A stretch of 32,768 bases of DNA, taken from Microcaldota archaeon. GTDB lineage: Archaea; Micrarchaeota; Micrarchaeia; Burarchaeales; Fermentimicrarchaeaceae. The notes below the pieces were generated by a model. It ran no database searches. It saw only the letters and a program-made list of their open reading frames with translations, and was not told the DNA's origin. Below are positions 1 through 32,768 of this stretch, piece after piece. The stretch is from contig JACCLG010000052.1 in NCBI GenBank assembly GCA_013425335.1, forward strand, positions 1 to 32,768. Direction: 5' to 3'. The first letter of the stretch is position 1; every line of letters begins with the position of its first letter. The position numbers and the translations under genes were made by a program.

Positions 1-43
1 CTCCAGTGGCTCCAGGTGCTTTTTTGATTCCTTCAACAGCCAT
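1..43 (-). CDS. N-terminal fragment of an unidentified protein (cut by window edge)
   Basis: Reading leftward from an ATG at 43-41 gives an open frame for 14 codons (MAVEGIKKAPGATG) before the window ends. A TATA-like tttttaaac on the minus strand near 66-76 sits about 25-30 nt upstream, which would give a nearly leaderless mRNA. Too little is visible to assign a family. It is divergent from the SRP RNA gene. Confidence 0.4.
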   Translation of the reverse strand, partial: MAVEGIKKAPGATG

Positions 44-84
44 ACCCAAATTATGGATTTTTTTGTTTAAAAACCTACACTAAC

Positions 85-93
85 TATTTAAAC
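85..93 (+). promoter_or_regulatory. TATA box of the SRP RNA gene
   Basis: The sequence tatttaaac lies about 27 nt before the first paired base of the SRP RNA terminal helix, the usual archaeal TATA-to-start distance. The assignment rests on position and composition only. Confidence 0.5.
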
Positions 94-112
94 TTTGCAA
101 GAATAATACTAA

Positions 113-420
113 CTGCAGTGGGATAGGTCGGGAGGTTAGGGGTCTCCTGTAATCACAAACCCCCTTCACGGTGAGACCGAAAAGCTGGAAGAGGTTCGAG
201 CCATCTCACTTCGGCTCAGGCGCAAGCGTTGAAGCTTTGCCTTGCTGGATGGAAGGTCGTGCGAACCGGGCTAGGCCGGAAGGAGCAACCCTGAACACAA
301 ATCACCGGAGTTTTTACTCTGTGAGTGCAATCGTCCATGCTAGCAAGTAACAAAGTCCAGCCCATGCCTGAACAACCGGGCGAGAGGGCTCCCATCGATT
401 CCGGTGAGGCCCGCTGCACT
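113..420 (+). ncRNA. ffs: 7S signal recognition particle RNA
   Basis: This is the RNA scaffold of the archaeal SRP, which brings ribosomes with signal peptides to the SecYEG channel (SecY is encoded at 12505). The ends pair as helix 1: gcagtggg at 115-122 with cccgctgc at 410-417. The 5' domain has the ggttaggggtctcctgtaa segment with its TGTAA motif. The SRP54-binding helix 8 is visible as GGCCGGAAGGAGCAACC near 274-290, with the conserved GGAAGGAGC apical region. About 308 nt fits archaeal 7S RNAs. The exact ends are inferred from pairing. Confidence 0.9.
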
Positions 421-448
421 CTGAATTCTTGTACGAAAAGAAAAACTG

Positions 449-463
449 TTATTAAATATATAC
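449..463 (+). promoter_or_regulatory. TATA-like promoter of tRNA-Ser(GCU)
   Basis: An AT-rich attaaatatatac block lies about 25-30 nt upstream of the tRNA 5' end at 482, between the SRP RNA and the tRNA. This suggests the tRNA has its own promoter rather than depending on read-through. Confidence 0.45.
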
Positions 464-481
464 AATATAAATAATAAGAGC

Positions 482-600
482 GCCGGGGTCGCCTAGTGGT
501 TCCTGAGCTTCTCAAAAGAGAGGCGAGGCTCTAAAGGGCGGCAGCCTGCTAAGCTGTTTGGTCCAAAAGGCCTTCGCGGGTTCGAATCCCGCCCCTGGCG
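482..600 (+). tRNA. tRNA-Ser(GCU) with a probable 34-nt intron in the D loop
   Basis: The acceptor gccgggg (482-488) pairs with ccctggc (593-599) and the discriminator is G600, as in archaeal serine tRNAs. The anticodon stem-loop is gcagc-ctGCTaa-gctgt (541-557), anticodon GCU, followed by a long class II variable arm and a canonical T arm gcggg-ttcgaat-cccgc (576-592). CCA is not encoded. The D loop carries about 34 extra nt (501-534). Removing them restores AGTGGTA and a D stem GCCT/GGGC. The insert folds as cct/agg plus a 7-bp stem gcttctc/gagaggc with an aaaa loop, with bulges gtt and aaa next to an imperfect agtg/ctct helix. That is a relaxed bulge-helix-bulge, so an intron after position 20 is likely. 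A permanently enlarged D loop is the alternative. Confidence 0.85.
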
Positions 601-609
601 TTTTTTTTT
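601..609 (+). terminator. Poly-T terminator after tRNA-Ser
   Basis: Nine consecutive T residues directly follow the tRNA discriminator base, the usual form of archaeal RNA polymerase termination signals. Confidence 0.6.
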
Positions 610-630
610 ACAATTCCTTTTTAACAAGGT

Positions 631-672
631 GAGCGGGAAACCCCGCATCCTTTAGGGGTGGGAGCATGTCAC
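631..672 (+). mobile_element. Solo IS200/IS605-type right end (omega-RNA-like tail), copy 1
   Basis: A 42-nt block matches 25319-25360 at 40 of 42 positions. It has a GC-rich hairpin and ends in ggtgggagcatgtcac, which resembles the right end and guide-RNA 3' scaffold of IS200/IS605/TnpB elements (stem, GGGAG, then ATGTCAC). One of the two differences (T versus C at the 18th base) keeps pairing with a G in the stem. No tnpA or tnpB frame lies beside it: it begins 21 nt after the tRNA-Ser poly-T tract. The family assignment is from memory of such ends and was not searched. Confidence 0.5.
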
Positions 673-733
673 GTACCTCGTTACAAGGTTACATGCCGAT
701 GAGCGAGGAGCACTGAGAGGGATAGGGGAGGAG

Positions 734-826
734 ATGGCGAAGAAAGGAGAGATAACTAAGGATGAAATGAGAGAGATATTTAAAAAGCATGTAAAGAGTT
801 ACTACCCCCGCTGTAGTGCAGAATAG
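734..826 (+). CDS. Short reading frame, possibly a decayed gene
   Basis: A 30-codon frame begins after ggggaggag, a good ribosome binding site, and encodes a charged peptide starting MAKKGEITKDEM. The same frame continues after its stop with protein-like composition (LLSFVKDDALKMERKTVVKEK) to about 907 but is broken by TAG at 824 and TAA at 833. This may be a small gene with eroded remains behind it, or chance coding in a 330-nt leader. I recognise no family. Otherwise the stretch 673-910 shows nothing I can assign. Confidence 0.25.
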   Translation: MAKKGEITKDEMREIFKKHVKSYYPRCSAE

Positions 827-915
827 GATGAATAATTTATACTGCTCTCATTTGTGAAAGATGACGCTCTAAAGATGGAGAGGAAGACTGTTGTGAAGGA
901 GAAATGAGAGAAAGG

Positions 916-926
916 CTTTTAAATAT
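916..926 (+). promoter_or_regulatory. TATA box of the ribosomal super-operon
   Basis: The sequence cttttaaatat is preceded by purine-rich sequence that could be the BRE. A start about 27 nt on (around 943) would leave a leader of about 60 nt before the L3 start at 1004. The leader contains a GC-rich hairpin, gggg (970-973) with cccc (982-985). No other strong TATA box is evident up to 21725. Confidence 0.5.
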
Positions 927-1003
927 CATCTTCTTAAACTTATTCCACTCTTTTCTACGACTGAAGTATGGGGTTTCCCGGCCCCCGTTCTAGAGGTCTT
1001 ATT

Positions 1004-2005
1004 ATGGGAAAGATAAGGAAACCGAGATGCGGGTCTCGAGCATTTAGACCGAGAAAAAGGGCGGGCAGTCAGAATGCCCGTATAGTTAGCTGGCCGACTT
1101 TGAATGAGACGAAGCTGCTGGGCTTTGCCGGATTTAAGGCAGGCATGACGCACCTGACAATGATTGATGATTATGAGGGGTCTCCAACAAAGGGGCATGA
1201 AATTTCTGTTCCTGTGACTGTTGTTGAAACTCCTTCCCTTTTTGTGCTGGGTCTGAGGGCTTATTCTTCTGATGTCTGCGGTCTGATGGCTTTTTCTGAC
1301 GCATACGCAAACATTGACAAAAAAATTGCCGAGAGGATAAACTTTAAAAAGAACAGGTTTGAGGATGCTATGAAGAAAATTGAGAGCAATTCTGATTCCA
1401 TCAAGGATGTGAGAATTCTTGCAATAACCGCTCCTGACAAGACTGGCTTCGGGAGGAAGAAGCCCGATGTTATAGAGATTGCCGTGGGAGGCAAGAATGC
1501 AAAGGAGAAGCTGGAGTTCTGCAAGGGAATACTTGGGAAGGAAGTGACGCCCTCTGATGTTTTCACTGACGGCGAGTATGTGGATGCGATAAGCATAACA
1601 AAAGGAAAGGGATGGCAAGGTGCAGTAAAGAGGTTCGGAGTGCACCTGCAGAGGAGGAAAGCCACCGGAAGAGTGAGGCATGTGGGAACTCTGGGTCCAT
1701 GGCACCCTGCGAGAGTTATGTATACGACTCCAATGGCGGGGCAGATGGGCTACCACAAGAGGACTGAGATAAACAAGAGGATACTGAAAATTGCGGGGAA
1801 GGATGATGTTAACCCGAAGGGGGGTTTCCTGAATTACGGAATTGTAAAGAATGACTGCATACTCATAAAAGGTTCCGTAGGGGGGCCCTGCAAGAGGATG
1901 ATAAAGCTGAGAAGGAGCATCAGAGAGAAAGGGAAGCCTGTAAAGCCCGAGATAAAATACATCTCAAAGGAGTCAAAACAAGGCAAATCAAGGTGCTTAG
2001 GATGA
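1004..2005 (+). CDS. rpl3: 50S ribosomal protein L3 (uL3)
   Basis: First gene of the super-operon. L3 is an early-assembly 23S rRNA binder whose internal loop reaches towards the peptidyl transferase centre. The 333-residue product begins MGKIRKPRCGSRAFRPRKRA, the typical archaeal N-terminus, and has the conserved KGKGWQGAVKRFG stretch near residue 200 on the reaching loop. An in-frame ATG at 968 exists, but the start at 1004 fits the family and has gaggt 9 nt before it. The stop overlaps the L4 start as ATGA. The upstream S10-block partners are not in the window. Confidence 0.95.
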   Translation: MGKIRKPRCGSRAFRPRKRAGSQNARIVSWPTLNETKLLGFAGFKAGMTHLTMIDDYEGSPTKGHEISVPVTVVETPSLFVLGLRAYSSDVCGLMAFSDAYANIDKKIAERINFKKNRFEDAMKKIESNSDSIKDVRILAITAPDKTGFGRKKPDVIEIAVGGKNAKEKLEFCKGILGKEVTPSDVFTDGEYVDAISITKGKGWQGAVKRFGVHLQRRKATGRVRHVGTLGPWHPARVMYTTPMAGQMGYHKRTEINKRILKIAGKDDVNPKGGFLNYGIVKNDCILIKGSVGGPCKRMIKLRRSIREKGKPVKPEIKYISKESKQGKSRCLG

Positions 2006-2793
2006 AAGTTCACGTTTACTCAATTGACGGGAATCCTGTGGAGGAGCTGGAGCTTCCTCACCAGTTCAGCGAGGAAATTAGGGAGGAAGTGATAAGCAGG
2101 GCAGTCATAGCTGAGCAGAGCAGGAAGTACCAGCCAAAAGGTGCATTCAAGCTTGCAGGTATGCAGACAAGCGCGGAGTACATGGGAAGGAAGGAGAATT
2201 ACCGAAGCATAAAGAATAAAGGTATCTCAAGGCTGCCGAGGGAGAAGTTCCCGAAAGGAAGGTTCGGCAGAGTGAGGATAGTGCCATTCTCAGCAAAGGG
2301 AAGGAGGGCGCACCCGCCAAATCCTGAAAAAATTCTTGTTGAGAAAATAAACAATAAGGAGTATGAGAAGGCCCTGAGGAGCGCCATAGCGGCAACTGCA
2401 AGGAAGGACATCATTGAGGCAAGGGGCCATGTAACAAAAGGCGTTAAGGAAATTCCGCTTGTCGTTGAAGATAAATTTGAGGAGTTTGATAAGACGAGGA
2501 ATGTGCTCACCTGCCTGAGAGCTCTGGGACTTGAGGGTGATTTGGAAAGGGGGCGCACAACAAGGAGGATAACAGGAGTTAGGAAGAGAAGGAGAGGGGG
2601 GAGCATAAGGCCAAGATCAATTCTCATAGTTGTTGGAAAGAACAGCAAGGTGGAAAGAGCATCGAGAAACCTTGCAGGAGTTGATGTGAGGAGCGTCAAT
2701 GAGCTTGATGTGAGCTCTCTCGCGCCTGGAACGCATGCAGGAAGACTAACTCTCTGGAGCAGGAGGGCAGTTGAGGAGCTTGCAAAGATGTGA
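2002..2793 (+). CDS. rpl4: 50S ribosomal protein L4 (uL4)
   Basis: L4 binds 23S rRNA and lines the peptide exit tunnel. The 263-residue product begins MKVHVYSIDGNPVEELELP, the normal archaeal opening. Residues about 55-110 form the basic extended tunnel loop. A GTG nine bases earlier is also open, but the ATG at 2002 matches the family and sits 6 nt after aaggtg. It overlaps the L3 stop by four bases, implying translational coupling. Confidence 0.95.
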   Translation: MKVHVYSIDGNPVEELELPHQFSEEIREEVISRAVIAEQSRKYQPKGAFKLAGMQTSAEYMGRKENYRSIKNKGISRLPREKFPKGRFGRVRIVPFSAKGRRAHPPNPEKILVEKINNKEYEKALRSAIAATARKDIIEARGHVTKGVKEIPLVVEDKFEEFDKTRNVLTCLRALGLEGDLERGRTTRRITGVRKRRRGGSIRPRSILIVVGKNSKVERASRNLAGVDVRSVNELDVSSLAPGTHAGRLTLWSRRAVEELAKM

Positions 2794-2797
2794 TGTT

Positions 2798-3046
2798 ATG
2801 GTTATAATGCACCCCGTAATGACAGAGAAGGCAATTACGCTTATAGAAAAAGAGAACAAGATGGTTTTCGTAGTTGAGAAGGATGCAACCAAAAAGGAGA
2901 TTGCGGATGAGGTTGAGAAGTCATACAATGTGAAGGTGGACAAGGTGAATGTTCTCATAACTCCTCAGGGAAGGAAAAAGGCGTATGTGAAGCTTCAGAA
3001 AGGCTACTCTGCAGATGAGCTGGCCGTAAAGTTGAAGATTATCTAG
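2798..3046 (+). CDS. rpl23: 50S ribosomal protein L23 (uL23)
   Basis: L23 sits at the exit of the peptide tunnel and forms part of the docking site for SRP and the Sec channel. The 82-residue product has the archaeal signature HPVMTEKAITLIEKENK near the N-terminus and ends DELAVKLKII. The start ATG is 5 nt after the L4 stop, with tgtga four bases before it. Upstream in-frame TTG codons lie inside L4 and were rejected. Confidence 0.93.
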   Translation: MVIMHPVMTEKAITLIEKENKMVFVVEKDATKKEIADEVEKSYNVKVDKVNVLITPQGRKKAYVKLQKGYSADELAVKLKII

Positions 3047-3055
3047 GTGGGATGA

Positions 3056-3811
3056 ATGGGAAAGAGGCTTATACAACAGAAACTCGGCAAGGGCTCTCCA
3101 AGCTACAAGAGGCCGTCCAGCAGGTGCAAGACGGATTTGGAATACAGGAATCTTGATGAGTTTGAGAAGAACGGAAAGCTCACCGGAGAGGTTGTTGGGT
3201 TTGTTGATGACCCTGCCAGAACCGCAATTCTCATGGAAGTTAAGTTTGACAATAATGAGATGGATTTGTTCATAGCGCCGGAGGGCGCCATGATTGGAGA
3301 GAGAATAGAGGTTGGAGTAAGCGCAGAGGTGAAGCCAGGAAATGTGCTTCCGCTGAACTCAATTCCCGAGGGCATACCTGTTTACGATATTGAGCTCACC
3401 CCTGGTGACGGAGGCAGGCTCGTGAGGAGCAGCGGCACAACTGCGTTTGTTGTCTCCCATGAGGGGGGCATTGTGACAGTCAGGCTTCCTTCAAAGAAGC
3501 TCAAGATGCTTGACGGAAGGTGCAGGGCACAGGTTGGCATAATATGCGGAGGGGGTAGGCGGGAGAAGCCATTCCTGAAAGCCGGCAAGAAGTTCTACGC
3601 AATGGGGGCAATGAACAGAAGGTGGCCCAATGTGAGAGGAGTTGCGATGAACCCATACAACCATCCATTTGGAGGTAAGGAGCATCACAAGGGAAGGCCT
3701 TCAACAGTTTCAAGAAGCACTCCTCCAGGAAGAAAGGTTGGGCATCTTGCATCTAGAAGGACAGGAAGGAGGAGAGGAAAGAGCGTAGAAAGGGAGGAGA
3801 TGGGTGAGTAG
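3056..3811 (+). CDS. rpl2: 50S ribosomal protein L2 (uL2)
   Basis: L2 is needed for subunit joining and peptidyl transferase function. The 251-residue product contains the conserved C-terminal region MNPYNHPFGGKEHH, with the histidines that sit close to the peptidyl transferase centre, and a basic tail (ASRRTGRRRGK). The start follows ggtgg-gatga. It abuts S19 without a spacer. Length is normal for archaea (about 240). Confidence 0.96.
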   Translation: MGKRLIQQKLGKGSPSYKRPSSRCKTDLEYRNLDEFEKNGKLTGEVVGFVDDPARTAILMEVKFDNNEMDLFIAPEGAMIGERIEVGVSAEVKPGNVLPLNSIPEGIPVYDIELTPGDGGRLVRSSGTTAFVVSHEGGIVTVRLPSKKLKMLDGRCRAQVGIICGGGRREKPFLKAGKKFYAMGAMNRRWPNVRGVAMNPYNHPFGGKEHHKGRPSTVSRSTPPGRKVGHLASRRTGRRRGKSVEREEMGE

Positions 3812-4207
3812 ATGGCGAGAAAGGTCCAGTACAGGGGAAAGACTCTGGAGGAGCTCAGGCAGATGACTGCCGAGGAATTCTCAAAACTCCTCAAGTCCAG
3901 GGCAAGGAGGGCCGTGAAGAGAGCTTCCGCGCGCTACAGGAAACTTCTCGAGAAGGTGAAGAAGGCTGGAAGCGAAGGCAAGGCGGAGAAGGTCCTAAAG
4001 ACCCACCTGAGGGATGCGGTAATAATGCCGGACTGGGTGGGGTTGAAGTTTGGCATTCATAATGGAAAGGAATTCAAAATAGTTGAGATGAAGGTGGAGA
4101 TGATAGGACACAGGCTCGGCGAGTTCGCCCACACTACGGGCAGGGTGGCTCACTCCGGTCCAGGTCTCGGAGCAACAAGAGGTTCCAAGTTCATACCGCT
4201 CAAGTAA
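3812..4207 (+). CDS. rps19: 30S ribosomal protein S19 (uS19)
   Basis: S19 is in the 30S head, with S13, near the A-site tRNA. The 131-residue product has the family signature IGHRLGEFAHTTGRVAHSGPG near residues 98-118 and ends ATRGSKFIPLK, the archaeal form with an N-terminal helical extension. It begins on the base after the L2 stop, so the binding site ggtga lies within the end of L2. Confidence 0.96.
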   Translation: MARKVQYRGKTLEELRQMTAEEFSKLLKSRARRAVKRASARYRKLLEKVKKAGSEGKAEKVLKTHLRDAVIMPDWVGLKFGIHNGKEFKIVEMKVEMIGHRLGEFAHTTGRVAHSGPGLGATRGSKFIPLK

Positions 4208-4216
4208 GGTGCGATG

Positions 4217-4660
4217 ATGGAATACAGCTACAAACCAAAGGAAGGAGTTCGTGCGGCTAGGGCACTGAGGCACGACATTGACGCTTCATTCAAGGATTTG
4301 GGCCAGGTTTGCGGCAATATTAGCGGCAAGGAAGCTTCAAAGGCAGTCCAGTTGCTTGAGAGCGTAAAGCTTGGCGAGGTTCCCATATTGTACAGAAAAT
4401 TTAACAAGAAGCTCGGCCACAGAAAGGAGCTGGGAGGAAGAAGGGGCAGGTACCCCAAGAAAAGCGCAGGGATAGTTTTAGAGGTTCTGAGGAACGCAAT
4501 GGCAAATGCCAAGAATATCGGGATGGGCGAGAAACTTGTTGTTAGGCATGCTTCGGCAAACAAGCAGAATATATACCCGAGGATGGCATCGAAGGGAAGG
4601 GCCATGAGGTCAAACTACGAGACCGCAAAGGTGGAGATAGTTCTGGAGGAGTTGAAGTGA
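4217..4660 (+). CDS. rpl22: 50S ribosomal protein L22 (uL22)
   Basis: L22 contacts all 23S domains, and its hairpin lines the exit tunnel. The 147-residue product shows the archaeal features GHRKELGGRRGRYPKKSAG in the middle and a C-terminal ASKGRAMRSNYETAKVEIVL. Two ATGs are adjacent (4214 and 4217). The second is 5 nt after aaggtg, the spacing used throughout the operon, so I favour it. Confidence 0.93.
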   Translation: MEYSYKPKEGVRAARALRHDIDASFKDLGQVCGNISGKEASKAVQLLESVKLGEVPILYRKFNKKLGHRKELGGRRGRYPKKSAGIVLEVLRNAMANAKNIGMGEKLVVRHASANKQNIYPRMASKGRAMRSNYETAKVEIVLEELK

Positions 4661-4661
4661 T

Positions 4662-5324
4662 ATGGCAGTGGAGAGAAAATTCATAGCGGATTCGATAAGC
4701 AGGTACAAGCTTGCAGCATATCTAGAGAAGGAGCTGGACCGGGCGGGCTTTTCAAAAGTCGACATACAGAGGACTCCAATGGTCACAAGGATAAATGTTG
4801 AAGTGACAAAGCCAGGCAAGGTGATTGGCAGAAAAGGAAAAACAATAAAGGATTTGACGGATGCCATACAGAAGAACTTCGGGGTGGACAACCCGCAGAT
4901 AAGCGTCTCCGAGGTCACAAATGAGAATCTTGAGCCACGGCTTGTTGCAAAGAGAGTAGTGAGGTCTGTGGAGATGGGGAGAAATGTGAGAAGGATACTG
5001 CATTTCACGCTGAAAACAATAATGGATGCCGGCGCACTTGGTGCTGAAATAATTGCAAGCGGGAAGATTGCTGCAAAGGGGGCAAGGGCAAAGCGCCTCA
5101 GGGTTGGGGCTGGTTACCTGCCAAAGGCAGGCGAGCCCTCAAGGCTCGTGAGAGTAGCCCATGTTACCGCATATCCAAAATTCGGCGCAATAGGTGTGCG
5201 TGTAAAGATAGTTCCTCCGGGGACTGTATTCCCTGATAAGAAGACAAAGCCTGTTGAGCTGCCCAGGGTAATAAAGGAGGCGGCTGCAGAGAGTGAGGAA
5301 GATGCCGATATTGAGAGTAAATGA
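4662..5324 (+). CDS. rps3: 30S ribosomal protein S3 (uS3)
   Basis: S3 is at the mRNA entry site of the 30S head. The 220-residue product has an N-terminal KH domain with the GxxG loop VIGRKGKTIKDL near residues 53-64, and a second domain around RLRVGAGYLPKAGEPS. It ends in an acidic tail (AAAESEEDADIESK) seen in several archaea. The tail overlaps the start of L29 by 23 bases in another frame. Confidence 0.96.
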   Translation: MAVERKFIADSISRYKLAAYLEKELDRAGFSKVDIQRTPMVTRINVEVTKPGKVIGRKGKTIKDLTDAIQKNFGVDNPQISVSEVTNENLEPRLVAKRVVRSVEMGRNVRRILHFTLKTIMDAGALGAEIIASGKIAAKGARAKRLRVGAGYLPKAGEPSRLVRVAHVTAYPKFGAIGVRVKIVPPGTVFPDKKTKPVELPRVIKEAAAESEEDADIESK

Positions 5325-5508
5325 ACTCAGGACAATGGAAAGCGAGGCCCTGAAGGGCAAGCTGAGAGAGCTAAGGAACGAGCTGAGAGTTGACAGAGGC
5401 AGCGTTGCAAGCGGGGGGAAGGCAAGCAACCCCGGCAGGATAAAGGAGCTGAGGAGAAGTATTGCAAGAATACTTACAGTCTGTAGGGAGAAAGGAGTCA
5501 AAATTTGA
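5302..5508 (+). CDS. rpl29: 50S ribosomal protein L29 (uL29)
   Basis: L29 lies beside L23 at the tunnel exit. The 68-residue, two-helix protein starts MPILRVNELRTM, as archaeal L29 does, and has the conserved ELRNELRVDRG segment. A GTG nine bases upstream extends the frame but does not fit the family start. The gtgagg motif precedes the chosen ATG by 3 nt. The gene starts inside the S3 tail. Confidence 0.93.
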   Translation: MPILRVNELRTMESEALKGKLRELRNELRVDRGSVASGGKASNPGRIKELRRSIARILTVCREKGVKI

Positions 5509-5525
5509 TGAGGTGAGAGGTTCAG

Positions 5526-5831
5526 ATGGGAGGAATATGCCCAAAGTGCGGGCTTCCGAAAGAGATATGCGCGTGCGAAGCTCTTGAGAGAGAAGGAGCC
5601 AAGAGGATAAAGGTTTACAGCACGAAGAAAAAGTTCGGCAAACTTGTGACAATAGTAGAAGGGTTGGAAGAGGGCGAGCTGGACAAGATAGCAAAAGAGC
5701 TGAAGAGAACCCTCGCATGCGGAGGAAGCTCAAAGGAGGGCGTGATAGTGCTGCAGGGGGAGCACAGAGACAAGATAAGACAGCTCCTGGCAAAGATGGG
5801 GTATCAGGAAGATAGCATAGACGTGGTATGA
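5526..5831 (+). CDS. Translation initiation factor aIF1 (SUI1 family)
   Basis: aIF1 binds the 30S P-site region and helps select the start codon. The 101-residue product has an N-terminal zinc-finger-like pair, CPKCGLPKEICAC, then the SUI1 fold with KKKFGKLVTIVEGLE, the basic strand that contacts 18S/16S rRNA, and a C-terminal GEHRDKIRQLLAKMGY. A gagagg motif is 5 nt before the start. Its place between L29 and Rnp1 is typical of Euryarchaeota. The stop overlaps the first of two Rnp1 ATGs. Confidence 0.95.
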   Translation: MGGICPKCGLPKEICACEALEREGAKRIKVYSTKKKFGKLVTIVEGLEEGELDKIAKELKRTLACGGSSKEGVIVLQGEHRDKIRQLLAKMGYQEDSIDVV

Positions 5832-6121
5832 TGATTGACAGAAACAATATATTGATTCATGAGTTCATGGGATTGGAGGTTGAAGTAACGAAGAGCACAT
5901 GCAGGAACCTCATCGGCAAGAGAGGGAGAGTAGTAGACGAGACAAAGAACACAATTGAGATTGAGAGGAATGGGGAGACAAAGATTGTGCCGAAGAGGTC
6001 GAACACCTTCAGGTTCTACCTGCCAAGCGGCGGCAGTGTCGATGTTGAGGGGAGGCTAATAGAGCACAGGCCCGAGGACAGACCGAAGAGGCTCATGAGG
6101 CATGTCAGGAAGGTGGGATGA
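5831..6121 (+). CDS. rnp1: RNase P protein component 1 (Rnp1/p29)
   Basis: This is a protein subunit of archaeal RNase P (Rpp29/Pop4 homologue), which works with Rpp21 on the specificity domain of the RNA to remove tRNA 5' leaders. The 96-residue Sm-like barrel shows LIHEFMGLEVEV, GKRGRVVDETKNTIEIE and KRSNTFRFYLPSG, all standard for the family. Either ATG of the ATGATG at 5828 could start it; the second has the usual spacing. Its substrates include tRNAs encoded between genes of the same operon. Confidence 0.93.
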   Translation: MIDRNNILIHEFMGLEVEVTKSTCRNLIGKRGRVVDETKNTIEIERNGETKIVPKRSNTFRFYLPSGGSVDVEGRLIEHRPEDRPKRLMRHVRKVG

Positions 6122-6426
6122 TGGCAACATGTAATGATGAGAAATGTTTCAAGCATGGAAGTATCAAGCTCAGAGGAGGCACAATAGAGGGAGTGGTCGT
6201 GAGCGACAAGGGCAGGAGGACAGTGATAGTAGAGAGGCCACTGGTGAAGTACATTTCAAAGTATGAGAGGTCTGCCAGGAGGAATTCCAGGATAGCAGCA
6301 CACAACCCGGATTGCATAGGCGCAAAGGAGGGGGATGCGGTGAAAATTTCCGAGTGCAGGAAGCTAAGCAGGACAAAGGCATGGAGCGTAGTCGAGATTA
6401 CGAAGAAGGCTGAGAGGGGTAGTTGA
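6121..6426 (+). CDS. rps17: 30S ribosomal protein S17 (uS17)
   Basis: S17 is a primary 16S rRNA binder with an OB fold. The 101-residue product contains GVVVSDKGRRTVIVERPLVKYISKYERS and a C-terminal AKEGDAVKISECRKLSRTKAWSVVE, both family hallmarks. The N-terminus has a C-x4-C pair (CNDEKC). The start is the second ATG of ATGATG, 4 nt after ggtgg, and overlaps the Rnp1 stop. Confidence 0.94.
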   Translation: MATCNDEKCFKHGSIKLRGGTIEGVVVSDKGRRTVIVERPLVKYISKYERSARRNSRIAAHNPDCIGAKEGDAVKISECRKLSRTKAWSVVEITKKAERGS

Positions 6427-6427
6427 G

Positions 6428-6826
6428 ATGAAAGGCATGCAGAGCAGAATCACTGGAGGGCTGACAATAGGCTCCCGCCTTCTTTGCGATGACAACAGCG
6501 GAGCGAAAATTGTGCAGATAATAGGGGTGAGAGGCAGCCACACCAAGAGGACCAGGTATCCCTCAGTGGGCATAGGCGATGTTGTGATAGTCGCAGTCAA
6601 GAAGGGAGTTCCGCAGATGAAGAAGAAGATCGAGAAGGCAGTGATAATAAGGCAGAGGATGCCCTACAGAAGAGCTGGGGGGATGAGGATTGAGTTTGAG
6701 GATAATGCAGTTGTGCTCATAGATGACCAGGGCTTGCCGAAAGCAACTGAGATAAAGGGAGCCATAGCAAGGGAAGTTGTTGACAGGTTCCCTAAAGTTG
6801 CGGGCATAGCCAGCGCGGTGGTATAA
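6428..6826 (+). CDS. rpl14: 50S ribosomal protein L14 (uL14)
   Basis: L14 lies at the subunit interface and contacts 16S rRNA in bridge B5. The 132-residue product has the five-strand barrel features LLCDDNSGAKIVQIIGV, YPSVGIGDVVIVAVKKG and the RMPYRRAGGMRIEFEDNAVVLID segment. The stop overlaps the L24 start as TAATG. Confidence 0.96.
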   Translation: MKGMQSRITGGLTIGSRLLCDDNSGAKIVQIIGVRGSHTKRTRYPSVGIGDVVIVAVKKGVPQMKKKIEKAVIIRQRMPYRRAGGMRIEFEDNAVVLIDDQGLPKATEIKGAIAREVVDRFPKVAGIASAVV

Positions 6827-7209
6827 TGGTAGCTCCCACAAATTCAAAGCAGCCAAGGAAGCAGAGAAAGGCCAGGTATGAGGCGCCGCTGCACATCAGG
6901 CAGAAATGGCTAGGGGTGCATCTCAACAAGGAGATGAGAGAGAAGCTCAAGACAAAGAGGAGAAGCGTACCTGTGAGGGAAGGGGACAGGGTAAAGATAA
7001 TGAGGGGGGAGCACAAGGGGAAGAGCGGCAAAGTCATAAGGGTTGATTTGAGGTATAGCAAGGTTTATGTTGAAGGAATTGTCAGGAAGAAGGGGAAAGG
7101 AGGGGAAGCTCCAGTTCCCATTGACCCTTCAAAGCTTCTGATGGTCGAGGCTGGCTTCTCAGACAAGATGAGAGGCAGGATACTTGAGAGATCTAAGAAA
7201 ATTGAATGA
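6826..7209 (+). CDS. rpl24: 50S ribosomal protein L24 (uL24)
   Basis: L24 is an early 50S assembly protein near the tunnel exit. The 127-residue product has a basic N-terminal region (QPRKQRKARYEAPLHIRQK) as in archaeal/eukaryotic L26 and a KOW motif VREGDRVKIMRGEHKGKSGK near residues 49-68. The start is 4 nt after ggtgg. Confidence 0.95.
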   Translation: MVAPTNSKQPRKQRKARYEAPLHIRQKWLGVHLNKEMREKLKTKRRSVPVREGDRVKIMRGEHKGKSGKVIRVDLRYSKVYVEGIVRKKGKGGEAPVPIDPSKLLMVEAGFSDKMRGRILERSKKIE

Positions 7210-7219
7210 GGTAGGTTGA

Positions 7220-7930
7220 ATGGCTAAAAAAGGCGGTTCATCGCATATGAAGAGAATTGCTTCACCGAGGTACGTTCCAGTGGCAAGAAAGGGGGCGGTA
7301 TGGCTCACAAAGCCTGCACCAGGGCCGCACAGCCTCGGTGATTCCATTGCGTTGGGAGTTGTACTGAGAGACATAATTGGTGTTGCCGACTCAACAAGAG
7401 AGGTTAAGAAAGTCCTCATGGAGGGGAATGTGCTTGTTGACGGCAGGGTTATCAAGGACAGGAAGTTCCCAGTTGGGCTCATGGACGTGGTCAGCATACC
7501 GAAGCTCAAGAAGGATTACTGGGTGGGAGTTGACAGGAAAGGCAGATTCAAGCTTATAGAGGTGGAAGGAGAAAGACCAAAGTTCAAGCTGTGCAGGGTT
7601 GAGGGCAAGAGCAGCATTTCAGGAGGCGCCTTCCAGATTGCGCTGCATGACGGCAGGACGGCAGTGGGAGGAAAGGGGCTGAAGCTTGGTGACACGGTCA
7701 AGCTGTCCGTCCCTGAGCAGAAGATAGTTGTAGTAATGAAGCTGGAGCCAAACGCGAGCTGCATAATAACAAGCGGCAAGCACGCTGGGGAGCTGGCAAC
7801 CATTGACGAGCTTTACCACAAGAAAGGTGCAAGGAGGGCAGAGGCAAAGCTGCATTCAGATTCAGAAAGCTTTGTAACGGTGAGAGATTATTTATTCGTT
7901 GTTGGCGATGATGCGCAGGTGTTCAAATGA
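7220..7930 (+). CDS. rps4e: 30S ribosomal protein S4e (eS4)
   Basis: This protein is found only in archaea and eukaryotes. The 236-residue product begins MAKKGGSSHMKRIASP, contains an S4-like RNA-binding segment (VKKVLMEGNVLVDGRVIKD, residues about 63-82) and a C-terminal KOW region (SCIITSGKHAGELATIDEL). It lies between L24 and L5, the normal place in archaeal spc operons, and overlaps L5 by ATGA. Confidence 0.95.
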   Translation: MAKKGGSSHMKRIASPRYVPVARKGAVWLTKPAPGPHSLGDSIALGVVLRDIIGVADSTREVKKVLMEGNVLVDGRVIKDRKFPVGLMDVVSIPKLKKDYWVGVDRKGRFKLIEVEGERPKFKLCRVEGKSSISGGAFQIALHDGRTAVGGKGLKLGDTVKLSVPEQKIVVVMKLEPNASCIITSGKHAGELATIDELYHKKGARRAEAKLHSDSESFVTVRDYLFVVGDDAQVFK

Positions 7931-8433
7931 ATCCGATGAGGGAGATACGCGTTGAGAAGGTCACCGCGAACATGGGGGTAGGAGAGGGCGGGGAGAAGCT
8001 TCAGAATCTCTCTGGGCTACTGGGAAAAATAAGCGGAAGGAAGGCGGTGAACACCATTGCAAGGATCAGGAACCCTGTGTTCAAGATACAGAAGGGCGAC
8101 CCTATAGGGACGAAGGTGACAATGAGGGGGAAGGGGGGCGAGGAGTTCCTCAAGAAAGCGCTGGAGGCTGTTGACAAGAAAATCAGCTCAAGAGCATTTG
8201 ACAAGGAGGGCAATTTCTCCTTTGGTGTGAAGGAGTACATAGATTTTCCCGGTGTAAAGTACGATCCGAAGATTGGAATTGTTGGGTTTGATGTTTGCGT
8301 GACTCTCAAGAGAAGGGGAAGCAGGGTGACCAGAAGAAGGAGGAGCCAGCATGCGATTGGGAGGAGGCACAGGGTGACAAAGGAGGATGGATTAACGTTT
8401 GCAAAGGATATTCTGGGAGTTGAAATTGTGTGA
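7927..8433 (+). CDS. rpl5: 50S ribosomal protein L5 (uL5)
   Basis: L5 binds 5S rRNA and touches the P-site tRNA elbow. The 168-residue product has the conserved VEKVTANMGVGEGGEKL near the N-terminus and the central KEYIDFPGVKYDPKIGI segment. The start overlaps the S4e stop and lies 5 nt after caggtg. Confidence 0.96.
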   Translation: MNPMREIRVEKVTANMGVGEGGEKLQNLSGLLGKISGRKAVNTIARIRNPVFKIQKGDPIGTKVTMRGKGGEEFLKKALEAVDKKISSRAFDKEGNFSFGVKEYIDFPGVKYDPKIGIVGFDVCVTLKRRGSRVTRRRRSQHAIGRRHRVTKEDGLTFAKDILGVEIV

Positions 8434-8442
8434 GTTGATTGG

Positions 8443-8619
8443 ATGACTAGCAAGAAAGTTTCACAGGAGAAAAGGCTCAAGATGAAATACAAGGGAAGGG
8501 GCTTGAGGAAGTGCAGGTTCTGCGGCAATGGGAGAGGAATGATAAGGATGTATGGTCTGTACGTGTGCAGGAGGTGCTTCAGGGAAGTCGGCGAGAGTAT
8601 AGGCTTCAGGAAGTTCTAG
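8443..8619 (+). CDS. rps14: 30S ribosomal protein S14, zinc type (uS14)
   Basis: This 58-residue gene lies between L5 and S8, its standard place. The translation begins MTSKKVSQEKRLKMKYKGRG and carries the zinc ribbon C-R-F-C (about residues 24-27) and C-R-R-C (about 42-45), ending GESIGFRKF. The four cysteines make it the zinc-binding archaeal S14. The ribosome binding site is weak (gttgattgg), unlike its neighbours. Confidence 0.95.
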   Translation: MTSKKVSQEKRLKMKYKGRGLRKCRFCGNGRGMIRMYGLYVCRRCFREVGESIGFRKF

Positions 8620-8627
8620 GTGATGGG

Positions 8628-9017
8628 ATGACTAACGACCCGCTTGCGGATGCGCTTAACACGATAAAAACGCACGAGATGCTCGGCAGGTCTTCATGCG
8701 TAATAAAGCCTGCCTCCAAGCTCATAAAGGAAGTGCTCATGATTTTCCAGCAGCACAGGTATATTGGAGAGTTTGAGTACATAGACGATGGAAAGTCGGG
8801 CTCATTCAAAGTGCAGCTCAACGGAACAATAAACAACTGCGGCGTGGTGAAGCCCAGGTTCGCAGTGAAGAATGATGAGTGGGCCAAGTGGGAGCAGAGG
8901 CACATACCCGGCCCTGAGTTCGGCTTGCTCATAGTCTCAACCCCCCAGGGACTTATGACAAATGCGGACGCAAGAAAGAAGAACATCGGGGGAAGGCTAA
9001 TAGCATATGTTTACTAA
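8628..9017 (+). CDS. rps8: 30S ribosomal protein S8 (uS8)
   Basis: S8 organises the central domain of 16S rRNA. The 129-residue product begins MTNDPLADALNTIKTHEM and ends with the family signature STPQGLMTNADARKKNIGGR followed by LIAYVY. The frame is open further upstream, but that part overlaps S14; the ATG at 8628 lies just after aggtga and matches the family start. Confidence 0.95.
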   Translation: MTNDPLADALNTIKTHEMLGRSSCVIKPASKLIKEVLMIFQQHRYIGEFEYIDDGKSGSFKVQLNGTINNCGVVKPRFAVKNDEWAKWEQRHIPGPEFGLLIVSTPQGLMTNADARKKNIGGRLIAYVY

Positions 9018-9025
9018 GTGATGGC

Positions 9026-9520
9026 ATGGTTGACATACCAAAGGAAGTTGAAGTTGAGGTGAAGGGAAGCACAGTTGTGGTTAAAGGCAAGAGAGGCAAG
9101 GTTGAGAAGAGTTTCAATGGAATAGGATTGAAAATTGAGAGAAGGGGGGATGCAATAGAAGTTGACGGAGGAAACGGGGGCAAGATGCTTGCCGGAACTG
9201 TGGAGTCACATCTCAAGAATATGTTCCAAGGAGTGAGTGAGGGTTACTCCCGCAGGCTCCAGATTATCCACTCCCACTTCCCAATGAGCGTTGAGGTGAA
9301 GGGGAAAGAGGTGCTCATAAAGAATTTCATAGGAGAGAAGAAACCCCGCACAGCAGACATCGTTGGAGATACAAAAGTAGAAGTTAAGGGAACTGATGTC
9401 TTTGTTTCAGGGCCTGACAAGGAGGCAGTGGGGCAGACCTGCGCGAACATATACCAGGCAACGAAGATAAAGCAGAAGGACAGCAGGGTCTTTCAGGATG
9501 GAGTGTATCCGGTTGAGTGA
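9026..9520 (+). CDS. rpl6: 50S ribosomal protein L6 (uL6)
   Basis: L6 is near the factor-binding site of the 50S. The 164-residue protein has the duplicated fold: first half IPKEVEVEVKGSTVVVKGKR, second half PMSVEVKGKEVLIKNFIGEK, and a C-terminal SGPDKEAVGQTCANIYQ. It is slightly shorter than usual archaeal L6 (about 175-185), with a short C-terminal tail. Confidence 0.95.
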   Translation: MVDIPKEVEVEVKGSTVVVKGKRGKVEKSFNGIGLKIERRGDAIEVDGGNGGKMLAGTVESHLKNMFQGVSEGYSRRLQIIHSHFPMSVEVKGKEVLIKNFIGEKKPRTADIVGDTKVEVKGTDVFVSGPDKEAVGQTCANIYQATKIKQKDSRVFQDGVYPVE

Positions 9521-9525
9521 TTCAC

Positions 9526-9876
9526 ATGGTAGTAGTAAAAAAGAAAAAACACCCGAAATTCTTCAGGCAGAACTACGGCAGGACTGACAGGAAGAGGATA
9601 GGGAGTAGCTGGAGAAGGCCGAGAGGACATGACAACAAGAAAAGAGCCAAGCACAGTTCCGCAGGAGCAGAGCCGAACATAGGCTGGAGGAATGCCCGCG
9701 CTGTAAGGGGCCTGCATCCATCGGGGACATGCGAAGCACTTGTCAAGAACATGGGGGAGTTGGGAAAGGTGATGCGCGGGACTGCCGTGAGGATAGCGCA
9801 CGGAGTGGGGGTAAGGAAAAGGAATGCGATTGTTTCAAAGGCAAAGGAGTTGGGCTTGAAAATTTTAAATGAGTGA
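9526..9876 (+). CDS. rpl32e: 50S ribosomal protein L32e (eL32)
   Basis: An archaeal/eukaryotic large-subunit protein. The 116-residue product is very basic and shows KKHPKFFRQNYGRTDRKRIG, SSWRRPRGHDNKKR and the GAEPNIGWRNARAVRGLHPS core of the family. A GTG at 9517 overlapping the L6 stop is possible, but the ATG at 9526 is 5 nt after gagtga and fits the operon pattern. The order L6-L32e-L19e is standard. Confidence 0.94.
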   Translation: MVVVKKKKHPKFFRQNYGRTDRKRIGSSWRRPRGHDNKKRAKHSSAGAEPNIGWRNARAVRGLHPSGTCEALVKNMGELGKVMRGTAVRIAHGVGVRKRNAIVSKAKELGLKILNE

Positions 9877-9880
9877 TAAA

Positions 9881-10327
9881 ATGGGAATGGCAACAGTAAG
9901 AAGAATTGCGGCCGAACTGCTCGGCGTTGGAGAGAGCAGGGTTAGGATAGACCCCAAGAACTCAGGCAAGGCGGAAGAGGCCTTGACAAGGGACGACATA
10001 CGCTCGCTGATATCTCAGCATGCCATATACGCGCTTAGAAAAAGAGGAGTTTCCAGAGCAAGGGGCAGGGAGAAGCACAGAAAAGTTAAGGGCGGCAGGA
10101 GGAGGGGCATGGGAAGCAGGAAAGGAAAGCGCTACTCCACCATACCAAGAAAGAGGGTGTGGATAAACCACGTGAGGGCTCAGAGAGCCATGCTCAGGGA
10201 TCTTCTGCTTGAGAAAAAGCTGCAGAAGGATGCTTACAGGAAGGTTTACAGGATGGTGAAGGGAGGCGCATTCAAGAGCAGGGCAAGCCTTCTCACTCAT
10301 CTAAAGGATAACCAATTGATAAAGTGA
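9881..10327 (+). CDS. rpl19e: 50S ribosomal protein L19e (eL19)
   Basis: An archaeal/eukaryotic protein forming an inter-subunit bridge. The 148-residue product has RRIAAELLGVGESRVRIDP at the start, the strongly basic GREKHRKVKGGRRRGMGSRK loop in the middle, and a long C-terminal helix. ATG codons at 9869, 9881 and 9887 are in frame. The one at 9881 follows gagtga by 4 nt, so I chose it. Confidence 0.94.
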   Translation: MGMATVRRIAAELLGVGESRVRIDPKNSGKAEEALTRDDIRSLISQHAIYALRKRGVSRARGREKHRKVKGGRRRGMGSRKGKRYSTIPRKRVWINHVRAQRAMLRDLLLEKKLQKDAYRKVYRMVKGGAFKSRASLLTHLKDNQLIK

Positions 10328-10331
10328 TGAT

Positions 10332-10913
10332 ATGGGAAAAGCAACTGGACCGACATACATTGTTCCGTTCAAGAGGAGAAGGCAGAATCTCACGAACTAT
10401 GTCAAGAGGCTTGCGCTGCTGAAGTCCATGAAGCCCAGGATGGTTGTGAGAAAAAGCAACAAGAGCGTGCTTGCGCATTTCGTCAGCTATGCTGAGAACG
10501 GAGATGTAACAGTGGCAGCAGCAAGCTCAAGGGAGCTTGCTAAGTTCGGCTGGCACGGCAGCAGCAACACCCCAACTGCATACCTCACTGGCTTGCTTGC
10601 AGGAAAAAGGGCAAAGGAAAAAGGAGTTGATGAGTTCGTGCTTGACATAGGGCTTGCAACCCCATCTAGGGGCGCGCTGGTTTTTGCGGCAGTTAAGGGA
10701 GCAATTGACGCAGGTCTGAAGACAAAATACGAGGAGGATATGGTGGATGCAGAAAGGATGAGAGGGGAGCACATAGCAAAATACGCAGGAAGCCTGAAGG
10801 GCAAGCCCGAGTATGACAAGATGTTTGCATCATACCTGAAGGCAAATTTCCCGCCCGAGAATATTCCTGAGATGTTCGACAAGGTCAAAGAGGAGATAAT
10901 GAGGAGCAGGTGA
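10332..10913 (+). CDS. rpl18: 50S ribosomal protein L18 (uL18)
   Basis: L18 binds 5S rRNA with L5. The 193-residue archaeal form begins GPTYIVPFKRRRQNLTNYVKR and has RMVVRKSNKSVLAHFV and the internal GKRAKEKGVDEFVLDIGL region. The start is 4 nt after gtga. It sits between L19e and S5 as expected. Confidence 0.95.
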   Translation: MGKATGPTYIVPFKRRRQNLTNYVKRLALLKSMKPRMVVRKSNKSVLAHFVSYAENGDVTVAAASSRELAKFGWHGSSNTPTAYLTGLLAGKRAKEKGVDEFVLDIGLATPSRGALVFAAVKGAIDAGLKTKYEEDMVDAERMRGEHIAKYAGSLKGKPEYDKMFASYLKANFPPENIPEMFDKVKEEIMRSR

Positions 10914-10919
10914 TAGCTG

Positions 10920-11645
10920 ATGGCTCGAAGAATGAATAGAAGCAGAGGCAGGGATGCGGAAGACAAGGTATTCAATATTGACGAGTGGAACCCCAAGACT
11001 GATATTGGAAGGAGGGTCAAGAACAAGGAGATAACTTCCATAGAGCAGGTGTTCAGCCTTGGCAAGCCAATCGTTGAGGATGAGATTGTTGATGCACTGC
11101 TCCCTGATTTGAAGGAGGAGGTGCTTGACGTTTCCATGACGCAGAGGATGAGCGAGAACGGCAGGAAGACGCTGTTCCGCGCAATAGCAATAGTGGGAGA
11201 CGGGCACGGGCATATAGGAGTGGGCGCAGGAAAGGCTGAGGAGGCAAAGCCGTCAATAGAGACTGCGGTGAAATCCGCCAAAAGGAACCTGATAGGCGTC
11301 CCGCTTGGATGCGGCTCGTGGGAGTGCGGGTGCAAGCAGAGGCACACTCTACCCATAAAGGTGATTGGGAAGAACGGCGGGGTTATAATAACGCTCAAGC
11401 CGGCTCCAAGAGGAGTTGGCATAGCTGCCGATGAGATAGTCAGAAAAGTCTTGGGCATGGCAGGAGTGAAGGACAGCTGGGGGTTCGCCAGGGGCAGGAC
11501 AAGAAGCATATACAACACTGCCATGGCATCCTATAATGCCCTAAACAGTTTGAACAGGATAAAGTTCCACAGGGAGTGGGACACTCTGCTTGGGGAGGAA
11601 AGCAAGGAGGTTGAAGCTGATGGCAAAGAGAGTAGCGGTAGTTAG
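10920..11645 (+). CDS. rps5: 30S ribosomal protein S5 (uS5)
   Basis: S5 lines the mRNA entrance and affects decoding accuracy. The 241-residue product has an N-terminal double-stranded-RNA-binding-like domain, VGDGHGHIGVGAGKAEEAKP near residues 93-112, the archaeal GCGSWECGCKQRHTLP with three cysteines, and the C-terminal AADEIVRKVLGMAGVKD. The acidic and Ser-rich tail overlaps the start of L30 by 26 bases in another frame. Confidence 0.95.
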   Translation: MARRMNRSRGRDAEDKVFNIDEWNPKTDIGRRVKNKEITSIEQVFSLGKPIVEDEIVDALLPDLKEEVLDVSMTQRMSENGRKTLFRAIAIVGDGHGHIGVGAGKAEEAKPSIETAVKSAKRNLIGVPLGCGSWECGCKQRHTLPIKVIGKNGGVIITLKPAPRGVGIAADEIVRKVLGMAGVKDSWGFARGRTRSIYNTAMASYNALNSLNRIKFHREWDTLLGEESKEVEADGKESSGS

Positions 11646-12084
11646 AGTGAGGGGAACCGTTGCGACAAAGGGAACGGTAGAGGACACTCTGGGACAGCTC
11701 AGGCTCACAAGGGTTAACCACTGCGTTGTGATAGGCGATTCGCCGCAGAACATGGGCATGGTGAGGAAGTGCTCGAATTATATAACATGGGGAGAGATAG
11801 ACCCAAGCACGCTGGCATTTCTGCTCAGCAAGAGGGCGAGGGCCCCTGGGAACAGGAGGATTGGGAATGACGAGCTCAGGAGCAGCGGGTTCGATTCCTT
11901 TGAGGAGCTTGCAGAGAAAGTCTGCAATTTCGAGTGCGAGCTCGATGCGCTGAAAGGCATGAAGCCTGTCTTCAGGCTCCACCCGCCAACAAAGGGCTAC
12001 AGGCACGTGAAGAAGCCCTACCCGAAGGGTGCGCTTGGCTACAGGAAAGAGAAGATAAACGAGCTTTTGAGAAGGATGGTGTGA
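11620..12084 (+). CDS. rpl30: 50S ribosomal protein L30 (uL30)
   Basis: The 154-residue archaeal/eukaryotic L7-type form begins MAKRVAVVRVRGTVATKGTVE and contains the classic LRLTRVNHCVVIGDSPQNMGM near residues 28-48, then a C-terminal RLHPPTKGYRHVKKPYPKGA. An upstream ATG at 11590 is open but deeper inside S5. The chosen start follows aaggaggttga. Confidence 0.95.
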   Translation: MAKRVAVVRVRGTVATKGTVEDTLGQLRLTRVNHCVVIGDSPQNMGMVRKCSNYITWGEIDPSTLAFLLSKRARAPGNRRIGNDELRSSGFDSFEELAEKVCNFECELDALKGMKPVFRLHPPTKGYRHVKKPYPKGALGYRKEKINELLRRMV

Positions 12085-12086
12085 TT

Positions 12087-12500
12087 ATGGTGAGGAGGCA
12101 CAGGAAGAAAAGCAGGAGATACCTCGGTTCAAGGAGTTGCGGGGCTGGCAACATAAAGCACAGAAGGGGCAAGGGAAGCAGAGGGGGCGTCGGCTACGGG
12201 GGAACCAAGAACAAGTGGACGTACCTTGTGAAATACGAGCCCGACCACTTTGGCAGGCATGGCTTTGTGCCTCCCAGAAGCGACAGGCTGAAGGAAATAA
12301 ATTTATGGGAGATCAATAAGATGATAGAGGGTGGTAAATTAGAGAAGGACGGCTCTGGCAGGTTTGTTGTTGAGCTCAGCGGGTACAAAGTCCTCGGGAG
12401 CGGCAGGCTGAGCTCTCCGGTATTCGTAAAAGCGACTTCGTTCTCCAAGAGCGCTGTGGATAAGATAAAGAGTTTTGGCGGAGATGCTAAGGTAGAGTGA
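12087..12500 (+). CDS. rpl15: 50S ribosomal protein L15 (uL15)
   Basis: L15 stabilises 23S rRNA and is highly basic at its N-terminus. The 137-residue product begins MVRRHRKKSRRYLGSRSCGAG and continues GKGSRGGVGYGG, the glycine-rich stretch found in the family. The frame is open far upstream inside L30, but the ATG at 12087 follows ggtg by 5 nt and matches the family start. It directly precedes secY, the usual last step of the spc operon. Confidence 0.94.
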   Translation: MVRRHRKKSRRYLGSRSCGAGNIKHRRGKGSRGGVGYGGTKNKWTYLVKYEPDHFGRHGFVPPRSDRLKEINLWEINKMIEGGKLEKDGSGRFVVELSGYKVLGSGRLSSPVFVKATSFSKSAVDKIKSFGGDAKVE

Positions 12501-12504
12501 TGGA

Positions 12505-13956
12505 ATGGCATTGGAATTCATGGAACCGATAATAAAACTCCTGCCTGAGGTAAGAACCCCTGAGAGGACTCTCCCTCTGAGGGACAAGATATACTGGACT
12601 GTTGCTGCGCTTGCAATATTCTTTGTGATGTATCATATCTACCCAGTGGGCAGGTACCCAATCCAGGAGCAGTTCGAGTTCATACAGATGATAACCGCGA
12701 GCAAGGTTGGGAGCCTTATAACCGCGGGCATAGGGCCAATTGTGCTGGCATCCATATTCCTGCAGCTTTTTGCAGGCGCCAAGATAATAGACATTGACCT
12801 CAATAATGAGGAGGACAAGAAGAGGTTCCAGGGAACTCAGAAAGCGCTTGCTCTTATCCTGGCTTTCTTCGAGGCGGCCGTGTATGTCTATACAAATGCA
12901 GTGCCTGTAAAGGGGGTGGGCATCCCTGCGGAGAATACATTTCCTCTTCTTGGGAGCATTCTGTTCACACAGCTGATTGTCATATTCCAGCTCGCTATGG
13001 GTTCGGTCATACTTCTTTACCTGGACGAGATAGTGGCAAAGTACGGCATAGGCTCGGGAATAAGCCTTTTCATAGCTGCTGGTGTTTCGCTTGCAGTGGT
13101 GCAGGGCACATTCGGTGTGCTTATACCACATGCAATGAATGCCCTGGGCGAGGGCGGGGCAAACGCTGTGCCCTATGCGCTGTTAGCATTGATGCCTCTC
13201 GTATTCACATTCATTGTATTCATTGCAAGCTCGTATGCGGAGGGCGTGAGGGTGGAGGTGCCGCTTGTCTTCGAGAGGGTGAGGGGAGTTGGAGGAAGAT
13301 ACCCAATAAAGTTCCTGTATGTTTCAAACGTGCCAGTAATCCTTGCCGCTGCCCTCATGATGAACTTCCAGCTCATAGCAAGGGCCATAGGAAGCAGCTC
13401 ATTGTACATAGGCGGTACGAATATCGTGAGCCTCATAGCAGTTGTCGACCCTAGCAGCGGAAGGCTCATCGACGGGCTGTTGTACTTCATGACACCAAGC
13501 TTCCAAAATCCCATCCTCGTGGGTTATCAATCGTATATAACAATTCTTCTGACATCTACTACTCAGTACAGCCACATTCCGGAGTACATTCATGTAATTG
13601 CTTATGTGCTCACAATGGTTGTGCTGTGCGTGATATTCGGAAGCTTCTGGATTGAGACCACGGGCATGGGGGCAAAGGACATTGCCGAGCAGCTCAAAGG
13701 GTCGGGCTTGCAGGTGCCTGGCTTCAGGAGGGATCCGAGGGTCATAGAGAAGGTGCTTGACAAGTACATACCGATGATAACGATACTGGGAAGCATATTC
13801 GTAGGACTTCTCGCATCGTTTGCCGATTTGACAGGAGCTTTGGGAACAGGTACGGGCATACTGCTTACGGTGGGCATACTCAACAACATGTACGAGGTTA
13901 TGAAGAGGGAGCAGATGCTTGAGTTATACCCTGCGTTGAAGAACCTTGTGGGGTGA
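12505..13956 (+). CDS. secY: Protein translocase subunit SecY
   Basis: SecY is the channel through which proteins cross or enter the cytoplasmic membrane, the destination of the SRP whose RNA is encoded at 113-420. The 483-residue protein has about ten hydrophobic segments, starting at about residue 31 (VAALAIFFVMYHIYPVG). The N-terminal LRDKIYWT and GIGPIVLASIFLQLFAGAKI (plug and TM2 region) and a C-terminal RDPRVIEKVLDKYIP are typical of archaeal SecY. It is slightly longer than most archaeal versions (about 440-480). SecE and SecG are not in the window. Confidence 0.97.
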   Translation: MALEFMEPIIKLLPEVRTPERTLPLRDKIYWTVAALAIFFVMYHIYPVGRYPIQEQFEFIQMITASKVGSLITAGIGPIVLASIFLQLFAGAKIIDIDLNNEEDKKRFQGTQKALALILAFFEAAVYVYTNAVPVKGVGIPAENTFPLLGSILFTQLIVIFQLAMGSVILLYLDEIVAKYGIGSGISLFIAAGVSLAVVQGTFGVLIPHAMNALGEGGANAVPYALLALMPLVFTFIVFIASSYAEGVRVEVPLVFERVRGVGGRYPIKFLYVSNVPVILAAALMMNFQLIARAIGSSSLYIGGTNIVSLIAVVDPSSGRLIDGLLYFMTPSFQNPILVGYQSYITILLTSTTQYSHIPEYIHVIAYVLTMVVLCVIFGSFWIETTGMGAKDIAEQLKGSGLQVPGFRRDPRVIEKVLDKYIPMITILGSIFVGLLASFADLTGALGTGTGILLTVGILNNMYEVMKREQMLELYPALKNLVG

Positions 13957-13960
13957 CATC

Positions 13961-14524
13961 ATGATAATCGTTATGGGACTACCTGGCGCAGGAAAGACAA
14001 CGGTGCTCAACGGTGCAGTTTCGGGTTTTGCGGACTGGAAGGTCTTGAATTATGGAGACATAATGTTTGAGATAGCGAAGAAAGACAAGCTCGTGAACGA
14101 CAGGGATGAGATGAGGAAGCTCCCCCTGAAGAAGCAGAAGTGGATTCAGGATGAGGCTGCAGAAAGGCTTTCTAAGATGCAGGGAAAAATCATACTTGAC
14201 ACCCACTGCTCGATCCACACTGCAACAGGCTATATGCCCGGGCTTCCTTTCGAGCAGCTCAGAAAGCTCAAGGTTGAATACCTTGTGTTCATATCCGCCC
14301 CGGCAAGGGATATACTCGGCAGGAGGCAGAGGGACACGACAAGGAAGAGGGATGTGGTCGGCATAGGGGACGTGGAGCGGGATCTAGCAGTCAACATATC
14401 GTACCTGTGCGCATACTCCGCGCTGAGCGGGGCTGCTGCAAGCATAATAATGAATTCCGACGGGAAGCTTGAGGATGCTATTGGCAGGCTAAAGGAAATT
14501 ATAAAGAAGGCTGGTGAGCTGTGA
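13961..14524 (+). CDS. adkA: Archaeal adenylate kinase (AdkA type)
   Basis: This enzyme converts AMP and ATP to two ADP. The 187-residue product has the P-loop GLPGAGKTT at residues about 6-14 and the family segments NYGDIMFEIAKK and ILDTHCSIHTATGYMPGLP, as in archaeal trimeric AdkA. A GTG at 13946 extends the frame into SecY, but the ATG at 13961 follows gggtga by 4 nt. Its location between secY and a DUF106 gene is the standard euryarchaeal arrangement. Confidence 0.93.
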   Translation: MIIVMGLPGAGKTTVLNGAVSGFADWKVLNYGDIMFEIAKKDKLVNDRDEMRKLPLKKQKWIQDEAAERLSKMQGKIILDTHCSIHTATGYMPGLPFEQLRKLKVEYLVFISAPARDILGRRQRDTTRKRDVVGIGDVERDLAVNISYLCAYSALSGAAASIIMNSDGKLEDAIGRLKEIIKKAGEL

Positions 14525-14525
14525 T

Positions 14526-15035
14526 ATGGACGATTCCACAATTGCATTCTTTGCCATAACATTTAGTGCAGTGATTTACTCAGCCATATCGCTGCACATA
14601 AACAAGACGGTAGGGAACAGGAAAAGGGTGAAGGAGATACAGGATGAGATGAACAGGATAAGCGGCATGCTGAGGAAGACGGACTACGGCACTGAGGCTT
14701 CAAGGAAGCAGGCTGAAGCGGAGCAGGAGAAGATACCGAAACTGATGACTGAGAGCATGGTGCTGCAGTTCAAGCCACTGCTTATAATACTGCCAATATT
14801 TGCAATACTGACTTACTTCGTGAGAACAACCTTCCCGAATTTCATAATTAAGCTTAGCTTCGCAATCCCCACATTCCCCTACTACTGGCTGCTTCTGAGG
14901 TTCAATTTGGATACATTTCCAAACTGGAGGGACCAGTTCGGGACGTTTGGCTGGCTTTTGATTTCTGTTCTTGTTTCGGGCCTTTTAACCCAGGTGGTCG
15001 TTGATCAGATAGAGAAAAGAAGGAGGAGAAAGTGA
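14526..15035 (+). CDS. DUF106 membrane protein (YidC/Oxa1/EMC3 superfamily)
   Basis: A predicted membrane-protein insertase of the archaeal Oxa1/YidC-like group. The 169-residue protein has an N-terminal membrane segment (about residues 5-25), a positively charged coiled-coil helix with KRVKEIQDEMNRISGMLRK, and two or more later hydrophobic segments (FKPLLIILPIFAILTYFV; FGWLLISVLVSGLLTQVVV). Three membrane helices and a cytosolic coiled coil are what DUF106 proteins show. It lies between adkA and L34e, beside secY, consistent with membrane insertion. Confidence 0.88.
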   Translation: MDDSTIAFFAITFSAVIYSAISLHINKTVGNRKRVKEIQDEMNRISGMLRKTDYGTEASRKQAEAEQEKIPKLMTESMVLQFKPLLIILPIFAILTYFVRTTFPNFIIKLSFAIPTFPYYWLLLRFNLDTFPNWRDQFGTFGWLLISVLVSGLLTQVVVDQIEKRRRRK

Positions 15036-15039
15036 TAAA

Positions 15040-15342
15040 ATGTTGCCAAGATTTAGGTCAAATGCCGTGAGAAAGGTCAAAGGAAAAGGAGTCAATTTTC
15101 CATTCCGCTACGTGAGAAAGAAGTCAAGGGTTGCGTGCTGCCCGCTCTGCGGTGTGAAGCTTGCAGTGAGAAGGCAGGGCGCCAAGAGCAAGAGGATACC
15201 CAGCAGGGCATTCGGGGGGGTTCTGTGCGCCAAGTGCTCCTTTGATGTGCTGAAGCTTGCCGGCAGAGTGATGGGAGGGCGCATGAAGCTGGAGGATGTT
15301 GACATGGAGAGGAGGAAGTTCGTGAAGCAGATGGTGAAATGA
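15040..15342 (+). CDS. rpl34e: 50S ribosomal protein L34e (eL34)
   Basis: An archaeal/eukaryotic large-subunit protein. The 100-residue product has zinc-ribbon cysteines C-P-L-C (CCPLCGVKLAV, near residues 35-38) and C-A-K-C (near 78-81), together with RIPSRAFGGVLCAKC. Its place before cmk and L14e is as in many Euryarchaeota. The stop overlaps the first of two ATGs of the next gene. Confidence 0.92.
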   Translation: MLPRFRSNAVRKVKGKGVNFPFRYVRKKSRVACCPLCGVKLAVRRQGAKSKRIPSRAFGGVLCAKCSFDVLKLAGRVMGGRMKLEDVDMERRKFVKQMVK

Positions 15343-15869
15343 TGATAATCTGCATATCGGGCCTAGCCGGCTCTGGCAAGAACACTGTCGGGGAGATAGT
15401 CGCAAAGAAGCTCAACCTGGATGGGGTTAAGCTAACCTTCAAGGATGAGGCCAGAAGGGAGAAGGTTGACCTCATGAAAGTGCAGATGGAGGCAACCAAG
15501 GATGAGAGCTACGATAGGGAGCTGGACAGGGAGATTGTCAGGCGGGCGAAGAAGGGAAACTGCGTCGTGATGACATGGCTCGGCCCCTGGATAGTGAAGA
15601 ATGCAGACCTAAGGGTTTGGCTCAACGTGAGCGAGAGGGAAAGGGCAAAGAGAGTCGCCAAGAGAGATAGGATGAGCCTCAAGAAAGCTCTGTTGCACAT
15701 AAGGAAGAGGGATGAGAACAATAGGAGGAGGTACAGGAGGTATTACGGAATCGATATAATGGACCACAGCATATTCGATTTGGAGATAAACTCTGATGTT
15801 TTCAACCCGCAGCAGATAGCGAGTATAGTAATAAAGGCCGCTGAAGCTAAGCGCGCCGGGAGGAGATGA
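15342..15869 (+). CDS. cmk: Cytidylate kinase (archaeal CMK)
   Basis: It phosphorylates CMP and dCMP. The 175-residue product begins MIICISGLAGSGKNTVGEIVAKKL with the P-loop GLAGSGKNT, then KKGNCVVMTWLGPWIV and RVWLNVSERERAKRVAKRD, typical of the archaeal branch. Usual archaeal CMKs have GRLAGW at the third motif; here it is MTWLGPW, a small deviation. Two tandem ATGs are present; the second is 4 nt after ggtga. Its place between L34e and L14e supports the call. Confidence 0.9.
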   Translation: MIICISGLAGSGKNTVGEIVAKKLNLDGVKLTFKDEARREKVDLMKVQMEATKDESYDRELDREIVRRAKKGNCVVMTWLGPWIVKNADLRVWLNVSERERAKRVAKRDRMSLKKALLHIRKRDENNRRRYRRYYGIDIMDHSIFDLEINSDVFNPQQIASIVIKAAEAKRAGRR

Positions 15870-15871
15870 GC

Positions 15872-16093
15872 ATGGCAGCTATTATAGTAGGAAGCGTTTG
15901 CATGAAGAACAGGGGACGGGACTCCGGCAGGAAATGCGTCGTTGTGGGCCTTGTTGACGCTAACTATGTTGAGATTCTGAGCGCAGGGAGGAAGAAGAGG
16001 AGAAAGGTCAACATCCGCCATCTGGAGCCTCTCGGCGAGAGAATTGAGCTCAAAGCAACTGATGAGGAGACAAGAAAAGCCCTTGAGGGATGA
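15872..16093 (+). CDS. rpl14e: 50S ribosomal protein L14e (eL14)
   Basis: The 73-residue product begins MAAIIVGSVCMKNRGRDSGRK, a KOW-type SH3 barrel start, followed by VVVGLVDANYVEIL and KKRRKVNIRHLEPLGERIEL, the archaeal L14e core. An ATG at 15866 overlaps the previous stop, but the ATG at 15872 is 6 nt after gggaggag. Confidence 0.92.
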   Translation: MAAIIVGSVCMKNRGRDSGRKCVVVGLVDANYVEILSAGRKKRRKVNIRHLEPLGERIELKATDEETRKALEG

Positions 16094-16094
16094 T

Positions 16095-17045
16095 GTGAAA
16101 ACGCTTGTGAGAATTGACGAAGAAACCGATGTTCAGTATGGAAAACGCCCGGAGAGGAGGAGCGTTGAGGAGCTTATGGAATACGGAATTGCACCAGTTG
16201 ACAAGCCCCAAGGTCCGTCCAGCCATGAGGTGACCTCCTGGGTGAGGAAGATGCTCGGCGCTTCAAAGGCGGGGCATTCCGGCACCCTCGACCCGAATGT
16301 GAGCGGCGTTCTTCCCGTGGGGTTAAACAGGGCTACAAGGGCAATGGGGCTCATGCTCAAAAGCTCAAAGGAATATGTGGGGATAATCAAGTTCCACTGC
16401 GATGTAAGCGAGGATAAGGTGAAGACGATTTTCAAAAAATTCAGCGGCGAAGTGGAGCAGATGCCGCCTGTGAAATCCGCCGTAAAAAGGGTGCTGAGGA
16501 AGAGAAAGGTTTATTACCTTGAACCTCTAGAATTTAATGGAAGAGAAGTCCTCTTTAGAGTCGGGTGCGAGGCTGGGACCTATATCAGGAAGCTCTGCTT
16601 TGATATGGGAGAGGAATTAGGATGCGGAGCTAATATGCTCGAACTGAGGAGGACGAAAGCTGCCGGACTTGAGGAGAGCCGCATCTCAAGGCTTCAGGAT
16701 GTGAAGGATGCCTACTGGCTCTGGAAAGAGAAAGGGGATGAGAGGGAGATGAGAAAGGTCATCCTCCCGATTGAGGATGTTCTGAACTTGAGAAGAATCT
16801 GGCTGAGGGATTCCGCGGTTGAGGCGGTATGCTCCGGGGCAGTCCTTGCGGCACCGGGAGTTGCGAAGCTTGACGAGGGCATAGCTACCGGCGACAATGT
16901 GGCGCTCATGAGTCTGAAAGATGAGCTCGTTGCATTCTCTGTTGCAGAGGCGGGCTCTGATGAAATTCTCGCCATGAAGAACGGAATTGCGGCGAGGACA
17001 ATAAGGGTGATGATGAAAAAGGGTACATATCCAAAATGCTGGTGA
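16095..17045 (+). CDS. cbf5: tRNA/rRNA pseudouridine synthase Cbf5 (TruB family)
   Basis: Cbf5 is the catalytic subunit of box H/ACA RNPs, making pseudouridine in rRNA and, guide-free, at tRNA position 55. The 316-residue product has DKPQGPSSHEVTSWVRK, the catalytic motif HSGTLDPNVSGVLPV with its aspartate near residue 73, the AGTYIRKLCFDMG motif, and a C-terminal PUA domain (ATGDNVALMSLKDELVAFSVA). I chose GTG at 16095, just after the L14e stop and 5 nt after gaggg; in-frame ATGs at 16044 and 16062 would lie inside L14e. A tRNA gene follows 6 nt after its stop. Confidence 0.94.
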   Translation: MKTLVRIDEETDVQYGKRPERRSVEELMEYGIAPVDKPQGPSSHEVTSWVRKMLGASKAGHSGTLDPNVSGVLPVGLNRATRAMGLMLKSSKEYVGIIKFHCDVSEDKVKTIFKKFSGEVEQMPPVKSAVKRVLRKRKVYYLEPLEFNGREVLFRVGCEAGTYIRKLCFDMGEELGCGANMLELRRTKAAGLEESRISRLQDVKDAYWLWKEKGDEREMRKVILPIEDVLNLRRIWLRDSAVEAVCSGAVLAAPGVAKLDEGIATGDNVALMSLKDELVAFSVAEAGSDEILAMKNGIAARTIRVMMKKGTYPKCW

Positions 17046-17051
17046 TGAGAT

Positions 17052-17152
17052 GCCGGGGTGACGGAATCTGGTCAACGTGTACGCCTGGAAACAGCCTCCC
17101 GGCAAGCGTATGGCCTTTACGGGCCTTATGGGTTCAAATCCCATCCCCGGCG
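17052..17152 (+). tRNA. tRNA-Ser(GGA) with a canonical 14-nt intron
   Basis: The acceptor gccgggg (17052-17058) pairs with ccccggc (17145-17151) and the discriminator is G17152. The 3-bp D stem, long variable arm and T arm atggg-ttcaaat-cccat mark a class II tRNA. The anticodon stem tacgc/gcgta encloses a 14-nt intron at 17091-17104. A clean bulge-helix-bulge forms: ctgg (17085-17088 region) pairs with ccgg (17099-17102 region), with bulges aaa and caa. Splicing leaves the loop CTGGAAA, anticodon GGA, with the intron between positions 37 and 38. It lies inside the operon between cbf5 and S13. Confidence 0.92.
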
Positions 17153-17172
17153 TTTATCAAAAGAGTGATGCT

Positions 17173-17790
17173 ATGGCAAAGAAAACGGAAGAAGCAGTTG
17201 AGAGCAAAGCGGAAGCGGCTAGCTCAACGAAGGAGATAAAGGGAATTGTCAGAATTGCCGGCAAGGATATAAAGGGCGAGATGAAGCTGCGCAGAGCGCT
17301 TATGCAGGTCAAGGGGATAGGCGTGACTCTGAGCACCGCCCTTACGAGGATTGTTTCCACGCAGCTCAGGGTTCCCAAGGACGTCATGATTGGGGAGCTT
17401 AGCGATGAGCAGCTTGATAATCTAACCGAGATAATAAGCAACCCATTCAAGCACGGGATACCCGAAAGGATGCTCAACAGGCAGAGGGATGTGGACACAG
17501 GCGAGAGCGTTCATTTGATAGGAGCTGACCTTACATTCAGGACAAAGCAGGATATAACAAATGCAAAGGATATGAACACCTGGAAAGGCTACCGGCATGC
17601 CTACGGCCAGAAGGTGAGGGGCCAAAGAACAAGGACAACCGGGAGAACAGGCATGAGTGTGGGTGTGCTCAGAAAGACAATGCTTGCAAAGGCAGCAGCG
17701 GCAAAGGCCGCCGCGGCAGCGCCTGCCGGAGCTGCAGCAGCTCCTGCAGCCGAGGAGAAGAAGCCCAAGGAGGAAGAGAAGAAGGAGTGA
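17173..17790 (+). CDS. rps13: 30S ribosomal protein S13 (uS13) with extended tails
   Basis: S13 is in the 30S head and contacts the P-site tRNA and L5. The core (about residues 25-170) has GIVRIAGKDIKGEMKLRRAL, the helix-hairpin segment VKGIGVTLSTALTR, and the C-terminal KVRGQRTRTTGRTG. The 205-residue length exceeds the usual archaeal size (about 150). The extra parts are a charged N-terminal MAKKTEEAVESKAEAASS and an Ala/Lys/Glu-rich C-terminal tail of about 35 residues. The start follows gagtga by 4 nt. The alpha operon S13-S4-S11-Rpo3 begins here. Confidence 0.95.
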   Translation: MAKKTEEAVESKAEAASSTKEIKGIVRIAGKDIKGEMKLRRALMQVKGIGVTLSTALTRIVSTQLRVPKDVMIGELSDEQLDNLTEIISNPFKHGIPERMLNRQRDVDTGESVHLIGADLTFRTKQDITNAKDMNTWKGYRHAYGQKVRGQRTRTTGRTGMSVGVLRKTMLAKAAAAKAAAAAPAGAAAAPAAEEKKPKEEEKKE

Positions 17791-17796
17791 TGAGGT

Positions 17797-18357
17797 ATGG
17801 GAGACCCTAAAAAACTTAAGAGAAAATACGAATCCCCGAAAAAGGTTTGGGACAGCGTAAGGATTGAGGAGGAGCAGAAGCTTCTGAAGGAATTCGGTCT
17901 CAAGAACATGCATGAGCTCAGGGTTATGCAGATGGAGCTGAAGAAGATAAGAAGAGAAGCAAGGAGGCTTCTCTCTATGGGAGAGAAGGGGAGGAAGCTG
18001 GGCAAGCCCCTGCTTGAGAAGGTTGTGAGGCTCGGCATAGCAAAGCCCGATACTTCTCTGGAGGACCTGCTATCGCTGACAATAAGGGATATGCTTGAGA
18101 GAAGGCTCGAGACGAGGGTTTTCAAGAAAGGGCTGGCACGTTCAATTGAACAGGGGAGGCAGCTCATAGCGCACGGCCGCATAGCGATAGACGGCAGGAA
18201 AATATCCGCGCCAAGTTATCTGGTGCCTGTGGTAGAGGAGGAGAGGATAGGTTATTACAAGAGTGTTAATTTCATTCCAATTGTCGTAGGCAAGGCAAAG
18301 GAAAGCAAGGAGGGTGAGAAGGTTGGCGGAGGAGAAGGAAGCGGAAAAGAAGAGTGA
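17797..18357 (+). CDS. rps4: 30S ribosomal protein S4 (uS4)
   Basis: S4 nucleates 16S rRNA 5' domain assembly. The 186-residue archaeal form begins [20 protein letters not shown]. Its S4 RNA-binding domain covers residues about 100-160 ([20 protein letters not shown], then [18 protein letters not shown]). The Gly/Glu/Lys-rich tail overlaps the start of S11 by 35 bases in a different frame. Confidence 0.95.
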
Positions 18358-18787
18358 AGCATCAGCTGCAACTGAAGAGGAAAAGGTCATAAGAAGGAGA
18401 AAGGAGGAGAGATGGGGAGTTGCAAACATATACTCATCCAAGAATGACACGATAATTACGATAACGGACATAAGCGGGGCTGAGACTGTTGCCGTGGGGA
18501 GCGGCGGGATGATAGTGAAGGCAGACAGGGAGGAGGGATCCCCGTATGCAGCAATGCAGGCAGCTTTCAAGGCCGCCAGCAAGGCGAGGGAGAGGGGCAT
18601 AACTGCAGTTCATATAAAGATACGCGCGCCAGGGGGGCACGGCAACAAGACGCCAGGCCCAGGAGCGCAGGCAGTTGTGAGGGCGCTCGCAAGGTCCGGC
18701 CTGAGGATAGGCAGGATAGAGGATGTGACACCAATTCCCACAGACACAACAAAGAGGCCTGGAGGGAGAAGGGGAAGAAGGGTATAG
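18323..18787 (+). CDS. rps11: 30S ribosomal protein S11 (uS11)
   Basis: S11 is on the 30S platform near the mRNA exit. The core (about residues 34-154) has [40 protein letters not shown] and the signature [20 protein letters not shown], ending in a basic [10 protein letters not shown]. The N-terminal 30 residues are a charged extension ([20 protein letters not shown]). I chose TTG at 18323 because gggtgag lies 4 nt before it; GTG at 18314 is the alternative. The gene starts inside S4. Confidence 0.94.
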
Positions 18788-18797
18788 GGTGGTTGTC

Positions 18798-19376
18798 TTG
18801 AAAATTGAGGTATTGCGTTCGAAAGGAAATGAAATGGAGTTCATACTGAAGGATGCCACGGTTGCATTCGCCAATGCATTGAGGAGGAGGGGCATGTCCC
18901 AGGTGCCGGTATTCGCTATAGACAGCGTGACATTCTACGAGAACAACTCAGCGGTATTTGACGAGTACATAGCGAACCGGCTCGGCCTGATTCCCCTGAC
19001 AAGCGAGGGCGCGCACAAGGCAGATGAGGAAGTGCTGCTTTCTCTTGAGGCGGAAGGCCCCAAGATGGTGTGCTCAAAAGAGCTCAAGAGCTACACCCCA
19101 AAGGTGAAGTGCGTGTATGATAACATACCGATAATAAAGCTCGGCGAGGACAGGGGGATAAGGCTGGAGGCAAAAGCGAGGATGGGGATTGGCGCAGAGC
19201 ATGCAAAATTCCAGGCCGGCATAATATCCTACGGGTATGAAGCGGACGACAAGAAAAATTTCAAGTTCATGGTTGAATCATTCGGGCAGGTCAGCCCAAA
19301 AACAATGCTGCTGAGGGCAGCAGAGGGATTGAAGGAGAAATGTGATGAGTTAAACTCGCAGCTAAAAGAAATATAG
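18798..19376 (+). CDS. rpo3: DNA-directed RNA polymerase subunit Rpo3 (RpoD)
   Basis: Rpo3 is the archaeal counterpart of bacterial alpha and pairs with Rpo11 in the assembly platform. The 192-residue product has the dimerisation start LKDATVAFANALRRRGMSQVP, then DEYIANRLGLIPLTSEG. It is shorter than versions with a ferredoxin-like domain (about 260 residues): only two isolated cysteines (MVCSKEL, KCVYDN) sit in that region, so a [4Fe-4S] cluster is not expected. I chose TTG at 18798, 5 nt after gggtgg; a GTG at 18789 is also possible. Confidence 0.93.
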   Translation: MKIEVLRSKGNEMEFILKDATVAFANALRRRGMSQVPVFAIDSVTFYENNSAVFDEYIANRLGLIPLTSEGAHKADEEVLLSLEAEGPKMVCSKELKSYTPKVKCVYDNIPIIKLGEDRGIRLEAKARMGIGAEHAKFQAGIISYGYEADDKKNFKFMVESFGQVSPKTMLLRAAEGLKEKCDELNSQLKEI

Positions 19377-19377
19377 C

Positions 19378-19483
19378 GCGGGGGTGGCAGAGTCAGGTCA
19401 AATGCGCAGGACTGAGGCTCCTGTGCCTTTAGTGGCTGCGTGGGTTCAAGCCGAAAGGTTGCCCAAAAATCCCATCCCCCGCA
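19378..19483 (+). tRNA. tRNA-Leu(GAG) with a probable 19-nt intron in the T loop
   Basis: The acceptor gcggggg (19378-19384) pairs with cccccgc (19476-19482) and the discriminator is A19483, as in leucine tRNAs. The anticodon arm cagga-ctGAGgc-tcctg gives GAG, and a variable arm gcc-tttagt-ggc follows. The T stem gtggg/cccat (19440-19444, 19471-19475) encloses 26 nt instead of 7. Removing about 19449-19467 restores TTCAAAT. The insert can fold as caagcc-gaaa-ggttg next to tggg/ccca. The exact splice sites are ambiguous by one or two bases. The gene starts one base after the rpo3 stop and precedes L18e, so it must be cut out of the operon transcript. Confidence 0.88.
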
Positions 19484-19497
19484 TTTTTGGTGATTGA

Positions 19498-19857
19498 ATG
19501 AAAAGAGGCCCGGAAAGCAAGAGAACGCTGGAACTTGTGAACCTTCTGAGAAAGAAGGCTGTGGAAGACAAGGTTAGAATATGGAAGAGGGTTGCAGAGA
19601 GGCTCTCGCGCAGCGCAAGGATGATTGCCGAGGTGAACCTCTACGACATAGACAGGCACAGCAAGGAAGGAGATACCATAGTTGTGCCGGGCAAGGTGCT
19701 CTCAACAGGAGTGCTCAGCCACAGAGTCAAGATTGCGGCACACAAGTTTTCCGCAAGCGCTGCAGACAAGATAAGGAAATCAGGCAGCGAATGCATGAGC
19801 ATAGCTGATGTTGTCAAGGATAACCCGAAAGGCAAGGGAATCATTTTGATGGAGTGA
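19498..19857 (+). CDS. rpl18e: 50S ribosomal protein L18e (eL18)
   Basis: Archaeal/eukaryotic relative of L15. The 119-residue product has TLELVNLLRKKAVEDKVRIW near the start, DTIVVPGKVLSTGVLSHRVK in the middle, and a C-terminal DNPKGKGIILME. The start is 4 nt after ggtga and 15 nt after the tRNA-Leu. It begins the standard L18e-L13-S9-Rpo10 block. Confidence 0.94.
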   Translation: MKRGPESKRTLELVNLLRKKAVEDKVRIWKRVAERLSRSARMIAEVNLYDIDRHSKEGDTIVVPGKVLSTGVLSHRVKIAAHKFSASAADKIRKSGSECMSIADVVKDNPKGKGIILME

Positions 19858-19862
19858 GCAGA

Positions 19863-20294
19863 ATGAAAGTCATAGACGGAACCAACCTCGTGATGGGAAG
19901 GATGGGGGCAAAGACTGCCAAGTACCTCCTGAACGGAGAGGAGGTTGTCATCCTGAATGCGGAGAAGATAGCGATAGTCGGGAGGACCGAGCAGATTGTC
20001 GGGAAGTACTGGAACAGGAGGCAGAGGAAGGACAAGGCACACCCGGAGAACTCCGCAAAAACACCGAGGAGGCCCGACATGTTCGTGAAGAGAGTCATAA
20101 GGGGAATGCTGCCCTTCAAGAAGACGAGGGGGAGGAAGGCATACAAAGGTCTGAGGGTCTATATTGGCGAGCCTGCAGAGTTCAAGGATAAGGCAAGGGA
20201 AGACCTGTCAAGGATAAGCTGCCTTAACGTGAAGAGCAGGTATATTGAAGTCGGGAAGGTTTGCGAGAGATTGGGTTATAACAAGGGTGTTTAG
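19863..20294 (+). CDS. rpl13: 50S ribosomal protein L13 (uL13)
   Basis: L13 is an early 50S assembly protein. The 143-residue product has VIDGTNLVMGRMGAKTAKYL at the start, VIRGMLPFKKTRGRKAYKGL in the middle, and YIGEP. A GTG overlapping the L18e stop (19854) is open, but the ATG at 19863 is 5 nt after ggagtga and gives the normal start MKVIDGTNLV. It abuts S9. Confidence 0.95.
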   Translation: MKVIDGTNLVMGRMGAKTAKYLLNGEEVVILNAEKIAIVGRTEQIVGKYWNRRQRKDKAHPENSAKTPRRPDMFVKRVIRGMLPFKKTRGRKAYKGLRVYIGEPAEFKDKAREDLSRISCLNVKSRYIEVGKVCERLGYNKGV

Positions 20295-20750
20295 ATGGCA
20301 AAAGCGAAGAGCGCTAAGAAGAAAGCTGTTCCAAAACCAAAGCCGAAGAAGCCCAGGGTAGTGGTGACAAGGGGAAAGAGGAAGGAGAGCATTGCAAGGG
20401 CGTATGTCCAGGAGGGAAAGGGGGTTGTGAGGATAAACCGCCTCTCCCTTGATGGAGTGCCAAGCGGCTACCTCAAGAGCATAATAATGGAGCCGCTTCT
20501 CATTGCAGGCGACAAGGCGAAGAACATTGACATAAAGGTTCTTGTGAAAGGCGGAGGAGTCATGAGCCAGGCCGAGGCGGTGAGGACGGCAATTGCAAGG
20601 GGAGTTGTTGAATTTGCGGGGGACGTGGAATTGAGAAAGAGCATCACTGACAGGGACAGATTCATGCTTCTGGAGGATTCGAGAAGGGTTGAGCCCAAGA
20701 AGTACAAGGGGCCGAAGGCTAGAGCCAGATTCCAGAAGTCGTATAGGTGA
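20295..20750 (+). CDS. rps9: 30S ribosomal protein S9 (uS9)
   Basis: The C-terminal tail of S9 contacts the P-site tRNA anticodon stem. The 151-residue product has a Lys/Pro-rich N-terminal extension ([20 protein letters not shown]), the [19 protein letters not shown] core, the family motif [18 protein letters not shown], and the essential tail ending ARFQKSYR. It starts on the base after the L13 stop. Confidence 0.96.
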
Positions 20751-20754
20751 TTAT

Positions 20755-20952
20755 ATGATGATTCCGATAAGGTGTTTCACTTGCGGGGGAGTTGTAGCCC
20801 ACAAGTACGAAGAATACACAAAGAGGGTGAAGGATGGAGAGAGCCCGGACAAAGTCCTGGACAAGCTTGGCGTGAAGAGGTATTGCTGCAGGAGGATGCT
20901 CCTGGGACATGTGAACTCCATAGATGAAGTAATAAAGTATGGGAGGCATTAG
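20755..20952 (+). CDS. rpo10: DNA-directed RNA polymerase subunit Rpo10 (RpoN)
   Basis: Rpo10 is a small zinc protein in the Rpo3/Rpo11 assembly platform. The 65-residue product begins [20 protein letters not shown] with the C-F-T-C pair and ends with the atypical paired-cysteine motif [15 protein letters not shown], exactly as the family does. The start is 4 nt after ggtga. In many archaea Rpo6 (RpoK) follows; here a tRNA and S2 follow instead. Confidence 0.96.
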
Positions 20953-20959
20953 ACTTGTA

Positions 20960-21087
20960 GGGGCCGTGTGCTAGCCTGGCATGCTTCCGGCTTCAGAGCA
21001 AAACTCTGCCGGAATGGGGTGCCGGCGACCCGAGGAGCTTCCTGAGTAAAATCAGGTTGAATGGGAATTCAAATCTCGGCGGCCCCA
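20960..21087 (+). tRNA. tRNA-Pro(GGG) with two non-canonical introns
   Basis: The acceptor ggggccg (20960-20966) pairs with cggcccc (21080-21086) and the discriminator is A21087. Intron 1 is 22 nt at 20993-21014: ccgg (20987-20990) pairs with ccgg (21009-21012), the bulges are ctt and aat, and the inner stem is cagag/ctctg, a full bulge-helix-bulge. Splicing leaves CCGGC-TTGGGGT-GCCGG, anticodon GGG, with the intron between positions 32 and 33. Intron 2 is 33 nt at 21035-21067: cccg pairs with tggg, the bulges are agg and aat, and the inner stem is cctga/tcagg. Splicing joins T stem ccgag to ttcaaat and ctcgg (position 53/54). The D stem is weak. It lies between rpo10 and S2. Confidence 0.9.
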
Positions 21088-21107
21088 TTTTGCTAAGGGG
21101 GGTTTGT

Positions 21108-21725
21108 ATGAGTGAACTTTTGATTCAGCAGGAAAAGTACCTTGAGGCGGGCATACACATAGGTACGAAGATAAAAACGCCCGACATGAACCCGTTCATA
21201 TACAAGGCAAGACAGGACAGATTGTATGTGCTGGACTTGAAGAAAGTTGACGAGCGGATAAGAGTTGCTACAAAGTTCATCTCTCACTACAAGCCCGAGG
21301 AGATTCTCATAGTTGCATCAAGGCTGTATGCAAGCAGCTCAGCGAAGAAATTCTGCGAGGCTGTCGGGTGCAGGGTTGTTGAGGGCAGGTTTGTGCCTGG
21401 CATACTGACCAACCCAGCTAGGGAGGATTTTTCAGAGCCCAAGCTGCTTTTCATATCAGACCCCAAGAATGAGAGGCAGGCAGTAAAGGAGGCGAACAGC
21501 ATGGGCATACCGGTAATCGCATTATGCGACACGGACAACTCCACAAAATTCATTGACTGGATTATTCCCTGCAACAACAAGGGAAGAAAATCCTTGGCGC
21601 TCATTTTCTATCTTCTAGCGAGGGAGATAGCCAGAATAAGAGGCGAGATTCCTGAGGGAGAGGAGTTCAAGCTGAAGCCAGAGGACTTCGAAGGAATGAG
21701 CGAGGAGCAAGAAACCTCAGCTTGA
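21108..21725 (+). CDS. rps2: 30S ribosomal protein S2 (uS2)
   Basis: S2 is a late-assembly protein on the back of the 30S. The 205-residue archaeal/SA-type product has YLEAGIHIGTKIKTPDMNPF near the N-terminus, VASRLYASSSAKKF, RFVPGILTNPAREDFSEPKL and CNNKGRKSLALIFYLLAREI. The start is 4 nt after ggggggt, 20 nt after tRNA-Pro. It is the last gene of the super-operon; its end overlaps the 3' end of the convergent lipoprotein gene by 9 bases. Confidence 0.96.
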   Translation: MSELLIQQEKYLEAGIHIGTKIKTPDMNPFIYKARQDRLYVLDLKKVDERIRVATKFISHYKPEEILIVASRLYASSSAKKFCEAVGCRVVEGRFVPGILTNPAREDFSEPKLLFISDPKNERQAVKEANSMGIPVIALCDTDNSTKFIDWIIPCNNKGRKSLALIFYLLAREIARIRGEIPEGEEFKLKPEDFEGMSEEQETSA

Positions 21726-22973
21726 TCCCTGGACGCATTGATTCTTGGCGAGTTGGTCGACTATGCTCTGGCATATTGTAGAGTTCTTGCTGTCTACTGC
21801 AATCTTACTGTAGCACTCATCCTGCCAGTTCGAGTAGGTTATATCCGCGCACGCTGAGAGATTGTATTTCTGGTTGTATAGTATTGAGGAGTAGCACGAA
21901 TCCCTCCTGTAGCTATTCGCTATCTGGTTGCATGAAGATGGGTTGCTGCTTGATTTTGCAATCGTTAGGTAGCAGAGGTCTCTGTTCAGAAGCTCTGTTA
22001 TCCTGACGCAGACTGAGGTGTCAGAAGTCAGATTGGCAACCTGCGCGTAGCAGGTTTCCCTGTCATCTATGCATTCATAGCAAATCATGCGTGAGCACAT
22101 GGAGGCATCCCCGGTATTCATTGCTATATCCGTGAAGCATTTGTCCTGGTACAGATGGGTGCTTATATTCAGGCATATGTTAGGGGCATTGTGCTCGCTT
22201 GCAAACGTTTCAAAGCAGGAATCCCTCTGAAGGTAGTCGGAGAGGAGATTGCACTTGCTGTAATCCCCTGTTATCCTCATAATGCACGTGTATCTGGTAT
22301 AGTTGGACGATATGCTGTCGCATATGGAAGCGTTTGAAGTGAGGTTTGCAAAATACTGGTAGCAGTCACCCCTCCCTCCGGAGCTGGAGAGCAGGCTACA
22401 GAGTATGTAGTTGTTCGTTGTTTTGGCAAAATCCAGGTAGCAGCTGTCCCAGAAAGACTGGTTAGCTATCTCACTGCATATGGAATAGTTGTTCTTTGCC
22501 TTCGCCAGGCACAGCTTATAATCATAATCGTCTGTTATGCCCTCGCAGAGCACGCTCTCGTCTCCGAGCTCCAGATGGCATTTCTTCCTGAGAGTGTCAT
22601 TCTCAATCTTATTGCATGTGGCAATCCCTGCCATGGGTGCAATGGTGTGGTAGCAGTCGTCTTTAACGTCCTTGTTCAATATCCTCTCGCATAGGGCGGG
22701 ATCTGTAAGGTTTATGGCGAACCTGAGGTTGCAGCTGTCCGTAAGTGAATCAGAGAATATGAAAGAGCATGCGGTGAGGTTGTTTCCCTCTATTGCGTTA
22801 TTATAGTAGCACCTGTCCCCGTCATCGCGGTTGGGCATCTGTGAGCACGGGACCACAACCACTGGCGGAGGGTTGACTGTTTCATTCTTACCCTGCTCCG
22901 GAGGGGTGTTGTAGGAAACACAGCCAAAGAGCAGCAGCAATACGAGCACCGACAGGACAATATTGAATTTCAT
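21717..22973 (-). CDS. Cys-repeat lipoprotein, paralogue 1 (418 aa)
   Basis: Function unknown. A signal peptide MKFNIVLSVLVLLLLFGC ends in a lipobox-like LFGC (Cys18), so the protein is probably lipid-anchored outside the membrane. A Pro-rich linker follows, then about 14 degenerate units of roughly 25-30 residues of the form C-x2-I-x(8-10)-D-x-C-Y-x3-A-x(6-10)-C (for example DSCYLDFAKTTNNYILC). Each unit has two cysteines. At least 12 N-x-S/T sequons occur. Similar proteins are at 27812 and 31544. I infer a disulfide-braced helical repeat solenoid, for binding or adhesion; no enzymatic motif is visible. A TATA-like element near 22995-23005 suggests a leaderless transcript. Confidence 0.85.
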   Translation of the reverse strand: MKFNIVLSVLVLLLLFGCVSYNTPPEQGKNETVNPPPVVVVPCSQMPNRDDGDRCYYNNAIEGNNLTACSFIFSDSLTDSCNLRFAINLTDPALCERILNKDVKDDCYHTIAPMAGIATCNKIENDTLRKKCHLELGDESVLCEGITDDYDYKLCLAKAKNNYSICSEIANQSFWDSCYLDFAKTTNNYILCSLLSSSGGRGDCYQYFANLTSNASICDSISSNYTRYTCIMRITGDYSKCNLLSDYLQRDSCFETFASEHNAPNICLNISTHLYQDKCFTDIAMNTGDASMCSRMICYECIDDRETCYAQVANLTSDTSVCVRITELLNRDLCYLTIAKSSSNPSSCNQIANSYRRDSCYSSILYNQKYNLSACADITYSNWQDECYSKIAVDSKNSTICQSIVDQLAKNQCVQGSS

Positions 22974-23121
22974 GAATAGGTTTAAACTGTATCTCTTTAT
23001 TAAGATTTCTTTACTGAAGTCAGTTTACCCTCTTGTCTTCATCTGGCTTACGCCATCAGTAATACCTCGTATCATCATTGGGAGTATTATGAGCCCATTG
23101 GTTTAAGTATATTGCTTTGAA

Positions 23122-23577
23122 TCATTTCTTCCCAAACTCGGTGGTTTGGTAGGGGTATACCACCCACTTCTCAGTCTCCTGAACGAAAAAATCAGGCTTA
23201 ATCCTTGAGTGCGGCTTGTAGTGCAGCGTTGCCGTCCTTATATTTTTTGAATGCTTTTTAAGCAGTTTTTTTGCTGTTAGAAGGGTCGCCCCAGTATCCG
23301 CAATATCATCCACAATCAGCACATTCCCGCAAACGAACCTGAGAGGCGGCCTCTGGCTTACTACTGGCTTCTTCCCACGCTTTTCTCCCTTATAGTAATA
23401 GATTTTGAATGCATACAGCTTCCTGATGCCAAGCCTGTCGCTGACGTAGACGGCAGGCACCAGCCCTCCTCTTCCTATCCCCACTATGCAGTCCGGCTTG
23501 AACTTCTTCCCCACTATACGGGCGAGCCTGTCACACATCTTCTCGAATTTCGATGCTGTTATGACCAGATGACGCAT
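23122..23577 (-). CDS. Phosphoribosyltransferase, purine-type
   Basis: A type I PRTase of about 151 residues, probably a hypoxanthine/xanthine-guanine salvage-type enzyme acting with PRPP; the exact base is not clear. It has the N-terminal CIVGIGRGGLVPAVYVSDRLG segment and the PRPP-binding loop VLIVDDIADTGATLLTAKK near residues 91-109. The frame runs upstream into tRNA-Gln, but an ATGATG at 23580-23575 lies just after aaggtg; the second ATG has the normal spacing and starts MRHLVITASKF. It lies downstream of tRNA-Gln on the same strand. Confidence 0.85.
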   Translation of the reverse strand: MRHLVITASKFEKMCDRLARIVGKKFKPDCIVGIGRGGLVPAVYVSDRLGIRKLYAFKIYYYKGEKRGKKPVVSQRPPLRFVCGNVLIVDDIADTGATLLTAKKLLKKHSKNIRTATLHYKPHSRIKPDFFVQETEKWVVYPYQTTEFGKK

Positions 23578-23597
23578 CATTGCACCTTGCATGGTAA

Positions 23598-23670
23598 TAG
23601 CCCCGGTCGGATTCGAACCGACGTGGGTGGGTCCAAAGCCCACCATCCTTGGCCACTAGATGACGGGGCT
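23598..23670 (-). tRNA. tRNA-Gln(UUG), no intron
   Basis: Read on the minus strand: acceptor AGCCCCG pairs with CGGGGCT, discriminator A. The anticodon stem GTGGG/CCCAC encloses CTTTGGA (anticodon TTG), and the T arm is GTCGG-TTCGAAT-CCGAC. At 73 nt it is the only one of the six tRNAs here without extra sequence. A TATA-like ttaaaac on the minus strand near 23684-23694 is its likely promoter. Confidence 0.94.
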
Positions 23671-23828
23671 GCTTTTAAGAATTTGAGTTTTAAGGTTAAT
23701 ATGCTTAATCATGCAGACGACTATGCTGAGCATTGCTCAGGAAGCAGGATTGACTGCTACGCCCATGCTATCAAAGAGTGAATCGGCAAACATAGGAGCA
23801 AAAATTGCAAGCAGTATATATGTGACTA
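23671..23828. other. Intergenic region between tRNA-Gln and proS
   Basis: The 158 nt hold the probable tRNA-Gln promoter. A plus-strand frame from 23711 encodes a hydrophobic peptide starting MQTTMLSIAQEAG but runs on into antisense of proS, so I do not call it a gene. Nothing else is supported. Confidence 0.3.
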
Positions 23829-25265
23829 TTAATATGCTTTACCAACGTATACAACCTGCTCTGCCTTCTTGCCGCATCTTATGCATTTTCCCTTTGGCTT
23901 CTCCTCCTTTCCAAGGGGCGTGCCCCGCATATCCCCGCCCACTGTCTCAGCCTTTATGTAATCAGCACATTCCACAGAGCCACACCACTCGACTTTGACC
24001 AGCCCTCCTCTTTCATTAAGGGTTTTCTTAAGCTGCTCCATATCCTTTGCTTCGGATATGTGCTCCCTGAAGAACTTCTCAGCCCTCTCCCAAAGGTTTT
24101 TCTGAATTTTCTCAAGAAGCTCTCGAACCTTTTCAACAAGCTCGCCCTCCTTGACGGTAATCTTCTCTCCGGTGTCTCTTCTCACTAGGACAAGCTGTTT
24201 TTTCTCAATGTCCTTTGGACCTATCTCAATTCTCACAGGGACTCCCTTGAGCTCCCAGTAGTTGTACTTCCAGCCAGGAGTATGCTCGGGCTTGTCGTCA
24301 ACCTTGGAGCTTATGCCCGCGCCTTCAAGAAGCTTCTTTACGGATTTGGCTTTCTCTGCAATCTTCTCATCCGAGCCTTTGAAGTATATTGGGATTATGA
24401 CTGCCATGAGAGGTGCAACGGAAGGAGGCATCACAAGGCCCTTGTCATCACCGTGAATTGCCACCATCGCACCGAAAATCCTCCATACTGCCGGCCCGTA
24501 GCAGGTCTGCCAGCCGTACTGCTCCTTGCCATCCTTGTCAACAAACTTTATGTTGAATGCCTTTGAGAAGTTCTGCCCCAGGAAGTGAGTTGAAGGCAAC
24601 TGTATCAACTTGCCGTCGGGCATTATGCTGTCTGCCGCATAGGTGCTCACAGCCCCGCAGAACTTGTCATGCTCCGGCCTCTTGAAAAATATGAATGGGA
24701 TTGCAAGCTCCTTGAGAAGCTTCCCTGTCGTATCCATGTCCTCCTCCACTTGCTTCTCGGCCTCCTTCTGAGTTTCGAAAACATCGTGGGCTTCCGTCCA
24801 GTAGAACTCCCTGCCCCGTATGAAAGGCCTAGTTGATTTCCCCTCGAATCTCCACACCTGGCAGCTTTGGTACATCTTGAAAGGCAAATCCCTCCACGTC
24901 CTTATCCATAGTGAATACATTGTGTACATGGCTGTTTCTGAGGTCGGCCTCATGGCAAGCCTCTCCGGGAATTTGGAATTCTCGCTTCCCCCCTCTGTCA
25001 CCCAGAATACGTCTGCGGAAAAGCCTTTCGCATGCTCCGCCTCCTTCTTGAAATACGACTCAGGGACAAGCGCAGGGAACCACGCCGGCTCATGCCCTTT
25101 CCTCTCAAGCTCGTCCTCGAGTATGAGGTACATCTTCTTCATAGTCCTGACAGACCAGGGCATGTGCGCCAGGAAGCCTTTCACGTTGTAGCGTATATCG
25201 GCTAGCTCTGCATCCTGAATTACTTCAGTGTACCATTCAGAAAAGTTGCTTTTTGGGTTTTTCAT
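23829..25265 (-). CDS. proS: Prolyl-tRNA synthetase, archaeal/eukaryotic type
   Basis: This class II synthetase charges tRNA-Pro; one substrate, tRNA-Pro(GGG), is encoded at 20960. The 478-residue product begins FSEWYTEVIQDAELADIRYNV and contains the motif 2 block LAMRPTSETAMYTMYSLWI and RPFIRGREFYWTEAHD, then an anticodon-binding domain (PIYFKGSDEKIAEKAKSVKKL). The C-terminal zinc-binding domain has C-x4-C (WCGSVEC) and C-x2-C (KCIRCGKK) and ends with Tyr, as in this subtype. The editing domain of bacterial enzymes is absent. Confidence 0.96.
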   Translation of the reverse strand: MKNPKSNFSEWYTEVIQDAELADIRYNVKGFLAHMPWSVRTMKKMYLILEDELERKGHEPAWFPALVPESYFKKEAEHAKGFSADVFWVTEGGSENSKFPERLAMRPTSETAMYTMYSLWIRTWRDLPFKMYQSCQVWRFEGKSTRPFIRGREFYWTEAHDVFETQKEAEKQVEEDMDTTGKLLKELAIPFIFFKRPEHDKFCGAVSTYAADSIMPDGKLIQLPSTHFLGQNFSKAFNIKFVDKDGKEQYGWQTCYGPAVWRIFGAMVAIHGDDKGLVMPPSVAPLMAVIIPIYFKGSDEKIAEKAKSVKKLLEGAGISSKVDDKPEHTPGWKYNYWELKGVPVRIEIGPKDIEKKQLVLVRRDTGEKITVKEGELVEKVRELLEKIQKNLWERAEKFFREHISEAKDMEQLKKTLNERGGLVKVEWCGSVECADYIKAETVGGDMRGTPLGKEEKPKGKCIRCGKKAEQVVYVGKAY

Positions 25266-25288
25266 CAGATCACTTTTACTGGTGAGAA

Positions 25289-25302
25289 TATAAATATTTA
25301 TA
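25289..25302 (-). promoter_or_regulatory. TATA box of proS
   Basis: The palindromic tataaatatttata lies 24-37 nt upstream of the proS ATG at 25265, so transcription would begin at or very near the start codon and give a leaderless mRNA. Confidence 0.55.
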
Positions 25303-25318
25303 CATACTTAGCAGAAGC

Positions 25319-25360
25319 GAGCGGGAAATCCCGCACCCTTTAGGGGTGGGAGCATGTCAC
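25319..25360 (+). mobile_element. Solo IS200/IS605-type right end (omega-RNA-like tail), copy 2
   Basis: Second copy of the 42-nt block at 631-672, differing at two positions, in the same orientation. The hairpin uses caccc with gggtg, and the block ends ggtgggagcatgtcac. No transposase or TnpB gene is adjacent: proS reads away on the left and the ferredoxin gene starts 47 nt to the right. The TATA box of that gene begins seven bases past the element. Confidence 0.5.
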
Positions 25361-25366
25361 AAAGGA

Positions 25367-25375
25367 TTTTATATA
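25367..25375 (+). promoter_or_regulatory. TATA box of the ferredoxin-thioredoxin gene
   Basis: The sequence ttttatata lies 32-40 nt before the ATG at 25407, giving a start near 25394 and a short leader that includes ggag. Confidence 0.5.
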
Positions 25376-25406
25376 TCGAGTGGTAAAGTGTATAGGAGCT
25401 GTTGGT

Positions 25407-26009
25407 ATGCCAGTATTTATAGACCCAAGGATCTGCGATAAGCAGATTATATGCGACCTGATGAAAGTGTGCCCCATGAATGCTATATACCAGGATGAGA
25501 AGGAGGGTACTGTTGGGGTAGACACCACAAAATGCAATGAGTGCATGCTATGCGTGAAGGCGTGCCCCTACCTTGCGGTGAGAGCTGCTAGGGATATGAA
25601 CGAGCTTGGGGAGTTTAAAGTGAGGTCAGGAACTATAAAATTCGACAGGGATGAACATCTCAGGAGAATCTATGGGGATGGGCCTGGCAGCATTGGCAAG
25701 GCTGAGTTGGATGATTCTAATTTCCAGGATAAGGTGAGTTCAAAGACGCCTACTCTGGTGAGCTTCTGGGGCGCGCACAGCAGTGTCATCGCCCCTTCAT
25801 TGGAGTGGATTGCAAGCAAGTACAAAGGCAAACTGAATGTCGCGCATATAAAGGTTGCGGAGAACCCCAAGAGCCGCAAGGAATATGCGATAACCACGAC
25901 TCCCACACTGATTCTTTTCAAAAACGGAAGGCAGATTGGGAGGCTTGAGGGGATCAGGCACAGGGAGACGGTGCGCGTCTGGATTGATATGAAGCTTAAG
26001 GCTCGCTGA
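25407..26009 (+). CDS. Ferredoxin domain fused to a cysteine-less thioredoxin-like domain
   Basis: Function unknown; a redox or scaffold role is inferred. The first 65 residues hold a ferredoxin fold: a canonical CNECMLCVKACP ([4Fe-4S] site, near residues 45-56) and, before it, an unusual C-x5-C-x5-CP (ICDKQIICDLMKVCP). That is seven cysteines where two full clusters need eight. Residues about 110-195 look like thioredoxin (TLVSFWGAHSSVIAP, then the cis-Pro loop TTTPTLILFKNGRQIGRLEG). The active site W-C-x-x-C is replaced by W-G-A-H-S-S and shortened by about three residues, so it cannot do dithiol exchange. The 3' end overlaps the convergent DUF1624 gene by 14 bases. Confidence 0.85.
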   Translation: MPVFIDPRICDKQIICDLMKVCPMNAIYQDEKEGTVGVDTTKCNECMLCVKACPYLAVRAARDMNELGEFKVRSGTIKFDRDEHLRRIYGDGPGSIGKAELDDSNFQDKVSSKTPTLVSFWGAHSSVIAPSLEWIASKYKGKLNVAHIKVAENPKSRKEYAITTTPTLILFKNGRQIGRLEGIRHRETVRVWIDMKLKAR

Positions 26010-26925
26010 ATCTCAAATAAAGTTTTGATGCTATTACCAGCAAAGAAATCAGGGCGAGGGTTATCAGCGCTACCTGTTCTGTGCTGAAAGAATTGTTGAT
26101 GTGCAAAGCAAGCGCAAGGATTAGCACTGGGTAGTTCAGTACGAATATGAGTAATGCGGATTTTCCAAATTCCTCGAGTATTCTTGAGCTCACATGCTTC
26201 AGTTCGACAAGCCAGTAGACTGGAATCATGAGCAGAATGCAGAAGCCTGAGGATAGGACAATGTGGGGGAAGGTGCCTATGCCCCTGTCGTATGTCATGA
26301 AGTAGCTCAGCACAAACCCGGCCAGTATGAGGAGCAGGCCTGCTCCCAGAAAGAACGGCAGTGATTTTCTTTTTTTCTTCATGATGCGCTCTCCTGCCAT
26401 GTAGCCAGCCAGCACTATTCCGCTCAGCGGTACAGCACCCAGTAAACCCCCATTCGGGAATTGGGATGCAATGAAGTATACAAGAGGGAATGATGTTATG
26501 TAGGAGTAGCACAGCCCTACCACGGCAATTGTGAGTAGCTTCATCCTGTCTGAGAAGCGTATGAAGAACATTGCAATCAAACCCGCAAGACTTATGGCTT
26601 CTAGCACCCACCATATGTAGTGCACCAATGCAAGGAGTATGAAGTCCAGGAACAGCCCTATGATGAATATTCTCGAGTACCTTTTGACAACATCACTCAC
26701 CGCCTCATCATCAGTTTTTTTGCTCTGCGAGATAGAGAGGTATGCGGAAACTCCTGATATGAAGAGAAAGAGCGCAAGCGCCATGTCGCCAATTGAGATG
26801 ACGCCTCTTATGCCGTAGTTAAGGAGTGGGATGGGCTGGATTGGAAAGATATTTACGAAAAAATGCAGTGTGACCATGAAGAGTACGGCTATTCCTCTGT
26901 ATGCATCAACCCAGCGGTACCTCAT
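25996..26925 (-). CDS. DUF1624/HGSNAT-like membrane protein
   Basis: The 309-residue protein begins MRYRWVDAYRGIAVLFMVTLH, the R-x-x-x-D-x-x-R-G-x-A-x-x-x-M-x-x-H pattern of the DUF1624/heparan-glucosaminide acetyltransferase-like family. About nine hydrophobic segments follow, for example LALFLFISGVSAYLSI and FFLGAGLLLILAGFVLSYFM. Family members are thought to move acyl groups across membranes; the substrate here is unknown. An acyl transfer to surface glycans would fit with the sequon-rich lipoproteins nearby, but that is speculation. Confidence 0.75.
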   Translation of the reverse strand: MRYRWVDAYRGIAVLFMVTLHFFVNIFPIQPIPLLNYGIRGVISIGDMALALFLFISGVSAYLSISQSKKTDDEAVSDVVKRYSRIFIIGLFLDFILLALVHYIWWVLEAISLAGLIAMFFIRFSDRMKLLTIAVVGLCYSYITSFPLVYFIASQFPNGGLLGAVPLSGIVLAGYMAGERIMKKKRKSLPFFLGAGLLLILAGFVLSYFMTYDRGIGTFPHIVLSSGFCILLMIPVYWLVELKHVSSRILEEFGKSALLIFVLNYPVLILALALHINNSFSTEQVALITLALISLLVIASKLYLRFSEP

Positions 26926-26960
26926 GAGGATGATTGGCTCTGTGAGTTATTAATATTTGA

Positions 26961-27050
26961 TGGACCAGAGCCGATTAAATTTCAGGTTTTGGATTGGGCC
27001 CTTGCGATTTTTGCGATGAATTAATTAATAATTAAAAAGTAATTAATTTT
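26961..27050 (+). repeat. Dispersed intergenic repeat R, copy 1
   Basis: About 90 nt starting tggaccagagccgattaaa and ending in an AT-rich aagtaattaatt tract. Its first part shares 15 of 15 bases (26965-26979) with copy 3 (28599-28613), and the AT-rich tail matches both other copies. It lies between the DUF1624 gene start and the toxin gene end, in the same orientation as the other copies. Confidence 0.65.
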
Positions 27051-27066
27051 TGGACAACTCTCTGTC

Positions 27067-27318
27067 TCAGACATTCCTGTAAGCATCGCTTCTTTTCCTG
27101 AAGAAAAGCAGGGTTATAACTTCATTCTCAACTTTGTAAACCAATCTGAAATTCTCAATTCTCACGGAAAAGAAGTTGTGATGATGGTGCAGCCTCTTGA
27201 ACCTTGTTGGCTCGGCCTTAATCTTTTCTATTGCGTTTTCCACATGCAGCTTCAGTGCCTTGTCTGTATGTTTTACTTCATCTGCGAATGTCTTAGTGAA
27301 TTCCATTCTGTAAGACAC
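27067..27318 (-). CDS. RelE/ParE-family toxin
   Basis: An 83-residue basic protein with the RelE-fold pattern: MEFTKTFADEVKHTDKALKL for the first strand and helices, AIEKIKAEPTRFKRL, then SVRIENFRLVYKVENEVITL for the strands and the conserved basic/aromatic end. RelE toxins cleave mRNA in the ribosomal A site, and ParE toxins attack gyrase; the sequence does not decide between them. It lies 4 bp downstream of a probable antitoxin on the same strand. Confidence 0.82.
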   Translation of the reverse strand: MSYRMEFTKTFADEVKHTDKALKLHVENAIEKIKAEPTRFKRLHHHHNFFSVRIENFRLVYKVENEVITLLFFRKRSDAYRNV

Positions 27319-27322
27319 TTCA

Positions 27323-27577
27323 TCATCTCAAGAGGGTTTTCAGCTTGCTCTCAGGATAGACTTTCTCCTTACCTGCTTTTATCCTCTCTTCAATCTTGAT
27401 TGCCAAGTTCAAATCTTCCTCGTCCTCACTCAGGTTCTGGGAGACGAGGTGGTATTTCTCGTTAAGCTGGAGCACTCCGAGCCTCAGGGCTTCCGCCTTT
27501 GTCTTGACAACGCCCCTCTTCACGGCCTCGTCAATAATCCTCTCAACGTATCCATCGAAATGCATAGTCACGTTCAT
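27323..27577 (-). CDS. Antitoxin, ribbon-helix-helix type
   Basis: An 84-residue acidic protein. Residues 1-45 (MNVTMHFDGYVERIIDEAVK, then GVVKTKAEALRLGVLQL) fit a strand-helix-helix DNA-binding domain, and residues 50-84 are a charged helical segment that could wrap the toxin. It is first in a two-gene operon, as usual for antitoxins that repress their own promoter. The identification rests on pattern and context. Confidence 0.75.
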   Translation of the reverse strand: MNVTMHFDGYVERIIDEAVKRGVVKTKAEALRLGVLQLNEKYHLVSQNLSEDEEDLNLAIKIEERIKAGKEKVYPESKLKTLLR

Positions 27578-27625
27578 AAAATCACTATTAAATTTATAGC
27601 ATTATTAATATAAAAAGCTTACTAT

Positions 27626-27690
27626 CCGGGGTAGTTTTTTGATTAGGCCCATAGGATTTGTTAAATTAATAATTAAGAAAGTAATTAATC
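27626..27690 (+). repeat. Dispersed intergenic repeat R, copy 2 (shorter)
   Basis: Shares ttaggcccatag (27643-27654) and ttaaattaat (27661-27670) with copy 3 in the same order and spacing, and the aaagtaattaat tail with all copies. The left part (ccagagccgattaaa) is missing or diverged. It lies between the antitoxin start and the second lipoprotein gene. Confidence 0.6.
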
Positions 27691-27770
27691 AAGTTCGAAA
27701 ACTGCTTCTGCTGAACAGCGTCCGAGGCTTTGCAACTTTCAATTTAATATTCGCTTTCTGACTAGATAGC

Positions 27771-27780
27771 TTTTTAAATA
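27771..27780 (+). promoter_or_regulatory. TATA box of lipoprotein paralogue 2
   Basis: The sequence tttttaaata lies about 32-41 nt before the ATG at 27812, giving a leader of about 14 nt that contains gggtgatgg, a good ribosome binding site. Confidence 0.5.
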
Positions 27781-27811
27781 CCGATATGCCAATATTTTTG
27801 GGTGATGGAAT

Positions 27812-28471
27812 ATGAAAGTTTATCTCCTGCTTTTTCTTTCAGTTGTAGCTTTATTCCTAGCCGGCTGTAGTCAGTTAGGCGGCCAGGTTCAAAGGGAATA
27901 TGTCTGCCCCAACGGAGTGATTGTTACAAACGCCTCGCAATGCCCTCCAGTGCAGCAGGTTGTTGAGCAGACAGACCCTGAGATGAAAATCTGCGAGGAG
28001 ATGCCGGATGTAGAGAACATGCATTTCTCAGACTATTGCTACATGGGTTTGGCGTATAAAAGGGAAAATGTATCAATATGCAAAAAAATAAGCGAAAACC
28101 AAAAAGCCAGTTGTTACTCTGGTCTTGCGGTGTTTAAAAGCGATGCAACTCTTTGCGATGGTGCTGGAACGCAGAAGAATAACTGCTATTCTACTTATGC
28201 AACACAAAAGGATGATGTAACTGCTTGCGATAAGATTACTGAGACCTATATTAAGGACAGTTGCTATTCACAGTATGCATCAAAAGCTGGCAATTCCACT
28301 GTTTGTGAGAAGATAAAAACATTGAATTCCAAAGACAACTGCTATTCAAACATTGCTTCATCGCAATGCGATACCTCACTCTGTAATAAGATAGTTAACA
28401 GCAACCTGAAGGATCAGTGCTTGAGAAATATACAATCCTGTAGTGGACAGACTCCAAAACAGATTGAATAA
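27812..28471 (+). CDS. Cys-repeat lipoprotein, paralogue 2 (219 aa)
   Basis: Function unknown. The signal peptide ends in a clear lipobox LAGC (Cys19). Residues about 35-50 hold a C-x12-C pair, and from about residue 67 some six units of the family repeat follow, such as CDKITETYIKDSCYSQYASK. The units are more regular than in paralogue 1. Three sequons (NAS, NVS, NST) are present. It is flanked by repeat copies 2 and 3, as if carried as one unit. Confidence 0.85.
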   Translation: MKVYLLLFLSVVALFLAGCSQLGGQVQREYVCPNGVIVTNASQCPPVQQVVEQTDPEMKICEEMPDVENMHFSDYCYMGLAYKRENVSICKKISENQKASCYSGLAVFKSDATLCDGAGTQKNNCYSTYATQKDDVTACDKITETYIKDSCYSQYASKAGNSTVCEKIKTLNSKDNCYSNIASSQCDTSLCNKIVNSNLKDQCLRNIQSCSGQTPKQIE

Positions 28472-28793
28472 TGTAAAAAGAGTGTGTATGGAATTGTGAC
28501 TAACCTCACCAACCGCTTGGAGTCTACAGCATCAGAGGAGACGACGTATTTTTCGAAGTTAAATTTGCTTTGGCTTTTGAGAATAATAAGGAGTGGGGCC
28601 AGAGCCGATTAAACTTCAAGTTTTTGGTTAGGCCCATAGAAATTATTAAATTAATAAGAAAGTAAGTAATTAATTTAGACACCCTTCCTTCTGGCTTTTC
28701 TAGTTTTGTCAAGTAGATTACAACTCTAGAATTTAAGGTTTAATCTTTTTGTGTAATCAGCACACAACCTTTCTATTTCTCTATCTCCTTTTT
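28472..28793. other. AT-rich intergenic region with repeat copy 3
   Basis: The 322 nt between the second lipoprotein and the 337-residue gene hold repeat copy 3 (28589-28676). The rest is AT-rich with several T tracts, which may act as 3' signals for the converging genes. A 62-codon minus-strand frame here lies across the repeat and looks fortuitous. Confidence 0.4.
28589..28676 (+). repeat. Dispersed intergenic repeat R, copy 3, with a tRNA-Trp 3'-end duplicate
   Basis: It begins aggagtggggccagag (28589-28604), identical over 16 bases to 29852-29867, which is the 3' end of tRNA-Trp plus five flanking bases. It then continues ccgattaaac like copy 1 and ttaggcccatag like copy 2. The tRNA-end duplicate in the same orientation has the form of an attachment-site repeat. 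Confidence 0.65.
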
Positions 28794-29807
28794 TCAGACA
28801 GGATACTCGGTCACCCCGAGCAACTTCAGGTAGGTGTCCATGGTTCTGTCTTTCCTCTCCTTGTAATGGATATGCAGCCCGTCATTCTCCTTCTTTAGTA
28901 TCCTGTGATTGTCGCTATATGGCATTGCTATTATCACATAGCTTCCGTTTTCTATGTTTGGATTCGAGGCTATGCTGTCAAGCATCCTCTTGCTGTCAAA
29001 GAAGCCTCCTCCCCACCCCATTCTAATTCTGCGCATAACCCCGCATTCTGGCATTTTATACGCGTTGAAAAGCAGTCTTCTCAAACCCTGCTCTGAATCT
29101 GCGTCATGCTTACTCAGCCAGTCCACTGCAAACCCCATGCTCGGCAGTATAATGACGTTTGACATGTGGATGAGATACCTTCCTTTACCTGCTTCTTCTA
29201 TTCCATCCTGTATACGTTTGACTTTCAAAGTTATGTCCGCATGTTTTTCACCATATGCATCCGATTTGAATAGAAGATGCGAATCTTTTGCGGCCATGTC
29301 GAACTCCTTGTTATGCGCAGAGAATACCGCTAATGCGTGCCATACCTGGGCTTTATTTATTTCATACAGCTGTGCAGTGATGACCGAGTTATTCTCCATC
29401 AATGCATTAAGTATTGAAATATGTTTGTCGGGCCCGCCAAGCACGGCGATGTATGAATCTATACCCCGCATCTGCCTGATGCTTTTTATGAAACTCGGGC
29501 TTAATATTTCGTTTGAACGTGCCAGAGTTATCCTATCGCTTGGTGCGGGCAACAGACCCAGGTAGTGCACTGAAAATTTTCCCGCCAGATCAACACTCAC
29601 TTCTCTGGAATGGGGCAGCCTTAGTGCTTTCAGCTCATTTATGATGGGATTTTTTCCTAAATATGTATTGTCATCGGCAATAAGCTGTGCCACTCTATCC
29701 ACGGTTTGACTAACCATTTGGTCGGCGTTGTGCCCCCTTGTTATTCTAACTTCCGCCTCTCTTTGCCCTCCTGCTTCGTATTCAGGTTTTTTCAGCTTCT
29801 CTGGCAT
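28794..29807 (-). CDS. Unrecognised 337-residue protein, possible Rossmann-like fold
   Basis: I do not recognise a family with confidence. There is no signal peptide or membrane segment. Residues about 115-150 (SYIAVLGGPDKHISILNALM, then ITAQLYEINKAQ) resemble a glycine loop followed by an acidic strand end, and GRYLIHMSNVIILPSMGF comes later. This is loosely like class I SAM-dependent transferases of the DUF3419 kind, whose N-x-x-Q after the acidic residue looks similar. Composition is ordinary and the reading frame intact. A TATA-like ataattttaata near 29830-29842 suggests a near-leaderless mRNA. It lies between tRNA-Trp and the duplicated tRNA end, so it may be cargo. Confidence 0.7.
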   Translation of the reverse strand: MPEKLKKPEYEAGGQREAEVRITRGHNADQMVSQTVDRVAQLIADDNTYLGKNPIINELKALRLPHSREVSVDLAGKFSVHYLGLLPAPSDRITLARSNEILSPSFIKSIRQMRGIDSYIAVLGGPDKHISILNALMENNSVITAQLYEINKAQVWHALAVFSAHNKEFDMAAKDSHLLFKSDAYGEKHADITLKVKRIQDGIEEAGKGRYLIHMSNVIILPSMGFAVDWLSKHDADSEQGLRRLLFNAYKMPECGVMRRIRMGWGGGFFDSKRMLDSIASNPNIENGSYVIIAMPYSDNHRILKKENDGLHIHYKERKDRTMDTYLKLLGVTEYPV

Positions 29808-29856
29808 GCTTAAATTATGCCTGTTCCACCTATTAAAATTATGCTAAGATCAGGAG

Positions 29857-30023
29857 TGGGGCCAGAGGGATTTGAACCCTCATTAACAGGTGTCTCATAA
29901 AGCATCTCATCTTTCTTCAATGCTCCAATTCTAAATCATCCCCGAAGGTCATTCCACCTGTAACAATGCTCCTCTATAAAAGGAACTGGAGCCTGTTGTT
30001 CTGCCAAGTTATACCATGGCCCC
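29857..30023 (-). tRNA. tRNA-Trp(CCA) with a 94-nt guide-bearing intron
   Basis: Minus strand: acceptor GGGGCCA (30023-30017) pairs with TGGCCCC (29864-29858), discriminator A29857. The anticodon stem ACAGG/CCTGT encloses CTCCAG before and A after the intron, giving anticodon CCA with the intron at 37/38 (29985-29892). The T arm is GAGGG-TTCAAAT-CCCTC. The intron holds TGGAGC, complementary to G31-A36, five bases before TTGA (D-box-like), placing C34 at N+5. It also holds ACAGGT, complementary to 38-43, before ATGA, placing C39 at N+5. ATGATTT between them resembles box C'. Archaeal tRNA-Trp introns are known to guide 2'-O-methylation at 34 and 39. Confidence 0.93.
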
Positions 30024-30054
30024 TTGCACAGTTATTTTGAAAAATCAGGTTTAA

Positions 30055-31194
30055 TTACTTTCCTATATCCCCAACTTTTTTGGTTATCTCCTCCAGAACC
30101 ATCCTGTCAAAGCCCTTGCGTATCCTGAGGCCTGCGGCAACATCATGGCCTCCCCCGCTCTCAATTGCATCCGTCATCTCACTTTTCAATTCCCCTATGA
30201 GCTGATTTGCATTGAAGCCTGCCGCCCTCGCCTTGCCGTTTGCCCTGAAATGCATTACTCCTTCCTCGTATGCTATTGTCACAAGCGGCGCATCCAGTTT
30301 CCTGTCATACTCTTCATGAACCTCCCCGCATATCCTGCCCCTGGCGGGAAACTCGCCGCTTCTCACCTTGTCGAGCTTCACCAGGACAAGCCTGAAGCCG
30401 TTGCTTAGCTCCTTCAGCTTTGAATACCTCATCGCATCCTTCTTCACTAACTCAAGCTTCTTCATTGCCCTGTTGTATATGGAATTGATATTCTGCGGGT
30501 TCTTCAGCACTGAGCTATAGACCTCAAGGCTCTCCGCGAATTCAGAGCTTGAGGCCATGAAATCCAGCACAAGCGCCTTCCTCTCCAACTCCTCCTCATG
30601 GCGCGTGAGCAGCTTGCTCTTGTCCCCTATGAGCGCAATCTCCTGGAGCTCTTCAATCCCATCAAACTGCTTGATTTTCTTCGCTATCTCCCCTGCTATG
30701 AAGCCTGCGGAATAGTCGGAATTCCCCCCGTGCAGCCAGGGCGTCACAAGCAACGTTGCCATTTCCTTTATGCCAGGCACCAGGGGGTGGTGGTCAACAA
30801 TCAGTATGTTGAAGTTCGATTTCTTCAGGGCGTTGAGTGAGTCTATGCTTTCCAAATTCACAGAGAAGTCAAGCAGGACTGCAAGCGGAGCAGAGGCTGG
30901 CTGCATGTTCCTGATGAGCTCCATATCGTCCAAGACGCTTCTCAGCGTATATATCGCAGAATGGTTGTTGAAGATGAGCATCTTCTTCCTGTAACCCTCC
31001 CACTCCTTCTCCCCAAGCATACTTTTGGATGAGGAGTAGACTGAAAGGGCAGCGCATATCCCGTCGCAATCGCCATGATGCCGCAGGAGCATGGGGCTGC
31101 GGGCTGCCAGGCACTTCTTTATCATTTCTGCAGCTCTCCCAAAATCTTCACTCATGCTGCCCAAAACGCCGTTTGACGGCAGGTTATTTGGCAT
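30055..31194 (-). CDS. DHH-family phosphoesterase (RecJ/GAN-like)
   Basis: A probable single-stranded DNA or RNA exonuclease, or oligonucleotide phosphodiesterase. The 379-residue product has motif I MLLRHHGDCDGICAALSVYS (H-x-D-x-D-G type, near residues 35-54), the DHH motif ILIVDHHPLVPGI (near 130), and the C-terminal DHHA1 nucleotide loop ESGGGHDVAAG. This architecture matches archaeal RecJ-like proteins, some of which bind GINS. I chose ATG at 31194; TTG at 31209 and ATG at 31155 are alternatives. It shares a short divergent promoter region with L35Ae. Confidence 0.9.
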   Translation of the reverse strand: MPNNLPSNGVLGSMSEDFGRAAEMIKKCLAARSPMLLRHHGDCDGICAALSVYSSSKSMLGEKEWEGYRKKMLIFNNHSAIYTLRSVLDDMELIRNMQPASAPLAVLLDFSVNLESIDSLNALKKSNFNILIVDHHPLVPGIKEMATLLVTPWLHGGNSDYSAGFIAGEIAKKIKQFDGIEELQEIALIGDKSKLLTRHEEELERKALVLDFMASSSEFAESLEVYSSVLKNPQNINSIYNRAMKKLELVKKDAMRYSKLKELSNGFRLVLVKLDKVRSGEFPARGRICGEVHEEYDRKLDAPLVTIAYEEGVMHFRANGKARAAGFNANQLIGELKSEMTDAIESGGGHDVAAGLRIRKGFDRMVLEEITKKVGDIGK

Positions 31195-31211
31195 GATAGA
31201 ATTGCACAAAG

Positions 31212-31225
31212 AGATATTAATAATT
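31212..31225. promoter_or_regulatory. Shared divergent TATA region
   Basis: Only 58 bp separate the DHH gene start (31194) and the L35Ae start (31253). The single AT-rich element agatattaataatt is near-palindromic and lies about 20-30 nt from each probable start site, so it may serve both directions. Confidence 0.4.
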
Positions 31226-31252
31226 GGTGAGTAAAAACCTAAGGTGATTCAA

Positions 31253-31522
31253 ATGGAAGCCAGAATAGTGAACTACAGAATGGGTAGTACACGAACCATA
31301 GTGAAGTACACGAACCAGTATATACTCTCATTGGATGGCGTTACTGACAAGGCTAAGGCGCAGGAGTATGTAGGCAAGAAGGTCTTATGGAAGACCCCAA
31401 GCGGCAAGGAAGTTGCCGGCAAAGTTACCAACACCCACGGAAACGGGGGAGCGCTGCTTGCCAGATTTGACAATGGGCTGCCAGGGCAGGCGCTCGGCAG
31501 CATGGTGAGCATTGAGGGGTAG
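31253..31522 (+). CDS. rpl35ae: 50S ribosomal protein L35Ae (eL33)
   Basis: An archaeal/eukaryotic large-subunit protein. The 89-residue product has ARIVNYRMGSTRTIVKYTNQ, VGKKVLWKTPSGKEVAGKVT and the conserved HGNGGALLARFDNGLPGQAL, ending SMVSIEG. The start is 5 nt after aaggtga, the same signal as in the super-operon. It is encoded alone, divergent from the DHH gene and convergent with the third lipoprotein. Confidence 0.95.
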   Translation: MEARIVNYRMGSTRTIVKYTNQYILSLDGVTDKAKAQEYVGKKVLWKTPSGKEVAGKVTNTHGNGGALLARFDNGLPGQALGSMVSIEG

Positions 31523-31543
31523 GGGGCAATTGCGCGAGAAAGC

Positions 31544-32395
31544 TCATCTCTTGACAATCTGGTTGCACTGGTCCCTCAAATCCACTGAAGAGATGAAGGC
31601 GCACACCTTCTCGTCCTTTGTGTTCTTGGCTATCTGTATATAGCAGTTGTCCTTCATCGACTGCGACGGCATGGTCTGGCATTTGCTCGGGTCATCTGAA
31701 TAAGTCGCAGCAATGTAGAGGCATGCCTGCTTGCCCATTGAGTCGGCTATCTGGTTGCAGGTTGCAGGGTCTATTTTGCCTGTTATGCAAATCTCCTTGG
31801 AGAATTCATTGCTTATCTGGTTGCAGTAGCTCGTGTCATTCAGGCTTTTTGCAAGAGTGAAGATGCACCTGTCAACCATATCCTGGTTGAACCCGTTCTC
31901 AGCTATGAGAAGCCTGCAGAATGATATATCCTTATTCTCGATGGCAAGCCACTCGAATATCTGGTTCTTGCAGAGGTTTCTTGAGGCGTTGATTGATATC
32001 GGCTCGCACATATTCGGGTTTTCGTGGGCAATCGCTATCTTTGAGATGCAGTTGTCCCTCTGGTAGCTGAAGTTGATTCTCATGCAGAAGGAAGTATCGT
32101 TTTTCGCTGCGGCCAGCCTAGAGAAGCAGTCGTCCTTGCGCACTCCCGACATCTTCTCGCATGTTGAGATATTCGTCACAGTGCCGTTCATGAGAAGCAT
32201 GCTGTAGCACTGCTCTGCAATGTAGGTTCTGTTTATCTCGTCGCATTTGGAGATGTTGCTGGTTTGAGTGGCAACCATGAGCAGGCAGTTGTCCTTCTGG
32301 GACGGGTCCCAGAGGTGGTAGCACCTGTTTGGCGATTCGTCAACAAAGATGCATCCTGAGAGCACCAGGAATAAGAGCAGAAGGTATTTCTTCAT
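31544..32395 (-). CDS. Cys-repeat lipoprotein, paralogue 3 (283 aa)
   Basis: Function unknown. The signal peptide MKKYLLLLFLVLSGC has a lipobox LSGC (Cys15). About nine repeat units follow, for example SKCDEINRTYIAEQCYSMLL and TSFCMRINFSYQRDNCISKI, with the same two-cysteine spacing as paralogues 1 and 2. At least seven N-x-S/T sequons are present. It lies just downstream of the 23S rRNA 3' end and on the same strand; no close TATA box stands out. Confidence 0.85.
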   Translation of the reverse strand: MKKYLLLLFLVLSGCIFVDESPNRCYHLWDPSQKDNCLLMVATQTSNISKCDEINRTYIAEQCYSMLLMNGTVTNISTCEKMSGVRKDDCFSRLAAAKNDTSFCMRINFSYQRDNCISKIAIAHENPNMCEPISINASRNLCKNQIFEWLAIENKDISFCRLLIAENGFNQDMVDRCIFTLAKSLNDTSYCNQISNEFSKEICITGKIDPATCNQIADSMGKQACLYIAATYSDDPSKCQTMPSQSMKDNCYIQIAKNTKDEKVCAFISSVDLRDQCNQIVKR

Positions 32396-32549
32396 ATAAG
32401 CAGTTTATGCAGCTCCTGCATTATAAATTTTTCTGAAAAGAATTAGAGAACAGCCGGGCCTGAGTGGGTGGTGGATTAAATTAGAAGGCCCGGCCATTCG
32501 AACATGAATTGATAATGGCCGTGATTTGTGGAAGGGCTATAGCTCCTTT
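32396..32549 (-). other. 23S rRNA 3' flank with two hairpins, no 5S gene seen
   Basis: Plus-strand coordinates: gccgggcct (about 32454-32462) pairs with aggcccggc (32482-32490), and ggccatt with aatggcc across about 32487-32519; the two stems overlap and so are alternatives or rearrange. They may be rRNA processing or termination structures. No 5S rRNA sequence is present between the 23S end and the lipoprotein gene. Confidence 0.4.
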
Positions 32550-32768
32550 TAGCAAGTGCAGAGACGGCTGTTAGTAGTGGACGGGCTCACGAATCGCTTA
32601 CGCTCTCCGTTTACACCCCCACCCTATCAACAGGATCTGCTATCCTGGCCTTGGACTGCCTCGTTTTGAGAATGGCTTCGACCTTAGATGCTTTCAGGTC
32701 TTATCCTTTGGCGCGTGGCTGCCCGGCGATGCTTTACACAACCGGTATACTAGAGGCGCCGGTTCCCC
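32550..32768 (-). rRNA. 23S ribosomal RNA, 3' end (partial)
   Basis: The minus strand reads through conserved 23S domain VI sequence: GAAAGCATCTAAGGTCGAAGC, then GGTGGGGGTGTAAACGGAGA and CCACTACTAACAGCCG, equivalent to the last 200 nt or so of archaeal 23S rRNA. The bulk of the gene continues past the window edge. The exact 3' end is uncertain by perhaps 20 nt; I place it near 32550. Confidence 0.9.

Follow-up and report, generated by a model that had tools for sequence, protein, structure and literature searches.

The window, the whole 32,768-nt stretch of DNA that was analysed, is contig C2 of a 1.0-Mb micrarchaeote genome (89% complete assembly). The ribosomal protein uS2 of this organism is 87-93% identical to four Micrarchaeota records, one of which comes from the complete Ca. 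Fermentimicrarchaeum limneticum Sv326 genome. The host, near that organism, is a DPANN archaeon with a small genome and belongs to the ARMAN lineage. Between rpoN and rps2, on the forward strand, 128 bp at 20960-21087 read base for base as a tRNA-Pro(GGG) carrying two introns, at 32/33 and 53/54, exactly where an initial annotation made from the letters alone had placed them. The features of the locus are as follows:

20755-20952, + strand: rpoN, RNA polymerase subunit N (Pfam RNA_pol_N, E=6e-31), whose stop codon lies 7 nt before the tRNA
20960-20992, + strand: exon 1, positions 1-32, 33 nt including 17a, invariant in five species
20987-20990, + strand: 5' strand (CCGG) of the central helix of the first bulge-helix-bulge (BHB) motif
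20993-21014, + strand: intron 1, 22 nt at 32/33, CAGAG/CTCTG inner stem, strict BHB
21009-21012, + strand: 3' strand (CCGG) of the first central helix
21015-21034, + strand: exon 2, U33, anticodon GGG and on to position 53, 20 nt, invariant in five species
21029-21032, + strand: 5' strand (CCCG) of the second central helix, which competes with the T stem
21035-21067, + strand: intron 2, 33 nt at 53/54, relaxed BHB
21062-21065, + strand: 3' strand (TGGG) of the second central helix
21068-21087, + strand: exon 3, positions 54-73, 20 nt, invariant in five species
21108-21725, + strand: rps2, protein uS2 (Pfam Ribosomal_S2, E=4e-32), starting 20 nt after the tRNA

With both introns removed, the spliced product GGGGCCGTGTGCTAGCCTGGCATGCTTCCGGCTTGGGGTGCCGGCGACCCGAGTTCAAATCTCGGCGGCCCCA, with anticodon GGG, forms a full and sound cloverleaf; its D stem has a U10-U25 mismatch, which recurs in most orthologues of the order. 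Both inserts fit the archaeal rule for BHB tRNA introns (a 4-bp helix flanked by 3-nt bulges). The perfect motif claimed earlier for intron 1 was borne out as a strict BHB, with a CCGG/CCGG central helix, bulges CT^T and AA^T, and an inner stem of 5 bp; the geometry described for intron 2 also holds, in a relaxed form, with a CCCG/TGGG central helix (three G-C pairs and one G-U), bulges AG^G and AA^T, and a CCTGA/TCAGG hairpin deeper inside instead of an inner helix at the bulge itself. Shuffled sequences matched or beat the real central helix in 0.2-0.35% of cases for intron 1 and in 1.2% (p about 0.012) for intron 2. By sequence alone the first joint could lie at 32/33 or, with a one-base slide, at 33/34, and is assigned to 32/33 because the BHB geometry selects it, while the second joint is unique. 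The minimum-energy fold of the whole precursor contains, in place of the second BHB, the T stem and a TTGAAT/ATTCAA hairpin that covers the 3' splice joint of intron 2; the second BHB must therefore compete with both. Neither ARAGORN nor the Rfam tRNA model, the latter at its gathering score and also with matches of E up to 5 admitted, reported a tRNA at 20960-21087. Two other kinds of interrupted gene were considered and rejected: a split or permuted tRNA, since the exons are in order and contiguous within the 128 bp, and a group I intron, whose core typically exceeds 200 nt, since the inserts measure 22 and 33 nt and have no Rfam match.

Interrupted tRNA genes are frequent in this genome, amounting by our reading to about 15 of some 38. 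The BHB scores of some canonical introns are not used here. Noncanonical introns occur in the tRNAs for Pro(GGG), Gly(CCC), Thr(CGT), Ser(CGA), Ser(GCT) and Val(GAC), the joints in the last two being approximate. In the window itself, a tRNA-Ser(GCT) with a D-loop insert of about 30 nt lies at 482-600 (+), its joints approximate; a tRNA-Ser(GGA) that ARAGORN misses, at 17052-17152 (+), has a 14-nt intron at 37/38; and a tRNA-Trp(CCA) at 29857-30023 (-) has about 94 nt inserted. The tRNA-Trp intron of other archaea carries a box C/D guide RNA. An archaeal SRP RNA at 116-416 (+) scores 89.4 bits, just under the Rfam cut-off of 96.5. Elsewhere in the genome, the tRNA-Gly(CCC) gene (L126, G000:C49) seemingly contains two D-loop introns, of 29 and 33 nt, around a 5-nt exon CCTGG, and two nearly identical long-intron tRNA-Met genes (L017/L018, G000:C14 and C36), near contig ends, represent either a duplication or assembly redundancy.

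The initial annotation had proposed a splicing endonuclease of relaxed specificity and a genome search for a heteromeric or three-unit endA. Such a gene was in fact found: the host EndA is a single 386-aa chain of three units, aligned over residues 2-386 with the ARMAN-2 epsilon2 enzyme 4FZ2 (E = 1e-146), and the catalytic Tyr, His and Lys as well as the Tyr-Lys of the ARMAN-specific loop are kept (FRVYF, WVHSKH, VRKTF, SYK), the roles of these residues in ARMAN EndA having been described (PMC12397907). The ARMAN-2 enzyme cuts both BHB and relaxed introns (PMC12397907, PMC6379350, PMC4033280). The comparison supports assigning the host EndA to the epsilon2 type, which is predicted to be able to cut the two introns described here. 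Nevertheless, relaxed specificity is suggested by intron 2 alone, intron 1 being a strict BHB. In addition, the host genome carries a gene for the RtcB ligase (E=6e-180). Across 117 genomes of the class, EndA is mostly encoded in one frame of about 380-420 aa. Several Micrarchaeota with the epsilon2 enzyme also encode a short EndA-like protein (a frame of about 157-235 aa; L228-L235, L237-L241), which appears from its sequence to lack some catalytic residues and is perhaps a structural subunit.

The comparison of the locus among relatives, for which rps2 served as the synteny anchor in picking tRNA-Pro(GGG) orthologues, supplied independent views of the joints. The tRNA that three further genera of the family (G001, G002 and G007) have upstream of rps2 is uninterrupted at both of the joints of the window gene, and in the orthologues that lack the two introns these joints read CTTGGGG and GAGTTCAA, exactly as predicted, so that the earlier claim that removal of the inserts at BHB sites yields a sound tRNA agrees with the orthologues as well as with the cloverleaf. 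Those same three genera have one T-loop intron (58/59 or 59/60) where the genus of the window has none; each set of genomes confirms the splice sites of the other. In the order as a whole, the tRNA-Pro(GGG) upstream of rps2 has zero introns in G010 and G011, one T-loop intron in G001, G002, G007, G008, G009 and G013, two in the genus of the window and three in G015 (37/38, 53/54 and 59/60). G009 and G010 belong to one genus and differ by a 97-nt intron, so that the change is recent in places. Many relatives in family f8 (L062-L076, L083) have paired introns at 53/54 and 58/59 around a 5-nt exon TTCAA.

The series ends with five introns in G012 (73% complete), at the following location:

G012:C117 (L047), about 1003-1240, reverse complement: tRNA-Pro(GGG) upstream of rps2, read as carrying five introns

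These lie at 3/4 (13 nt), 32/33 (16 nt), 37/38 (14 nt), 53/54 (32 nt) and 59/60 (18 nt), and leave exons as short as 3, 5 and 6 nt. The five-intron reading was obtained by splitting the sequence by hand, the automatic alignment having merged the two T-loop introns and missed that at 3/4. The central helices, in order, have 4, 4, 4, 3 and 4 bp, each beating at least 97% of shuffles, and splicing would yield a perfect tRNA that closely resembles the one in G015. Moreover, the outer helix of the 59/60 intron has 0 bp before and 5 bp after the other introns are removed; as it forms only once the 53/54 intron is out, ordered splicing is implied. In G012 the Rfam model gives only five tRNA matches, and nearly all tRNA genes found in a 215-kb sample of this genome are interrupted. 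In the 73% complete G012 assembly a single EndA was found, a 169-aa protein of the alpha type, closest to M. jannaschii 1a79 (L198/L236, G012:C81:4038-4289), and not of the epsilon2 type that its relatives have. According to reviews and tRNAscan-SE 2.0, archaeal tRNA genes have at most three introns (PMC4033280, PMC8450103), and a search of the open literature found no published archaeal tRNA with more than three.

A possible route of gain is suggested by the T-loop introns of G014 and G015. In G015, nine tRNAs of different kinds contain homologous T-loop introns of 97-226 nt; a matching 12-nt 3' half lies downstream in all nine, as it does in a tenth tRNA whose short intron is unrelated. In 10 of 10 cases the base of the intron opposite position 57 follows that position (C with G57, T with A57). 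The core of the family, CCCTTTTCTTT..AAGAAAAGGTCT, is present in 15 copies in G015 and 8 in G014 (L143, L145, L147-L154, L244-L266), and on inspection all 23 come after a tRNA T loop. One copy in G011 lies directly behind a tRNA-Val. The exact core motif is absent from the genome of the window, and the family therefore illustrates how introns may be gained within the order rather than where the window introns came from. As judged from the sequences, one intron family has probably spread by copying into the T loops of many different tRNAs of G014 and G015, and this family and the five-intron gene are the more novel points of the analysis. It is probable, on the same kind of evidence, that the tRNA genes of the order, tRNA-Pro(GGG) above all, gain introns repeatedly and beyond the known three, as would be seen in the five introns and ordered splicing of G012 and in the G014/G015 family copied into many T loops.

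The reason why such introns persist could be another than neutral or selfish behaviour. The 3' half of tRNA genes is a usual integration site, and the recurrence of T-loop introns in tRNA-Pro(GGG) across the order would suit introns that protect the gene from integrating elements. This idea, which has been discussed before (PMC3293823), is compatible with a working spliced gene; nevertheless, we regard it as rather unlikely, since intron-free orthologues survive in G010 and G011, and the G014/G015 family, found across many tRNA T loops, fits spreading introns as well.

Whether the window gene works was assessed within its own genus. Both introns are present in all five species, and none of the 73 exon columns varies, against 60 of 201 columns (30%) in rpoN and 198 of 624 (32%) in rps2. 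In G005 and G006 the inner stem of intron 1 reads CAGAA/TTCTG in place of CAGAG/CTCTG, a single compensatory pair. A separate intact tRNA-Pro(GGG), which the initial annotation had named as the finding that would make this copy a pseudogene, was not found in the host assembly (89% complete), where the other two proline tRNAs have the anticodons CGG and TGG. Of the 273 proline codons in 28 window ORFs, 130 are CCC or CCT.

It could be argued that the inserts are retained, either in an expanded mature tRNA or in an RNA with another role, such as a regulator of rps2, given that the gene lies 20 nt upstream of rps2 in a conserved arrangement and that its processing could affect rps2 expression. 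This is very improbable: the anticodon loop would be ruined by an insert between 32 and 33, one or both inserts are missing from several orthologues in the same synteny, and the insert sequences drift. Still less credible is a decaying pseudogene with two random insertions, whose role another tRNA took over; standard tRNA finders do miss the gene, but exons invariant in five species beside neighbours that vary by about 30% largely refute it, both inserts follow the BHB rules and no other GGG gene was found in the 89% complete assembly.

We therefore hold with high confidence that the locus is a working tRNA-Pro(GGG) gene, the sole one found, spliced by an epsilon2 EndA and RtcB. Transcription would take place between rpoN and rps2, probably in that operon; a homodimer of the epsilon2 EndA would cut both BHB motifs between the second and third bulge bases; RtcB would join the exons; and the T stem and the anticodon loop would close in the spliced product. 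From the sequence we infer all of these steps, that is, transcription, cleavage and ligation, as well as the decoding of CCC and CCU codons by the mature tRNA.

The evidence places the window gene as a well-supported member in a known class, that of ARMAN tRNAs whose relaxed introns an epsilon2 EndA cleaves. ARMAN-1 and ARMAN-2 (Micrarchaeum) share with it the phylum, the endonuclease type and noncanonical, multiple BHB or relaxed introns (PMC4033280, PMC6379350, PMC12397907), but differ in genus and gene. The initial annotation had thought the introns unusual in a ribosomal operon of euryarchaeal gene order; the introns were confirmed, yet their setting is not as odd as supposed, since the host is of the ARMAN lineage, where such introns are already known. 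In Thermoproteales (Pyrobaculum), too, a tRNA may contain two or more short BHB introns, spread over various positions, with a maximum of three (PMC8450103, PMC4033280), although these are cut by an (alpha beta)2 EndA with a crenarchaeal loop, whereas those of the window gene would be cut by an epsilon2 EndA with the ARMAN loop. Gain and loss of introns at one tRNA locus among close relatives has a parallel in the tRNA-Thr(GGU) of Caldiarchaeum (PMC3293823); that heterogeneity, however, is tied to an integrated element, and none was seen beside the window tRNA-Pro(GGG). Permuted and split tRNAs share the joining chemistry and the BHB, 59/60 being the joint of the permuted Thermofilum tRNAs (PMC3218864), but the pieces of the window gene are all in order on one DNA stretch.

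The single gene thus belongs to a known kind, and the new part is the comparative series from zero to five introns at one syntenic site. In these genomes an essential tRNA can escape the common tRNA finders. Furthermore, a series of 0, 1, 2, 3 and 5 introns, with the endonucleases sequenced, offers a direct test of the gain and loss of tRNA introns and of the role of the EndA type.

Follow-up and report, generated by a model that had tools for sequence, protein, structure and literature searches.

The window analyzed here, a stretch of 32,768 nucleotides, contains three genes for cysteine-rich lipoproteins, and it raises the question of what their shared two-cysteine repeat is and what such proteins might do. 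The window is an entire contig (C2) of a genome of about 1.0 Mb from Ca. Micrarchaeota, related to Ca. Fermentimicrarchaeum limneticum. In the first-pass annotation, three open reading frames with lipobox signal peptides had been described, and these are present on both strands at the positions given below. A signal peptide with a lipobox cysteine was recognized from the sequence in P0001, P0002, and P0003, and cysteine accounts for 7-8% of each protein.

21717..22973, minus strand: P0002, lipoprotein of 418 aa with 15 two-cysteine units; similarly long relatives throughout the class
22920..22973, minus strand: P0002 signal peptide and lipobox cysteine (residues 1-18, ...LLLLFGC), from sequence; position conserved in alignment A5
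21735..22847, minus strand: P0002 repeat region (residues 43-413), alpha/alpha solenoid predicted by AlphaFold, pLDDT ~95
22071..22082, minus strand: P0002 extra CYEC pair (C298 and C301) within one unit, from alignment A5
27812..28471, plus strand: P0003, lipoprotein of 219 aa with 6 units and an N-terminal CPNG...C pair; orthologues throughout the order
27812..27868, plus strand: P0003 signal peptide and lipobox cysteine (residues 1-19, ...LFLAGC), from sequence
27992..28420, plus strand: P0003 repeat region (residues 61-203), with an extra C186 inside and C210 just beyond, from ortholog comparison and structure prediction
31544..32395, minus strand: P0001, lipoprotein of 283 aa whose 10 units form a perfect A-B series; orthologues known within the genus
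32351..32395, minus strand: P0001 signal peptide and lipobox cysteine (residues 1-15, ...LVLSGC), from sequence
31565..32323, minus strand: P0001 repeat region (residues 25-277), from sequence and profile search

The repeat has a period of 26 residues, and the gaps between cysteines alternate between 11 and 13 in the three proteins. The consensus, derived from many relatives with 403 regular units in all, is C1-x2-[IL]4-x5-[KR]10-D11-x-C13-Y14-x3-A18-x4-[DN]23-x-[ST]25-x. The unit counts of 14, 6, and 9 that had been reported previously were reproduced with a strict criterion (cysteine spacing of 9-14), and with looser pairs included the counts are 15, 6, and 10 in P0002, P0003, and P0001, respectively. 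For P0003, the strict count leaves out the loose C61/C76 unit and includes C32/C44, an N-terminal pair that does not form a repeat unit. A search with a profile of the repeat units and a count of paralogues in the genome had both been proposed as checks. In the unit profile search, all three proteins were matched (E ~1e-22 down to 8e-25), and two further paralogues were found, giving five copies in the genome. One, on contig C28, is a protein of 355 aa with four hydrophobic, probably transmembrane, segments ahead of the repeats, and the other, on contig C14, is a lipoprotein of 119 aa. The strong profile matches and the two extra paralogues mean that the repeat is not due to chance.

Searches of Pfam, NCBIfam, and PDB sequences with the proteins and their profiles gave no convincing match, in line with the earlier view that no named domain applies, and no description of this repeat was found in literature searches. 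Judged by sequence, the repeat is a previously uncatalogued family. An AlphaFold2 model of P0002, based on a 13-sequence alignment, reached a mean pLDDT of 89.6, with values of about 95 in the repeats. In each unit of this model, a helix A of about 6 residues alternates with a helix B of about 15 residues; there is no strand within the repeat region, and all the repeat cysteines are helical. The AlphaFold2 model of P0003 has the same helix pattern in its repeats (pLDDT ~95). A helical solenoid had been hypothesized in the first-pass annotation, and since the models of both paralogues give an alpha/alpha solenoid, we consider this predicted fold very probable.

Structure comparison with Foldseek returned only generic TPR-, retromer-, and Sel1-like solenoids. 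Against the PDB, nothing was found at E 1e-3, and the top match was the TPR domain of O-GlcNAc transferase (OGT; E 6e-3). Against viral models there was one marginal match, and giant-virus Sel1 proteins were among the matches. The OGT and giant-virus matches would be expected if the proteins were true Sel1 or TPR members that have diverged past profile detection. However, their period is 26 residues and not 34-38, a Pfam search of 13 members (E up to 1) returned neither Sel1 nor TPR, and the TM-scores of the larger model against the PDB are at most 0.27 among the matches listed, so we regard this explanation as very unlikely. What is shared with the TPR domain of OGT (1W3B, 6EOU), the best Foldseek match, is the generic alpha/alpha solenoid; the 6EOU match is not significant at E 1e-3 (TM 0.14-0.16). 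TPRs have a 34-residue period and are typically cytosolic and without disulfides, whereas the proteins in question are extracytoplasmic, and the TPR signature and profile were unmatched in the window proteins and the 13 relatives.

The closest analogues are the Hcp proteins and CagY, which are alike in outline, and the window proteins are members of neither family. HcpB and HcpC of Helicobacter are Sel1-like, secreted alpha/alpha superhelices of tandem hairpins with regular disulfides (PMC3851747, PMC2581425). The likeness to Hcp lies in the alpha/alpha superhelix, which for the window proteins is taken from AlphaFold2 secondary structure. Hcp repeats have 36-38 residues and the Sel1 signature, whereas the unit described here spaces its cysteines as C-x11-C, and the Sel1 profile was unmatched in the three window proteins even at E up to 10, as well as in the 13 relatives (E up to 1). 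Unlike Hcp, the Micrarchaeota proteins are archaeal and are lipid- or membrane-anchored. CagY, from the Cag secretion system of H. pylori, has surface tandem alpha-helical modules with regular cysteines and likely disulfides (PMC2581425). Its A motif spans 38-39 residues and is accompanied by a distinct B motif, with a composition rich in Lys and Glu, in contrast to a 26-residue unit of different consensus, and no CagY Pfam match was found in the window proteins or the 13 relatives. The DNA of CagY is also highly repetitive, contracting and expanding, while the units here are diverged and stable in number. Finally, CHCH (CX9C) proteins resemble the repeat as helical hairpins braced by inter-helix disulfides, but each of their domains is a single hairpin with two CX9C motifs, in contrast to long arrays with one cysteine per helix. 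The CX9C profile gave E 0.46 in only 1 of 13 members, and the spacing in the repeat is C-x11-C followed by x13.

Next, the pairing of the cysteines was considered. Parity was counted in 113 complete family proteins, excluding the lipobox cysteine or the transmembrane portion. The extracytoplasmic cysteine number was even in 107 of the 113 (values 6 to 68), compared to 80 of 143 non-repeat ORFs from the same loci, which served as a control; since the counted proteins are related to one another, the parity p-value is inflated and indicative only. Whole-unit duplication alone would keep the number even, and therefore cysteines outside the strict units were counted too. Their number was even in 97 of the 103 proteins possessing such cysteines, and the even parity is not a product of unit duplication alone. 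Extra cysteines also come and go in pairs: C186 and C210 of P0003 are lost together in three orthologues, and C298 and C301 of P0002 are both missing in distant relatives (alignment A5). The regularly paired cysteines noted earlier are thus probably disulfide-bonded, and we hold disulfide pairing of the repeat cysteines to be very likely on this evidence. Gaps of about 26 residues, the mark of one lost cysteine, are almost absent among approximately 1,000 units, which also speaks for pairing; so few losses give little guide to connectivity. Cysteine series begin with an A-type cysteine in 93 of 113 proteins and finish with a B-type in 86 of 113. This favors pairing within the unit, without proving it, whereas in Hcp the disulfide links consecutive repeats, from the end of one to the beginning of the following one. 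We infer that the most likely connectivity is one disulfide per unit, from helix A to helix B.

Even cysteine numbers would also fit paired metal ligands. Another possible explanation is therefore thiol-based metal binding or storage, with the cysteines facing a common core and binding soft metals such as Cu, Zn, or Hg, and the high cysteine content, at helical positions, is in keeping with it. CxxC or CxxxC clusters are nevertheless absent from the repeat, each helix has a single cysteine, the cysteines outside the repeat are even-numbered as well, and the proteins are extracellular, where thiols tend to oxidize. Metal binding is highly improbable in our judgment, and disulfide pairing is the reading we keep.

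Disulfides outside the cell would call for an oxidase. VKOR was not found in this genus and was set aside as the disulfide oxidase of the lineage. In favor of disulfides, a membrane-anchored tandem GILT/DsbA-like thiol protein is encoded in the same genome, at a distance of about 8 kb from the C14 paralogue. The DsbA-like match in this genome is GILT-like and weak (E 1e-7). With VKOR missing and this match weak, no oxidase was assigned, which counts against our explanation.

The three genes had been described as paralogous lipoproteins of a lineage-specific family that grows through duplication of repeats and genes. The first part of this description holds, but the family is phylum-wide and old, and its lengths are constant. 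Profile A4, made from 48 two-unit windows, found the repeat in 129 of 146 genomes and, at a stricter cut-off, in 213 of 295, all the genomes searched being Micrarchaeota. Relatives that can be aligned along the whole of P0002 (about 380-470 aa) are found throughout the class, and orthologues of P0003, 40-88% identical, occur throughout the order. Identity among the units inside P0002 is about 28% (22% when the cysteines are left out), compared to 72% between P0002 and a same-genus orthologue, and therefore the repeats are old. The phylum-wide spread, the class- and order-wide relatives, and the diverged units rule out a lineage-specific expansion. Recent repeat slippage was also ruled out since no tandem repeats were found at the DNA level. 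Protein lengths and repeat numbers are constant within the genus. Limited scans for a viral, phage, or plasmid origin gave no matches. Single family proteins can have 30 or more units (929 aa with 68 cysteines). A lipobox is present in 65 of the 113 complete proteins, and a transmembrane anchor in 46.

Host attachment or scavenging had been suggested as a function. As an adhesin, the solenoid rods would project from the membrane and bind proteins or glycans on the surface of a host or partner. Micrarchaeota are thought to depend on partners, the proteins are anchored at the surface with several paralogues, and P0002 diverges faster within the genus (54-72% identity) than the adjacent ProRS (81-89%). 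The sequons, which were said to be dense in two of the three proteins, do exceed the shuffled expectation in two (13 vs 6.3, p 0.001; 8 vs 3.3, p 0.01), and in the third they do not differ significantly (3 vs 2.3 expected). Part of this density is a by-product of the repeat, whose helix A opens with a [DN]-x-[ST]-x-C motif. At positions whose context permits a sequon, N is in mild excess (odds ratio 2.0, p 0.003), and the N-glycosylation gene STT3 is encoded in the genome. Since N-x-[ST] is inherent to the repeat ([DN]23-x-[ST]25), dense sequons are weakened as proof of glycosylation. Against an adhesin, the P0002 type has class-wide relatives of similar length and a repeat number that is stable in the genus, unlike typical variable adhesins, and no fused lectin or adhesin domain was seen. 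The surface proteins described for the cultured Mia14 have PKD and beta-propeller domains, with cysteines or disulfides unmentioned (PMC5498576). An adhesin seems to us unlikely, and host attachment in particular, while possible, is unsupported and equally doubtful. That the P0002 type is widespread and stable in length favors a conserved envelope task over a variable adhesin.

The neighbors of P0001, P0002, and P0003 are housekeeping genes (uL13, uS9, RpoN, uS2, ProRS, DHH phosphoesterase, and L35Ae). Gene order around P0002 and P0001 is conserved in the genus, and P0003 is located elsewhere in the other genomes. The three genes are scattered among housekeeping genes and form no functional cluster, which counts against our explanation. 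The proteins could also capture peptides outside the cytoplasm, the groove binding them for uptake in the manner of a low-specificity solute-binding protein. They are lipid-anchored, as solute-binding proteins are, and superhelices of the TPR type bind ligands in an amphipathic groove (PMC3851747). However, no recognizable transporter gene adjoins any of the three genes, and we find peptide capture quite unlikely.

Taken as a whole, the three proteins are probably membrane-tethered, disulfide-braced binding scaffolds of the cell envelope. P0001, P0002, and P0003 would be extracytoplasmic alpha/alpha solenoids of an uncatalogued 26-residue repeat. In each unit, a tight turn would connect a short helix A ([DN]-x-[ST]-x-C-x2-I) to helix B ([KR]-D-x-C-Y-x3-A), which is longer. 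With one cysteine per helix, a disulfide in each unit would lock a rigid rod or superhelix that remains folded outside the cell. The lipid anchor, or a transmembrane helix in relatives, would keep the solenoid on the outside of the cytoplasmic membrane, where it would most likely act as a protein- or peptide-binding scaffold like TPR and Sel1/Hcp. Extracellular alpha-solenoids with braced units usually offer a binding groove. By analogy, we lean slightly toward a binding or scaffold role.

A bolder suggestion, which we put forward as speculative and rather unlikely, is that the repeat is a main toolkit of Micrarchaeota for building extracellular proteins, a disulfide-locked counterpart of Sel1/TPR, and part of the partner-cell interface. 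If our explanation is true, natural disulfide-locked short-helix solenoids would exist in long arrays, which could be useful for protein design, and an oxidizing disulfide pathway would be implied outside these archaeal cells. Nearly every Micrarchaeota genome would have an uncatalogued surface repeat protein, one type of which is conserved class-wide, and this would provide a named target for studying envelope building and cell interactions in these partner-dependent cells.

Three features of the window lie in the part of the contig that carries P0003, the 219-aa repeat lipoprotein:

25380-26009, plus strand: protein in which a 4Fe-4S ferredoxin domain is fused to a thioredoxin domain
27067-27577, minus strand: ParE/RelE-type toxin and candidate antitoxin, adjoining P0003
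28794-29807, minus strand: 337-aa ORF

Among the genomes compared, P0003 was found at the toxin-pair site in the window's genome only. A similar toxin/antitoxin-like pair was seen about 3 kb off at L048, the locus of a distant P0003 orthologue. The 337-aa ORF had no Pfam match, and no counterpart was found in the same-genus loci compared. An orthologue of the fusion protein was present in four same-genus genomes. The CxxC active site of its thioredoxin domain is replaced, and the sequence there reads VSFWGAHSSV.

At L141 (genome G191, contig C20), a lipoprotein of 929 aa with 68 mature cysteines and at least 30 repeat units is adjoined by a second repeat protein. In a subfamily at L033, L041, L043, L074, L166, and L172, a few repeat units come after a domain at the N-terminus that is about 230 aa long and has the motif C-x2-[IVL]-x-Y-x-[IV]-D-Y....

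One further gene was found near the small (119-aa) repeat paralogue in two genomes:

L128:11361-12962 (genome contig C14), plus strand: membrane-anchored protein with two GILT/DsbA-like domains

The CPYG motif occurs twice in this protein, which is a candidate thiol-disulfide partner.
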